DNA of 49,190 nucleotides from a virus. Under the pieces are notes generated by a model. That model was not told where the DNA came from. It ran no database searches and saw only the letters and a list, made by a program, of their open reading frames with translations. The stretch lies in the IMG/VR virus record IMGVR_UViG_3300012532_000001, positions 1 to 49,190 of that record. One strand, given 5' to 3'. Both the position numbers and the translations under genes were made by a program. How positions within the stretch are numbered: the first letter of the stretch is position 1; each line of letters starts with the position of its first letter. Of this stretch, positions 1 through 49,190 are shown piece after piece.

Positions 1-147
1 AGCGGCTTCGGCGGCGGCGGCGTCGGCAGCGGCTTCGGCGTCGGCGGCGGCGTCTGCAGCGGCTTCGGCGTCGGCGGCGGCGTCGGCAGCGGCGGCGGCG
101 GCGTCGGCGGCGGCGTCGGCAGCGGCTTCGGCGGCGTCGGCGGTACA
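1..147. repeat. GCGGCGGCGTC-type low-complexity tract (left half)
   Basis: Imperfect tandem units built from the codons GCC, GCT, GAC and GAA on the minus strand. Bases 1-36 are identical to 49155-49190. The tract codes for the Ala/Asp/Glu segment of the protein that spans the window edges. Confidence 0.9.
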
Positions 148-663
148 AACAATGCGCACTTTCTTCGACAGCTTCTTTTTTGTCCACACTCCGAGAGCTT
201 CACGCCACTTATTCACAAGCCCAATTACCGTGTCGTCAGACACGGCGTTGCTCGGTTTCAGCCAAGGAATTGATTGCCACGCAACCGTCGATTCCCGCAT
301 GGCGAGGATACGTTCGGCGAAATCATTACCGAAAATGTCCGCAAGCGTTAGTTCCTTGATGATCGTGAACCTCTTGACGCGACACTTTTGATCGTCACAT
401 TCGATAATGTCCGTCGTAACAACCTTACCTTTAAACCAGCGCCAAGGACGATGTGATGAATTTGCGAATTGGATTGTTTTGCGCGCCGTCGGCGAGACGT
501 GAATGCCGTGGCCGCATATATGACCATTGGCCGGTGCGGCGTCAAGAACTTCAACAGACTTTCCGGACTTCATTGCAGCGTGATAGTCTATTGTGCCAGT
601 GCAAAAATCTGTGCCATCTGGCCGCGTGCATTTGTAAAAGGTTTTACTGGAAATTGTTTTCAT
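1..663 (-). CDS. Ala-rich repeat phage protein, N-terminal part (gene continues at right window edge)
   Basis: The reading frame starts at ATG 663 (GGGGAC ribosome site just upstream) and is open to base 1, giving 221 residues with no stop. Residues 1-174 form a compact domain opening MKTISSKTFYKCTRPDGTDF, with later CGHGIHVSPT and HRPWRWF motifs. From about residue 175 it becomes an Ala/Asp/Glu low-complexity tract of AAAD and AAAE units. The frame at base 1 matches the open frame at 49190, so this and the CDS at 48780-49190 are probably one protein of about 344-357 residues. From memory, phage proteins of this layout (TRPDGTDF head, degenerate repeats, short C-terminal domain) are common and uncharacterised. 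Function is unknown. Confidence 0.8.
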   Translation of the reverse strand, partial: MKTISSKTFYKCTRPDGTDFCTGTIDYHAAMKSGKSVEVLDAAPANGHICGHGIHVSPTARKTIQFANSSHRPWRWFKGKVVTTDIIECDDQKCRVKRFTIIKELTLADIFGNDFAERILAMRESTVAWQSIPWLKPSNAVSDDTVIGLVNKWREALGVWTKKKLSKKVRIVCTADAAEAAADAAADAAAAAADAAADAEAAADAAADAEAAADAAAAEAA

Positions 664-755
664 GACATGTCCCCTGAGTTAAAACGCACTGCAACTGAAC
701 AGCGTTGCCCTGTGCTGGAAGTATAGCGCGTGACCACTAAAAATCAAACAAGCCT

Positions 756-800
756 CGCCAAAATTGGTTTGGCGGCATGGTGTAGGGGGGTCTACACCAT
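756..800 (-). terminator. Tandem hairpins, likely terminator after the 816-1115 gene
   Basis: Two perfect hairpins lie next to each other: CGCCAAA/TTTGGCG (756-762 with 768-774, 5-base loop) and ATGGTGTAG/CTACACCAT (777-785 with 792-800, 6-base loop). On the minus strand the second-reached hairpin is followed by a T-rich stretch (TTTGATTTTT). This suits transcription ending after the gene whose stop is at 816. The same interval is upstream of the Ala-rich gene, so it could also separate transcripts. Confidence 0.55.
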
Positions 801-815
801 TGCCGCCTGGATACG

Positions 816-1115
816 TTATGCGATAGCCGGGCTTGGCGGCGTGGTGTTGGCCGTGATGGCGCTGGCGAGAGCGTCGGCGGACGCCTTGAGCTTGTCGGAT
901 AGCGCTTGGACTTTCGCGGGGTCGGATTTCGCGGCGGCGAGGTCGGAGGCGATGCCCTGGATCAGCAGCACCGCCGACGATTCAATGTCGGTGTTGGCCT
1001 TGACCTGGGCTTCGAGTTCTTCGAGGGAACCGTGCATGACAACTCCTTGGAAAAGTAGGACATCGAGCTTCCGCTCAATGCGACGAAACATCGTCTTAAT
1101 CTCGTGATCGTGCAT
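816..1115 (-). CDS. Small helical phage protein, coiled-coil type
   Basis: The product is 99 residues from ATG 1115. After a basic start (MHDHEIKTMFRRIERKLDVL) it is almost wholly predicted helix. A C-terminal half rich in Ala, Asp and Ser (DLAAAKSDPAKVQALSDKLK) resembles small phage proteins carrying ANTDxESSAVLLIQG-like segments. It follows the holin-like gene by 9 bases and ends just before tandem terminator hairpins. It has no signal peptide or catalytic motif. Its role is unknown; the position suggests the lysis or virion-assembly group. Confidence 0.65.
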   Translation of the reverse strand: MHDHEIKTMFRRIERKLDVLLFQGVVMHGSLEELEAQVKANTDIESSAVLLIQGIASDLAAAKSDPAKVQALSDKLKASADALASAITANTTPPSPAIA

Positions 1116-1124
1116 GACTTCATC

Positions 1125-1361
1125 CTATCGAATCGGCGGCCCCCAGCGAAAGAGCGGTTGCTGATTCACCAGCGCCAGAAGCATGAAGATGAGCAACAAT
1201 ACCACAAGGGTCACGAAGATCAACCGGATCGCATTGAATAACAGCGGCATGCTCGGAACCTTGCCCTCCCAATACCCGATCAAAAACCAAAGCAGCCCGA
1301 GAACGCCGGCGCAGACGAGCATGAACACGACGGCCATCACGACAAATTGCAGATCGAACAT
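1125..1361 (-). CDS. Two-TM small membrane protein, holin-like
   Basis: The product is 78 residues from ATG 1361, with AAAGGCGGCGAG upstream; an in-frame GTG at 1364 is the alternative. There are two strongly hydrophobic segments, about residues 5-29 and 43-68, joined by a short loop (YWEGKVPSMP), and a short basic tail ending PPIR. Size and topology fit a class II holin, but many small phage membrane proteins look like this and no lysozyme gene is adjacent. A hairpin with a T-run ends about 18 bases before its start, so its expression may be attenuated. The lysis role is inferred. Confidence 0.55.
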   Translation of the reverse strand: MFDLQFVVMAVVFMLVCAGVLGLLWFLIGYWEGKVPSMPLLFNAIRLIFVTLVVLLLIFMLLALVNQQPLFRWGPPIR

Positions 1362-1378
1362 CACTCGCCGCCTTTCTG

Positions 1379-1422
1379 AAAAGCCGGTCCAGCAAGGCTA
1401 TCCCTACGCTCCCTGGACCGGC
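1379..1422 (-). terminator. Hairpin plus TTTT in the leader of the holin-like gene
   Basis: There is a perfect 10-bp stem (GCCGGTCCAG 1383-1392 with CTGGACCGGC 1413-1422). On the minus strand it is followed by TTTT (1379-1382). This is a rho-independent terminator shape, and it would end most transcripts coming from the PAS gene before the 1361 gene, or act as an attenuator. Confidence 0.6.
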
Positions 1423-1432
1423 CCATTGTGCG

Positions 1433-1550
1433 GATCAAGAGCTTGCCCACGTTGGCTCACAACGGGCAGTCACTCTTGACCGTGACCGCTAACCCTTTCC
1501 GTCGAGGACATCTCCGAATCCCGCCCGTGCGCCGGGCAGTCGATCCGGCG
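1433..1550 (-). other. Structured leader with two further hairpins
   Basis: This gene-free stretch holds two more inverted repeats. TCAAGAG/CTCTTGA (1435-1441 with 1473-1479) encloses TGCCC/GGGCA (1444-1448 with 1464-1468) and GTTG/CAAC. CGCCGG/CCGGCG lies at 1530-1535 with 1545-1550. With the terminator at 1379-1422 they make three consecutive structures between the PAS gene and the holin-like gene. No reading frame with a ribosome site was seen here. Confidence 0.45.
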
Positions 1551-1564
1551 ACTACGTACGTGAC

Positions 1565-2281
1565 TCAACCATGATCTGAAGATTTCGCCGACGCCGCTGC
1601 CACAGCAATAGCTCCGGCTGGCAACTCTCGAATTTCAGCCGTCAGAAATTCGGCACCACCACTCTCCCAGGATGACAATGCGATGCTAACATCCACTTCA
1701 ACCCCATCTTGACGAATTGCCGTGGTCTGGAGTGGCTTCGCCGGATCCACTTGACGAATATCGTCTTTGATCTTGGCGAGGCCTTGCCGGTAGCTTTCCT
1801 TGAGCCTCTCGGGAATCAGAGCATCGACGTTTTTGCCGCGGAGTTGTTGTGGCAGCCAGTGCAAGAGCGGCCCGACCTGGGCGCTGGCTTCACGAATAGT
1901 GCCATCCAGCGAAGTGATGATGATCGCTGGCGTGGTGATCCCCGGATGAGCGTCCTTGCCGATAAGCTGCAAGCGCCTGATATCAGTCGTGAGTTGAATT
2001 ACGACTCCCTCTTGTTTGGCGAGTCGTTCGGCCGATTCGCCATACTTTTTGAGGCAATCACGCTCGGCTTCATAAAGCTTGTCCACCTTATCCTGCATTC
2101 TTGACATTTCAGAATCTTGACGAGCAACGATGCGCTCCCATTCGGCGATTGCATCGGAGCGCGCCTGTTTTCGCAGATCATTTTTCGTCTTCAGCAGCGT
2201 CACAATCCAGGCTCCTATGGCAGGAATGGCAATGATAATCGCTCCGACTAAGCCGCTGGTGATTTCATCAGCAAAAAGCAT
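1565..2281 (-). CDS. Membrane-anchored coiled-coil PAS-domain protein
   Basis: The product is 238 residues. The start is set at ATG 2281 because GAGGGA sits 7 bases upstream; a TTG at 2296 would overlap that site. There is one TM helix at about residues 9-30 (LVGAIIIAIPAIGAWIVTLL), then a long charged coiled coil (about 32-105), then a PAS-like domain (about 117-220). The PAS part has the S-box-like opening PAIIITSLDGTIREAS, then LLHWLPQQLRGKNVDALIPE and a final strand AEFLTAEIREL. No kinase, cyclase or other output domain follows. It lies between portal-linked genes and a holin-like gene. PAS domains sense small ligands or mediate protein contacts; one in a phage late operon is unusual. Any sensing role is inferred. 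Confidence 0.75.
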   Translation of the reverse strand: MLFADEITSGLVGAIIIAIPAIGAWIVTLLKTKNDLRKQARSDAIAEWERIVARQDSEMSRMQDKVDKLYEAERDCLKKYGESAERLAKQEGVVIQLTTDIRRLQLIGKDAHPGITTPAIIITSLDGTIREASAQVGPLLHWLPQQLRGKNVDALIPERLKESYRQGLAKIKDDIRQVDPAKPLQTTAIRQDGVEVDVSIALSSWESGGAEFLTAEIRELPAGAIAVAAASAKSSDHG

Positions 2282-2292
2282 CGTGCTATCCC

Positions 2293-2646
2293 TCAACTGC
2301 CGTAGAAGCTATTCCGTTGGTGAACTCCCTCGAGCGCCATCAGCTTCTTATAGTTGCCCAAGTCGGGAATAATGGGGTGCCCTTCGTTGGTGTACTCCAC
2401 GCTGATCCCGTGCCGCTTGGCCCGATCGCGCATTTGCTGGGCCTGCTTTGGATGAGCCTTGAGCGAGAGTAGCTTGAGCGGCCAGCCATTGCCGCAGCCA
2501 ATGATGCCGGTTTCGGACGCCGCCACAACTTTCCGAACTTTTGGCATCTTGCCAGTCTGGCGCGCTCGATAGAACTGCCGTTTTGAAACTTCGGCGCCTT
2601 CAACGAAGTATCTGACCGGGTCGCTAAATTTTATGCGGAACTCCAT
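2293..2646 (-). CDS. Conserved protein encoded after portal, function unknown
   Basis: The product is 117 residues from ATG 2646; the GGGGGGTGA that ends the portal gene serves as its ribosome site. Its layout is an N-terminal basic segment (KRQFYRARQTGKMPKVRKV), a central motif GCGNGWPLKLLSLKAHPKQ, and HGISVEYTNEGHPIIPDLGN near the end. I associate this 'WP...AHP.Q...GV...YD.EG.P' pattern with small phage proteins next to portal or terminase genes, from memory only. It is probably part of head assembly or packaging, which is an inference from position. Confidence 0.65.
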   Translation of the reverse strand: MEFRIKFSDPVRYFVEGAEVSKRQFYRARQTGKMPKVRKVVAASETGIIGCGNGWPLKLLSLKAHPKQAQQMRDRAKRHGISVEYTNEGHPIIPDLGNYKKLMALEGVHQRNSFYGS

Positions 2647-2651
2647 GAGAA

Positions 2652-4394
2652 TCACCCCCCCATCATGACCTTGCCGTTGCCTTCGTGCGCTCCCCCAGGA
2701 TTGCCGGCCATCATCTGCTGCATCATCGCCTTCTCCGTGCCGCCCTGGGTCCGCTCCGACCGGCTCACCCGCTCATAGGTCCGTGTCGTGTTCGGCGATG
2801 GCTGACCGGCCTGGCTCGTCGTCGTTGCCTCCACCGGCTCGCGCGTGGCGATGATCTCGGCCAGGTCCGGTTGATCCAAATACTTCGCCACCTTGTTCAA
2901 GTAGGTGTCGATGTCGAAGTTCTTGCCCTGGGCCTGGAGCATCGACATCATCGGGACGATGGTTTGAACGATCTGGTTCAGGTCGGCCAGGCGTTTGCGC
3001 GGAGTCGAATACTGCATTGAGTAGGGATCGACCTTCACCTGCATCTCATCCCAGGGAATTGCGATGCGGTCGCGTGGGCCGACTTGCCGGATAGTGGAAA
3101 TGTGTGGCATGCCCGGCACGCTGTAGACGGACTTCTGCGTGGTGAATGGATCGTGATGGAAGTACCAGCAAAGGTTTTTGAGGGTCGCCGCCACGAAGTT
3201 GATCGTCGTCGTCTGCTTGTCGGCGAGCGTGGCGTGGGCATTCTCGTTCAAAATCTTGTCCTGAGTTGCCGTTGGAGATTGGGCGCCGGCCCCGCCGATC
3301 AGGTCCATGTTGTCGGCCATGAAGCTGAAGAGCTGCTTGGCCTGCATGAACATGCCGGTGTTCATCTGATTGGGGCCGCCGAACGACACTTCCTTGGGTT
3401 CTTGGCCAGTCGAGGCAAACCCCTCGCCGTCGTTGGTATTGACGACCCGGTTGGCTTCTTCCTCGCTGCGAACAGCCAGAATCGTCTTTTGCCGGAGGGA
3501 CTGCCGCATCAGCTTGCGATAGATGGCGTTTATGAATTGGTGTTCGTCGATCAAGTCCTGGATTGGGGCCTTGGGCATGGCGTTACCGGGAACCATCCCA
3601 TAGCCGTTGAAGGTGAATGGCCCGCTCTCCGGGCCGATCCAATCCTCTTCGGCCAAAAGCCTGTCGTTGTCGTCGAGCGTGACGATGGCCTTGTGCCGCG
3701 GCAGGTAGTATTCCCAGATCGGCGCGCGCTCTTCATAATCGTCCTGCATGCACTGATAGCCACGCCCGAGCATCCCGATCCGCTCGTCGCCTTCCTCGTT
3801 GTAGGCTGCGTTGTCAGTGGTCACGACATCCTTGCGGTTCTTGTTGTAGCGCTTGTCAGACTGGATCACGTCCAGGGGAACCCAGATGCGGTGGCAAAGG
3901 AAGGAGGCTTCGCGGAAGTCGTGGGACCGCGTGTCGTAGGCGAAGTCGTCGATGTCAACCCTCTCGCAATACGGCTGCCCGGCCTCTACGATCCACCCGG
4001 AAGTCGCGGCGTCGGCAGCGCTGGCCAAGCCGACCTTGGCGATGCCCAGCGTGAAGAGCGCATCCAAGACAATCCGCTGGAATGCATTGTCGAGCGCCAT
4101 CTTCTCTATTTGATCGTTGGCCCAGCTTTCCATCGCGGCCACGGTTGGCTTGTGCGCGCGCTGGAAAGTCGAGAGCATGACGCGGGGATTCTTGGCGATG
4201 AGTTGGCGGCCGACGATGGAGATGTACAGGCCGATCATGTTGATCGGCACCCGGTTCCTTGAACCTTCGTCCGACCAATGAGCGCCGAGGTACTCTCGAA
4301 CGGCTTCGCGCCGCTCCTCGCGGAAGCGCTGCAGCGCGCGGCGGGCGCGCTTCTTGGCCGGGCCGAGCTTCGGGATGTTGTTGATGCTAACCAC
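2652..4394 (-). CDS. Portal protein
   Basis: The product is 580 residues from GTG 4394, overlapping the zinc-ribbon gene upstream by 8 bases. Portal proteins form the 12-subunit ring at the head vertex through which DNA enters and leaves. It has a basic N-terminal region (KKRARRALQRFREERREAVREYL) and then SRNRVPINMIGLYISIVGRQ. Later come DYEERAPIWEYYLPR and a long helical stem region with QDKILNENAHATLADKQT. The Gln/Gly/Met-rich tail ends HEGNGKVMMGG. Position directly after terL and the length both fit. The subtype (P22-like or T7-like) cannot be fixed by eye. Confidence 0.85.
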   Translation of the reverse strand: MVSINNIPKLGPAKKRARRALQRFREERREAVREYLGAHWSDEGSRNRVPINMIGLYISIVGRQLIAKNPRVMLSTFQRAHKPTVAAMESWANDQIEKMALDNAFQRIVLDALFTLGIAKVGLASAADAATSGWIVEAGQPYCERVDIDDFAYDTRSHDFREASFLCHRIWVPLDVIQSDKRYNKNRKDVVTTDNAAYNEEGDERIGMLGRGYQCMQDDYEERAPIWEYYLPRHKAIVTLDDNDRLLAEEDWIGPESGPFTFNGYGMVPGNAMPKAPIQDLIDEHQFINAIYRKLMRQSLRQKTILAVRSEEEANRVVNTNDGEGFASTGQEPKEVSFGGPNQMNTGMFMQAKQLFSFMADNMDLIGGAGAQSPTATQDKILNENAHATLADKQTTTINFVAATLKNLCWYFHHDPFTTQKSVYSVPGMPHISTIRQVGPRDRIAIPWDEMQVKVDPYSMQYSTPRKRLADLNQIVQTIVPMMSMLQAQGKNFDIDTYLNKVAKYLDQPDLAEIIATREPVEATTTSQAGQPSPNTTRTYERVSRSERTQGGTEKAMMQQMMAGNPGGAHEGNGKVMMGG

Positions 4395-4641
4395 TTACCA
4401 TGTCGCTTCCCCCATCCAAAAACACAAAACCTTCTGGATTCTGACGAAGTTTGGCGCGGCAATCAGGACACCTGGCTGTCGCCGAGCCGTCTGGAAGTGC
4501 CTTGAAATCGTCGCATTGGGCCGACAAGAGATCGCGGTTGCATACCGGGCACGACATGCCGATAACCGGCAAGCCGGCGAGCGGCAACGGCCCTTCTTGC
4601 CACTGAAAGCATGGCCTCATGTGCGCATCGTAAGGGATCAT
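4387..4641 (-). CDS. Small zinc-ribbon protein between terL and portal
   Basis: The product is 84 residues from ATG 4641, whose start overlaps the terL stop (ATGA) and whose end overlaps the portal start. Two CxxC knuckles, CPVC and CPDC, are spaced about 25 residues apart and form a four-cysteine zinc ribbon; the rest is short and Gly/Pro-rich. The coupling to terL and portal suggests a role in packaging or expression of the pair, but no function is known to me. Confidence 0.7.
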   Translation of the reverse strand: MIPYDAHMRPCFQWQEGPLPLAGLPVIGMSCPVCNRDLLSAQCDDFKALPDGSATARCPDCRAKLRQNPEGFVFLDGGSDMVSG

Positions 4642-6512
4642 TGCAACTCTTCCATCAGCAGCAAATATTCGTCATGCCTTCCATCATACGCGATCTGTCG
4701 CCGCCATGCCAATGACCCGTAGGGAGTCGTTTCGCGCTCGATCAACTTCTTGTTCGCCCCGCGCTCCTTGGCGATGAGCCAGCACAGCGCGTCGGGTATC
4801 ACCCGATCGGCGTGATTCATCATCGCTCCAGATGGATCGTTCGTAGACGCCTCCGTGTTATGCTGGATCCGGCCGGTGGGACCGTATCGGAAGTCCAAGC
4901 ATTCCCTGATCGCCCATTCCGAGTAATTGGTGAATTTGCGCCCTTGCAGACCGTCCCGGTATTCTTCGAGCAGGTCGCGCTTGGTATCGACTGTGCTGGC
5001 CCATCCTGGTGTCGTCGACACTGTGTGCTTTAGATCATAATCTTGGGTGCGGAAATAGATATGGAGGTAGCCAAGATTAACAACAGTGCCACCGAATACA
5101 AGGCCTGGTCCTGGCGTTTCCCAGATCAATTTGGCTCCCGTTCCAGTGACAGTCTTGAACAGTCTAGCCAGTGCCACGCATAGAACCGCGAATTCCTTGG
5201 GAAAAATCCTGGCATTGGCGTATTCCCCGATCCGCTCCCCGGTGACGATGTTGAAGATGGAAGCGCATGAGGGAGTGGCGCCCATGCCGGTTGAAACATC
5301 CTGGCCGATCACGTACACACCTTCGGGTGGCATGCCGTTGCTGTCGGGGTTGATCCAGAGCCTCAAGAGTCCGCCAGCTCGAGAAGTCAGACGTTCGGGG
5401 ATGCCAAGATCCCGGTCATAGGCCAGATCGCCTTCCCAAATATGTTCCCTGCATCCTGCCAGCAAGCGCTGGATCATGATCGAATCGAATACTTGGCTGA
5501 CCGATCCCTTGGGATCGATGTCAAGGTGCATCGCCACGTCGCGCTTGGAGCCGCGGCGAACGCACTCCTTGTCGTACCATGGGCTCCTGATGCACGGGAA
5601 TGGGCCCCCGGTTGGCTCACCCGTCATGACGAAGTGGTAATCCGGCGGGAATTGATAGGTCTTGTCGAGGATTTCCACGGCGCCAGTGGACGGGACGTAA
5701 CGGTACAGCCCATTGTTCTTGTCTGGATGTTCAGACCAGTGCCACGTCTGCTGGATAAGTTCAGGCCGGTTGCACAAATCGTAAAATGCCGTGCCCGTGC
5801 CGTAATGGGTGCCGTTGAAGACACGGCAGCCAACATCGGCCGTGTTGCCAAGGATCGCGTAATCGTCTTGCTGCTTGGAAAACTCGTCGAGGAACAAGCC
5901 TGTCGAGCGCCCGCCAACGCTGGACCGATCGGTGGTGCTGGTGCCATTGATCGATGACCGGCTGAGTGGATAGGCGATGGCCAACTTGCGCTTCTTGGCC
6001 TGCGGAAACCATTTGGGCAGATGCTCGTTGATGAAGGTGAGTTTCGGGAAAAGGGAATTTGGGTCGGCCGATGAATCCACAGCTTTTTCGCTGTGGCTCA
6101 TGTCGATGAAGTTCTTGTGCTTGTGGAACCGGCATACCCAGTCCTGAATGATGAGCATCCACCACGTCGCCCCCATTTCGCGGGACTTCTGGATCAGCAT
6201 GTCTTCGCGGTTCCATATGCACCACATGATGCCGGCCGTGCGCTTGCCATCAATTACCTTGAGCGGCTCGAACAGAGACGCCTCCTGAAAATCCCAGGTG
6301 ACGAACGGCCCTACTTCGTCGTCGATCTTGGCAGGATTCGTCTGCCAGCAAAAAGCATTGACATAGAACAGCAAATCCTGCCGGCAGGCCGCGACAATGG
6401 CCTCGCGGTGCTTGGCGCTCTGCCGCGACCAGAGCAGCAATTCCTTGCGGTACTCGCGGTTCTCTTTGAGCGCCCTGGGGACGTGTTCGTGGTGTTTGCC
6501 TTGGCCGAGCAT
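4638..6512 (-). CDS. terL: Terminase large subunit
   Basis: The product is 624 residues from ATG 6512. This ATP-driven motor packages DNA into the prohead and cuts the concatemer. The ATPase domain is N-terminal: a P-loop-like KSREMGATW at residues 109-117 and Walker B GLFLDE at 205-210, with the catalytic Glu at 210. The nuclease domain follows: YVIGQDVSTGMG with acidic D395, LIWETPGPG, and a late acidic cluster near NHADRVIPDALCW. Length and order are typical. A palindrome sits just before the start. The packaging type (cos, pac or headful) cannot be told from this alone; the lack of physical ends favours headful or circular permutation. Confidence 0.92.
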   Translation of the reverse strand: MLGQGKHHEHVPRALKENREYRKELLLWSRQSAKHREAIVAACRQDLLFYVNAFCWQTNPAKIDDEVGPFVTWDFQEASLFEPLKVIDGKRTAGIMWCIWNREDMLIQKSREMGATWWMLIIQDWVCRFHKHKNFIDMSHSEKAVDSSADPNSLFPKLTFINEHLPKWFPQAKKRKLAIAYPLSRSSINGTSTTDRSSVGGRSTGLFLDEFSKQQDDYAILGNTADVGCRVFNGTHYGTGTAFYDLCNRPELIQQTWHWSEHPDKNNGLYRYVPSTGAVEILDKTYQFPPDYHFVMTGEPTGGPFPCIRSPWYDKECVRRGSKRDVAMHLDIDPKGSVSQVFDSIMIQRLLAGCREHIWEGDLAYDRDLGIPERLTSRAGGLLRLWINPDSNGMPPEGVYVIGQDVSTGMGATPSCASIFNIVTGERIGEYANARIFPKEFAVLCVALARLFKTVTGTGAKLIWETPGPGLVFGGTVVNLGYLHIYFRTQDYDLKHTVSTTPGWASTVDTKRDLLEEYRDGLQGRKFTNYSEWAIRECLDFRYGPTGRIQHNTEASTNDPSGAMMNHADRVIPDALCWLIAKERGANKKLIERETTPYGSLAWRRQIAYDGRHDEYLLLMEELQ

Positions 6513-6514
6513 GA

Positions 6515-6532
6515 TGAGGTGATTCTACCTCA
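6515..6532. promoter_or_regulatory. Palindrome abutting the terL start
   Basis: A perfect TGAGGT-N6-ACCTCA palindrome ends two bases before the terL ATG (6512). On the mRNA it would form a hairpin covering the initiation region, or it could be a protein-binding site. No other good ribosome site for terL is visible. Confidence 0.4.
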
Positions 6533-6925
6533 CCGCCCTCACAATTGCCTTCTCTCTTGGAGTGCCTTCAGCAAACTTAATGGCGTTCATGGCTCAACCC
6601 TCGATTTGCTTTCGACCTGGACAATTCTACGTAAGCTGGCTAGAAATTGAAACAGCCAGAGGGCCATTGAACCCCCTGTCGAAAACCAGAAAAGCCATGT
6701 TGCAACCGGAAATGGCCACTGCCGAAGAATCCGCGGATCAAGTGTGGCTGTCACCTGGAGCCGGTCGAGCAATCGTGTTTGGCCGGCAGGGCGCCCCGCA
6801 AGGCAACGCCCTTCGCCAGCCAACCGGACTGGCCGTGTGGTGACGCTCCTCGTCAACGAGGGGGAGAAAGAGGGGGTGCGCTCAGGCTGTCCTTGTGGAA
6901 GCGCAGCGGACGCAACCTCTGACCA
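6533..6925. other. Gap between putative terS and terL, no convincing gene
   Basis: Open frames exist on both strands (plus 6562-6843, minus 6587-6856), but neither has a ribosome site or a recognisable protein, and they overlap each other. GC-rich short inverted repeats occur (for example CCTCG/CGAGG near 6847-6860). Gaps between terminase genes often hold the packaging recognition site; that is a possibility, not a reading. Confidence 0.35.
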
Positions 6926-7450
6926 TCATCCCTTCCTTGATTCATGCCACCCCTCCAGCAACTCCATCAAATGCTCGTCCCCATGCACCACCCGCATCCC
7001 ACCCTCCTCCTTCCGCGCCTTCGCCTCCTCCCGAGCCAACAACACCGCCGAATAGTCCGACTCCAGCTTCGTCAGCAACTGTACGAATCCCTTGGGATCA
7101 TCAACCCAAATCTTCCGGTATCCACGCCGCGCGTCATTGTCCCACTCCGATCCAAACGACTGCACCCACTTCATCCCACGCACCGTCTCCGGCAACCCAC
7201 GCCATTCCAACGGCTCCTGCGGCTCAGGACCGGGGTCAATCCGCTCAGGAACCGATGCGACCGGCACCGGCAATCCAGCCGCCGCTATCGCCTTCATCTG
7301 CGCATCCGTCAATTGGAACCCAAATGACTTCTTCGCATTGTGCATCCCACGCCTGTCACCACGCTTGTTCAACGGCATTTTTGGCGGCTCTTCAATAGCC
7401 ACAGAAGAGCCATTTTCAACAGAAACACCAGTTTCGGCTGCTGCCGGCAT
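6926..7450 (-). CDS. Putative terminase small subunit
   Basis: The product is 174 residues from ATG 7450, chosen because AGGAGGT lies six bases upstream; longer starts lack this. It has a disordered Pro/Glu/Ala-rich N-terminus with KKSFGFQLTDAQMKAIAAAG, then a middle with WVQSFGSEWDNDARRGYRKIW. The end is helical: DPKGFVQLLTKLESDYSAVL and a charged tail. It is upstream of terL in the same direction, which together with the helical C-terminal half suggests the small subunit that recognises packaging sites. No clear helix-turn-helix is visible, so the call rests mostly on position. Confidence 0.45.
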   Translation of the reverse strand: MPAAAETGVSVENGSSVAIEEPPKMPLNKRGDRRGMHNAKKSFGFQLTDAQMKAIAAAGLPVPVASVPERIDPGPEPQEPLEWRGLPETVRGMKWVQSFGSEWDNDARRGYRKIWVDDPKGFVQLLTKLESDYSAVLLAREEAKARKEEGGMRVVHGDEHLMELLEGWHESRKG

Positions 7451-7729
7451 AGAACTACCTCCTGTTCCCATCCTACCACCCAATGCCGTTTCAGCCAGAG
7501 TTCAACTTCTAACGGTTCCACACCATGACTTAGAACCTCGTCTGAAACTGCGCCTGTATCTGGTTTTAGGGAAGTTAGTTAACTCCCCCCACCACCCGCC
7601 ACAAACCCCCACCCGTCCGGTTACAACGTCATAGATCGCGCGCGGTCTTTGATTTCATTGGGTGAAACTCGATCGAGTTGACAAAAAAACAAGGGTAGAT
7701 GGGTGAAAAAATCACACAAGGGGAACGCT
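7451..7729. promoter_or_regulatory. Divergent intergenic region with a 14-bp palindrome
   Basis: This 279-base gap separates the minus-strand packaging genes from the plus-strand cassette. It contains the perfect palindrome AACTCGATCGAGTT (7666-7679) overlapping TTGACA (7678-7683), which could be a plus-strand -35 box; no good -10 follows at normal spacing. The palindrome is a candidate operator. No gene was seen in the gap. Confidence 0.4.
7714..7724 (+). promoter_or_regulatory. Shared leader ACACAAGGGGA, copy 1 (ribosome site)
   Basis: This 11-base sequence ends 5 bases before ATG 7730. Exact copies occur at 8003-8013 and 9584-9594, each just before the start of another small plus-strand gene. 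The AAGGGGA core acts as the Shine-Dalgarno sequence and fixes these starts. Confidence 0.75.
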
Positions 7730-7960
7730 ATGTGCCAGAGCTGCGAGCAGTTACGGATCAACGGAGTAGTGTGCCACGAGTCAGGTTGCCCTGATGCGTG
7801 GCGTCGGAAGGTGCAGTGTGCTTGGTGTGGGAGAGAGTTTGTCCCTGACTCTCGTGGCCAGCGGTGCTGTGAGCAGTCATGTGCGGCGTCGTTTGCCGGG
7901 CAGGAGGATGATCTGGAGTCGATGGAGGATTACACGATTCGCAGGCTTCGAAGCAGGTAG
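7730..7960 (+). CDS. Cys-rich mini-protein, putative zinc-binding
   Basis: The product is 76 residues, with the start placed at ATG 7730 by the AAGGGGA ribosome site; the upstream GTG at 7703 would run through that site. It contains CQSCEQLRINGVVCHESGC, then CAWCGREF, then RCCEQSC: paired cysteines and a His suited to two zinc knuckles. The acidic C-terminal tail ends YTIRRLRSR. It is the first gene of the plus-strand cassette. From memory, 'CxxCE.RINGxxCHExGC' mini-proteins occur in phages and in planctomycete genomes without known function. Confidence 0.7.
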   Translation: MCQSCEQLRINGVVCHESGCPDAWRRKVQCAWCGREFVPDSRGQRCCEQSCAASFAGQEDDLESMEDYTIRRLRSR

Positions 7961-7965
7961 GCGGC

Positions 7966-7982
7966 CTGCCCAACGTGGGCAG
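7966..7982 (+). terminator. Hairpin after the first cassette gene
   Basis: Perfect 6-bp stem CTGCCC/GGGCAG with a 5-base loop, a few bases after the stop at 7960. It has no T-run, so it may be an RNA-stabilising or partial termination element. Confidence 0.4.
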
Positions 7983-8017
7983 CCTGTCACAAGCCAGGAT
8001 TTACACAAGGGGATGCT

Positions 8018-8221
8018 ATGAGAACCTATCAAGTCAAGCGGTACAACGATGGCCAGGCGATCGGCAGCGTCGATCTGACCGCTGACCAATTCGCTCGATA
8101 CGAGAGGATCGCGCAGCAGCCGGAGGGGATCGTGCGGCTGGGAGCCATGCCCCACGATCTGTACAACCTCGACACCGAGTATCAGGACACGCATGAGGAT
8201 ACGTCAATCTACCTGGATTAG
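8018..8221 (+). CDS. Small acidic protein, unknown
   Basis: The product is 67 residues from ATG 8018, preceded by the second ACACAAGGGGA copy (8003-8013). It opens MRTYQVKRYNDGQAIGSVDL, then DQFARYERIAQQ, and ends in an acidic tail EYQDTHEDTSIYLD. It has no cysteine pairs, TM segments or catalytic motif. Small, acidic early phage proteins sometimes inhibit host enzymes; nothing here proves that. Confidence 0.65.
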   Translation: MRTYQVKRYNDGQAIGSVDLTADQFARYERIAQQPEGIVRLGAMPHDLYNLDTEYQDTHEDTSIYLD

Positions 8222-8238
8222 TGAAGGCTTCCAGTGCT

Positions 8239-8259
8239 GGGCCGCGCCCGAGGCGGCCC
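8239..8259 (+). terminator. GC-rich hairpin followed by a pyrimidine run
   Basis: Perfect 7-bp stem GGGCCGC/GCGGCCC with a 7-base loop, 17 bases after a stop codon. The trailing sequence reaches TTCCTTTT about 10 bases later. That tail (8258-8277) recurs with one change at 17561-17580. Confidence 0.5.
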
Positions 8260-8314
8260 TACGCTGGGTTCCTTTTACCTGTTTACAGTGGACCAATTGA
8301 AGCGGAGAAAGCTT

Positions 8315-9010
8315 ATGCGATACGAATTGACTGGAACGACGCTGAAGGTCATCCCGGAACCCTCTGATGATTGGACCGAAATGACCGCAGGCTACCGCGT
8401 CGAAATGGTCAAGGGTGCTGAGTGCTTGAGGTGCGGAGAGGTCTATCTCAAAAAGCTGAAAAAAACGGTCAATCTTTGCTTGCGGTTGGCGGACAAACCT
8501 GAATTGCATGGTATGGTCGTCGCGTGGAAAGTTGCGATCCAAGAAGAAGCAGAAGCGAAGAAAGCAGCCGCGCTCGCTGAACTCTCCGCAATACTTGACG
8601 GCTCGACTCCGATTGCCCTGGCGTATCACGACGGTGAGTACCTGTCAGGATACGAAGCATACGGACAGTCTGCAGATCTGCTGGTGAAGCTCGGAGTCGC
8701 AGAAGAAGTCTCAGGTTGGGGTGTCTGCGTTGACAACAAACTCGTGGAGGCCCTTAGTGCGACGTTTACCTATGCAGCAGCCCAAGAGTTCGCACGTCCG
8801 AAAATCGACGCCCACCAAACTCTCCGCGACGAGAGCGCTGCGAAGCGTGCTGCAATATTCGCGACCGCGAAAGAGACCGGGACTCCTGTGCTCCTGGCTC
8901 ACTGGATGGACAATTGCGACGATCCGCGCGAGGAATGCAGCACGGACAGCGTGACAGAGTATGCGATGCCGGACGGAACGACAGAAACAAAACGTCAGCA
9001 CACTTGGTAA
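8315..9010 (+). CDS. Hypothetical phage protein, 231 residues
   Basis: The start is at ATG 8315, with GCGGAGAAAG upstream; the open frame reaches back to 8234 but without a ribosome site. The N-terminal third is beta-rich (MRYELTGTTLKVIPEPSDDW) with one CLRC pair. The middle is a charged helix (EEAEAKKAAALAELSAIL) followed by a second compact region with WGVCVDNKLVEALS. The end holds HWMDNCDDPREECSTDSV. It is the largest gene of the plus-strand cassette. I do not recognise a family. Confidence 0.65.
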   Translation: MRYELTGTTLKVIPEPSDDWTEMTAGYRVEMVKGAECLRCGEVYLKKLKKTVNLCLRLADKPELHGMVVAWKVAIQEEAEAKKAAALAELSAILDGSTPIALAYHDGEYLSGYEAYGQSADLLVKLGVAEEVSGWGVCVDNKLVEALSATFTYAAAQEFARPKIDAHQTLRDESAAKRAAIFATAKETGTPVLLAHWMDNCDDPREECSTDSVTEYAMPDGTTETKRQHTW

Positions 9011-9018
9011 TCGGCCGT

Positions 9019-9228
9019 GTGGCCGTGCATCTCAATAGCGCGCCATACCTAGGCTTGCGGCTCGCCATCGAGCCAGAGTATCCGCAGGAATACCAGGACT
9101 ACTGGGCGCAAGTCGATTGGACGCCATGCCCAGTCTGCAGCGCCCCCGTGGTGTGGTATGAGGCCGGCTACGTCCCTGGATATCGGGTTTGTACGCGGCC
9201 GCCGCACCATCATTCAATCGCCAATTGA
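9019..9228 (+). CDS. Small Cys/His protein, possible zinc finger
   Basis: About 69 residues ending at 9228. The start is uncertain: in-frame TTG 9004, GTG 9019 and GTG 9025 are possible and none has a clear ribosome site; TTG 9004 would overlap the stop of the previous gene. The protein-like part reads EYQDYWAQVDWTPCPVC, then VWYEAGYVPGYRVCTRPPHHH. CPVC plus a later Cys and a His run could bind zinc. It is probably translated by coupling to the preceding gene. Function is unknown. Confidence 0.5.
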   Translation: MAVHLNSAPYLGLRLAIEPEYPQEYQDYWAQVDWTPCPVCSAPVVWYEAGYVPGYRVCTRPPHHHSIAN

Positions 9229-9252
9229 TCTGCGGATCCATCGAAAATGTAT

Positions 9253-9282
9253 TTGGCTAGCGCGTAACCGCAAAAATATACT
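9253..9282 (+). promoter_or_regulatory. Sigma70-like promoter before 9306
   Basis: TTGGCT (9253-9258), an 18-base spacer, then TATACT (9277-9282). The predicted start of transcription is about 16 bases before ATG 9306, leaving a very short leader that lacks a Shine-Dalgarno sequence. Confidence 0.5.
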
Positions 9283-9305
9283 TGATGCACTTTGACTAAT
9301 GTCTA

Positions 9306-9584
9306 ATGATGACACCATTTCTCTGTCCCAGGTGCGGTGCGTGGCACCTGGGACATCCTGGTAATGTCGCCGCCGGCGTCAGGCCATCGATCGGCAAATG
9401 CGGCCGGACGAAACGACGGTATCCTGACGAGGCCAGCGCGGCGGCGGCCGCGGCGCTGATCCTGGCGGATATGGCGCGGCGGGTGTCTGAGGAGCGGCGC
9501 CGCGAGTTGCTGGAAAAGCGAAGACCGTTGACGCCGTCCTCTGACCGGGGACGGCGGGTGATCCGTGATCCGAGGGGACTGTGA
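9306..9584 (+). CDS. Small zinc-knuckle protein with helical tail
   Basis: The product is 92 residues from ATG 9306 or 9309. It opens MMTPFLCPRCGAWHLGHPGN, where CPRC with a nearby WHLGH gives a Cys2His2-like knuckle. A basic stretch and a long Ala/Arg/Glu helix (ASAAAAAALILADMARRVSEE) follow, then a basic tail. The 'CPxCGxWHLGHP' signature is familiar from small proteins of phages of high-GC hosts, from memory. Nucleic-acid binding is likely; a specific role is unknown. Confidence 0.65.
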   Translation: MMTPFLCPRCGAWHLGHPGNVAAGVRPSIGKCGRTKRRYPDEASAAAAAALILADMARRVSEERRRELLEKRRPLTPSSDRGRRVIRDPRGL

Positions 9585-9601
9585 CACAAGGGGAAATTAG
9601 C

Positions 9602-9793
9602 ATGCGAGACAGGAATGGCCTTTCGATCCACACCGGCGACCGCGTTTCCGTGCAAACCACGGGAGCCGCAACCATGGCGACCGTGATCGACGCCCACAGT
9701 GATATGGCGCAGGAGCTTAAGTCGGTCCTCGTGCAGTTCGAGAACGGCACGGCGCAATACATGCCGCCAACGACCGTCGCCGTACAGCGTTGA
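9602..9793 (+). CDS. SH3-like small beta protein
   Basis: The product is 63 residues from ATG 9602, seven bases after the third ACACAAGGGGA copy. The sequence RNGLSIHTGDRVSVQ... TATVIDAH... LVQFENGTAQYMPPTTVAV has the strand spacing and 'GDRV' turn of SH3- or KOW-like barrels, which bind RNA, DNA or protein. It is followed by a strong hairpin at 9809-9836. No closer family was recognised. Confidence 0.6.
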   Translation: MRDRNGLSIHTGDRVSVQTTGAATMATVIDAHSDMAQELKSVLVQFENGTAQYMPPTTVAVQR

Positions 9794-9808
9794 TCCCTTG
9801 TGTCGCAG

Positions 9809-9836
9809 CGTGCCGGCCTGCCCAGGGTCCGGCACG
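9809..9836 (+). terminator. Hairpin after the SH3-like gene
   Basis: Perfect 8-bp stem CGTGCCGG/CCGGCACG with a 12-base loop, 15 bases after the stop at 9793, followed by TTGCATTT. Likely terminator or 3'-end stabiliser. Confidence 0.5.
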
Positions 9837-9867
9837 TTGCATTTACCCAATCAAAGGACGGTGAACG

Positions 9868-10092
9868 ATGGCGCACCCAAGCGGACCATGTACACGATGT
9901 GGCGTCGATTACCAACCAGAGGAACTGGATTTTCACTTGTGCTGCAAATGCGAGCGCGACCTGATTGCTGTTCGCGTCGTCGGCGATAATTGGGCTATCA
10001 AGGCTAAGGCCGCAACCAACTTGCTGGAATTCGCCGAGATGGTCTACAAGGAAGCGCAGGCCGTCATCTCCCTGGTGAAAGGCGGCGCGTGA
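9868..10092 (+). CDS. Small Cys-cluster protein
   Basis: The product is 74 residues from ATG 9868 (AAAGGACGG upstream). The N-terminal CTRCGVDYQPEELDFHLCCKC supplies two cysteine pairs for a zinc site. The C-terminal half is a plain helix (AATNLLEFAEMVYKEAQAV). Its stop overlaps the next gene (TGATG), so the two are coupled. Function is unknown. Confidence 0.65.
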   Translation: MAHPSGPCTRCGVDYQPEELDFHLCCKCERDLIAVRVVGDNWAIKAKAATNLLEFAEMVYKEAQAVISLVKGGA

Positions 10093-10286
10093 TGGACCCA
10101 TGGACCGACGATTTCTTCCAGCCGCGTGCCGAGCCGTCCTCGCTATTTGGCAACGACGTAGGGCACCTGCCCGAGCGCAGGACAGCTTTGTCGGCTGAAA
10201 AGGGCATCCCCATGCGGCTGATCCGCGGGTGCTTGGTGAAGGTGCAATGTGACCTGGCGGATTTGGAGGAAGTATCATGCCCGTGA
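10092..10286 (+). CDS. Hypothetical small protein
   Basis: The product is 64 residues from ATG 10092 (TGATG overlap with the gene before; GTG 10089 is possible). It opens MDPWTDDFFQPRAEPSSLFG and later reads PMRLIRGCLVKVQCDLADLE. No motif was recognised. Its last ten bases overlap the start of the next gene, giving a coupled run of three genes. Confidence 0.55.
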   Translation: MDPWTDDFFQPRAEPSSLFGNDVGHLPERRTALSAEKGIPMRLIRGCLVKVQCDLADLEEVSCP

Positions 10287-10558
10287 CCGTCAACCGCTCA
10301 CTGCGCCGTCTCAGTGCGGCCTCGATGTACAGCGGCGGCCGCCGCCGGGGCATCGTCATCGAAATCCACCCTGACGCCAATGGGCTGGGCAAGCCAGGGT
10401 CTGGGTTCATCGGCCTGCGCCTGTCAGGAATCAGGCGCTGCTATTACCTGCCAGTCGATTGGTGTTTCCGCGAGGCGGTCCGGGCTGATCTGGCACGAAC
10501 TCGGGCGGAACGCAAGCGGCTCCGGGCTGAGAAGAAAGCGAGATTGTCCGGTCGATGA
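10277..10558 (+). CDS. Basic small protein, putative nucleic-acid binder
   Basis: The product is 93 residues from ATG 10277, with a strong GGAGGAA site. An Arg-rich start (VTVNRSLRRLSAASMYSGGR) is followed by a beta segment (RGIVIEIHPDANGLGKPG), then YYLPVDWCFREAV. The end is a strongly basic helix (RTRAERKRLRAEKKARLSGR). Charge suggests DNA or RNA binding; no family was recognised. It ends the plus-strand cassette, converging with the VRR-NUC gene three bases away. Confidence 0.6.
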   Translation: MPVTVNRSLRRLSAASMYSGGRRRGIVIEIHPDANGLGKPGSGFIGLRLSGIRRCYYLPVDWCFREAVRADLARTRAERKRLRAEKKARLSGR

Positions 10559-10561
10559 GAT

Positions 10562-10993
10562 TCACGCCAGGATTGATTTGATATCGGCCCACATCTCCGG
10601 CGTCCACACGTAACACTCGACATTCGCTTCGGCCAGCGCCGACAGCCATTTGGTTTGGTCAGCGCTGGCCTTGTTCTTTCCCACCTTCAATTCAGCGGCG
10701 ACGATCCGCTTGCGGCGGACCATAAGCAGGTCGACGAACCCAGCCCCATCCCCTTGAACCGGCGTTTGCCAGTAAAAAGAACCGTCTTTTCGCTGCACTC
10801 TCACTGACCTGAAATGGGCCGTTCTCCACCCGGTCGACCGCGCCTCGCCGATGACCAGGGCCGTGAATTCTGACTCGCTCATCTTGGGCAGGGTGATCTG
10901 AGATGACTGGCCGGCCGGCATCGGCTGGACCTGGGTGACGACGACCCCAGGGGTTGCGAGGATCTGGGCTACCAATTCGGGGGGCAGCTTCAT
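10562..10993 (-). CDS. VRR-NUC domain nuclease
   Basis: The product is 143 residues from ATG 10993 (GAAAGGC upstream). The single VRR-NUC domain belongs to the PD-(D/E)XK nucleases, which cleave structured DNA such as flaps or junctions. Visible catalytic pattern: GDGAGFVDLL (D88), AAELKVGKNKAS (E101, K103) and ADQTKWL (Q113). Small stand-alone VRR-NUC proteins are common in phage replication modules. Its ATG overlaps the stop of the methyltransferase frame once that gene's frameshift is repaired, so the two were once translationally coupled. Confidence 0.85.
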   Translation of the reverse strand: MKLPPELVAQILATPGVVVTQVQPMPAGQSSQITLPKMSESEFTALVIGEARSTGWRTAHFRSVRVQRKDGSFYWQTPVQGDGAGFVDLLMVRRKRIVAAELKVGKNKASADQTKWLSALAEANVECYVWTPEMWADIKSILA

Positions 10994-11024
10994 GTTCGTG
11001 CCTTTCCGTTGGAATCAGATTCAA

Positions 11025-11762
11025 TTAGCCGGCGTCCGATCCATTCGGCGACTTGGGGACGATGCTGTTTCCGCAGACTCGATAGCGGTCCAGTTCATCG
11101 GGAACCCTTGCAACCACTCGACAAATTTTGCTGTCGGGCACCCATCGAATTCGATCCGGCAATGCAGGACTAGATTTGAGCTTGCCGGGCCAGCTCCGAA
11201 GCCGCATCGCTTGTTTCGTGCCTGTTGCTTCAAATGCGCTGCTTTGGAAAACTTCATCCGTTTGCAATCGCTGGCCTGCGCTGTAGGCCACAATGAAAAC
11301 TCTTTCTCTTTCGTGTGGCGCGCCAAAAGCCTGCGCTGGTAGAGTCTGCCATTCCGCATCAAACCCGAGCGCGGAAAGATCGCTGAGAACTCTTCCAAGC
11401 CCCCGAAAAGTAAGCGCTGAGACGTTCTCCAAGATTGCGTATCGCGGTCGAATTGCGCCGAGAATTCTTGAGAATTCAAACCATAGGCCACTGCGAGCCC
11501 CGTCAAGCCCGGTTCCATGGTGATTCGCTTCGCTGATGTCCTGGCATGGGAACCCACCAGCGATGCAATCGGTTCGCCATTCGTCGGCGTTGCCAGGTGG
11601 GAAGTCGCACACGTCGCGCCATCGACGGACGTTTGGCCAGTGTTTTTCAAGGACGCGCGTCGCATAGTCGTCAATCTCCACCTGCCATTTGCACACCATG
11701 CCGGCTCTCTCAAGGCCAAGGTCCATGCCACCGATACCGGCGAATAGGCTGCCAAAGGTCAT
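11025..11762 (-). CDS. DNA cytosine-5 methyltransferase, C-terminus frameshifted
   Basis: The product is 245 residues from ATG 11762. It transfers a methyl group from S-adenosylmethionine to cytosine C5 in DNA. Motif I is FAGIGGMDLGLERAG, motif IV GGFPCQDIS (catalytic C73), motif VI ILENV, motif VIII GAPHERERVF, and motif X starts at GNSIVP (231-236). The frame then runs into KSPNGSDAG and stops. One extra G in the GGGG at 11055-11058 (plus strand) would give VPQVAEWIGRRLIES and a stop at 10990, overlapping the next ATG. So this is a one-base deletion or a sequencing error. The target domain is short. An orphan methyltransferase is likely; no restriction enzyme was seen. Confidence 0.85.
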   Translation of the reverse strand: MTFGSLFAGIGGMDLGLERAGMVCKWQVEIDDYATRVLEKHWPNVRRWRDVCDFPPGNADEWRTDCIAGGFPCQDISEANHHGTGLDGARSGLWFEFSRILGAIRPRYAILENVSALTFRGLGRVLSDLSALGFDAEWQTLPAQAFGAPHERERVFIVAYSAGQRLQTDEVFQSSAFEATGTKQAMRLRSWPGKLKSSPALPDRIRWVPDSKICRVVARVPDELDRYRVCGNSIVPKSPNGSDAG

Positions 11763-11959
11763 GCTCGCACCTTTCCATTCTTGCCGGATTCCAGCAGAGT
11801 CAACCAGGGGCCACCGTAAAGTCCAGCTGACAGCAGCCGCGGCACTGAGCCGGCCCCGCTGCACTGCTTGGTCTGGGCGTCCAAATGACGAGGTATCAAT
11901 TGGCCTAGCTTGAGGGCCATGATACGCTTGCAGGTTTGGCAGTAGCAGCCCTGGGTCAT
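11759..11959 (-). CDS. Small Cys-containing protein upstream of the methyltransferase
   Basis: The product is 66 residues from ATG 11959 (GGAG five bases upstream). It opens MTQGCYCQTCKRIMALKLGQ, and later has RHLDAQTKQC. CxCxxC plus a His and Cys could bind a metal. It ends in an ATGA overlap with the methyltransferase start. Unrecognised. Confidence 0.55.
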   Translation of the reverse strand: MTQGCYCQTCKRIMALKLGQLIPRHLDAQTKQCSGAGSVPRLLSAGLYGGPWLTLLESGKNGKVRA

Positions 11960-11960
11960 C

Positions 11961-12161
11961 TCAACTCCACAGAATTTCGAACTTTTCAGCGTATTGTTCG
12001 GCGGTCGGACCATCGTAAGAAACACGATGAGCGGCCAGAGTTTTGTGATTCAGTCCTATTTTACCGTAGCCGCCAAATTTCACACTGGCTGTCCACTCGA
12101 CGCATCCATTGGCATTTTTCTTTGTTTTGGCGATTAGCCTATCAATCAAATCATCGTTCAT
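11961..12161 (-). CDS. Truncated HNH-endonuclease-like protein
   Basis: The product is 66 residues from ATG 12161. It matches only the front of phage HNH homing nucleases: RLIAKTKKNANGCVEWTASV, FGGYGKIGLNHKTLAAHRVSY. After HRVSY it diverges and stops (FEILWS), so the H...N...H catalytic core (HxCDNP-CxNPxHL) is missing. It is therefore probably a decayed homing endonuclease, or a minimal protein reusing the fold's N-terminal part. The intact version in this genome is at 47240-47803. Its end supplies the ribosome site of the next gene. Confidence 0.6.
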   Translation of the reverse strand: MNDDLIDRLIAKTKKNANGCVEWTASVKFGGYGKIGLNHKTLAAHRVSYDGPTAEQYAEKFEILWS

Positions 12162-12333
12162 CAGCTTCTTCCTTCTTTGGTATTTGATACTTGCTCGCTA
12201 GCCAACCCAGGACTCGGTAGCGCTCGGCTGGCGGCAATTCATCCAGGATGTCATAGATGTCCCCCGCCGCGATCAAGTCGCGGTGTTTGGCGGCAATCTG
12301 CTTCTTGCCGGTGGGTTCGGTTGGCTGACTCAT
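12151..12333 (-). CDS. Small hypothetical protein
   Basis: The product is 60 residues from ATG 12333 (GAAAGGAAA upstream), overlapping both neighbours by a few bases. It has a charged start (SQPTEPTGKKQIAAKHRDL), one helix (DIYDILDELPPAERYRVLGW) and a basic-acidic tail. No motif was recognised. Confidence 0.55.
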   Translation of the reverse strand: MSQPTEPTGKKQIAAKHRDLIAAGDIYDILDELPPAERYRVLGWLASKYQIPKKEEADER

Positions 12334-12860
12334 GGGTTTCCTTTCGTGGTTGTGGTTTCAAACTCTGCATCTTGAACGTCGTCTGCTTTGGGCGCGGCCA
12401 GCATCAGCGGCATGTTACCAGCACGGATCGCCGGCAATGCTCGGTCGATGATGAAGTCTCCGACAGTCATCTGGTTCGGCATCACGATGAACGCAAGGAA
12501 TTCCTGTTCAAGCGTCGAAATCTTGCACTCGACCGCTTCGAGTTTTGCTTTCACCGTCAACAGCAAGGCCCGCCAGCGCTGGCGCTCTTCTTGCTGATAT
12601 ACCTGCTCGATCTGCTGGTCGGTTCGCTTGACGAGATAGCCATACCGATCCTTCTTGTGCGTCAGGTTTTTATCGGCACGCGATGGCAGAGGCAACACGA
12701 ACCGAATGAACAAATCCTTGACGCGGAAGCCGATCATGGCCGCGCCTTGCTTCCAGCCAGTTTGAAACTCTTCCGCGCCATAGCGGATCAGCGTCGATTC
12801 AATCTCGGCGCGTGACTTGCTGACCGGCACAGTTGTTTCGGATGCAAAACGTCCCATCAT
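12330..12860 (-). CDS. Conserved phage replication-module protein, unknown function
   Basis: The product is 176 residues from ATG 12860 or 12857 (GGAAGGGGA upstream). The pattern MGRFASETTVPVSKSRAEIE, RYGAEEFQTGW, IRFVLPLP, RQRWRALLLTVKAKLEAVE, EQEFLAFIVMP, TVGDFIIDRALP is one I associate with a widespread phage hypothetical protein found near replication genes. It folds as alpha/beta with a central helix. No catalytic residues are evident. It lies between the primase and a run of small genes. Confidence 0.7.
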   Translation of the reverse strand: MMGRFASETTVPVSKSRAEIESTLIRYGAEEFQTGWKQGAAMIGFRVKDLFIRFVLPLPSRADKNLTHKKDRYGYLVKRTDQQIEQVYQQEERQRWRALLLTVKAKLEAVECKISTLEQEFLAFIVMPNQMTVGDFIIDRALPAIRAGNMPLMLAAPKADDVQDAEFETTTTKGNP

Positions 12861-12898
12861 TTCCCCTTCCTCGCTTCGGCGAGCAACGCTGCTCGCAA

Positions 12899-13762
12899 CT
12901 AACTATCAAGCCATTCTGACAACGATGCTGGAAAGTCAGACACAATTGTCATCCATTGCCGAATATCCTTGAACGGCTGCGGCAGAATCGCCCATGGCAC
13001 ATTGAGGGCTGTCGCAACTCGCTTCGCCCCGTATCTTCCAGGCCAGCACCATGAGCATCCTTCGCAGTCTTTCGGACAATGATCGGCAGTCCCAGGTCGA
13101 TTCGGCTTCCGGTCGTTCTCACCAACAACCAACACGTCCCGATAGTCTGCCCGTCGATCCAAGTAACTCGCAATGATCTCGACGCCGCCAATGTTGGACG
13201 GCCTACCCAATGCGGCAAAGCCATGTGTCGTCAACGCCGCAACATCTGATGCCCCCTCGACAATCAGAATCGGGCCTTCTTTTGTCCACCAGCTTTCAGG
13301 CACAAAGACGCCTCTGTTGCTCGTTCCGGCCATCGTCATCTTTCGACCGTCGCCGTATCTCCGCGTTATTCCGATAACTTTGCAAGCCTCATCTCTCGCC
13401 GGGAAACTGGCGAATTCTTTGCTGTCATAGTCCCAGCCGATCCCGCAGTGTAGCGATTCCAAACTAGCCACCGATACGCCCAATTGCTTCGCCAGCTTTT
13501 CGCGCTTTTCACCAGCAAGTTTGTCCTTGAACATCTTTGCGGCAATGGCAGAAACGTCGGCCAGGTTCTTAACCTCTTTCGCCGGGGCCACGACAATCGT
13601 CTCGTCAAGACGATGGATATACCCGCCACTCTTGACCTCTCTGCCGCCTGCAATCCGCATACAGTGCGCTGCTGTCCCGTCCGCAGACACCGAACACCAA
13701 TCAGGCCGCTTGCAAACGACGCATGGATTGGCGCGTGAACAGCGGACCCATTTGGCATCCAT
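12899..13762 (-). CDS. Zinc-finger TOPRIM primase
   Basis: The product is 287 residues. It makes RNA primers for DNA replication. The N-terminal zinc motif NPCVVCKRPDWC... HC uses C14, C17, C23 and C34. The TOPRIM core follows: GPILIVEGASDVAAL (E169) and DVLVVGENDRK (E215, D217). The usual DxD is ExD here. A Cys cluster HCPKDCEGCSWCW (228-240) is inserted after it, and FKDIRQWM near the end matches the closing motif of such primases. No helicase domain is fused; the SF2 helicase is encoded upstream. The zinc signature recalls planctomycete proteins (from memory). Confidence 0.8.
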   Translation of the reverse strand: MDAKWVRCSRANPCVVCKRPDWCSVSADGTAAHCMRIAGGREVKSGGYIHRLDETIVVAPAKEVKNLADVSAIAAKMFKDKLAGEKREKLAKQLGVSVASLESLHCGIGWDYDSKEFASFPARDEACKVIGITRRYGDGRKMTMAGTSNRGVFVPESWWTKEGPILIVEGASDVAALTTHGFAALGRPSNIGGVEIIASYLDRRADYRDVLVVGENDRKPNRPGTADHCPKDCEGCSWCWPGRYGAKRVATALNVPWAILPQPFKDIRQWMTIVSDFPASLSEWLDS

Positions 13763-13765
13763 GAT

Positions 13766-13990
13766 TCATCCCGTCTTGCAATGGTCTGGCACGCTGTCAT
13801 ATTTTGTCAGCAGCCTTTCAAGGGCAGAGTAACAACGTTTCAAATCGACGCTAATCGCTTCGATCAATTCGCCGTCTTCGTGCGGCCCAAGTTCGTCGCA
13901 ATCATCGAAGTCGGCCATTTCCATGTACGCGCTGGCAGTCAACAATCCCTCCATGGCTATCTGTAAATGCCAAATCATGTCAGCCTTCAT
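13766..13990 (-). CDS. Small acidic helical protein
   Basis: The product is 74 residues from ATG 13990, which lies inside the last codons of the helicase gene with an excellent AAGGGGGA site. It opens MKADMIWHLQIAMEGLLTAS, then an acidic segment DFDDCDELGPHEDGELIEAI, then a helix DLKRCYSALERLLTKY. No family was recognised. Start placement relies on the ribosome site; the frame extends much further upstream only as a shadow of the helicase gene. Confidence 0.6.
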   Translation of the reverse strand: MKADMIWHLQIAMEGLLTASAYMEMADFDDCDELGPHEDGELIEAISVDLKRCYSALERLLTKYDSVPDHCKTG

Positions 13991-15497
13991 AGCTATCCCC
14001 CTTCGATGGTTTCTGGCCGCGAATGAACCCAGGGAATACGTCGCACGCTGGCCGCTGCCAAGCGCCGCGGCCATCTGGCAAAGGAGACACGCCAGCTTCC
14101 CACGGCGGAATGCCGAACTTCTGCGAGAACATTCCGGCTGCCATGCCAGCTTTCGCCCGCCGCTTGATCGCAACGCCAACGCACGTTCCCCAAAATCTCT
14201 GCTGCAACAATTTCTTCGCCTCTTGTGGCATGTCGCCGCCGTTGACCTCGACCAGCGTTCCGTTTTTCGTGGCGTAGTCTTTCGCCGTCTTGACCTCGAC
14301 ATGCGTATGTCCGCATTCCGGGCAAGTTCGAGACCCACTAAACAAGGCTGAGCAATTCGAGCAGCGGATCATTCCTTTGGTGGGCGGTTTCTGCTGTGAT
14401 TTTGCGTCGATGTTGTCGCACGGATCAATCGACCAATCTCGGTCAATGTCGGGCATTCCATGATAGAGAACGCAACCGGCATGGTCGAGAATCAGCAAGT
14501 CCATCTTGCCTTCGCAAGCCCGCAGTCCTCGGCCGGCGTTTTGCAAATAGCGGCGGAGTCTCTTTGTCGGCCTGACCAAGCCAATGCACGAAATCCAAGG
14601 CCAGTCGATCCCCTCGGCCAGCACGTCACAATTGACGACTACCTTTGTCTCGCCCGTTTTTGAATTCTCTCTGATCGTCTTTCGCTCATCGTCGGCCGTT
14701 TCATCGCATATCATTTCCGCCGTCACCCCGTTTGCAACGAACTCGTCACGGATGGCCAGGGCGTGCGCAACATCGCAGCCGAAGTAAATCGACGGCCGGT
14801 TTTCAGCAAGGCGCTTCCACCACCCGCACACATCGCCGATTAGATTCGCCCGCGTCATCACCTTGGAAAGTCCCGACGCCGCATAGTCGCCGTCCTTGCC
14901 ATTGCGGACACCTTTCAAATTCGGAATGTGCGGCGCGAACGCACGCACTGGCACAATTCGATTCAACTCACGCAAGCCGCTCGGTTTGATCGGCTGGATC
15001 AGGAAATCGTAGTAGGCACCAAGGCCATTGCCGTTGCCCAAACACGGCGTAGCCGTGAGTCCAATGTGAAAAGCATTCGGCCAACGTCGATGAAGCGCCA
15101 ACCATGTATCCGACGTGGCGCGATGCGCTTCATCCGTCACCACCAATTTGAAGTCAGGCAGCTCGATGAGTCCTTTTTTGAGCCAAGACAAAAGCGATTG
15201 CTTGCTCGCAAACTGACAAAGTGCGCTCATGTTGCTGCCGCGGTTCGCCATGAGAATGCCAGCATCCAAACCCTGTTCCTTCGCAACCTCGACTGCTTGA
15301 TCGGCAAGCATTCTCCGGTCGCAAAGGAATAGGCAGCGATTGCCACGCTCCGATGTAAGGCGCATCAACTCCATCGCCAGCACGCTCTTGCCAGCCCCCA
15401 TGAGCATCACCAGCAGCCCGCGATTCTTGCCGGCCTTGAAGCCGTCCCGCAGCGCCTGGATGCCTTCCAACTGGTATTGAAAAGGTTCGAGCCTCAT
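13980..15497 (-). CDS. SF2 DEAH-box helicase with C-terminal zinc ribbon
   Basis: The product is 505 residues from ATG 15497, in an ATGA overlap with the ParB-like gene. It is an ATP-driven DNA translocase or helicase. Motif I is MGAGKS (33-38), motif II TDEAHR (DEAH 122-125), motif III GLTATP, motif V LAEGIDWPW and motif VI QNAGRGLR (319-326). After the second RecA domain comes a four-Cys ribbon (CSNC... CPEC). The tail KGDSYEG is dictated by the overlapping ribosome site of the next gene. Phage relatives remodel replication forks or load at origins. No polymerase gene was recognised nearby. Confidence 0.88.
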   Translation of the reverse strand: MRLEPFQYQLEGIQALRDGFKAGKNRGLLVMLMGAGKSVLAMELMRLTSERGNRCLFLCDRRMLADQAVEVAKEQGLDAGILMANRGSNMSALCQFASKQSLLSWLKKGLIELPDFKLVVTDEAHRATSDTWLALHRRWPNAFHIGLTATPCLGNGNGLGAYYDFLIQPIKPSGLRELNRIVPVRAFAPHIPNLKGVRNGKDGDYAASGLSKVMTRANLIGDVCGWWKRLAENRPSIYFGCDVAHALAIRDEFVANGVTAEMICDETADDERKTIRENSKTGETKVVVNCDVLAEGIDWPWISCIGLVRPTKRLRRYLQNAGRGLRACEGKMDLLILDHAGCVLYHGMPDIDRDWSIDPCDNIDAKSQQKPPTKGMIRCSNCSALFSGSRTCPECGHTHVEVKTAKDYATKNGTLVEVNGGDMPQEAKKLLQQRFWGTCVGVAIKRRAKAGMAAGMFSQKFGIPPWEAGVSPLPDGRGAWQRPACDVFPGFIRGQKPSKGDSYEG

Positions 15498-16429
15498 ACT
15501 TGACCCGCCATGTAGCCGCCATGCCGACATTTCTGGCACGGTTTCTTATCAAGTTGTTTTTTGCCTTTGCAGTCCGGGCAGACCTTCCTGGGTATCGCCG
15601 TAAGGAAGCATTCCTCAGCCGCTTTGAGATGGTCCAAAACGGCTGCGTCAAGCCATGATGACCATGAAAATGCCCCCTTGCATTGCTGGCGGAACTTGGC
15701 CAGCGTGTGGGCACAATCGGCGTGCCATGTATCGGCCAAAGCGTTGCGGACGCTCTTGGGTAATTCTTGGTCATCAGCCGCCGGCTTTTTCTTGCGTGGC
15801 CCAGCCTTACCTTTCGGTTTAGCGGCTGCTTTGGCATCTTTGCAATTGATGCAACCCTTTGGCAGTTCTTGACCTTTGCGTTTTTTCGTCTGGCAACCGA
15901 CGCAAAGAATTGGCTCCGATTTCGGCTTGGTTGCCGGCTGAGAAACGCCATCTTTGCCGATGATTTTGTCTCCTGGTGGCAATGGTGTCTGCCCCAAGAC
16001 ACCAGTGGCTTCCAAGTCGCGTTCGATCACGTTTTTTGACACATTTTCTTGCTCGGCAATCGCCCGAATGCTCTGCCCGTCCTGCCGTGCCTCGATGACG
16101 CGCGGCAACCGTTCCGCTCGCTTCATTTTCATGTCCTCAACCGACAAGTTTCGCCGGCTGCGCTGACGGTTGTGAATCCACTCCAGCACGTCTTCCCGGC
16201 TGTCCATCGGGATGACCAATTCATCTGGAATCTTGTACTTCAACTCGGTGCAAATGTCGTAGGTGTTGTGGCCGTCAATCAGGATTGTCTCGCCGTCGAT
16301 AAGGGCCACGATGATCGATCCAGGGCACCCGCCGCCGTCGCGCTGAATGCTCAAGTGCAGGTTGCTGTATTCTTGTGTCGTCAGCCTGCGATTGGCATTT
16401 CGGAATTCTTGGTCAATTTTGAATGCCAT
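15494..16429 (-). CDS. ParB-like nuclease/HTH protein with zinc clusters
   Basis: The product is 311 residues from ATG 16429 (GGTGG upstream). The N-terminal ParB/sulfiredoxin-like fold has CPGSIIVALIDGETILIDGH followed by NTYDIC. A basic helical segment (HNRQRSRRNLSVEDMKMKRA) leads to a helix-turn-helix (GQSIRAIAEQENVSKNVIER). The C-terminal half carries Cys pairs CVGC... CINC and CPDC... CQKC around a Lys-rich linker. Such phage ParB-like proteins bind DNA and can act as regulators, partition proteins or nucleases; which one cannot be read here. It is coupled to the helicase. Confidence 0.75.
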   Translation of the reverse strand: MAFKIDQEFRNANRRLTTQEYSNLHLSIQRDGGGCPGSIIVALIDGETILIDGHNTYDICTELKYKIPDELVIPMDSREDVLEWIHNRQRSRRNLSVEDMKMKRAERLPRVIEARQDGQSIRAIAEQENVSKNVIERDLEATGVLGQTPLPPGDKIIGKDGVSQPATKPKSEPILCVGCQTKKRKGQELPKGCINCKDAKAAAKPKGKAGPRKKKPAADDQELPKSVRNALADTWHADCAHTLAKFRQQCKGAFSWSSWLDAAVLDHLKAAEECFLTAIPRKVCPDCKGKKQLDKKPCQKCRHGGYMAGQV

Positions 16430-16638
16430 GGGTTCCACCCGTAGACGCGCTCCCCCTTCGCCGGAAAACCTTTGGCCGCGCGAATTGCCGGTTCTGGGGA
16501 AGCGTGTTCGATTGTGTTCAGTTGGACCCGGCCAAAGGTCTGCTTTGTTTTGTACGCCGCTCGCATCTGAGCGGCCAGTCCAGGCGGCCCCCTGATCCTT
16601 GACATCTTTCCTGGCGTCGTTGGGCTGTTGCGTTCCAT
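16381..16638 (-). CDS. Small basic protein overlapping the ParB-like gene
   Basis: The product is 85 residues from ATG 16638, supported by GGAGGGG six bases upstream. Its last 49 bases overlap the start of the ParB-like gene in another frame. It is Pro/Lys/Arg-rich: PTTPGKMSRIRGPPGLAAQM, YKTKQTFGRVQL. It fills an otherwise empty 220-base gap. No family was recognised. Confidence 0.5.
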   Translation of the reverse strand: MERNSPTTPGKMSRIRGPPGLAAQMRAAYKTKQTFGRVQLNTIEHASPEPAIRAAKGFPAKGERVYGWNPWHSKLTKNSEMPIAG

Positions 16639-16656
16639 CACAAGCCCCTCCATCGG

Positions 16657-17022
16657 TTAGGTCAACTTCTCAGCGTCGTTCCAGGTAGCGAGAGCTGCTT
16701 TCGTTTTTGCCATTGCCTCATTCCACCTGAGTTCATGCCTGCCAAGAAGCGGCGGGCCGTTTTGCTCGGCTTCAAGTGACTCAAGGGCCTCCGCCAGCTT
16801 CTTCGCCGCGCCTACCTTGGCCTCGGCATGGACGGCGCGGCGAATCCAGCACCCACAGCGCGCCGCGAACATCGTTAATTCGGCAGGCCATTGTTGCGTC
16901 GCCTCGTAATCCTCGAGCGCGACTTGATCAAGGTCCGCTTCGCTCGGTTCAGGAATCATCATCCATGTCCTTTCAAAATGGAATCCGTGCCCCCTGATCT
17001 TGTCGAGGATGGACTTGGACAC
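16657..17022 (-). CDS. Hypothetical helical protein
   Basis: The product is 121 residues from GTG 17022 (AGGGAG upstream). An ATG at 16962 with AAAGGA five bases upstream is a good alternative giving 101 residues. The part common to both opens MMIPEPSEADLDQVALEDYE and contains FAARCGCWIRRAVHAE and a long Ala/Glu helix. No family was recognised. It starts after a small Cys-containing gene in the same direction. Confidence 0.55.
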   Translation of the reverse strand: MSKSILDKIRGHGFHFERTWMMIPEPSEADLDQVALEDYEATQQWPAELTMFAARCGCWIRRAVHAEAKVGAAKKLAEALESLEAEQNGPPLLGRHELRWNEAMAKTKAALATWNDAEKLT

Positions 17023-17049
17023 GTTTTTGGACTCCCTGAAAAGGTTGAT

Positions 17050-17139
17050 TTATCCTAACAGCGCATACCCGCCACATTTACATCCCTGGATGGGCGGTTG
17101 CTCCGAACAAATCACGATCGCCCCACGAACTGATCTCAT
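17050..17139 (-). CDS. Possible 29-residue micro-gene with strong ribosome site
   Basis: ATG 17139 lies seven bases after AAGGGGA, the same strong core used elsewhere in this genome. The product MRSVRGAIVICSEQPPIQGC continues KCGGYALLG and stops at 17050. Three cysteines include a CKC. It is the nearest ribosome site upstream of the 17022 gene. It may be a real micro-protein or a leader peptide. Confidence 0.4.
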   Translation of the reverse strand: MRSVRGAIVICSEQPPIQGCKCGGYALLG

Positions 17140-17190
17140 AAGTATTCCCCTTTTACCCACTGATTCAGAGCCGGTTGAGGCGCACTCTAC

Positions 17191-17322
17191 CTATTTCTGG
17201 TGGAGTGCAGCACCCACGTCATCGTCGCGGAGAGTGTGCATCCAGCTAATAGGGTCTTTCAAGGCTGCGAGTGCCGGCCCATGATGCCCAGCCACATCGA
17301 CCCGTTCGCCCGGCGGAATCAT
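17191..17322 (-). CDS. Weak candidate small ORF, 43 residues
   Basis: The frame runs from ATG 17322 to TAG 17191, product MIPPGERVDVAGHHGPALAA then LKDPISWMHTLRDDDVG. GAGG directly abuts the ATG, which is too close for normal spacing. It is reported because this 490-base gap otherwise lacks genes. Confidence 0.25.
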   Translation of the reverse strand: MIPPGERVDVAGHHGPALAALKDPISWMHTLRDDDVGAALHQK

Positions 17323-17445
17323 CCTCGTCAATCCATGTACCAGCCTTCATCGCTGTGCTTGTCGCCTTGGCGGTCGGCAGGCTGCATGCCGTTCCAGTCT
17401 ATCCCATGACTGGAGATGGTTCCTGGCTGACAGGCTGCGGAATTT

Positions 17446-17501
17446 GAACAGAAGTAATTGATTACCAGCGACTTGCCGGTATAATGTGGTTACTTCTGTT
17501 C
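17446..17501. repeat. 12-bp perfect inverted repeat flanking a promoter-like element
   Basis: GAACAGAAGTAA (17446-17457) and TTACTTCTGTTC (17490-17501) are exact inverted copies 32 bases apart. On the plus strand the right arm is followed by GTTTTT, so the whole could be a plus-strand terminator. A partial inner stem (ATTACC with GGTATAAT, and GC/GC) adds structure. Confidence 0.6.
17458..17485 (+). promoter_or_regulatory. Plus-strand sigma70-like promoter inside the inverted repeat
   Basis: TTGATT (17458-17463), a 16-base spacer and a consensus TATAAT (17480-17485). Transcription would start near 17492 inside the right repeat arm and run toward a hairpin at 17508-17543. No plus-strand gene follows, so a small or antisense RNA is the only obvious product. 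Confidence 0.4.
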
Positions 17502-17507
17502 GTTTTT

Positions 17508-17543
17508 AAGAGCCAGGCTCACTTTACGGCGACCCTGGCTCTT
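17508..17543. other. 10-bp stem hairpin
   Basis: Perfect AAGAGCCAGG/CCTGGCTCTT stem with a 16-base loop, bounded by TTTTT on the left of the plus strand. A 22-residue minus-strand frame (17490-17558, MGGNSKSQGRRKVSLALKNE) reads through it but has poor initiation signals. The rest of 17323-17629 shows no gene. Confidence 0.45.
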
Positions 17544-17629
17544 ACTATTTCCGCCCATAACCTACGCTGGCTTCCTTTTATTTGCAAGTCTTTTCTTTAG
17601 AACGAGCCTCATTTCTGAAATCGGAATTG

Positions 17630-18394
17630 TCACTTGACTTCACACATCCGCTTGACAAGATCAGCAGCCGATTCTTGCAGCGTGATAGTTGTTGGCTTGA
17701 GAGCATCCCTCGCGACATCCAACGCGGCATCCCACGCGACGTCACACGCGGCATTACACGCGGCAGCCCTCGCGGCATCACTCGCGGCAGCACTCGCGGC
17801 ATAACACGCGGCATCACACGCGGCAGCCTTCGCGGCAGCCCTCGCGGCAGCACTCGCGGCAGCCCTCGCGGCAGCACACGCGGCATCCCACGCGGCAGCC
17901 CACGCGGCATCCTTCGCGGCAGCCCACGCGGCAGCCACCTGCTTCTGCGCATTGACGAGAATCGGTGTGGCCGCGATCAATCCATTCCAATCGACTATTT
18001 CAGGAACTGACGTTAATGCCGCAACGTGAACTGAATAGCGGTCGCCGCAAGCGGCCAGCCACGTTGGCGTGAATGTCCGCACTGTCCAATCAATGCACAT
18101 GAAGGAGCGGCGTTCTTCGATTTCTTTGTTGGCCTTAGTACTAATCGTCAAAGGAATCAGTGGCTTTAACAGCCGATCACGCTCAGTGTCGGTCGGCAGC
18201 GCATCATTCCACAAACGCATAAACTCACCGATAATCGGGCAGACACACTCCGGATGGTCGCTATGTGGTTCATCGGCGATATAGGCAGCAAGCTCCATGG
18301 CGCACAAGCCGTTGCTTCGATCATTGTGCTTACCATGTTGCAAGCTGATTGTCTTGATGAGTTTCTTCCAGCCTTTTCGCATGGTTTTCAGCAT
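17630..18394 (-). CDS. Ala-rich tetrapeptide-repeat phage protein
   Basis: The product is 254 residues from ATG 18394. The N-terminal domain (1-145) carries NGLCAMELAAYIADEP, HSDHPECVCPIIGEFMRLWN, LLKPLIPL and FTPTWLAACG. Residues from about 150 to 228 are a run of AAAX units in which the fourth residue varies (W, D, C, R, S, K, Y, N, L). A short end LQESAADLVKRMCEVK follows. The array is encoded by 12-base units of GCT GCC GCG plus a variable codon. I recall the 'HNDRSNGLCAMEAVAYIAGEP' family from phages and bacteria, sometimes labelled putative immunity protein. Actual role is unknown. Confidence 0.8.
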   Translation of the reverse strand: MLKTMRKGWKKLIKTISLQHGKHNDRSNGLCAMELAAYIADEPHSDHPECVCPIIGEFMRLWNDALPTDTERDRLLKPLIPLTISTKANKEIEERRSFMCIDWTVRTFTPTWLAACGDRYSVHVAALTSVPEIVDWNGLIAATPILVNAQKQVAAAWAAAKDAAWAAAWDAACAAARAAASAAARAAAKAAACDAACYAASAAASDAARAAACNAACDVAWDAALDVARDALKPTTITLQESAADLVKRMCEVK

Positions 18395-18409
18395 GATTGA
18401 CCTTTAGAG

Positions 18410-18622
18410 TTAGAGCAGCTTCGCCGCCGCTTGCCATGCTTCTTCCGGTGTGTAGCAAACCGAGCCGATGGGCTGCGGATGATTCATCTCGTGAATATTG
18501 GTGGTCGGGACCACAATCTCCCATCTGGGCGGCGAGCCAAAGATGCAGTGCAGCCGCGCTAGTGGGTAACGCTCGCGGACGCGGCTGATGTTCGCTTCGT
18601 GACGGACCTGATCTTTCGTCAT
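18410..18622 (-). CDS. Small hypothetical protein
   Basis: The product is 70 residues from ATG 18622, overlapping the exonuclease stop (ATGA). It opens MTKDQVRHEANISRVRERYP and later reads LHCIFGSPPRWEIVVP and CYTPEEAWQAAAKLL. It is a small alpha/beta protein without a recognised motif. The coupling to the exonuclease suggests a recombination-module accessory, by position only. Confidence 0.6.
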   Translation of the reverse strand: MTKDQVRHEANISRVRERYPLARLHCIFGSPPRWEIVVPTTNIHEMNHPQPIGSVCYTPEEAWQAAAKLL

Positions 18623-19260
18623 TGCATCCCCATGATCTTCTCAAGCGCTGCTGTGAATCGGCCATGGAACAGGTCCAGGGCCTCGCGGAGAGCGGCGGTG
18701 AATGAGTCGGGCGTGACGCGGACGAGCAGGGGCGGCAAGCCGTCGCAATACGATAAAAAATCACAGAACGGAAGCCCGGTCACAAGTAAGTGACCATGAA
18801 CTTGTCCGCGGTAAGCATCAGGAAGCCCGCCGTTGAGAAGGTAGCCGACATGGGCCTTCCCCTGAGGACACTTAATTTCTAAAGCCCCTTCCATGACTTC
18901 TGTTCCGGCGTCGGTCTTGCTGATAACGATTCCGTCAGGCGAACTCCCGGCCCTGCCGTCGTCGGTCACGATGAACCCGGTTTGCTTCACGTCCATTCCT
19001 GTTTGCAGCGAGTAGAATGCCCGCGCGGCTGGCTCGGAATCAACACCGTGGAGCATCGCCCGGCTCATCGGCGTTTGCAGATCGGAGAGCGGTCCAATGT
19101 GGAACACTTCCGCGATCAACTCCGCAATGTATTCGTCGGCCGCTGACGCCAGCTTCATCGTCTTGGGCGTGATGATGCGGTCAAAATTACTGGCCGTGGG
19201 AATGCCGCGGCGGGCTTCGAACCATTCTGGACTAAGTTGGACGCAATCATACTCCTTCAT
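18619..19260 (-). CDS. YqaJ/lambda-exonuclease-type recombination nuclease
   Basis: The product is 213 residues from ATG 19260, inside the end of the ERF gene with an AAGGGGGA site. It is a double-strand 5'-3' exonuclease that prepares ends for single-strand annealing. The family pattern reads LSPEWFEARRGIPTASNFDRI at the start, HGVDSEPAARAFY (E76), GRAGSSPDGIV (D109), LEIKCPQGKAH (E128, K130) and a last helix with YRGQVHGHLLVTG. Length is typical. Together with the adjacent ERF protein it forms a two-component recombinase like lambda Exo/Bet. The frame extends upstream to 19503 only as a shadow. Confidence 0.88.
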   Translation of the reverse strand: MKEYDCVQLSPEWFEARRGIPTASNFDRIITPKTMKLASAADEYIAELIAEVFHIGPLSDLQTPMSRAMLHGVDSEPAARAFYSLQTGMDVKQTGFIVTDDGRAGSSPDGIVISKTDAGTEVMEGALEIKCPQGKAHVGYLLNGGLPDAYRGQVHGHLLVTGLPFCDFLSYCDGLPPLLVRVTPDSFTAALREALDLFHGRFTAALEKIMGMQ

Positions 19261-20023
19261 AGCTGTCCCCCTTCGCCGGCGCCGGCTTGCGGGCCTTCTG
19301 CTTGTCCAGGGCCTTCTGGATCGTTGTGGCGATGAAGTCATGCCGGGCCGCTGCGATCTTCGCCACGCTGTCCACCTTCTCCGATTCCTTGAGCCACTTA
19401 ATGAACGACTCGCCACGGTCGGAGAACATGGCAATCTGTCTGGTGAATTCCTGGGCCTGTTCTTCCGTGATGGTGTCCGTCCGCCGGCAATCGTTGTCCT
19501 CATTCGTGACGACGATGTTCAAGGCGGCGCTCAGGCTGTATCGCTTCTGATAGCTGAGCCAGAACCCGTAAGCCTGGGCCAGCGTGATCTTCGTTTTGTT
19601 GGCGATGTCTTGCAGCACGGCCTGCATATCGGCAATCGGGATTGAGAACGGCCGATCCTCGACATGCGACCCAACGCGGAGATGGCAGACAGTGAGCGAG
19701 TGCCCGTTCTCAGCCTTCGGGAACGAGAATGACACCGATAGCTCACACTCGGCAGCGATGGGACCGGCCACAGCCCAAATGTCGTCGTAGCTGGCGAAAG
19801 CGTATCGGTCGGCAGCCCGGCCCTTGTGGATCATCGGGCACTTGGCTTGGAATCGCGTGAGGGCCTGGCTGAACTTCTCAGCAGCCTTCGTCTTGCGGTA
19901 GTCCTCGGCCAGCGCCATCATGCCGCGCAGCTCTTCAAGGCCAACTCCCTTGTCGATCATCTTTTCGACGATGACCAGCGGGTTAGCCGCGTCTTGAACG
20001 GCAACGGCTTGTGTATCGGCCAT
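19247..20023 (-). CDS. erf: ERF-family single-strand annealing protein
   Basis: The product is 258 residues from ATG 20023 with AAGGAGAA upstream. It anneals complementary single strands during phage recombination and end repair. It has an N-terminal helical part (LEELRGMMALAEDYRKTKA, FSQALTRFQAKCPMIHKG). The ERF signature RYAFASYDDIWAV and a beta-rich part with GHSLTVCHLRVGSH follow, then IANKTKITLAQAYGFWLSYQ with KRYSLSAAL. The tail KGDSYEG is forced by the overlapping start of the exonuclease gene. It is preceded by a tRNA and structured RNA. Confidence 0.85.
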   Translation of the reverse strand: MADTQAVAVQDAANPLVIVEKMIDKGVGLEELRGMMALAEDYRKTKAAEKFSQALTRFQAKCPMIHKGRAADRYAFASYDDIWAVAGPIAAECELSVSFSFPKAENGHSLTVCHLRVGSHVEDRPFSIPIADMQAVLQDIANKTKITLAQAYGFWLSYQKRYSLSAALNIVVTNEDNDCRRTDTITEEQAQEFTRQIAMFSDRGESFIKWLKESEKVDSVAKIAAARHDFIATTIQKALDKQKARKPAPAKGDSYEGV

Positions 20024-20056
20024 GGGACTTCTCCTTGTTGGCTGGAAAGTTCAAAT

Positions 20057-20130
20057 GGTTCCCGGCTATCATCACTCCGCACTCATAGTCGCCGCTCCTA
20101 GGATTATGCGGCTTTTTGTCACCGGGAACC
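20057..20130 (-). ncRNA. 74-base structured element closed by a 9-bp stem
   Basis: GGTTCCCGG/CCGGGAACC (20057-20065 with 20122-20130) encloses GCCGC/GCGGC and CTAT/ATAG inner stems on the minus strand, a three-way-junction shape of tRNA-like length. It has no T-loop or anticodon loop, so it is not a normal tRNA. It lies in the leader of the ERF gene, 34 bases before its ATG. Confidence 0.35.
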
Positions 20131-20140
20131 AAAGTTTATT

Positions 20141-20225
20141 GCGGCAGACCCAGCCATCAACCAGCAATCGGTAGATCGACGCTTGGGAGCGTTACCCATG
20201 CTTCACGATAGCCGTAGCCTGCCGC
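20141..20225 (-). ncRNA. 85-base tRNA-like element after tRNA-Ala
   Basis: It starts three bases after the end of tRNA-Ala and is closed by a perfect 7-bp GCGGCAG/CTGCCGC stem (20219-20225 with 20141-20147). It contains an ACGCT/AGCGT hairpin, but canonical D, anticodon and T arms cannot be drawn. It may be a decayed long-arm tRNA or an unrelated structured leader. Confidence 0.35.
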
Positions 20226-20228
20226 AAG

Positions 20229-20301
20229 TGGACCGTGTGGGAATTGAACCCACTACCTCCGCGTTGCAAACGCGGCGCTCTTCCAAATGAGCTAACGGCC
20301 C
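20229..20301 (-). tRNA. tRNA-Ala (anticodon UGC)
   Basis: A full cloverleaf on the minus strand, 73 bases. Acceptor stem GGGCCGT/ACGGTCC, D arm GCTC/GAGC, anticodon stem CCGCG/CGCGG with loop TTTGCAA (anticodon TGC), T arm GTGGG-TTCAATT-CCCAC, discriminator A. CCA is not encoded. It is the only canonical tRNA found in the window. Confidence 0.93.
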
Positions 20302-20485
20302 AGTTGCACGCCGCCGGTTACCGTCAGGTCCGGCTCTCCGCACCAATCCCGAAGACGGCTCACATAGGATTGGCAACGGACTTGTCAGGGGACGTGCGCT
20401 CCTGATCTTTTGCCGGCGCTCCTTTGGCCACGCCGCCGGCTCGCGTGTAACAGGGCGTGATTGAGTGCGCCCTTGCCTGGGAGTG
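20302..20485. other. Leader upstream of the tRNA, no gene seen
   Basis: This 184-base stretch separates the 20486-20686 gene from tRNA-Ala. It contains the 11-base direct repeat CACGCCGCCGG at 20307-20317 and 20429-20439, and several short inverted repeats. No reading frame with a ribosome site was found. Confidence 0.4.
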
Positions 20486-20686
20486 TCATCGCAAGCTCAA
20501 TTCACGTTCCGCAGCGGCAAAGTATTCCGCAAACGCCTCTTTGAGTTTGCGTCGGTTCAGTGGATCACCAGCCAATGCAGCTTCCGCGAGATGCCGGCCA
20601 AAATTGCCGTACCCGCCATTCCGCATTTCCAGCCAAACGTCTTGATCGTCAAAGGCGCGGCGTTCAGCTTCGGTTGTCGGATACAT
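20486..20686 (-). CDS. Small hypothetical protein
   Basis: The product is 66 residues from ATG 20686 (GAGGAGG seven bases upstream). It opens MYPTTEAERRAFDDQDVWLE and then is mostly helix (LNRRKLKEAFAEYFAAAERE). It overlaps the upstream zinc-ribbon gene by 23 bases in another frame. No motif was recognised. Confidence 0.55.
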   Translation of the reverse strand: MYPTTEAERRAFDDQDVWLEMRNGGYGNFGRHLAEAALAGDPLNRRKLKEAFAEYFAAAERELSLR

Positions 20687-20858
20687 CGTCGGCCTCCTCA
20701 CTCGGATCGTAATTGCTCACATTGCCACAGTCGTAACAGTCGCCAGCCGAATCAACCGCTTCCTCGACGCCGCACTTGGGGCACGTCGTCAGCGGAGTCG
20801 CTTCGGGCGGGTCGATAGGCGGTTCAGGGAAGTAGCGGCCACGGGGGAACATGCTCAT
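20664..20858 (-). CDS. Small zinc-ribbon protein
   Basis: The product is 64 residues from ATG 20858 (GGAGGGAG upstream; ATGA overlap with the gene before). TTCPKCGVEEAV and DCYDCGN provide two CxxC pairs about 15 residues apart. The tail is acidic (DPSEEADDVSDNRS). The Pro-rich start is RYFPEPPIDPPEATP. A small metal-binding early protein; role unknown. Confidence 0.65.
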   Translation of the reverse strand: MSMFPRGRYFPEPPIDPPEATPLTTCPKCGVEEAVDSAGDCYDCGNVSNYDPSEEADDVSDNRS

Positions 20859-21133
20859 GGCTGCTCCCTCCACATGAACTTGCACCAGCGGTACTTGCGG
20901 TCGCCAACCTGGATGTACTTATGGTCAGGCAGGATGGTCATTTCCATCCAATCGGCGTTGACGGCTTCTTCGGGTGTCTTGCCGTTGCCGTAGCTGACGG
21001 TCAGCAGCAAACCATCTCCACCGATGGCACGATCATGCGCTGACACATACCAATCTCCAGGAGCCCGCATGCACAGGCTGGTGTCGGTTATCGCTTGCAG
21101 CGCGGCTAACTTTTCTTCCCAAGTCATGCTCAT
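20855..21133 (-). CDS. Conserved small phage protein
   Basis: The product is 92 residues from ATG 21133 (GGAGGCAAG upstream). The pattern TWEEKLAALQAITD, LCMRAPGDWYVS, YGNGKTPEEAVNADW, YIQVGDRKYRWCKFMWRE matches a phage hypothetical family I know from memory, typically about 90-100 residues and early. Alpha/beta fold without catalytic signature. It is coupled to the ribbon-helix-helix gene upstream (ATGA). Confidence 0.65.
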   Translation of the reverse strand: MSMTWEEKLAALQAITDTSLCMRAPGDWYVSAHDRAIGGDGLLLTVSYGNGKTPEEAVNADWMEMTILPDHKYIQVGDRKYRWCKFMWREQP

Positions 21134-21300
21134 TTCTTGCCTCCATTGGCCAGAGCGTCCAGGCCGGCGGATACCACCTGATCGAAGAAGTCCTTGAACT
21201 TCAACCGGCGCTTGAGCGCCGCCATCTTAAAGCGCTGGATTGTTTCTGGCCGAAGAACGAACAGCATTTTAATGCCGTCCGAAGCTGTTGTTTTTTTCAT
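21130..21300 (-). CDS. Ribbon-helix-helix-type putative regulator
   Basis: The product is 56 residues from ATG 21300. The sequence KMLFVLRPETIQRFKMAALK then KRRLKFKDFFDQVVSAGLDA has the strand-helix-helix rhythm of Arc/MetJ-like DNA-binding dimers. There is no Shine-Dalgarno: the -10 box of the only visible promoter ends nine bases before the ATG, so the mRNA may be leaderless. It is the first gene of the early operon. A palindrome inside its promoter spacer could be its own operator. Autoregulation is inferred. Confidence 0.6.
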   Translation of the reverse strand: MKKTTASDGIKMLFVLRPETIQRFKMAALKRRLKFKDFFDQVVSAGLDALANGGKK

Positions 21301-21309
21301 GACGATGCA

Positions 21310-21338
21310 ATAGTAGGCACGCCTATTAAGTTAGACAA
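21310..21338 (-). promoter_or_regulatory. Early-operon promoter with palindromic spacer
   Basis: On the minus strand: TTGTCT (21333-21338), a 17-base spacer, TACTAT (21310-21315). The spacer holds TAGGC-GT-GCCTA (21314-21325). Upstream (21341-21372) is a very AT-rich stretch unlike the GC-rich surroundings, suited to an UP element or melting region. The rest of 21373-21479 has no clear gene; a 37-residue TTG-start frame at 21370-21483 is weak. Confidence 0.6.
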
Positions 21339-21479
21339 GTGCAAAAAGATATTTTATTAAACTTTATAACTAGAACGGTCTGATTTCCACTTTGGCCGAG
21401 AACGGAATCGTCGTCACATTGGGCGAACCGATTGCATCGGAGCTGCCTGATGACAAACTTGTTTGATTTACGGCGCGGC

Positions 21480-24400
21480 TCAACGGCGTACCGGCACATT
21501 CTGTCGTAAGCCAGGGATGCCGAGCTTAATGGTTTGCAGGAAGCTCTGCGGCCGTCGTTCTTGGAGTTCTCCGCGAGGTGTTTTGTCCATCTGCTGCGCC
21601 GCCCACTGAATGAGTTGGGGCACGGCTAATGACCTGGCGAGATTGCCTACAGCCTTAGAATTGAATCCATGCTCGAACATTCGCGCCACTTCTGTCTGCT
21701 CTCGAACCATCGGCACTTGTTCAACTAAAGCACCCATACCACGGGCCGTTCCTTCGACCAAGCCAACATCTTGACGCCGCGAGCCTTGCTCTGCTCGCCG
21801 GATTGTTGCCCCAAGTTGCAGCGCTATAAAGACAGGGTGATGCACTGTCGGCCAAGCCGGAATCGTCGCGGCCCCGATGCGCGTCTCGCCAGGGCGAAGA
21901 TCGTCCTCGCGGCGCCGGCCCGAATAAAACCCGCCAAGATTGGTTGCCGCATAGTACCCCAACGCTAAGAGCGGCAGACCAAGCGTCCCTTTCTTCATCA
22001 TCCTCATAATGCTGTCGGCCTGCTCTGGTTTTAGATTCTTGATGCCATGCCAGCCTGCCCAGGCCGCGCGACCGATGCCTACTGGCAAACCGCCAATGTG
22101 TTCCAGGGCGTCGGCCACGATGTTTGTTGGAGTCCGGCGAACCGGCATAAGCAGATCAAGGGTATGGCCGATAACCTTGGCAGCCGGCGAGTTTGTGCCT
22201 TTCTTGAGGCTGTTAATCATATTGTTGGTCGCCTCGACAACGGCATTGTCCTGCTGAAACTTGGCCCGAATCCCTTCTTGATATGCTCTCATTCCGATCT
22301 CGTGCAGCGCGGCCGGACTTGTGACATCGCGGCCAGCGGCAACCTCAGATGCCTCTATGTTCCGAAAGGCCCGCTCGTAGGCATTGCGAACTGCCGGAGC
22401 TTTCTCTGCGGCGTGCAATGTGCCGAAGAAATCCAGCCAGGTATAAGCCTGATCGTTGTTCGTGCCATATTGAACATCCAGTTCCGACCGGCCTTCTCGG
22501 ATCGTCTGCCAGGCATCCTTCGCCCCTTTGGTGACTGTGCCACGCAGCGCCGCTACCTCTACTGATGGACGCAGGCCGCGGCCCTCGACTGGAGCGCGCT
22601 GGGCGATTTGCCGAATGCCAGGGACAAGACGCAATGCCGAGCCGATCAACTCACGCACTGGCGGAGCCACTGTCTGCCAGACGCTCGACATTCCGACTTT
22701 GCCGATTGTGGCAGGACTGGAAATGACTTCGGCAATTCTCGCCCGTCGCAACCAGTCAAGCGTTTTCTGCGTTCTCGTCATGTTGTCCCAGCGATCGCCA
22801 GCAATTTGCCGGCCCCAATTCTGCTGCGACTTCATAGCGTCAATTCTGATTTGTTGCCATTCCGTAAACTCCGATCCCTTTGAGCCAGTGCCGGCTTTGG
22901 CCAACTTCGCTTCTGCGGCATCGAGTTTTCCTTGGAGTTCCTTGATCTGATTGCTCAGTTCAAGGATCTGCGCCTTTTCCTGGCCTGTCAAGGGGCGCTT
23001 CAAGGCCACTTCACGTTGCATCATCATCGAGGCAAGCGTGAAGTCGCGCTTGGCCAACTGGCCGAACCATTGCAGGGTTTGCCCAGCGCCAGTGCCACCG
23101 AGCTTGATAACGTCCATGACCTCACGGTTCTGACGCAGAAGTTCGCTCTCAAGAGCCGTCAACTCGGCAACCACTTTCGGATCGGCCTTGCCACCTGGAC
23201 GAATTTCTCCAATAAGCCGAAGCGCCGCCCGTTCATGTTGGTTGGCCAAGTCGATCTTGCGGTGGAGCAATAGGGCACCTTCATCAAGCGTAATCTGCCG
23301 CGGCTTGGCGAGAAGTTCTTGGACAAGACGAGCATCAACCCCAGGCTCGCGGGCGACGGCATCCAATGTCTTCGCCCATGTCTCGGCGTTTGGCCGGTGA
23401 ATTGTGCCTGGCGCTTCTGGCAAATGCAGGAAGGCACGCTCAAGATCAGCCTTGGCTTTGGCCAGTGCCGTTTCGTCGGGACGGAACTCAACACGTGCCG
23501 TTTCGGCGCCTTGCGGCGCAGCATAGGCTGTTATCTCTCGTCCGGCTGGCCCTCCAAGGGCGGCTGCATGCTCGGCCTCGCTGACTGGTCGGCCGAATCC
23601 AGGCTCGTTGGCCCCGAACGGGAAATCTGCCTCTCCAGCAGTCTCGCCTTGACCTTCCTCAAGTTCGCCGCGTCCTTGGCGAGCTGCTGCAATGTCGGAC
23701 TCTTGCTCACCTTCGGACCTTGCTCTTGCTTCGCCATCTCGCACCCTCGCTTCCAAAAGACGGGCTGATGCCTGGTTATAAGCGGTGTCGAGCGACATTC
23801 GCTCGGCGTGGCCGCTCGTGAGTAGGTCGAACAACTTCTGGGCGTTCTCGCTGCCGGCGTCCCTCGCGCCGCCTTCGACGTGTGTTCTCGGGAAGATGCC
23901 AGGGTGCTCAACTTCCATCCGGTCAACGAGTGTGTCGAAGCCTGGAATGGCTGCGTAATCTTCACCTGCATAACCCTCAATCCTGATGCCTTGCTTACGC
24001 AGCGATCGCCGGCCGCTGGTGATGATGCCAGCAATGTCGGGATCGACCGATTCGACACGAATCCTCTCAGCCTCGGCACGCAGGCCAGCAGTGTCCAAGT
24101 CCATGTCGCGGGCTTCAATGGCCCAGCTTTCGTGAACCTCGGCATCGCCGGATTCCCTTGCAGCACGGTTGGCGGCGTTTTCTGCCTGCTTAAGCGCCTT
24201 GCGGGCGCGCTTGACTTCCAGAGTTTCCTTGCCGCCGGCTTGGGCAACCGCAGCATCCAGTTTGGCCTTGGCCGCATCCCTAGCTCGGTCGGCACGCTCG
24301 TTCTGCTTGTAGAGTGGTGCCGAAGGCGGAACTGGCATTGAACCAAGCGGCTTGCCTGTCTGCTGGCTCTCGCGGTAGAGGCTGCCCTGTTCTTCGGGAG

Positions 24401-27221
24401 GAGTAAAGAAGTCGGTTACGGCTTGGGCTTCGCCGATTTTCTTTGGCGCAAAAGCCGACTCGCTTTGAACGCCGCGACGAACACTTGCCTCGACGTAGCT
24501 TCGAGCAATTTCTTCTGAGACTCCGGCATTGACGAGAGTTTTGACGGCATTTTCAATGTCTCCTTGTCTTGCGAGTTGTTGCGACACTTCGCCAGCATGG
24601 GCGACTTCTTCTGCCGACATTTCAGAACGTTGGCGAGCGCCGACACCAAGTTCGCCTGGCTCTACGTTGAAATCTTCTTGACGGGCTGCGGCTTCTGCTT
24701 GGGCTTGGGCAGCCGCTTCCCGTTGGCGGACAGCAATGGATTTGGCCTCGCCAACTTTGGCCATGGCCTTCTTTTCGATCTTCTGCACATTCGATCGGGC
24801 CGTGCGCTTGGGATAACCCAGCTTCATGCCAATGGCTTCCTGCGTCATTGACTCTCGATTGTCGATGATGAATTGCTCTATGCGACTCAACTTGACAGCA
24901 GCCAGTTCTTCGGCAGCCTTCAAGACCGCAGCAACTTCGGCGTTGTGCTGCTCGGCGGCCTTTCTCCTGCCAAGCGCTTCAACGGCCGCTTCGGTAGGTT
25001 TCAAGCCGACTTTGGGAGCAACCGTCTTGGCGATGCCTGCGATGCCTGTGCTGCGTGCGCGCATGCGTTCCACGGCATTGGCCAAACTGCCGACTTTGGG
25101 GGCTTGCCGCATGAATCCAGGCATTTGAGGCGCTTCGCCGACGCGGGGCAGTTGGGGCGTCGGCTTCAAGTATCCAGCAACTTCCGGCTTTTGGCCTGGC
25201 TTGGCGAAGGCGGCTCGAATCAATTCAATCTGGTCAGTGAAGACGCGATCGCCGGCATTGGCCAAAGCTCGCTCAATATGGCCAGCGGCGTACTTTTTGG
25301 TCAGTCCAGTCGCCACCAGCGACTCTACGGCTTGGTCAACGACTTCTCGATTGGTCCTGACAGGTTTAGCGGCTCTGCCACCAGATGGCGAAACTGGCCT
25401 CAAATTCGCATCCTGAGGCGCTTCAGTGGGTGCTTGAGCCTCTGCCGTAACGGACGAGGCAGGAGGCGTTCTAGGGGCTTCTGCGGTCTTTGGCTGGAAA
25501 GTGTATCTTTTAACCGTTGGCCGGCCCTCGACAGCGGCCGGCTCGCCGATTGCCTTGAAACCTCGCTTTTCAAGCCCGCGGACATAATGCGCCGCCCTTG
25601 CTGGATCGGTAATGAATGTGACACCAAGCCCTTCATTTCTGGCCCTACTTGCAACATCTATCAGCGAGCGGACCAACTCTCTTGTGCCAGGCTGCACTCC
25701 TTCTCGGCTGATTCCAGAAGCAGCCCCAGGCAGCTTGTCAAAGTCGATATTGACGGCATTTCGCTCTCTATCGAACCGCATTTCAATGGGCCGGCCACCT
25801 GCCTCGCCTTCGAGAACATCGACATTTCTGAACATTTCGCGAAGCGTCTGCTGGCCTGGACGTTGCTCACCTTGTACTTGTCGTTGTGGTTCAACGACTT
25901 GCGGAGATTCTTGGCCAGAAAGTCGCCGGTTGATATCCGCATCGGCTTCGGCCAGCGCACCTTCCGTCGCCGACATATCAGCGGCAGTCGGAGCCTGCCC
26001 GACTGCCTCAGCAGGCCGGCTCTCATAAATGGCCCTGGCATATTCCTGCAGAGGCCCAGCCGGTTGCCGTTCGATGGCTGCTTCTGCTTGGTCAGGCGTC
26101 ATTGATTCGTCAGTCAGCAGCCGATTGAAGATCGGATCGGCCAATCTTTCGCCGGCCCCTGCCCTGGATAGCCCTTGCCTTCGCAGTGCACGCGAGGCAT
26201 CAACGAATCGGTCCCTGATTCCGATTTCACGCCCGCCCTGGTGCATTGCAGAGAATGCGGCGAAGGTCATGGCTTGCGTCAGCGCATGTCCATAGGCATC
26301 GCGCATTGCCGGTGCTGGCCGTCCCTGAGCATCAGGAGTGCCGCGCATAGCGCTCAAGAATGTGCCGATTGTGCCATAGCCGGTATCAAGTCCTTCTATT
26401 CCCAGCCAACGAGCAATCGCGGTGCTGGCAGCATCGGCGATTTGTTGTTCGGCAAGACCGGCACCAGTGCCTATTGCCAACCTACCGGCAGTTCTTGCAG
26501 CACCGCTCCCTGCCAGAATCTCTGACACTGCGCCAAGCTGGCCAAGGATGGCCCCATTCAGAGCGGCGATGGTCAGGGGAGCGCCATAGTTCTCCAAGAC
26601 GCCGCGATCAGGGTGAGCCATCTCGTTTTGAATGCCGCGGCCAACCCACTCAGGATTGAGCGCCATCGTCGCAGCGCCGCGCCCGGCTGCAACGCCTTGC
26701 CGTGTCAGGAAGCCTGTTGCGCCAGTAGCGCCAGCGCCGATCCCGGCCCCAGGAATGCGCGCCCCAATGGCCATGAACCCCAATGCCTGCCCCGGCAAGC
26801 CTTGTGCTGTGCGCCACAACTGCCCGCCAAGCGTCGAAGTGGCCTGCTGGTCCAGCTCGTGAAGGCGTTCGATTTGGGCGACCCGGTAAGGATCTTCTGG
26901 TTCTGGACGGCCCTCTTGCAATCTCTGCAGAGCATTGCGGTGTTGAACGGCTTGGGTTGTGGACATGACGCCGAATGTGTCGAGAACATGGCGACCCACC
27001 GCTGTCCAGGGCTGTTCCTGCGCGCCACGCAGCCGATCGCGCCAATCCAAAAGTTCGCGGTGGCCTTCGTACATCCGGCGCATGGCATCTATGTCGCCAT
27101 CCGGGAATGCTTGCCGAATCACTGGCTCTGCTTCGGACCATGGACGAAGGAGCGACCGAGGCTGCTCTTGTGGCTGGGCCTCTGCAGGAGTTTCTTGTTC
27201 TTGTTCGAGTTGGTCAGGCAT
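21480..27221 (-). CDS. Giant internal virion / polyvalent protein
   Basis: The product is 1,913 residues from ATG 27221 (TAATG overlap with the gene before). The Glu/Gln-rich start is followed by Gly/Ala hydrophobic stretches (about 145-175 and 210-255). About 477-575 is an alpha/beta segment with GLGVTFITDPARAAHYVRGL. Helical UBA-like repeats (about 617-663, 884-920) flank a sigma-region-4-like helix-turn-helix (about 776-815). A coiled coil lies near 1415-1440. The last part has MPVRRTPTNIVADALEHIG and a hydrophobic LGLPLLALGYYAATNLGG. That resembles the C-terminal domain of phage 'large polyvalent proteins' (LPD38-like, from memory). It is probably ejected with DNA to form the entry channel. 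Confidence 0.75.
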   Translation of the reverse strand: MPDQLEQEQETPAEAQPQEQPRSLLRPWSEAEPVIRQAFPDGDIDAMRRMYEGHRELLDWRDRLRGAQEQPWTAVGRHVLDTFGVMSTTQAVQHRNALQRLQEGRPEPEDPYRVAQIERLHELDQQATSTLGGQLWRTAQGLPGQALGFMAIGARIPGAGIGAGATGATGFLTRQGVAAGRGAATMALNPEWVGRGIQNEMAHPDRGVLENYGAPLTIAALNGAILGQLGAVSEILAGSGAARTAGRLAIGTGAGLAEQQIADAASTAIARWLGIEGLDTGYGTIGTFLSAMRGTPDAQGRPAPAMRDAYGHALTQAMTFAAFSAMHQGGREIGIRDRFVDASRALRRQGLSRAGAGERLADPIFNRLLTDESMTPDQAEAAIERQPAGPLQEYARAIYESRPAEAVGQAPTAADMSATEGALAEADADINRRLSGQESPQVVEPQRQVQGEQRPGQQTLREMFRNVDVLEGEAGGRPIEMRFDRERNAVNIDFDKLPGAASGISREGVQPGTRELVRSLIDVASRARNEGLGVTFITDPARAAHYVRGLEKRGFKAIGEPAAVEGRPTVKRYTFQPKTAEAPRTPPASSVTAEAQAPTEAPQDANLRPVSPSGGRAAKPVRTNREVVDQAVESLVATGLTKKYAAGHIERALANAGDRVFTDQIELIRAAFAKPGQKPEVAGYLKPTPQLPRVGEAPQMPGFMRQAPKVGSLANAVERMRARSTGIAGIAKTVAPKVGLKPTEAAVEALGRRKAAEQHNAEVAAVLKAAEELAAVKLSRIEQFIIDNRESMTQEAIGMKLGYPKRTARSNVQKIEKKAMAKVGEAKSIAVRQREAAAQAQAEAAARQEDFNVEPGELGVGARQRSEMSAEEVAHAGEVSQQLARQGDIENAVKTLVNAGVSEEIARSYVEASVRRGVQSESAFAPKKIGEAQAVTDFFTPPEEQGSLYRESQQTGKPLGSMPVPPSAPLYKQNERADRARDAAKAKLDAAVAQAGGKETLEVKRARKALKQAENAANRAARESGDAEVHESWAIEARDMDLDTAGLRAEAERIRVESVDPDIAGIITSGRRSLRKQGIRIEGYAGEDYAAIPGFDTLVDRMEVEHPGIFPRTHVEGGARDAGSENAQKLFDLLTSGHAERMSLDTAYNQASARLLEARVRDGEARARSEGEQESDIAAARQGRGELEEGQGETAGEADFPFGANEPGFGRPVSEAEHAAALGGPAGREITAYAAPQGAETARVEFRPDETALAKAKADLERAFLHLPEAPGTIHRPNAETWAKTLDAVAREPGVDARLVQELLAKPRQITLDEGALLLHRKIDLANQHERAALRLIGEIRPGGKADPKVVAELTALESELLRQNREVMDVIKLGGTGAGQTLQWFGQLAKRDFTLASMMMQREVALKRPLTGQEKAQILELSNQIKELQGKLDAAEAKLAKAGTGSKGSEFTEWQQIRIDAMKSQQNWGRQIAGDRWDNMTRTQKTLDWLRRARIAEVISSPATIGKVGMSSVWQTVAPPVRELIGSALRLVPGIRQIAQRAPVEGRGLRPSVEVAALRGTVTKGAKDAWQTIREGRSELDVQYGTNNDQAYTWLDFFGTLHAAEKAPAVRNAYERAFRNIEASEVAAGRDVTSPAALHEIGMRAYQEGIRAKFQQDNAVVEATNNMINSLKKGTNSPAAKVIGHTLDLLMPVRRTPTNIVADALEHIGGLPVGIGRAAWAGWHGIKNLKPEQADSIMRMMKKGTLGLPLLALGYYAATNLGGFYSGRRREDDLRPGETRIGAATIPAWPTVHHPVFIALQLGATIRRAEQGSRRQDVGLVEGTARGMGALVEQVPMVREQTEVARMFEHGFNSKAVGNLARSLAVPQLIQWAAQQMDKTPRGELQERRPQSFLQTIKLGIPGLRQNVPVRR

Positions 27222-28690
27222 TATCGGCCCCCGATGTATCCTGGCGTGCCACTGCCAAATGGCCTCGTCGATCGCGTAGGTTCAGGAGGCGGAGTTGCGG
27301 CTGGTTGATTTTGCCGAGGCGAAGGAATAGTCAGTGATTGCAAGACAGCCGCGAAGTTCGGCGGGATGCCGGGAGCGAGATTGGCCGGCGGCTGACTTCC
27401 ACCACCACCCTGACCACCTTGGTGGTGTGGATTGACGATGCGCTGGATGGCCGGCGGCGGTTCGACGCCGTTAAGTTGATACCGCTCGGCAACTCGGCGC
27501 GCAATTTCCAATGTCCGTGCATCGTAATTGACTCCTCCAGTGGAGAGGCCGGTTCGCATCCACTGCGGCCAATCCTGCTCCGGTACGGCTGGCGTTCCAT
27601 CCGGCCGCACTCTCTCCGCTTGCGCCAATTCGCGATCGACGACATGGGTAACATCGGTCACGATCCTTTGGTGCGATTCATCCTGTTGCTGACTCCTGAG
27701 CGCCTGTGCGCGCTGATTGATGTCCGATATATGGTGCAGGTGCCCCGAGCGGTCTTCGATGAAGCTGGTCATACTGCCATCGGCCAAGCGAACGTTCGAG
27801 ATTCGTTGCTGGGCCGTCTGCCCCCAAAGCTCGGCCGTGTGCTGGGCGATCGCTTCTTGCTGGGCAGTCTGCATTTGCAAGTGCTGATACCGCGCCCTGG
27901 CTTCGTACATGGGAATCTGATCGCGCCTAACCATCAGCGGCTGCAATTGCTGATTGATCTGCGCGGATAATTCTTGGCCGTGTTGCGGAGTGAGCTGGCC
28001 ATTGGCCACCGCTTCCTGGACGCTGGATAACCCGTTTTGCAAGCGCTGCATCAAAAGATTCTCGGAGAACGATGGCGTCACTGCGGCAAGTTGGCGCTCC
28101 GTCTGCATCAACTGTTCTTCCGGGGACAACTGCCGCAGCGGCTGCTGCTGCTGCCTTTGCTGCTGGATGGCCCCGGCGTATTGGTCAGCGACCCAGCCTG
28201 CCGATTGTTCCGGAGATTCGTTGGGTGCCTGACGACGACGCTGAGAGAATGCCCTTTGCAAGAGTTCAGCGTTTGGCTGGCCCTTGACAACTCCAGAAGC
28301 GAGGCCGGGAGCATACGGAGTGAAGGTGTTGGCCGGACCGCGCGTGTCCTCGACCATCTCGCCGCCTTCGCCGGACGGACCATGACCGCCAATCATGTTG
28401 TAGATTTGCGGCAGCCGGCGCTCTTGAGCTTGTGGAGTGTAGGACATCTGCTCGTTGCCGTAATCAGTCGGCGGTGGTACTGGATCGGAACCGCGAAGGT
28501 CGGCAAATCCTCTCGGCAGCGGTGCCATGCTCGCTTGCCGAAACTCTTGCTCGGAAGTCGGCGAGTATTGTTGCGGCTGGTCCTCAGGCTCTGGGGTTGG
28601 CATTGATTCCCAATTGGCCAATCGAAGCGATCTTTGCTGACCGCCATCCGGCTCTTCTTCCCACTCGCCAGTTTCAGGGTTATAAGGCAT
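27221..28690 (-). CDS. Gln-rich virion protein
   Basis: The product is 489 residues from ATG 28690 (AGGAG eight bases upstream). It is very rich in Gln, Pro and Ser: QQQRQQQQPLRQLSPEEQLM, EVPPP-type linkers and a Gly/Gln end. A central helical part runs QRLQNGLSSVQEAVANGQLT to YEARARYQHLQMQTAQQEAI. A small beta motif is LADGSMTSFIEDRSGHLHHI. It lies directly upstream of the 1,913-residue protein and is coupled to it. An internal core or chaperone-like partner is a fair guess; the family is unrecognised. Confidence 0.6.
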   Translation of the reverse strand: MPYNPETGEWEEEPDGGQQRSLRLANWESMPTPEPEDQPQQYSPTSEQEFRQASMAPLPRGFADLRGSDPVPPPTDYGNEQMSYTPQAQERRLPQIYNMIGGHGPSGEGGEMVEDTRGPANTFTPYAPGLASGVVKGQPNAELLQRAFSQRRRQAPNESPEQSAGWVADQYAGAIQQQRQQQQPLRQLSPEEQLMQTERQLAAVTPSFSENLLMQRLQNGLSSVQEAVANGQLTPQHGQELSAQINQQLQPLMVRRDQIPMYEARARYQHLQMQTAQQEAIAQHTAELWGQTAQQRISNVRLADGSMTSFIEDRSGHLHHISDINQRAQALRSQQQDESHQRIVTDVTHVVDRELAQAERVRPDGTPAVPEQDWPQWMRTGLSTGGVNYDARTLEIARRVAERYQLNGVEPPPAIQRIVNPHHQGGQGGGGSQPPANLAPGIPPNFAAVLQSLTIPSPRQNQPAATPPPEPTRSTRPFGSGTPGYIGGR

Positions 28691-28700
28691 TGTGATGCTC

Positions 28701-30275
28701 CTATGCTCGCATGACAATCATGGAGCGATTGCGCCAATGCGCTGTGCCGCCACCGACTGCCGCGTGCTGGATTTTAATTGTATGTGACCCAGCACTCAGG
28801 GAAGCGATCTTGTAAGTCAGAACCGCAGCCATCCCGCTGTTGACGGCTGCTGCGGTATGGTCAATCTGACTGGCTGCTTCATCGGAGCCATCCAAATCAA
28901 CAATATCCCGGTTGTTTGCCCCGGCCGTACTCTGGTAAATGTTCGCCGTCCACAACACCAACACGTCCTGCTGAGATTCCAGGGTGATCGTCACGCTATC
29001 CGCCGTCGTCAAATCGGCCAACGACGAGCTGCTGGTGCTTTGATCGGTCGCTACATAGCTGAGGCCAAGAATTTCACCTTTGACAAAAGCCCAAGATGGG
29101 TTAGCCCCAGTCCCGCCAGTCATCAGTCGCTGACCAGCCGTACCTGCCCCCAATCTGGCCCACGTCGCAGCGCCACGATAGAGAATGTCGCCCTGGGCCG
29201 CCGAACCAATGAAATCCAAGATTGCGCTAAGACTGCTAAAGCTCAGTGCATCGGCAGTCCTACATAACACCAAGCTGTTTGCGGCAGCCGAAATGTCTGC
29301 TGGGTCGCCACTGCTGTTCGCAGATCGGCCAATCACCGAGCATGCGCCGCTGTCTCGCAAAGCGGCATTGCTGATGGAGTTAGTGTTCGGTTCTGCGGCC
29401 CCCAAAACCCGCCACCGTGCTGACGTGATGTCGTACTGCAGGAGAGCCATTTGGTCAGGACGAAGTTGGACGCCCGTCGCAAGTGGGCACGAAAACCGAT
29501 TTCCGACCGAAGAACTAGCGTTCTCGTCGGCCAAAGTGATAACAGCCGTGGCGCTTATGTTCGTCAGGAGAACAATGTTCCCATCCTGACTGGCGGCTTG
29601 CAGGCCAGTGATCGTGACATTGGTGGTAGCGACCAATCGCAAATAAGACGTGCTGCTAAGATTGGCAGGATTATAGTCGTCCTGATCGACGGTTATGGCC
29701 GAGGGAGTGACCGGATTGGCAATCGTCAAGGCAGCGCTGATTCGCAATCTGTCAATGGCGTCAATGAGGCCACGAGTGCCATTCGATGTACTCTGCAAAT
29801 TCAAGCTGTTGCTGGCGGCAGTGCCTCCAATCAGCGCTTGACCGCCGCTCCGACCAGCGAGCAGAGCATATTGCGTGTGATCGTCATCACTCAAGCCTGT
29901 GGTTGCGCCATGATCGACGCTGCTTTGCGTGGCAAGCGTTCCAAGGCCCAATGTCGCCCTGGCTGTTGCAGCGTCCGCATCATCGACGAGAGATAGCCCG
30001 AAATCGGTGATGCCTTTGGCTTCCAGATTCCCAGAGCTTGCCCGCGCCGGAAACGTGTTGGCGGCGAACGTCACTTGCGAGAAGGCATCAGCCCCACTGC
30101 CAATTGTGAGAGAGTTGGCGGCGATGGTCAGCGCGGCGAATGCCGTCAAGGTGGCATCGAGCGGCTGAGAAGCGCCGCCGGCAGGAAGATCGTCAGCGAC
30201 CAAGTAATCAAAGTTGACGCTCTGAATCAGCCCAGATTCAACAGTGATGCCGGCTAGGAATTTCCTCGCGCTCAT
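28701..30275 (-). CDS. Tail fibre-like protein
   Basis: The product is 524 residues from ATG 30275 (GGGGA upstream; ATGA overlap). It shows repeated fibre motifs: QPLDATLTAFAALTIAAN, DDADAATARATLGLGTLATQ, DDDHTQYALLAGRSGGQALI and SSVGNRFSCPLATGV. The end is a compact beta domain (SAGSHTIKIQHAAVGGGTAH). 'ATARATLGLG' and 'HTQYALLAGRSGGQ' are typical of trimeric phage fibres. It probably contacts the host surface; the C-terminal domain would be the receptor-binding tip. Confidence 0.75.
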   Translation of the reverse strand: MSARKFLAGITVESGLIQSVNFDYLVADDLPAGGASQPLDATLTAFAALTIAANSLTIGSGADAFSQVTFAANTFPARASSGNLEAKGITDFGLSLVDDADAATARATLGLGTLATQSSVDHGATTGLSDDDHTQYALLAGRSGGQALIGGTAASNSLNLQSTSNGTRGLIDAIDRLRISAALTIANPVTPSAITVDQDDYNPANLSSTSYLRLVATTNVTITGLQAASQDGNIVLLTNISATAVITLADENASSSVGNRFSCPLATGVQLRPDQMALLQYDITSARWRVLGAAEPNTNSISNAALRDSGACSVIGRSANSSGDPADISAAANSLVLCRTADALSFSSLSAILDFIGSAAQGDILYRGAATWARLGAGTAGQRLMTGGTGANPSWAFVKGEILGLSYVATDQSTSSSSLADLTTADSVTITLESQQDVLVLWTANIYQSTAGANNRDIVDLDGSDEAASQIDHTAAAVNSGMAAVLTYKIASLSAGSHTIKIQHAAVGGGTAHWRNRSMIVMRA

Positions 30276-32047
30276 GGCAAAGTCCCCGTAAGTCCGCCGC
30301 CAATCAGCACCCAGATTGCGGCACTGTCCGTAACGTCCACTGCAACATATACGCGATTGAATCCAGTATCCACCCAAACCTGTCCGATGGAATAGCCCTC
30401 AGTCTCATCGTCCATCACTACTGGCGCGCGTGTAGATGAGATGCCGCCGGTCTTGGCGATGGTCCAGTCTGATTGGCCGATCTTTACCAGGATACCCCTG
30501 CGCTGCAGATCGTTGACGATGCCGGCGACGATATCGACGAACTTCCGCAGCGGCATTTCCAGTTTCGGGTCGCGCGGCACAAACTGAAACTGCGACGGTG
30601 GACCGAGTGGCGTGGTCGTGGGCACTGGCCACAAGCGCCGTGGATTCCACCAGATGAAGTGCTCCATCAGCACCTCGGTCGGGTCGCGGCGCTCAAGCAA
30701 TTGCTGGGATAGTGCGCGCGTCGGAGGCTTGTCCGAGGAACTGATGATAGGCGGCAGAAACCGCCTTTGCTGCTCAAACCAAATCGCCTCCCAATCGGGC
30801 AGTGCATCCCAGCGCTGCGATGCCTGTCTTGGCAACGGGGAATCGATGATAGCGACCGCTCCAATTGGAATCGGTTGCCGGCGCATTTGTTGCCAAGCTG
30901 CCGAGAAATCTTCAATCGGCGGATCATAGCGCTGTTTGGTTCGCCATGGCAATGGGAATGGGCTGACCGATGGCGTGAAGTCAACCATCGCCGCCGTGAG
31001 AGTCATCCGCGAGAGATTTGTGGCGTCTTTATTGACGCTGCCCGTCTCGATGCTGTCGAGTGCCCCAAGAACCCAAGCCGATGAGGTTGCCGGATCGGTG
31101 TCAAAGATCTTGGAAATGAGAACGTAGGCTGATGTCGTCGTGTAATTGCTGGCGGCATCCGAATCGGTTGATCCACTGCGCAGCCGCAAGGCCACAGACC
31201 CGTTGCTGGCGCCATTGCGCTTCAAGGTGGCGACGGCTTTGACGCAATTAACCGTTCCGGTGATGCTTGCCGATGCGCCGCTTTGCAGCGCTTCCGTCTC
31301 GGCGGTAGTGGCGGCCGGCGCGAGCAAGTAGGTTGTATCGCCATCGTGAGGGACTTCATCAACATTCTGGAAATTCGAGCCGCCGCCGGCGCCGATAGTC
31401 CAATTCTGATAATTTCCATTGGCGTTGGGCAGCAGAATGGCGCACTGACTGATCCCAGGGTAGCCTGAGTCAGACCACATGATGTCGTCAAAGAAGAAGT
31501 CAACGGTCTGGTCGGACCTGTTCACCTTTTTGCCGAATACGACCTGATCTGTGTCGAAGGTGCCGATGTCGCCGGTTGTCGAAATGTCAACAATTCCGTC
31601 AATCTTGACTTCAAACGCCGCAGTCGTCCCCTGGCCATTCATCTGTTCGATGCGGTACCAGGTGTTCGCCGCCAGAACGATAGTGCCGGTGGCCAATAGA
31701 GTGTTACTGGAGCTGTTATAGACAGCAAGAACGCCATCGCTCTTGAGGCGGATGCTGAATCGGCAGGCTGCGGTCCCGAATATCTCCTCGGCCCCGGATG
31801 CCGGCTTGGTGGCATAGCGGAAATAGAAACGTGTCCAAGAGTTGGCGAGATTGGCGTTGCCATCGCCGGTTCCGGCAGTGCCGGGCTTGGCGAGCTGCAC
31901 GCTACCGACTGCGGTTGTGGTTGGATTGACGCGAAGGGCATAACCGCCGGAACGAACAACCGAAGATTGCACTGAGCGAGTGCCGGCCGGACTAAAGCAT
32001 TCGGTTTCGTCGCCAGTTTCAAAGCCGCAGAAGTTGACAGTGGCCAC
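30272..32047 (-). CDS. Tail protein with lectin-like (LamG-type) N-terminal domain
   Basis: The product is 591 residues from GTG 32047. The first about 190 residues form a concanavalin/LamG-like sandwich: FCGFETGDETECFS, RSGGYALRVNP, WTRFYFRYATKP, NTWYRIEQMNGQG, FDDIMWSDS. A second beta region follows (NVDEVPHDGDTTYLLAPAA). The last third is Pro/Trp/Arg-rich and ends in a strand domain (GQVWVDTGFNRVYVAVDVTD). It is upstream of the fibre and coupled to it. A baseplate or fibre-attachment role is likely. Confidence 0.65.
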   Translation of the reverse strand: MATVNFCGFETGDETECFSPAGTRSVQSSVVRSGGYALRVNPTTTAVGSVQLAKPGTAGTGDGNANLANSWTRFYFRYATKPASGAEEIFGTAACRFSIRLKSDGVLAVYNSSSNTLLATGTIVLAANTWYRIEQMNGQGTTAAFEVKIDGIVDISTTGDIGTFDTDQVVFGKKVNRSDQTVDFFFDDIMWSDSGYPGISQCAILLPNANGNYQNWTIGAGGGSNFQNVDEVPHDGDTTYLLAPAATTAETEALQSGASASITGTVNCVKAVATLKRNGASNGSVALRLRSGSTDSDAASNYTTTSAYVLISKIFDTDPATSSAWVLGALDSIETGSVNKDATNLSRMTLTAAMVDFTPSVSPFPLPWRTKQRYDPPIEDFSAAWQQMRRQPIPIGAVAIIDSPLPRQASQRWDALPDWEAIWFEQQRRFLPPIISSSDKPPTRALSQQLLERRDPTEVLMEHFIWWNPRRLWPVPTTTPLGPPSQFQFVPRDPKLEMPLRKFVDIVAGIVNDLQRRGILVKIGQSDWTIAKTGGISSTRAPVVMDDETEGYSIGQVWVDTGFNRVYVAVDVTDSAAIWVLIGGGLTGTLP

Positions 32048-32050
32048 TTG

Positions 32051-32494
32051 TCACCGTCCCGGAATGATTTGCTCGTAGTCCAACTTGCGGTTCACCAATC
32101 GCTTGAGGAATCCCTTGAGCGGCCCCTTCTTGACGTATTCATGGAACACGCCCTTCTCGGTGAACATCGCGTCCTGGGCAACTTTGCGGATTGCGCGGCC
32201 TACCAGCTTGGCGGCTTCCGGCGAGAAGCGAAGTCTGTCGGCATGCTCGAAGAACATCGCCACGAAGCCGATCTTGTAGGTAGTCAACTTGACCTGGGCC
32301 TGCTCGATGTTCCAGGCAATCGGATCAATCACGGCTGACTGAATCGGAACATCATCGGCGGCAAGTTCAAGAATCTCGCCAATGTCCATAGCCTGTTGCC
32401 ATGGCACAATGCAATCGTCGAGTTTGCGCGGAAAGACCAGGAGAACTGCGTCATCCTCGACTTCGATTCTGATGTCGAACTTCTCGGTCGTCAT
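32051..32494 (-). CDS. Virion-region protein, unknown
   Basis: The product is 147 residues from ATG 32494, overlapping the previous stop. It opens with a beta segment (TTEKFDIRIEVEDDAVLLVF) and continues as helices (MDIGEILELAADDVPIQSAV, EAAKLVGRAIRKVAQDAM), ending basic (KGPLKGFLKRLVNRKLD). It may be a small tail or chaperone component; no family was recognised. Confidence 0.6.
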   Translation of the reverse strand: MTTEKFDIRIEVEDDAVLLVFPRKLDDCIVPWQQAMDIGEILELAADDVPIQSAVIDPIAWNIEQAQVKLTTYKIGFVAMFFEHADRLRFSPEAAKLVGRAIRKVAQDAMFTEKGVFHEYVKKGPLKGFLKRLVNRKLDYEQIIPGR

Positions 32495-32961
32495 GCCAGC
32501 TCTTCATAATGAGTGTCTGCGGTGAGCGTGATCGTCGGCGTCGTCGGGAATAAAAGGGCCACGATTGTCGCGGCATTGACGAATGGATACTCTTTGGGCG
32601 TCGGCAGATAAAGCCAACCGTTCAAAAAGTTGAAAACACCTTGTTTCAGAATGTCGCCATCGGTGCCTTCCGCAGTGCCCGTGATACCCGTGGCCGCAGT
32701 GCCACCGACCGACGATGCCGCTGGATCAGTCGAAGGCCCGCATAGTTTTGGCGTGAACGATGTCACAGTTGCCGCCGCCGATTTCCGATTGAGCTGAATT
32801 GCTTGCTGGGTGCTGGTCGTCGATGCAGTCTGACCCAACTCGCAACGAATAATTTGCAACGGGACTGTTGCCCCGGCCTTGATCTGCATGATCGTAATGG
32901 CCGTGGTGAACGCAACGCGAGTGATGGACACGACATAGACGCGGCTGGCTGGTGCTGCCAT
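32491..32961 (-). CDS. Small beta-rich virion protein
   Basis: The product is 156 residues from ATG 32961 with a strong AAGGAG site, suggesting high expression. Thr/Ala-rich beta sequence: SRVYVVSITRVAFTTAITIM, IIRCELGQTASTTSTQQAI, then PTITLTADTHYEELA at the end. It is the sort of protein expected as a repeating structural component. No specific family was recognised. Confidence 0.6.
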   Translation of the reverse strand: MAAPASRVYVVSITRVAFTTAITIMQIKAGATVPLQIIRCELGQTASTTSTQQAIQLNRKSAAATVTSFTPKLCGPSTDPAASSVGGTAATGITGTAEGTDGDILKQGVFNFLNGWLYLPTPKEYPFVNAATIVALLFPTTPTITLTADTHYEELA

Positions 32962-32972
32962 TGGTGGCTCCT

Positions 32973-33353
32973 TTATGGTTCGACGCCAAGCGACTTGGCG
33001 ATGGCCGCTCGCTTTTCTTCAAGAATCTGCATCACCACGGAATCCGGCGTGCTTTTCTTGACCCGCACACTGTCCTTGATGACCGAACGCACGCCAGATG
33101 GAGTGACTTCAAACCCGCGCACAGGCAAAAGATCAATCTGCTCGTCCCCATTCTCATCCTTCCACTTCTTTTCAGTGTGCCGCAATGTCGGCAGCAGGAC
33201 CGTATCCTGGATCGGGCCATCCGAATGACGCCATTCGACTTCAACGATGTCGATTTCCACGTCGGGGACAGCCATAGCCATGCTGTCGAGTGGTTGCCCC
33301 GACACGACTTCGGTTCGCCGGCCCAGGATGGTGTAGCTGAGTTTGTATCCCAT
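32973..33353 (-). CDS. Virion-region protein, unknown
   Basis: The product is 126 residues from ATG 33353 (TAGGATAGGG upstream). Beta-rich: MGYKLSYTILGRRTEVVSGQ, VEIDIVEVEWRHSDG, LLPVRGFEVTPSGVRSV. It ends in a helix (LEEKRAAIAKSLGVEP). It could be a tail completion or fibre-assembly protein; this is position-based. Confidence 0.6.
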   Translation of the reverse strand: MGYKLSYTILGRRTEVVSGQPLDSMAMAVPDVEIDIVEVEWRHSDGPIQDTVLLPTLRHTEKKWKDENGDEQIDLLPVRGFEVTPSGVRSVIKDSVRVKKSTPDSVVMQILEEKRAAIAKSLGVEP

Positions 33354-33367
33354 GGTCCCTATCCTAC

Positions 33368-34168
33368 TCACGAAGACCAGTTCTCGCCAAGCGTGGCATC
33401 CAGGCCAGGCCACTCTCCATATGAAGGGTAACCTTCGTAGGGATCAGCCTGGCGCTGTCGCTGAACGGGCCTGCGATACATTCCAGCATTCAAATCAATC
33501 GTTTGAGCATCCTGATAACGCTTGTAGGCATCGTTGAAGTCGAGCCGTTCATCATGGCGGTTGACGTTCTCCTGCTGTTGGGCCAACTGTTCTTTTTCAT
33601 CCCAACTCAGGTTGCGGCCACCGCTGTTGCTCCGCCCCCATCCTTGTTGGTGCTGGTTTCCGTATTGCTGACCGGCGCCTTGAAGGCCAGCCCCCAAAAG
33701 CCGCCCCTGCCAATCGCCCTGATAGCCGAGGTTTTGGCCCAGCAGCGCCGTGTTTTGCTGGTTCGCCTGACCTCGGTAACCAAGACCGGCCAACCCTAAT
33801 TGAGTCTGATATTGCGCTTGCTGCCCGGCAACGCTCTCGCGCAGAGCATTCTGTGCTTTCGTTTGGTCATAGGCCAAGCCGCGCCCAACCGAGTTGGCGA
33901 TGGTTGTATTGCCGAGCCCGCGATTCGTGAGTCCCTGCATCGCTGCGCCGCTTTGGGCAGTGTAATAATCGGCGATCTCTTGACTTCTGGCTTGGCCCTG
34001 ACCGGCCAGCCCGCCAAGGACATTGGCCTGCAAGCGGTTGTAGCCCTGATTGATCCCCTGCTGCGCGCGCTGTTGTCCGGAGAGAGCGTTTCGGTATCCG
34101 GCCATGATGCCCTTGTACGAATCTTGTGCTTGCCGGATCATTCCCTGGTAATCGATTGGCCCAGGCAT
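33368..34168 (-). CDS. Gln/Gly-rich virion protein
   Basis: The product is 266 residues from ATG 34168 (AAGGAG six bases upstream). It is a low-complexity helical protein: IDYQGMIRQAQDSYKGIMAG, then QQGINQGYNRLQANVLGGL, then QGWGRSNSGG and a Tyr/Pro-rich tail. Gln- and Gly-rich internal proteins of this kind are common in podoviruses just after the adaptor and propeller genes. It may be an injected or head-internal protein. No family was assigned. Confidence 0.6.
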   Translation of the reverse strand: MPGPIDYQGMIRQAQDSYKGIMAGYRNALSGQQRAQQGINQGYNRLQANVLGGLAGQGQARSQEIADYYTAQSGAAMQGLTNRGLGNTTIANSVGRGLAYDQTKAQNALRESVAGQQAQYQTQLGLAGLGYRGQANQQNTALLGQNLGYQGDWQGRLLGAGLQGAGQQYGNQHQQGWGRSNSGGRNLSWDEKEQLAQQQENVNRHDERLDFNDAYKRYQDAQTIDLNAGMYRRPVQRQRQADPYEGYPSYGEWPGLDATLGENWSS

Positions 34169-34178
34169 TTTCATCTCC

Positions 34179-35789
34179 TTAGGAGTGACTGCGAGCGGCA
34201 ACCTTGCCAGTGCCGCGTATCTTGGCCCTGATTGACTCCATTGCCCATGGCGAGCTTGCGGTCAGTTTAACATAAATCGCGTGCGCGGACTGTCGAATGG
34301 CGGCTGCCGAGTTCCGGCCGGCTTCCCAAGTTCCTGTTTCGACTGCATCGGAGGCAAGGGCTTCCTCTGCCGTATTACCAACAAGAATAGCGTATTCGAC
34401 TTCGCCGCTGCCTTCTGCGAGCACACCGATCAATTCCATGAGGCGAATCTGATCCATGTCAGCCGTCAGCAATGGGCCGATGACGACCGAACTTTCGATG
34501 GCGGTGAAATCGTCTTTTGTTGCCGCCGGGTCGAGAAATCTCACGTACCCATCCCAAGAGCCGAACAACGTCACCCTATCTTCAAGCTGATTGCCGTCAA
34601 AGACCACCGCGCAGAGCGGATTGTGGTTATTGTTGGCGAAACTGTCGGTCCACCATGCGCCGGTTCGGATTTCAAAGAAGAAGTGAGTTGACGCACTTGG
34701 TCCGGCAGTCTCGGTCACAAAGATGTGCAATCCCTGGAAGCGGTCATCCCAAGCCAGGCTGATCGTATTGTCCCCCGTGTTGACCGTGGCAGCGAGTTGC
34801 TCGATGGTCTGGCTTACCCTTTGCGGGAATGAATTGCGCTCCAGCTTATAGATGCCCATGCGGTTGCTGACGAAGTAAATGCTGCCCTCAGGGTCTTTGC
34901 ACCACGGGCGCCCCCAGGCCATGCCAATCGAATCGGAAACACGATCAAGTTGGCCTCCTGCCAATGGATCGCCGCGCATGACCCAAAGAGTATGGTCACC
35001 GCCGAAAAACAAGACATCATCAGAAAACGGGACCAATGAAGTGATGACATCTCCGACCCTGCCAAGGTCGCTGTTGTTACCGGCGACGGCATCGATGGCG
35101 CTAGGCGAGGGCGGCGCATAGTCAAAGTTTGAAGGATCACCAACTTTCGGCATGAACCAGTTATGGGGATCTCCGAATATCCCTGCCTGAACAGTCCGTC
35201 CCCGCCAAGTTTCGATGAGGCGCGGAGTATTACCAGCAGAATCAACAGGTAACGCTCCGGCAGTAGCCACCCAAGCCTCAACGGAATTCGTGGCAGGATT
35301 GTAAAGCTTGTAATTGGTGCCGTCCGCGAAATAGAGCTTCTGCTGGTTGCTGGCGGAGAAGATCGTTCCGCTTGCGTTGAGCGCTCCGTTGCCGTTTGTC
35401 GGCGTAGTCCAAGAGGTTGCCCCGGCATCGGCAACCCGAATATTTCCCTGGCTGACGGCCACCAGAGTCACCACACGGCCTGATTGTGAGCTTTGCACGC
35501 CGCCTCCAGGTGCCGTATACCCGACCACGGTCAGGGAGTCGAGCAGTTGAATCAAGTGCGCGCCAGACACTCGCTCGTTGATGTACCTAGCCAGGGCAGC
35601 CCGTTGCCCACCGCGCGCACGCCCTGTCGATGGATCAAAGGCCCGGACGTTGACGCCCATCGGCGTCGTCCGGGCGTACTTGCCGTTCTGCATCGGCCGA
35701 TTGGGTTGCCTGTCGAACCCTCGTGACAGGTCAATGCCGCACGCCGGAAAGTGCAGATCAACAAAAAAATCACTGGCTTTCAACTGCAT
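34179..35789 (-). CDS. Beta-propeller head-tail stabilisation-like protein
   Basis: The product is 536 residues from ATG 35789. An N-terminal module (1-90) has CGIDLSRGFD, TTPMGVNVRAFDPS, RARGGQRAALARYINERVSG and LIQLLDS. It is followed by repeated propeller blades: NQQKLYFADGTNYKLYNP, RVGDVITSLVPFSDDVLFFG, GSIYFVSNRMGIYKLERNS, ISLAWDDRFQGLHIFV. This fold and order recall P22 gp10-type DNA stabilisation or tail-hub proteins (from memory). The N-terminal module is duplicated in the next gene upstream. Confidence 0.65.
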   Translation of the reverse strand: MQLKASDFFVDLHFPACGIDLSRGFDRQPNRPMQNGKYARTTPMGVNVRAFDPSTGRARGGQRAALARYINERVSGAHLIQLLDSLTVVGYTAPGGGVQSSQSGRVVTLVAVSQGNIRVADAGATSWTTPTNGNGALNASGTIFSASNQQKLYFADGTNYKLYNPATNSVEAWVATAGALPVDSAGNTPRLIETWRGRTVQAGIFGDPHNWFMPKVGDPSNFDYAPPSPSAIDAVAGNNSDLGRVGDVITSLVPFSDDVLFFGGDHTLWVMRGDPLAGGQLDRVSDSIGMAWGRPWCKDPEGSIYFVSNRMGIYKLERNSFPQRVSQTIEQLAATVNTGDNTISLAWDDRFQGLHIFVTETAGPSASTHFFFEIRTGAWWTDSFANNNHNPLCAVVFDGNQLEDRVTLFGSWDGYVRFLDPAATKDDFTAIESSVVIGPLLTADMDQIRLMELIGVLAEGSGEVEYAILVGNTAEEALASDAVETGTWEAGRNSAAAIRQSAHAIYVKLTASSPWAMESIRAKIRGTGKVAARSHS

Positions 35790-35793
35790 CTCA

Positions 35794-37122
35794 TCACGAC
35801 TTTTTGAAGCCTGCCATTACACCAAGAACTCTGCCAGCAATCACTGCCAGAGATGCCGGAATTATTAAGGCTGGGTCTTGGTCGACCCCGATTTTGTCCT
35901 GAACGTATAGAGCGCGCACATTGATGCCGTCCGTCAGATTGCAGCGAGATGTCCAGCTGGCGCCAGCCGTAAAGGGGATGTTGAAATCGAATTGTTCAAG
36001 CGCCGCTATCACCAACTCTCCGGATTCGGAGATTGCGATTGGCCCCATGAGTAGATTGGGCGTGCCGGAACTGTCAATCAACGTTGCCGTGCCATCGGTC
36101 GGAGTTGCCGCGCTGACGCCGCTGTACTCCAGAATGCAAACCGGGCTTTCATGGGCCGCGATATCGACATTGAAACCTACAGTGAGTGGCCCGCTTGAAT
36201 TGGCGATCACGTACCAAAGCGAAATGCCATTGGCGACCTTTTTGACCCAGATATTTGGGATGACACTTCCGTCGCCGACGCCGCTAATTTCGCTGTTGTA
36301 ATTGTTGCAAGCGACCAACACCAACAAGTTTCCAGCCGTCACATCGGAAAGATAATCTATCTGCCGGAAAAACGCCCCTGTTGGCGGAACGTCTGAATTG
36401 CCTTGGACGAATTCGATGGTCGTATCGGTCCATTCGATCTTGACCGTATTCCGGCTGCGCGTCACTGGCCGCCCAAGAATGTCCTCAATCGTGGCGATGT
36501 AGGTCACCGTTTCCTCGCGGTCATCGGTAACGACGAATTCCGCAGTGCCGTCAACGACGCTGCTGCTGGCCATGATCCCATCGCCAACACGCCCGCCACG
36601 GCTGGTGTGCAGAAAGACCCTTTCCAGGCCGACTGTGTCGCCATTGGGGCGCGTAACTGTGGCAGTTATGGTCACGTTTTCATTTATGGGTGAAGCTGTA
36701 GCCGATGTCGCCAGCCGCAGTCGCAATCGGTTGTCCTTGAACGATTGCGATAGCTGGTAGCCGTCGCCGCCGCCGAGAGGTTCATCGTCACCCCGTCCAG
36801 GGCTTGGCGTTAGATCGAGACCTCCGTAGAGGCCAGTCGCTTCAAAATCTTCGCCCTGGAATGACCAGCCCAAGGCCGAGCCATCTGTGCGAACAATGCT
36901 GTCGAGCATCTGAATTCTGTTGGTCCCGCTGACCTGAGCGTTGATGTACCTGGAGATGCCGGCTCTTGATCCGCCTCGACCGCGCTGCGTAAGCGACTCG
37001 TAAAAGCGGACGTTCTCGCCGATCGGCGTCGTGCCTGACCTTTGATCGCCAACCGGCATCGATAAGTCGATGCCGTGGAGCGGGAACGGAAGCTCAATCA
37101 GTTTGTCTTTTGATTCTTGCAT
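35794..37122 (-). CDS. Tail protein with Ig-like domain, shares N-module with its neighbour
   Basis: The product is 442 residues from ATG 37122. The N-terminal module LPFPLHGIDLS, TTPIGENVRFYESL, RGRGGSRAGISRYINAQVSG, IQMLDS is clearly homologous to that of the 34179-35789 protein. The rest differs: an Ig/invasin-like domain (about 155-250, ENVTITATVTRPNGDTVGLE) and a final beta-sandwich (about 255-440, VTAGNLLVLVACNNYNSEIS). It probably sits at the same head-tail or tail site through the shared module and displays an adhesive domain. Confidence 0.65.
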   Translation of the reverse strand: MQESKDKLIELPFPLHGIDLSMPVGDQRSGTTPIGENVRFYESLTQRGRGGSRAGISRYINAQVSGTNRIQMLDSIVRTDGSALGWSFQGEDFEATGLYGGLDLTPSPGRGDDEPLGGGDGYQLSQSFKDNRLRLRLATSATASPINENVTITATVTRPNGDTVGLERVFLHTSRGGRVGDGIMASSSVVDGTAEFVVTDDREETVTYIATIEDILGRPVTRSRNTVKIEWTDTTIEFVQGNSDVPPTGAFFRQIDYLSDVTAGNLLVLVACNNYNSEISGVGDGSVIPNIWVKKVANGISLWYVIANSSGPLTVGFNVDIAAHESPVCILEYSGVSAATPTDGTATLIDSSGTPNLLMGPIAISESGELVIAALEQFDFNIPFTAGASWTSRCNLTDGINVRALYVQDKIGVDQDPALIIPASLAVIAGRVLGVMAGFKKS

Positions 37123-37130
37123 GACACAAC

Positions 37131-37682
37131 TCAGAACGACCTGAAAAGAGCGTTGGCATTCGTCGCCGTGCCGATCTTGAACAAGAACTCAAGGAGATGC
37201 CCACCTTCAAAGTCAACTCGGAAATAGGCAGGCGTGTCATCTGCAGGACTCGTGATCGAAATGGTCACATCGTCGTTGCCGCTGACCAACGTGATCGTGT
37301 CGGCGAATAAATCAGTCGTTGTTACCGTGCCGCCGCTTGGCCCCGTGATCGATGACGATAAAGTAGCCAGCACTTCGCAAAGCGTGATGTAGTCCCATAC
37401 TGCTGATGCCGCCGCGCCGTCTTCGATCAGGTAACTCCAGGCAATCACCTTCATGCTGATGGTCGCGTTGTTGGCCCCAGCTCCATACGGTTTCACAAGT
37501 ACGCTGTTTTGAGTCAAAATTGAATCGTTGCACATGTTGAAAACGGCCGATGTTGTCTGGGCCACCGCATTGCCAGCGCCGGAAGGCTTCGTAAGCGTGG
37601 CAACTCGCGCGGGGTAAGCGGCATCAGTTGTGTTTGTGCGTCTGGCTCGCCGCCAGCGTGATACCAGTGTTTCAAACAGCAT
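37131..37682 (-). CDS. Virion-region protein, unknown
   Basis: The product is 183 residues from ATG 37682 (GAGGTAA upstream). Basic start (FETLVSRWRRARRTN), then beta-rich: SVLVKPYGAGANNATISMKV, WDYITLCEVLATLSSS, DDTPAYFRVDFEGGHLLEFL. The overall feel is of a small structural protein of the tail. No family was recognised. Confidence 0.6.
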   Translation of the reverse strand: MLFETLVSRWRRARRTNTTDAAYPARVATLTKPSGAGNAVAQTTSAVFNMCNDSILTQNSVLVKPYGAGANNATISMKVIAWSYLIEDGAAASAVWDYITLCEVLATLSSSITGPSGGTVTTTDLFADTITLVSGNDDVTISITSPADDTPAYFRVDFEGGHLLEFLFKIGTATNANALFRSF

Positions 37683-37684
37683 AT

Positions 37685-37867
37685 TTACCTCGCTCGACGG
37701 CCAACCCGCCGGTCTTGTCGATTGCGAACAACAGAACGTGCACTGTGTATTTTGGCGGCTGAGCCGATGGTCACTCCGGCCGCAGCCAAATCCATGCCCA
37801 GCGTGATGACGTATTTCACCGTGGCGCCAGGGCCAGTCAACAGCATGTTGAGATTCGTGATCGCCAT
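37685..37867 (-). CDS. Small protein with basic tail
   Basis: The product is 60 residues from ATG 37867, in a TAATG overlap with the previous gene. It opens MAITNLNMLLTGPGATVKYV and ends in a strongly basic segment (SVVRNRQDRRVGRRAR). No motif was recognised. Confidence 0.55.
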   Translation of the reverse strand: MAITNLNMLLTGPGATVKYVITLGMDLAAAGVTIGSAAKIHSARSVVRNRQDRRVGRRAR

Positions 37868-38358
37868 TACGTCACCCTTGTAATGCCGGTTGGAGTGGTG
37901 GCGTCATTAAGAGTAAAGGTCATGGCCGTGGTGCTGCCATTGCGTTTCTTGCAAGTCAGGGTGGTGCCAGAGATTGATCGCTCCTCGAGATAGGCCATGA
38001 TTTCGTAAATCGCTTGCGCCAAATTCACTCCGGCGCCATCCGCTGCATAATCCTCGGTGAGCGCCGTGGTCCCGTTGAGTGGCGTTATCTCGGAAAGAAC
38101 CTGATCAACATCACCATCATTGGGCGCAATCACGCCAAGAACCGTGTCGGAGAACTTGTAAGCCAAGTCGCCAAGCGTGTTGGTATCGGTGGCGTCAAGA
38201 GTCACCTTGTAAAAGTTGCCCGTGATGTTCGCCAAGCCTGCGCCGCTGAGAGCGCCAAAGGCCGCGCCGTTCTTGGAAATGGTGACTGACAACGACGTGA
38301 TATTCACTCCGAGGAATGAGAACACGCGGACGCGAGCCGTGCTTTGCTTGAGATCCAT
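37867..38358 (-). CDS. Tail-associated beta protein
   Basis: The product is 163 residues from ATG 38358 (GGAG six bases upstream; the frame reaches 38370). STARVRVFSFLGVNITSLSV, FYKVTLDATDTNTLGDLAYK and a final block AQAIYEIMAYLEERSISGTT with FTLNDATTPTGITR. I associate the last block with a family of small phage tail proteins, from memory. It is probably a fibre base or chaperone-like component. Confidence 0.6.
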   Translation of the reverse strand: MDLKQSTARVRVFSFLGVNITSLSVTISKNGAAFGALSGAGLANITGNFYKVTLDATDTNTLGDLAYKFSDTVLGVIAPNDGDVDQVLSEITPLNGTTALTEDYAADGAGVNLAQAIYEIMAYLEERSISGTTLTCKKRNGSTTAMTFTLNDATTPTGITRVT

Positions 38359-38380
38359 CGCCAACTCCATAAGTCAAAAG

Positions 38381-38426
38381 CTGCCCCGCCTCGACCCGGA
38401 ATGGGATTCGGGCTCTGGCGGGGCAG
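38381..38426 (-). terminator. Strong hairpin terminator after 38432
   Basis: Perfect 10-bp stem CTGCCCCGCC/GGCGGGGCAG with an inner CCCG/CGGG stem, followed on the minus strand by CTTTTG. It lies six bases after the stop of the 38432-38659 gene and likely ends or attenuates the head-gene transcript. Confidence 0.65.
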
Positions 38427-38431
38427 GCATT

Positions 38432-38659
38432 TCAGCCCAACTTGAGCTGATTTCGGATGGCCTTGTCCTGCACCATTTGCATCAACTGCTGCTGCCGCGC
38501 CTGGGCCACTGCCAGGCTAATCTGGCCATCGGCTATCTGCATGGCCTCGGTCAAGACCATGCGCACCATCGACCAGTGCTTGAGCTGCTTGTTGTCGAAC
38601 TCGATCCCGACACTCTGCGTGTCCGGTTCGTAGCTGAGCTGCAATGACGGGTTGTCCAT
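38432..38659 (-). CDS. Small helical virion-region protein
   Basis: The product is 75 residues from ATG 38659 (GGAGATGGGGAC upstream); the longer open frame to 38905 is a shadow. It opens MDNPSLQLSYEPDTQSVGIE and then a helix rich in Gln/Ala (QISLAVAQARQQQLMQMVQD). It may be a coat-associated or assembly protein; family unrecognised. Confidence 0.6.
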   Translation of the reverse strand: MDNPSLQLSYEPDTQSVGIEFDNKQLKHWSMVRMVLTEAMQIADGQISLAVAQARQQQLMQMVQDKAIRNQLKLG

Positions 38660-38682
38660 GTCCCCATCTCCGATGAAAAAGG

Positions 38683-39456
38683 TTAGTAGCCGTAAAGTTC
38701 GATCAGAAACTTGCCTGCGGTGTAGGTTGCGGCCGTGCCCGCGGCTCCGCCGGTCAAGTAGAGGTAACCATTGGCGATGCCTACCGGGTCCGCAATGGCC
38801 TTCACGAGCGCGAGCGTCCAGTTGCCGCCCGCCGTGATGAGGGCCGTCTCGGTGAGCGTTGATACAATCGCGTCGTCGAACTTGCCCGTGGCTTCCGTGG
38901 CCCAATAGAGGTCGATATCGGCAATGCCGCCGGTCGGGACTTCGAGGCAGGTCATCCGGCCTCCGAGCAGCGTCCCGTTTTGCGCTGCGGTGATCTGGCC
39001 AAGATGCGCTGGCGTGATGCTGACCCCGATGATGTCCAAATCTGTTGTCGAGGATGCCAGCCCTGTCAGGTCGAGTAGGATTTGTGTGGTATAGATGCCG
39101 CCAGACAATTGTACGCTGTTCTTGTAGATCGTGCCCGTACCGCCGGTGATGCCGGCCCCCGCGCCCGTGGTCAAGGTCTGATTGTGCATCGTGTTCAATT
39201 CGGCAGCCGTGGCCGTAAGCGTCGAGAGATTCAAGCCGCCGTTGAGCAAGTCGAAGTTGGCACTGGCCTTCGTGCCGATGTTGATGAAGACCCCGCCGCC
39301 GCCCGTGGCGTCAAGATCGAGAAAAATCGCGTTCGGCGCATAACCTTTCGCGCCATCGGCAGGGACTGTAACCCCGGCATCGAAGTTGATGCCGAGATTC
39401 GGGTCGATCAAATACCCTTGGTTCCCTGTCCACTGCTTGACAGTTTTTCGGCTCAT
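38683..39456 (-). CDS. Virion structural protein
   Basis: The product is 257 residues from ATG 39456 (AAGGAG six bases upstream). Beta-rich with Gly loops: GYLIDPNLGINFDAGVTVPA, AAELNTMHNQTLTTG (a motif common in phage fibre and head-fibre proteins). The second half, IADIDLYWATEATGKFDDAI and AAGTAATYTAGKFLIELYGY, looks like a separate beta domain. It lies between the head-tail adaptor and tail genes; a head-fibre or decoration role is plausible. Confidence 0.6.
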   Translation of the reverse strand: MSRKTVKQWTGNQGYLIDPNLGINFDAGVTVPADGAKGYAPNAIFLDLDATGGGGVFINIGTKASANFDLLNGGLNLSTLTATAAELNTMHNQTLTTGAGAGITGGTGTIYKNSVQLSGGIYTTQILLDLTGLASSTTDLDIIGVSITPAHLGQITAAQNGTLLGGRMTCLEVPTGGIADIDLYWATEATGKFDDAIVSTLTETALITAGGNWTLALVKAIADPVGIANGYLYLTGGAAGTAATYTAGKFLIELYGY

Positions 39457-39510
39457 CACTCTCTCCTTGGTTGGAGCGCCGCAATCTTCAACGCTTTAGC
39501 ATTAAGCCCA

Positions 39511-39531
39511 CCGGCCGCAACAAGCGGCCGG
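39511..39531 (-). terminator. GC hairpin between adaptor and structural gene
   Basis: Perfect 8-bp stem CCGGCCGC/GCGGCCGG with an AACAA loop. It lies 9 bases after the stop at 39540. There is no T-run, so weak termination or mRNA processing is more likely. Confidence 0.4.
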
Positions 39532-39539
39532 CGTCGGCG

Positions 39540-40331
39540 CTACTCTGGACAAACTCCGTCGAACGTAACAAGGTGCTGCTGGTTGATGATCGGGAGGAAA
39601 GGCTGATCCGAGTTGTCGCTGTTATAGGCGAAGACCTGCGCTTTGTTCCGCCGGTCAATGGCAATCGAAGCTGTCAGCCGTTCCATGAAGTATTCCCAAC
39701 GCGGACCGCGCTGATCGTCCTGGTACAATTCCGCCGCAGCGATGCAGGATGCCATGATCGTTTCGGAGTGCTGGCCGCCGCCGTAAGGGAACGGCCGATT
39801 CACGTCCGGGCCATTGGGCAACAGATAGTACCGAAGCCGAACCGTGTATTCCTGATCGGCAATCGGGAAGAACTTGAGTTGCCAGCGCTGGCCATGATAT
39901 TGCGAGGAGCCCTTGATTGGTTCCTGGCAAACCGCAGTTGGCCGTCCTGTCAATTCGGTATTGCCGGCGTACTGAGCGTAGACGAACGGCACCCCATACA
40001 CCGGCACAGGCATGAATGACGTGCTGCCGTCTGTGGTGAGCGTGATTGTGCCATCCAGCCCGCCGAAGTCGTCCGGCAGGACCAGCACCGAATCGGCATC
40101 GGCCAGCGTCAGCGAGGCCACGGGACGAAGGAATGACCATTCGTGCGTGACTCCTCCAAGGACAGGCGGAGTGTAGAACTGGCGAAGCCCTGACTCACGG
40201 CAGAAGTCGATCGCGGCAGTTTGCTTGGCTGTCCAAGCCTTCTCGTCGAAGTCCGCACCGCGGCCGAAACCAAGGAAGAAGCCAATCCCTGAGTCGAGCT
40301 TTGATCGCGATAAAGATAGGTCTGATTCCAC
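39540..40331 (-). CDS. Putative head-tail adaptor
   Basis: The product is 263 residues from GTG 40331. It has a helical start (DEKAWTAKQTAAIDFCRESG), then beta segments (HEWSFLRPVASLTLADADSV, RWQLKFFPIADQEYTVRLRY) and a helical end (IMASCIAAAELYQDDQRGPR, RWEYFMERLTASIAIDRRNK). Size, gene order after the capsid cluster and the helix-rich ends fit the adaptor ring that binds the portal. Sequence evidence alone is moderate. Confidence 0.55.
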   Translation of the reverse strand: MESDLSLSRSKLDSGIGFFLGFGRGADFDEKAWTAKQTAAIDFCRESGLRQFYTPPVLGGVTHEWSFLRPVASLTLADADSVLVLPDDFGGLDGTITLTTDGSTSFMPVPVYGVPFVYAQYAGNTELTGRPTAVCQEPIKGSSQYHGQRWQLKFFPIADQEYTVRLRYYLLPNGPDVNRPFPYGGGQHSETIMASCIAAAELYQDDQRGPRWEYFMERLTASIAIDRRNKAQVFAYNSDNSDQPFLPIINQQHLVTFDGVCPE

Positions 40332-40334
40332 GGT

Positions 40335-40475
40335 TCAACGCTTCCGCCGCTTCTTTGCAGTCTTCTTGGCCCTGGCTGGAAGCGGACCTTTGGTGTTGAA
40401 ATGATGGCGTTTGGCGAACTCCGCACCGAAGTTCGCGTAAATGTATTTTTGTTGCGCGCGACTTTTCGCAGGCAT
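40335..40475 (-). CDS. Very basic small protein
   Basis: The product is 46 residues from ATG 40475 (GAGGTG upstream). MPAKSRAQQKYIYANFGAEF, then KRHHFNTKGPLP and a Lys/Arg tail (KKTAKKRRKR). 'PAKSKAQQRYxYA' micro-proteins are frequent in phage head-gene clusters (from memory). It is likely to bind DNA or the capsid interior. Confidence 0.65.
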   Translation of the reverse strand: MPAKSRAQQKYIYANFGAEFAKRHHFNTKGPLPARAKKTAKKRRKR

Positions 40476-40483
40476 TGGGCACC

Positions 40484-40822
40484 TCAGCGAATGGCCTCGA
40501 TCTTCGATACTGGCTCGCCTTCCAGAGTCAGCTTGTCGTTTCGCTTCAAGTCGTCCAGAACCGTTTCGACGCCGTTGACTGTGACCGTTACCGTCTTGGC
40601 CAGCTCGTAGGACGTGCCGGGCTTGCCATCAGTTGCATTGTCCTTGGACAGCACCACGTTGGGTGGCTCGGCGGAGTAGAGAACGCCGCTGATGCTGCGG
40701 GGCGGAGCGGCTTTTACCGTCTCGGCTTTGACTTCAGCCTTTGGCTCGGTCTTGTGATGGGTCGCGTGCGTTTCATGAGCCATGGCTTTTCTCCTTGCTG
40801 GCTTTCGTTTCTTGGCCGGCAT
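40484..40822 (-). CDS. Small charged protein, possible head component
   Basis: The product is 112 residues from ATG 40822 (GGGAGA upstream). ATG 40783 with AAGGAGAAA is an equally good start giving 99 residues. The N-terminus is basic and His-rich (AHETHATHHKTEPKAEVKAE). The C-terminal part is a small beta domain (TVTVTVNGVETVLDDLKRND, KLTLEGEPVSKIEAIR). No family was recognised. Confidence 0.6.
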   Translation of the reverse strand: MPAKKRKPARRKAMAHETHATHHKTEPKAEVKAETVKAAPPRSISGVLYSAEPPNVVLSKDNATDGKPGTSYELAKTVTVTVNGVETVLDDLKRNDKLTLEGEPVSKIEAIR

Positions 40823-40842
40823 TGTATTCTCCCGGCTTACGT

Positions 40843-40877
40843 TTTTGGCTATCAGGGAACACCCCTGGAAGCCAAAA
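40843..40877 (-). terminator. Intercistronic hairpin after the capsid cluster
   Basis: Stem TTTTGGCT/AGCCAAAA (40843-40850 with 40870-40877) with an inner CAGGG/CCCTG stem. It lies 38 bases beyond the stop at 40915 and may reduce read-through or protect the capsid mRNA 3' end. Confidence 0.45.
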
Positions 40878-40914
40878 GACCAGATTGGCTCTCCGCCCGC
40901 TCCGGGCCGGGAGT

Positions 40915-41787
40915 TTACGCGCCTACATGGTAAAGCTGGCCTACTGCCCACCATTTCATGAAGCCTTTGAACGCCGTGCCGGCCGAGTCGGCCGCCACGG
41001 ACCACAGCAGGCCAAGTGCATTGGCGTCGAGATTGGTCAAGGCAATGAGCGCTGCCCTGGTCAGGGCCGTGGTGCATTCGACGTTGTTCACGAAGAACCG
41101 AACGCAACGGCTGGCGTTGTTGGGATCGTAGACCATGCCGTACTTGGCGAAGGTGTACGCGGCCATCGTCCCACCTTCGGTATCGCCGATATTCGTGAAC
41201 GAGGTCGCCCGGTCGGAGCGAACGGTGTCCACCACGCCCAGGCCATCTTCTTCGATCCGGAAGCCGATCATGGCGCCGCTGTTGTCGATGGCGTCGCCGC
41301 TGTTGTTGGGCGCATTGGCTGCAAGTGTGAACAAGTCCGTTTCGGCCAGGCCGATGAACGTTGAGGCCAGATTGGTGACGATGCTGTTCTGAGCGTAGCA
41401 GCACTCGAACACCAGCGGCCCGGAGTTCGTCGTGAGGCCGCTCAGAAGGAACGATTCAGGACCGGCAATCGAGGCTTCGTCGTCGTCCGTGTCCATAGCG
41501 ATTTGAAGCGCTCCACCAATCAACTCCACAGAGTTGACGGCGCTAACGCGCGAAATCGTGCAGCCCGAGGCGGCATATGCCTTGTACGGGCCGTAGGCGA
41601 TTTGAGTGGTAAGCGTCGGCGCGAGCGGCGGCATCGACTGCGTGAAGTCGTCGAAAATGAAGAGGCCCAGGCCGGGCGTGTCTTGAATCTCCGCGATGGG
41701 AAACCGCAAGCTCTGCCAAAGGTCCGGGGAAAGACTGCGGTAGGCATCGATCTGCCCTGTCCGATTGAAACCGACCGTGTTCTTCAT
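40915..41787 (-). CDS. Virion structural protein after the major capsid
   Basis: The product is 290 residues from ATG 41787. MKNTVGFNRTGQIDAYRSLS, GLGLFIFDDFTQSMPPLAPT, then a LamG-like sandwich (SGPLVFECCYAQNSIVTNLA, IGFRIEEDGLGVVDTVRSDR, NASRCVRFFVNNVECTTA). It ends GFMKWWAVGQLYHVGA. The place right after the capsid gene and the lectin-like fold suggest a decoration protein on the head surface. Confidence 0.6.
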   Translation of the reverse strand: MKNTVGFNRTGQIDAYRSLSPDLWQSLRFPIAEIQDTPGLGLFIFDDFTQSMPPLAPTLTTQIAYGPYKAYAASGCTISRVSAVNSVELIGGALQIAMDTDDDEASIAGPESFLLSGLTTNSGPLVFECCYAQNSIVTNLASTFIGLAETDLFTLAANAPNNSGDAIDNSGAMIGFRIEEDGLGVVDTVRSDRATSFTNIGDTEGGTMAAYTFAKYGMVYDPNNASRCVRFFVNNVECTTALTRAALIALTNLDANALGLLWSVAADSAGTAFKGFMKWWAVGQLYHVGA

Positions 41788-41827
41788 CGCTCATCTCCGA
41801 AAAAGGAGCTTGGTGATTCGAGAAGGA

Positions 41828-42940
41828 TTACAATTCGCCTGCGGCTGAACCAGACGTGCCCAGGCTCAAGACAGCCTGCCGGCGACGGTCGTTGCAGTAC
41901 ATATTCCACGTGCAATCAGTGTTGTTGGTCATCATCGTGGGCTGGCTCGGATTGCTGGTGAAGTTGGTTTCGTGCATCCACTCGCTGGAGAGGTATTTGC
42001 AGCCCATCGACGACCAGTTAATCATGTAGACCGGATCATCCACGTCGAGATCGAGCTGGAACACCGGCGTCAACTTGGTGCGCATGAACACGGCTTGATT
42101 CCGCATCGGGGCGGCGTCTTTGCCGAGGTTTTCATTCTGGCCTTCCAAGACCGCTTCGATGGCCTTGACGACGCTGTAACGGGCGTAGATGCCGTAGTCA
42201 TTGCCAACTTCGTAGGTCGGAATGCCGGCCACCAGCGGCATGAAATCGGTGTAGTTCTGCGCATCCTGCATCGAATAAATCAGATCCTCCTTGGTGACGT
42301 TGACGTACGGAGCCGCCCAATTCTTCCAGCGGCCATTGACGCCGGCAGTCCCGGCGGCAGACGGATTGATGTTGGCGACCAGGGTGTAGCCCGATGGGAC
42401 AGTGCCAGTGAATCCGCGGTTGCCACCGGCGCCATAGGTCGGCACCGTCGAACTCTTGACCACGAAGTATGGAATGCCAACCGGGTTCAAGTCGAAGTCG
42501 GCAAGGCTTGGGCAGGTCCACAGTGTTTGCTCAAACAGCAGAATCGCCGAGCCAAGCGCCGCGTCGCGCTGCGTCTTCATCTCATCCACAATCCTGGCTT
42601 GGCCTTGATTCATGGCCGTCAAGCGCCGCTCCATTGCCCATTCCCAATGCGTATGGCGGAAGGGCATCTTGCCAGTCGCCAAGAGATTCGGGATGTCAGG
42701 CCGACTGACATATCCCAGGCCGACGTGCCGCGCCGAGTGGTTGTGGTCGGTAATGATGTTGAATTGGAATTCCGGCCCAATGCCGGATACGCCTTCTGCC
42801 TTGCCGGTTTTGTAGATGCGTTTGAGCGCTACCGTGTTGGGGTAGTTCGACATGTTCTCGGTCATCTTCAACCGGCCGAGATCATTCAATGAGGCGATAA
42901 GAGCGTCGGCGATCGACGGCGCTTGCATCGGTACAGGCAT
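41828..42940 (-). CDS. Major capsid protein
   Basis: The product is 370 residues from ATG 42940, with an optimal AAGGGAG six bases upstream as expected for the most abundant virion protein. Pattern: N-terminal arm, then GIGPEFQFNIITDHNHSARH, GLGYVSRPDIPNLLATGKMP, THWEWAMERRLTAMNQGQAR, then the central IVDEMKTQRDAALGSAILLF helix. A Gly-rich middle follows, with DDPVYMINWSSMGCKYLSSE near the end. Placement after a scaffold-like gene and the size fit an HK97-fold capsid. The family was not named by sequence search. Confidence 0.75.
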   Translation of the reverse strand: MPVPMQAPSIADALIASLNDLGRLKMTENMSNYPNTVALKRIYKTGKAEGVSGIGPEFQFNIITDHNHSARHVGLGYVSRPDIPNLLATGKMPFRHTHWEWAMERRLTAMNQGQARIVDEMKTQRDAALGSAILLFEQTLWTCPSLADFDLNPVGIPYFVVKSSTVPTYGAGGNRGFTGTVPSGYTLVANINPSAAGTAGVNGRWKNWAAPYVNVTKEDLIYSMQDAQNYTDFMPLVAGIPTYEVGNDYGIYARYSVVKAIEAVLEGQNENLGKDAAPMRNQAVFMRTKLTPVFQLDLDVDDPVYMINWSSMGCKYLSSEWMHETNFTSNPSQPTMMTNNTDCTWNMYCNDRRRQAVLSLGTSGSAAGEL

Positions 42941-43020
42941 CGAAAACTCCCTTGAGTAAGGCTCTCGTTAGCACTTGCCCGCAGCCTTTAGTAAGACCGT
43001 TGCCGGGCAGGCTCCATGGA

Positions 43021-43914
43021 TCATCCTGGAAATTCGTCGTTCGCGCTTTCGCTGACATCCTGCATCTCACGGACCTTGGACAAGAAGGTTTTCTTGGCCT
43101 TGCGGATGCCAGGAGGTTCCGGAGTTGCCTCCCGACTGGTCGGTCGCGCGGTTGGCGCTCGCTCCCATTGATCGCGGCGCTTCGCCAGTTCTTCCTCAGC
43201 GTAGGCTTCACCATTGGCTGGCTTCGCAGCCGGCGCGGCCGCCTTGGAGCTCGGGTAAAGGATGCTGACGGCCCGCTGAATCCGCTGCTTGATCGAGCCG
43301 CGCGTATCAGCCTGGGCGACGGCGAGAACTGCATTGCGACGCGCCAATTCTTCGGGCGATAGAGCGCCCAGAGCGCCTGCGCCAAGCATAGCATGATGGT
43401 CGGTAAGGCCGGAGAAGGCTTCGTCAATCTGCTCGTCGATATGCTGTTGCTCGCGCTGCTTGGCACTCTCGCGGATCTGTACGAACTCTTTCTTGAGCGA
43501 TCGGTTTTCTTCGGCCAGCTTCTTCATGGCCTTCAAGATGGTCGGGTCGTAGCGGTCTTCTTCTTCGGCCGGGATGCCGAGATCGATGGGAACTTCTTCC
43601 GGTTCGCGCTGTTCACGGAACCCGGACTGGGCAGGACGATCTTGCAGAAGTTGGAATCGCTGCTTGTTGAGGTAGCGGATTAGGTCTTCGAGCTGATCGG
43701 ATGGGAGCCTGTCGATCTCGTCCTGAGGAATGTCCAGGTCAACCGCCATCGCAGCCAAGCCGAGAGAATGCGTTTGCTTGGCGGCCACGAAACGGCCAGC
43801 TTCATCGCGCTCTTGGGCAACTTCGGCCGGTTGCTCGACGGGAAGATCGTGTTCGTCTTGCGGATCGCTGGCCGCGACGACTGAAGATTCTTGTTCGGTT
43901 TCTGTCAGTGGCAC
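43021..43914 (-). CDS. Scaffolding-like protein
   Basis: About 297 residues; the start is uncertain. GTG 43914 is the best in-frame choice, and the open frame reaches 43986. Strongly acidic and helical: TETEQESSVVAASDPQDEHD, DIPQDEIDRLPSDQLEDLIR, a coiled coil LKAMKKLAEENRSLKKEFVQ. The end is a Pro/Arg/Lys-rich, probably capsid-binding region. Acidic coiled-coil protein directly before the capsid gene is the usual place of the internal scaffold. Confidence 0.7.
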   Translation of the reverse strand: MPLTETEQESSVVAASDPQDEHDLPVEQPAEVAQERDEAGRFVAAKQTHSLGLAAMAVDLDIPQDEIDRLPSDQLEDLIRYLNKQRFQLLQDRPAQSGFREQREPEEVPIDLGIPAEEEDRYDPTILKAMKKLAEENRSLKKEFVQIRESAKQREQQHIDEQIDEAFSGLTDHHAMLGAGALGALSPEELARRNAVLAVAQADTRGSIKQRIQRAVSILYPSSKAAAPAAKPANGEAYAEEELAKRRDQWERAPTARPTSREATPEPPGIRKAKKTFLSKVREMQDVSESANDEFPG

Positions 43915-44001
43915 GACATGGTTTCGTTTCTCCCATCCAAGAAGCTTTATGCGAGTGAGACTACGCGAAAAACCGGAAGCCGTCAATGGCCGACTGCCAA
44001 A

Positions 44002-44454
44002 TTAGTCCACCAGAATCAATTGGCCGTTCAGCGTCGTACCTGAGCGATTAAGACACAAAATGCTGTCCAAGGCCGTCACCACGGGATCGGCACCGGTCAC
44101 CATGGGCGTTGTATTTGCCGCGGCCAAGAGTGATCCGAACCCTGGAATCCAGAAGGGAACCGTAGCCAAAATCTTGAAAATGACGTGCGTTGCCGTCGCA
44201 ACCAATTGCAAAAAACAGTCCTGATCGGCCCAGAAATAGCCATAGTCGAACGTCGCAGGTAGATCGTCATCGTCATCCCATAGCGTCTTCACGGTGTTGT
44301 CAGCGGCGCTGAAGATGATGTTGTGGACCGTGCCCGCCACCGAGACGGTGAAGGCTTCGTCGAAGTCATTGGCCGCAGCGCCTTGCTTGCCAGTGAGTGT
44401 TCGTCCTTGAGTTGGCAAACTGAAATTACTCACAATGCTCAAGGTAGCTGACAT
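44002..44454 (-). CDS. First gene of the structural operon, beta-rich protein
   Basis: The product is 150 residues from ATG 44454 (AAAGGAGAA upstream). SATLSIVSNFSLPTQGRTLT, EAFTVSVAGTVHNIIFSAAD, TFDYGYFWADQDCFLQLVAT. It looks like a small beta-barrel virion protein. It begins just after a terminator and a -10-like box, so it probably opens the late structural transcript. Family unrecognised. Confidence 0.6.
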   Translation of the reverse strand: MSATLSIVSNFSLPTQGRTLTGKQGAAANDFDEAFTVSVAGTVHNIIFSAADNTVKTLWDDDDDLPATFDYGYFWADQDCFLQLVATATHVIFKILATVPFWIPGFGSLLAAANTTPMVTGADPVVTALDSILCLNRSGTTLNGQLILVD

Positions 44455-44475
44455 GGCTGTTCTCCTTTGGGCATC

Positions 44476-44481
44476 AGTATA
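44476..44481 (-). promoter_or_regulatory. -10-like TATACT at the head of the structural operon
   Basis: On the minus strand TATACT lies 21 bases before the 44454 start and directly after a strong terminator. No good -35 box is seen at 17 bases. It may be a phage-specific or activator-dependent late promoter. Confidence 0.35.
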
Positions 44482-44494
44482 CACGACGCGCACG

Positions 44495-44533
44495 AAAAAA
44501 CCCGGATGGCCTCGCCCACGAAGTCATCCGGGT
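44495..44533 (-). terminator. Strong rho-independent terminator
   Basis: Perfect 9-bp stem ACCCGGATG/CATCCGGGT (44500-44508 with 44525-44533) followed on the minus strand by TTTTTT. It closes the operon ending at 44664 and separates it from the structural genes. The gap 44534-44663 holds a second hairpin (GCACGT... ACGTGC, 44626-44652) and no gene. Confidence 0.85.
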
Positions 44534-44663
44534 CAGCAATCGCACATCAACGAGACGTGCATCAAATTCTGATTCAAGCCGCAACCGCCGGCGCCTTCGG
44601 CAGACGGCTGCGACGTCTCACCACTGCACGTCCTCCCGCCAAGGAGACGTGCTTCCTCTTGGT

Positions 44664-44864
44664 TCATGCACACCCGCCAGCGCTGCGCCTTTCTTGGCGC
44701 CGCTCGCGGAATCGCTGGAACACGCCGCGACCGCCGCCACGACCGCAGCGGGCCTCGATGGTCGGCTCGCCGGACGGCACGAACTGCGGCGGCGACAAGT
44801 CGGCCAACAGCGCGAAGGCGCTGAGGCTGAACGCGGCGAAGATCGACAACGCAAGACTTTTCAT
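44664..44864 (-). CDS. Small secreted Arg/Gly-rich protein
   Basis: The product is 66 residues from ATG 44864 (AAAGGAG upstream). Clear signal peptide: MKSLALSIFAAFSLSAFALL. The mature part starts near ADLSPPQFVPSGEPTIEARC and becomes very basic: GRGGGRGVFQRFRERRQERR, ending SAGGCA, with two cysteines. Membrane-active or envelope-binding function is possible. Small secreted basic proteins of this style occur in planctomycete genomes (from memory). Role unknown. Confidence 0.6.
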   Translation of the reverse strand: MKSLALSIFAAFSLSAFALLADLSPPQFVPSGEPTIEARCGRGGGRGVFQRFRERRQERRSAGGCA

Positions 44865-44896
44865 GACAGACTCCTTTGATGGGCGAAACGGTTGAA

Positions 44897-45121
44897 TTAC
44901 GCGCCCAGAGATTCATCGCTCGTGAATGCGCCTTCGCCCTTGGCGATTGCGGCTTCGATCGCCTTGGCAATCTCGTCATTCGTAGCAATGACGCGAAGCG
45001 TGACGACCAGGGCGTCGTCAACCTTGTTCGCGGTTCGACTGGCGATCATCTCCATAAGCGGCAGGGCCAGCACGATGCCGCCCCGGATGTCTTGGACGCT
45101 GACTTTCAATTTTCGTGGCAC
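44897..45121 (-). CDS. Small helical protein
   Basis: The product is 74 residues from GTG 45121 (AAGGAGAA eight bases upstream). PRKLKVSVQDIRGGIVLALP, then ASRTANKVDDALVVTLRVIA and an acidic end. Regular amphipathic helices with one mildly hydrophobic stretch but no TM segment. No family was recognised. Confidence 0.55.
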   Translation of the reverse strand: MPRKLKVSVQDIRGGIVLALPLMEMIASRTANKVDDALVVTLRVIATNDEIAKAIEAAIAKGEGAFTSDESLGA

Positions 45122-45158
45122 TTCAATTCTCCTTAAGTTGATTGGCTAACGGTTCAGA

Positions 45159-45512
45159 TCACGCGAAACAACCGATGATGAGCGGCAGCAGTATCGGGAG
45201 CAGCTGAGTGATGATGTCCAGGATGCCCGCGTTGCCCTCGAACTGGTCCGCCGCCTTCCGCTCGAACAGCTCGAACCCGGCCCCGTTGCCGTTGCCCACG
45301 GCGTCCTCAAGGAAGGCATCGAGTTCCTTGTCGGTCGCGTCGGCGGCGATGTCGCAAAGCGAGTCGGCTGCCTTGAAGTATCCGCCGAATCCCAGGTCAG
45401 GGATCATCCCCTTGCCCGCCGCCTGGCGGAGCGCCGCCGCTATCCGGCTGCGGTTTCTGCGGCGATCCCTCAAGAGGCTCCTGCGTGCGGTTGCTGTCGC
45501 TGCTTGTGCCAT
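45159..45512 (-). CDS. Small protein with hydrophobic C-terminus
   Basis: The product is 117 residues from ATG 45512 (AAGGAG upstream; ATG 45518 is too close to it). Basic N-terminus (TARRSLLRDRRRNRSRIAAA), a middle acidic helix (DKELDAFLEDAVGNGNGAGF) and a C-terminal hydrophobic helix ILDIITQLLPILLPLIIGCF. A tail-anchored membrane protein is likely. In this neighbourhood a lysis accessory role is possible but unproven. Confidence 0.55.
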   Translation of the reverse strand: MAQAATATARRSLLRDRRRNRSRIAAALRQAAGKGMIPDLGFGGYFKAADSLCDIAADATDKELDAFLEDAVGNGNGAGFELFERKAADQFEGNAGILDIITQLLPILLPLIIGCFA

Positions 45513-45581
45513 GGTCATTGCTCCTTTGTGATTCGTGGTAAATGATCCGCCGCCTCGAAGCGAGAGCGGCGTGGTTTCTGG

Positions 45582-47159
45582 TCACTTCCCCAATCTCAGC
45601 CGCACGCTCGCCGCCGTCGTTCCTGGCGGCAGCGTTGCGCGGACGATCAAGTCGCCGCCGCTCGGAACCGAGATGATGACGCACTCACGCTGCCACTGCT
45701 TGAACGGCGCCTCGACGCGGGCTGTCAGCCACTCCCCCTTGGGAGGGTCGCAAGAGACGCCTACGATAAAGGGTGAACCAACGCGAACGGCACGCTCGCG
45801 CTGCTCTTCGTAGGACGGTGCAGGCGGTGCTGGCGGTTCAGGTTCGACCGGCTCGGCTGGTTCTTCCTCTTTCTTCTCAGGTTCCTTCTTTTCGACTTTC
45901 GGCTTTTCGATCAAGGGTGGTTCAGTTTCCTTGACTTCGATCTTCGTCGGTGGCTCACTGTTCGGCAGCAACTTGTTCAGCGCACCCTTGATCCGCTCCA
46001 GTTCCGCGACGGTCCCGGCCGGGGCCAACTCCATCCCAGGCTTGAGGTAGACATAGACTCCAGGCCGCACGTCTGGCCCGATGATGATCGTCGGCCCCGT
46101 GGGCGCCGGCGGCGTCGTCGATACCGTCACCGTGGCCTGGGCCGCGGCGAATGGGCTGACCGACAGCGCAACCACAGTAGCCGTGCCCGGAGCTTCAGGA
46201 GCGGTGTACGCCCCGGTCTGCGTGATCGTGCCGGAGTCGGTGAACCAAATCACCTTGGGCAGTGAGGCCGTGAACTGCTGGACTCCCTTGGGCAGCAGCG
46301 TCATTGCGGCCGGCGTGATTGTCAGCGTGCCCACCGGATCGGGCGGTGGTGGATCAGGAGGCCCAGGCGGTTGCAGGCCAAGCACTGTTGGCGTGCGAAG
46401 CCATGCCTCTTCGGTGGTCCCCATGATCCACTTGTGATCGACGACGCCGATCGTGTTCCAAGTGAACAGCAGGTAGCAGGTCGTCGTCGGGGCATTGGCT
46501 GGCACAGGAACGCCAAGAACATCGAAGCAATACTTTGCTGGCCCGTAGCCGAGCAAACTTACGCAGTGATCGGTACTGCCGGCCCTGCCGCCGCCAAACG
46601 CGAACCACCCAGTCTTGCTCCCGGCTCCGCTTGGTAAGTCGTCGGCAGCAATGGCGATGGAGATTGGCCCGGTCGCTATGGCACTTTGCAGGTTCGCTTC
46701 GTTGGAAAAATTCACGATGGACGGTATGCCTTCCTTGCGCAGCACGCCCTTCTCATCCTTCACGCCATCCCGCTGCATGTCCTCAATCACCGAAAGTAGG
46801 TCAGCACCATTCAAGACGCCGTGCGACCTGGCCCATGAGATGATTTCAGATTCAGTGATGAATGTCTCTGCCTTGACGTGTTTCGAGTACGACCCGATGG
46901 CAAATGCCGACTCGGCGCTTACGCAAATTCCGTACTGGTCGTTGCCCCAATACGACAGGCGGGACGGGATCATGGATATTTGGGACGGCGCGGCCAAAAT
47001 CGGCTTGTGAACCGTGGCCCGGCCGGCAAGGATAGCCGCCGCGATCTTGTGCGGCGGAGTCGGCTTTGCGCCTCGCTTGAACTTTGGGTCAGGCTGGGCG
47101 AAGCAAAGAGACGGTAAAAGTAGAACAAAGGCCAGAACTGTGAACTTCTTGCAAAGCAT
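45582..47159 (-). CDS. Secreted papain-like cysteine protease with Ig-like and C-terminal beta domains
   Basis: The product is 525 residues from ATG 47159 (AGGGGAC upstream). The signal peptide MLCKKFTVLAFVLLLPSLCF is cleaved near AQP. The catalytic domain (about 55-258) has GNDQYGICVSAESAF (Q75, C79), STDHCVSLLGYG (H198) and LFTWNTIG (N235), matching the Cys-His-Asn triad of papain-like (C1A) peptidases. After a PPGPPDPPPPDP linker comes a BIG2-type Ig domain (about 277-347), then a Pro/Glu/Lys-rich spacer and a beta domain (about 455-525). A secreted protease in a phage late operon could degrade a protein envelope at entry or lysis. That use is inferred. Confidence 0.75.
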   Translation of the reverse strand: MLCKKFTVLAFVLLLPSLCFAQPDPKFKRGAKPTPPHKIAAAILAGRATVHKPILAAPSQISMIPSRLSYWGNDQYGICVSAESAFAIGSYSKHVKAETFITESEIISWARSHGVLNGADLLSVIEDMQRDGVKDEKGVLRKEGIPSIVNFSNEANLQSAIATGPISIAIAADDLPSGAGSKTGWFAFGGGRAGSTDHCVSLLGYGPAKYCFDVLGVPVPANAPTTTCYLLFTWNTIGVVDHKWIMGTTEEAWLRTPTVLGLQPPGPPDPPPPDPVGTLTITPAAMTLLPKGVQQFTASLPKVIWFTDSGTITQTGAYTAPEAPGTATVVALSVSPFAAAQATVTVSTTPPAPTGPTIIIGPDVRPGVYVYLKPGMELAPAGTVAELERIKGALNKLLPNSEPPTKIEVKETEPPLIEKPKVEKKEPEKKEEEPAEPVEPEPPAPPAPSYEEQRERAVRVGSPFIVGVSCDPPKGEWLTARVEAPFKQWQRECVIISVPSGGDLIVRATLPPGTTAASVRLRLGK

Positions 47160-47184
47160 GAATCGTCCCCTAAAATAGAAATGC

Positions 47185-47210
47185 CCCGATGTCGTTAGAG
47201 CGACACCGGG
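47185..47210. other. Hairpin between divergent protease and HNH genes
   Basis: CCCG-A-TGTCG/CGACA-C-CGGG stem (one mismatch) with a six-base loop. It lies in the leaders of both the protease (minus) and the HNH gene (plus) and may block read-through or regulate either. Confidence 0.4.
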
Positions 47211-47239
47211 ACGATCACCAGGAATTTCGAGGATTCCAG

Positions 47240-47803
47240 ATGACAATTCTCATTATGCGTCACTGCCTGACTTGCGGCAAACCATTCCACGTTCCCCATC
47301 ATAAAATCAAAAACGGTCGCAACACGTTTTGCAGCCTGCCCTGCATTCGATGGCCCAAGCAGTCGATTGAAGATCGCTTCTTTCGATACATTGGCACGAT
47401 AACCAACACTGGCTGCATCTTGTGGAAAGGCGCACGCGACCGGGACGGATACGGTCAACTCGACAACAAGAAAGCACCGCGCGTCTCCTACGAACTGCTC
47501 GTCGGCCCGATCCCCGATGGAATGCTGATTTGTCACACCTGCGACAATCCGCCATGCATCAATCCGGCCCACTTGTTTCCGGGAACGCAAAAGCGCAACT
47601 CCGCCGACATGGTTGCCAAGGGTCGCCAGATCAATGGCGAACGTCATCATTCCGCCAGACTCACCGAGGCCATTGTCCGCGACATTCGCAACCGCTTCGC
47701 CATTGGCAAGCCGTCCCCAACCGATGTTGCCAAGGAATTCGGCGTCACGCCGCATGCCATCGTTTGCATCGTGTCCAGGCTGACTTGGAAGCATATCGCT
47801 TAG
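47240..47803 (+). CDS. HNH homing endonuclease
   Basis: The product is 187 residues from ATG 47240 (GAGG eight bases upstream); ATG 47255 is possible. An N-terminal Cys ribbon (CLTCGKPF... FCSLPC) is followed by the HNH core: GCILWKGARDRDGYGQL, RVSYELLVGPIPDGMLICHT, CDNPPCINPAHLFPGT (H, N and H all present). A C-terminal helix-turn-helix (SPTDVAKEFGVTPHAIVCIV) follows. Free-standing homing nucleases of this design spread between phage genomes. It is the only gene on the plus strand in this region, opposite to all neighbours, which fits an insertion. Confidence 0.88.
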   Translation: MTILIMRHCLTCGKPFHVPHHKIKNGRNTFCSLPCIRWPKQSIEDRFFRYIGTITNTGCILWKGARDRDGYGQLDNKKAPRVSYELLVGPIPDGMLICHTCDNPPCINPAHLFPGTQKRNSADMVAKGRQINGERHHSARLTEAIVRDIRNRFAIGKPSPTDVAKEFGVTPHAIVCIVSRLTWKHIA

Positions 47804-47836
47804 AAGCAGCATGACGAGACATGCGAGACGCTTCAT
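47804..47836 (-). pseudogene. Signal-peptide-like ORF start cut by the HNH insertion
   Basis: ATG 47836 follows GGGGTG and reads MKRLACLVMLLL, a secretion or lipoprotein-type signal, before running antisense into the HNH gene. The frame stays open there only as a shadow of HNH coding. It may be the 5' stump of a small exported protein (for example a spanin-like partner of the gene upstream) interrupted by the homing gene. Confidence 0.3.
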
Positions 47837-47838
47837 GG

Positions 47839-48042
47839 TTATTCACCCCATTGGTTTGCGATTGGCCCACGCAGCAATTCAAGCTGATGATCGACTTTCA
47901 TGGTTTCCGACAGCGCGTCAATTCTCTTGGACAGCACTTCGATGTGCTTGTCTTGCCTGGAATTGATGTCAGCCTGAACGCACAAAAAGGCGTCGACTAT
48001 CATCAAAGTCAAAAACTGAATGATAGACGAAGAGTTTTTCAT
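47839..48042 (-). CDS. Single-TM small coiled-coil protein
   Basis: The product is 67 residues from ATG 48042 (ATGA overlap with the gene before). One hydrophobic helix near the N-terminus (SIIQFLTLMIVDAFLCVQA) is followed by a charged helix with heptad-like spacing (DINSRQDKHIEVLSKRIDAL). Topology resembles an inner-membrane spanin or a small holin regulator. No lysis partner is certain. Confidence 0.5.
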   Translation of the reverse strand: MKNSSSIIQFLTLMIVDAFLCVQADINSRQDKHIEVLSKRIDALSETMKVDHQLELLRGPIANQWGE

Positions 48043-48203
48043 GATTGCTCCTCAACAAGTAATCCGAACGTTCTGCCACATTCATGGCATTGAACATCGA
48101 AAAGAACCTCACATTTCGCAATCGTCAACATATCGGCCTCACCAATTTCTCTCGCCGTGCAGGATGCACAATCGCTGACATCTTCGATTTCAATAGCCTG
48201 CAT
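48039..48203 (-). CDS. Small four-Cys zinc protein
   Basis: The product is 54 residues from the third of three ATGs (48203; 48206 and 48209 also possible), GGGAGT upstream. DVSDCASCTAREIGE and VQCHECGRTFGLLVEE provide two CxxC knuckles about 24 residues apart. Coupled at both ends by overlapping start and stop codons. Role unknown. Confidence 0.6.
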   Translation of the reverse strand: MQAIEIEDVSDCASCTAREIGEADMLTIAKCEVLFDVQCHECGRTFGLLVEEQS

Positions 48204-48205
48204 CA

Positions 48206-48673
48206 TCATACTCCCAGTGAATCCAAGAGCGTTCCGTCGATCCGCGTGGCCCGCACTGTGAATGAAAACATTCCCCAAAGTATCCCAGGATCGGCCAGCG
48301 TGTCCTTGAGCGGGGCGTAGACCCAATACCTCTTGCCGGCCAGCTCGATCCATGACTGCGGCACGATGTTGTCCACCGCCTTGGCCAGCATCAGGCTGCC
48401 CTGGCGGACTACTGGCTCCGCTGGATAGGACAGGCTGATTCCTGGCCTCTCGGCCAGCACGGGATTGACCAGCCATCGGCCAGGCGATTGAAACCTGATG
48501 AGGCACGAGGCGAAGGTCACCATGCCGGTGTACATCTTCGTCGCGCCGACATCCTTCACAACCGCGGTCCACTTGCACGGCAACTCGACGGCCCGACGCG
48601 GGGACGTGATGAGCAGGCCGGTATTCCAGCACAGCATCGGAGGGCAAAAAATCTGGATGTTGCCGACGATCAT
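48206..48673 (-). CDS. Hypothetical beta-rich protein
   Basis: The product is 155 residues if started at ATG 48673 (AGAGG five bases upstream); the frame is open further to 48859 but overlaps the gene before. MIVGNIQIFCPPMLCWNTGL, AVELPCKWTAVVKDVGATKM, YTGMVTFASCLIRFQSPGRW, AGKRYWVYAPLKDTL. Mostly strands with a few cysteines. I do not recognise it; it could be a virion or envelope-associated protein. It lies between the Ala-rich gene and small zinc and membrane genes. Confidence 0.55.
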   Translation of the reverse strand: MIVGNIQIFCPPMLCWNTGLLITSPRRAVELPCKWTAVVKDVGATKMYTGMVTFASCLIRFQSPGRWLVNPVLAERPGISLSYPAEPVVRQGSLMLAKAVDNIVPQSWIELAGKRYWVYAPLKDTLADPGILWGMFSFTVRATRIDGTLLDSLGV

Positions 48674-48779
48674 CATGGCCTCTGACCGGGCTTGCCGCGA
48701 AGTAAAAGTGCGTCTCGCCAGCGCTGCTTGCGCAACCACCCTCTTGCAGCCCTTGCGGACGCTGGCGAAACTCAGAGGA

Positions 48780-49190
48780 TCAACGTATAGCCTTTTTTCG
48801 AGCCGGTTTCTTCGCAACCTTTGGAACGTATACCACAAATTCACCTTTAACGTAGCCAATCGGCATACAACCTAACTTGTAAAGCTCAATCATCGGCGAC
48901 CATGGATTTGCTTCTGGCATTCCGGCGATTATCCACCTTGAATCGCGGCGCAGAACGTAGTACGGGCGCACGTACCAGCGACGGTAATGCCAATAAGTGA
49001 CTCTAAAAACGCCGCCGGCAGCGGCGGCGGCGGCGTCGGCGGCGGCGTCGGCGGCGGCGTCGGCGGCGGCGGCGGCGGCGGCGTCGTCGTCGGCGGCGGC
49101 AGCGGCGGCGTCGGCGGCGGCGTCGGCAGCGGCTTCGGCGGCGGCGGCGTCGGCAGCGGCTTCGGCGGCGGCGGCGTCGGCAGCGGCTTC
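48780..49190 (-). CDS. Ala-rich repeat phage protein, C-terminal part (continues at left window edge)
   Basis: The frame is open from 49190 to the stop at 48780, 136 residues. The first about 58 are the Ala/Asp/Glu tract. Then a unique C-terminal domain follows: GGVFRVTYWHYRRWYVRPYY, RDSRWIIAGMPEANPWSPMI, ELYKLGCMPIGYVKGEFVVY, ending basic (KKPARKKAIR). A GTG at 48971 would give a shorter product but has no ribosome site. The frame joins that of the CDS at 1-663 exactly. The 'NPWxPxxELYxLGCxPIG' ending is one I recall from the same repeat-protein family. Confidence 0.8.
   Translation of the reverse strand, partial: EAAADAAAAEAAADAAAAEAAADAAADAAAAAADDDAAAAAAADAAADAAADAAAAAAGGVFRVTYWHYRRWYVRPYYVLRRDSRWIIAGMPEANPWSPMIELYKLGCMPIGYVKGEFVVYVPKVAKKPARKKAIR
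49017..49190. repeat. GCGGCGGCGTC-type low-complexity tract (right half)
   Basis: Units of GCC, GCT, GAC and GAA codons (minus strand). Toward the edge it settles into a 27-base repeat, and the last 36 bases equal bases 1-36 of the window. Confidence 0.9.

Follow-up and report, generated by a model that had tools for sequence, protein, structure and literature searches.

An SD-type start-associated repeat in a block of small accessory genes of an unclassified phage, with a predicted coupling structure at one gene

The window analysed here, 49,190 bases in length, is an entire virus record and represents an unclassified phage. Its gene products include a terminase distantly related to other phage terminases, along with a DNA helicase, a primase-like protein, a DNA methyltransferase, an Erf-like annealing protein and a RecE-like exonuclease; weak matches to an SU10-type portal and adaptor were also found among the phage proteins. 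Flanked by packaging and replication genes lies a block of nine small, mostly uncharacterized genes on the plus strand (7730-10558), opposite to that of their neighbours, whose last member ends 3 nt from a convergent minus-strand endonuclease/resolvase-like gene (10562-10993). The plus-strand block is credible, since its ORFs exceed in hexamer coding score the minus-strand ORFs overlapping them, including one of 343 aa at 9379-10410, although g1, g4, g5 and g9 score low in absolute value. The composition of the block is unremarkable, as 20 of 184 windows of the same size deviate more. The genes and associated signals are the following:

7666..7679, no strand assigned: palindrome of 14 bp, AACTCGATCGAGTT, between the divergent genes upstream of g1
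7714..7724, plus strand: leader 1, ACACAAGGGGA, Shine-Dalgarno (SD) sequence of g1
7730..7960, plus strand: g1, 76 aa, 9 Cys, family pattern C-x2-C...CHESGCPDxWR...CxWCG
7962..7990, plus strand: hairpin after g1 (earlier placed at 7966-7982), weak, core CTGCCC/GGGCAG, no T-run
8003..8013, plus strand: leader 2, ACACAAGGGGA, SD of g2
8018..8221, plus strand: g2, 67 aa, no Cys, relatives none found
8223..8275, plus strand: hairpin after g2 (core 8239-8259), long and imperfect, ending in CCTTTT, terminator-like, z -3.8
8315..9010, plus strand: g3, 231 aa, without a leader copy
9019..9228, plus strand: g4, 69 aa, CPVC motif, 3 Cys
9306..9584, plus strand: g5, 92 aa, CPRCGAWHLGH, 3 Cys
9579..9592, plus strand: left arm of the predicted RNA panhandle, CTGTGACACAAGGG
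9584..9594, plus strand: leader 3, ACACAAGGGGA, SD of g6, its first base shared with the end of the g5 TGA
9602..9793, plus strand: g6, 63 aa, no Cys, weak YdfZ/small-barrel similarity
9795..9808, plus strand: right arm of the panhandle, CCCTTGTGTCGCAG, directly after the g6 stop
9805..9841, plus strand: hairpin after g6 (earlier placed at 9809-9836), strong, z -3.7, followed by ATTTA
9868..10092, plus strand: g7, 74 aa, 5 Cys
10089..10286, plus strand: g8, 65 aa, 3 Cys
10277..10558, plus strand: g9, 93 aa

A preliminary description of this DNA had recognized an opposite-strand block of small accessory-type genes sharing a leader, and our analysis supports it. The 11-mer ACACAAGGGGA is present on the plus strand at 7714-7724, 8003-8013 and 9584-9594, as had been reported, with no further exact copy in the 49,190 bases. 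Each copy precedes a small gene, with ATG starts at 7730, 8018 and 9602 and motif-to-ATG gaps of 5, 4 and 7 nt, respectively, and the downstream proteins are unrelated. Inspection of the regions upstream of the minus-strand genes identified CCAAAGGAGA, about 5 nt before the starts, as the SD motif generally used by this phage. The leader aligns with CCAAAGGAGA at this same Shine-Dalgarno position, and its predicted pairing with the anti-SD (-7.6 kcal/mol) approaches the median for minus-strand genes (-8.3 kcal/mol). Given this positional match and the comparable pairing with the 16S 3' end, the leader is most likely a ribosome-binding, start-associated sequence, neither a promoter nor a complete cassette end. 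Its AAGGGG would pair with the 16S 3' end and set the translation of g1, g2 and g6, a function to which position, spacing and pairing potential all point. In the predicted folds, leaders 1 and 2 stay largely unpaired.

The exact motif is not common at random, but with two mismatches allowed its frequency is at chance level (11 occurrences versus 11.8 expected). Nor is repetition alone notable, since Markov sequences of order 2 to order 5 yield 8-25 three-copy 11-mers per genome, compared with 15 observed. The clustering, by contrast, is notable: an 11-mer present three times on one strand inside 2 kb arose 0.03-0.13 times per genome in Markov simulations, and the single case observed is ACACAAGGGGA. 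When leaders were sampled from the SD motif, identical 11-mer triples among 46 genes were expected about 2e-4 times and appeared in 4 of 4000 simulations, a post hoc test whose motif model was built from few genes; all our statistics on the leader and the block are likewise post hoc. That three ordinary ribosome-binding sites followed by ordinary hairpins became identical by accident is a doubtful account, though one that deserves real weight. The two-mismatch frequency fits it, as do the fifteen 11-mers with at least three copies genome-wide, near the Markov expectation, and the many AAGGGG/AGGGGA-like SDs of this phage, e.g. those of the genes starting at 663, 42940 and 47159; it leaves unexplained the presence of three copies inside 2 kb, all preceding small ORFs, and a leader identity exceeding the SD model. 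This identity extends beyond the SD core into the ACAC part, which suggests that the three leaders share either common descent or a common purpose under selection.

Hairpins had also been described behind each of the three leader genes. Those after g2 and g6 are strong, whereas that after g1 is weak and lacks a T-tract; its 7-bp stem at 7966-7982 has a z of -1.9, which becomes -0.1 when folding begins at the stop codon. The hairpins after g1 and g6 have in common CGGCCTGCCCA, of which the genome contains only two copies. Post-stop hairpins are not specific to the block: those of g2 and g6 rank with the strongest in the genome, but the minus-strand genes 38432 and 39540 have comparable ones, the highest z-score strength being found after 38432, and the sole canonical T-tailed post-stop hairpin seen follows 44533. 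The hairpins after g2 and g6 would most likely end or protect transcripts. A perfect 12-bp hairpin was also noted in the start region of g5 (about 9324-9356, z -4.0), with a z-score at least as strong as that of any of the three hairpins described earlier.

A scan for the sigma-70 consensus gave 3 sites versus 1.4 expected, none of them directly upstream of g1, g2 or g6. The palindrome AACTCGATCGAGTT, which taken alone is not significant, is a possible operator. The final base of the g5 stop codon is also the first base of leader 3, which leaves g6 no room for a promoter of its own; this gene is most likely part of the g5 transcript, and the earlier notion of single-gene cassettes is thus only partly right, failing at g6. 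These observations bear on whether the block consists of classical morons, i.e. recently acquired genes each with its own promoter and terminator. Small accessory genes running against the prevailing strand, with strong, terminator-like hairpins after g2 and g6, resemble such elements. In contrast to morons, however, sigma-70-like promoters are lacking directly before the leader genes of the block, there is no T-run after g1, the composition is average, and g5 and g6 are joined as an operon. We regard a moron origin as very unlikely.

At g6 the leader is embedded in a longer predicted structure. Positions 9579-9592 and 9795-9808 are predicted to form a helix of 14 bp, one of them G-U, enclosing g6 from its SD to past its stop codon, and leader bases 9584-9592 pair with 9795-9803 at a predicted probability of 0.98-1.0. 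The panhandle is limited to g6: its duplex energy is -32 kcal/mol, compared with -8 to -21 kcal/mol for the other eight plus-strand genes, and the fold has a z of -3.0. Duplex energy alone makes the weaker case, since 1.1% of window pairs drawn at random are at -30 kcal/mol or below; the minus-strand gene 40331 reaches -31 kcal/mol. Helices of this length are expected by chance about twice per strand, and the unusual part is the exact flanking of a gene, for which our own arithmetic gives a chance of about 1e-3 for nine genes. In this fold leader 3 would be locked in the helix with bases past the stop of its own gene. The left arm includes the g5 stop codon, so that a ribosome finishing g5 would melt the helix and switch g6 on; the structure therefore predicts translational coupling. 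Such control of g6 by g5 translation, a new element of this analysis, is a prediction of the folding model. In RNA phages, control of the replicase by coat translation is a case of translational coupling through long-range RNA pairing. The predicted sequestration of the g6 start site and its opening by an upstream ribosome resemble that control, with the difference that g6, the controlled gene, would supply the pairing partner from its own 3' end.

The same complementarity allows another reading, in which the 3' end of g6, comprising CCCUUGUGU and the hairpin at 9805-9841, is a small RNA acting on the three leaders. Nine bases past the g6 stop are indeed complementary to all three, and the seed-plus-hairpin layout is like that of 3'UTR-derived small RNAs; yet the predicted pairing with g1 (-16.7) and g2 (-15.8) is unexceptional, other leaders reaching -19.8, and we hold such trans control to be extremely improbable. 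The reading we prefer, and consider reasonably probable, is that the nine small genes form an accessory operon, with a start-associated SD leader, panhandle coupling at g6 and hairpins that end or protect transcripts.

With respect to the products, the preliminary description of the block as rich in Cys mini-proteins applies to g1 (9 Cys), g7 (5) and g4, g5 and g8 (3 each) and not to g2 and g6 (none), so that g1 is the only Cys-rich member among the three leader genes. It belongs to a small zinc-finger-like family, in which CHESGCPDxWR is nearly invariant, with relatives of 47-57% identity in three phage contigs (L008-L010); there they always sit among small genes, and the leader is absent from these contigs. 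Similarity of g1 to NinG is weak and covers the second Cys half, and structure models of g1 and g2 are of low confidence (pLDDT 64). For g2, g3 and g6 no relatives were found in IMG/VR. Membership of g6 in the YdfZ family was not supported, its scores of 21.2 bits for TIGR03318 (cut-off 49.7) and 18.2 for PF14001 (cut-off 27) both falling below the curated cut-offs. The proposed roles in host takeover or anti-defence find no support: Pfam, NCBIfam and PHROGs returned weak matches only, whose functions are generic or unknown, and no match for the block came from PADLOC, a resource covering defence proteins and not anti-defence ones.

No close genome was found: megablast of 5-15 kb returned one 149-base match only, and scans of IMG/VR with the terminase and a probable capsid protein revealed no relative. 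Helicase relatives with 27-30% identity were detected in contigs L004-L007, none of which shares genes of the block. Three further candidate relatives (L023, L024 and L025) proved spurious on inspection.

A pattern scan of IMG/VR for the leader plus GCTATG recovered 12 stretches, six of them from one phage group. This group, which includes L012, L015, L018 and L021, is unrelated to the window phage and carries the same ACACAAGGGGA. In L012, the 60 nt upstream of the leader are 98% identical to L018 and 35% to L021, whereas the 300 nt downstream are 97% identical to L021 and 27% to L018. Exact identity with L018 covers 59 nt upstream and 24 nt from the leader start, and that with L021 covers 3 nt upstream and 86 nt onward, so that the switch falls inside the leader/start block. 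L012 may represent a natural replacement of one gene, with assembly chimerism possible in such metagenome contigs. By analogy, it illustrates what a swap by leader homology would look like, not that one occurred in the window.

Exchange of this type would use the leader as a short stretch of homology, with recombination placing small foreign genes one by one behind a ready start. The exact leader identity, exceeding what an SD needs, the L012 chimera with its L018-like upstream and L021-like downstream parts, and the Erf-like annealing protein and RecE-like exonuclease of the phage all argue for exchangeable cassettes. Against them, the searched collections gave no relative of the window phage showing gain or loss, the downstream ends behind the leaders are unlike, g5 and g6 are fused at the stop codon, the composition is not foreign, and the stretch shared in the L012 group (about 25-80 nt) exceeds 11 nt. 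On balance we consider exchange unlikely here, while giving it serious consideration. Integron cassettes are likewise one-gene units arranged in a row on one strand; in contrast to these, the block has hairpins that by eye are unlike attC sites, and no integrase was called among the scanned phage proteins. The leader block, then, has the appearance of a device for controlling translation and perhaps of a seam for swapping genes, but falls short of a proven set of exchangeable cassettes.

The closest known kind of element is the Start-Associated Sequence (SAS) of cluster K mycobacteriophages (Pope et al. 2011, PMC3203893), a short asymmetric repeat with an SD core located a few nt before the ATG of unrelated non-structural genes, in one orientation. 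SAS are conserved beyond the need for 16S pairing, may include the upstream stop codon and number 11-19 copies per genome, with an upstream shared inverted repeat termed ESAS; their function is unproven (PMC3203893). The leader agrees with SAS in position (an SD-containing repeat a few nt before unrelated starts, typically 3-7 nt for SAS, in one orientation), asymmetry, SD content and excess conservation, and differs in its three copies and in the lack of a shared upstream inverted repeat. The consensus also differs: the 13-bp SAS consensus GGGATAGGAGCCC has no match in the window at up to two mismatches and 6 at three (11.7 expected). Literature on phage leader-boundary cassettes and on hok fold-back contributed nothing used here. 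The feature is real but modest: a start-associated repeat of SD type within a small accessory operon, joined at g6 by a structure predicted to mediate coupling. A wider idea, which we put forward as rather improbable, is that start-associated ribosome-binding repeats double as recombination seams, the window being one case and L012/L018/L021 a captured exchange; if so, a short common SD leader would let phages place any small gene behind a working start. A similar start-associated arrangement in an unrelated phage and a leader-switching chimera elsewhere would link translation signals to gene exchange and make both testable, by reporters and comparative genomics.

Several minor observations concern repeats. 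L004, a 61 kb phage contig with a distant helicase/primase relative, carries at 17291-21536 about 28 copies of a 36-nt CRISPR-like repeat (GTGACRAYGGCTGAAAnnnGAGAAGTGTGTTGCGAG), variable mainly at three adjacent middle positions and with unique spacers; two arrays flank a 427-aa Cas12f/Cas12u3-like protein (18990-20273; PADLOC E 1.3e-13). At 6000-9800 of the same contig, three paralogous proteins, each made of 21-residue (63-nt) repeats, lie in tandem. The repeated 'leaders' of L004 were accordingly rejected as cassettes, being a CRISPR-like array and repeat-protein paralogues instead. In the window, an Rfam search detected no RNA family other than tRNA, the sole one being a tRNA-Ala (TGC) on the minus strand at 20228-20301. 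A tandem array of 12/36-base units occupies 17703-17936, within a minus-strand gene region. CGGCGG-type tandem repeats at 1-143 and 49016-49187 lie at both record ends and probably mark where assembly broke within a single low-complexity tract, the genome being circular or permuted.
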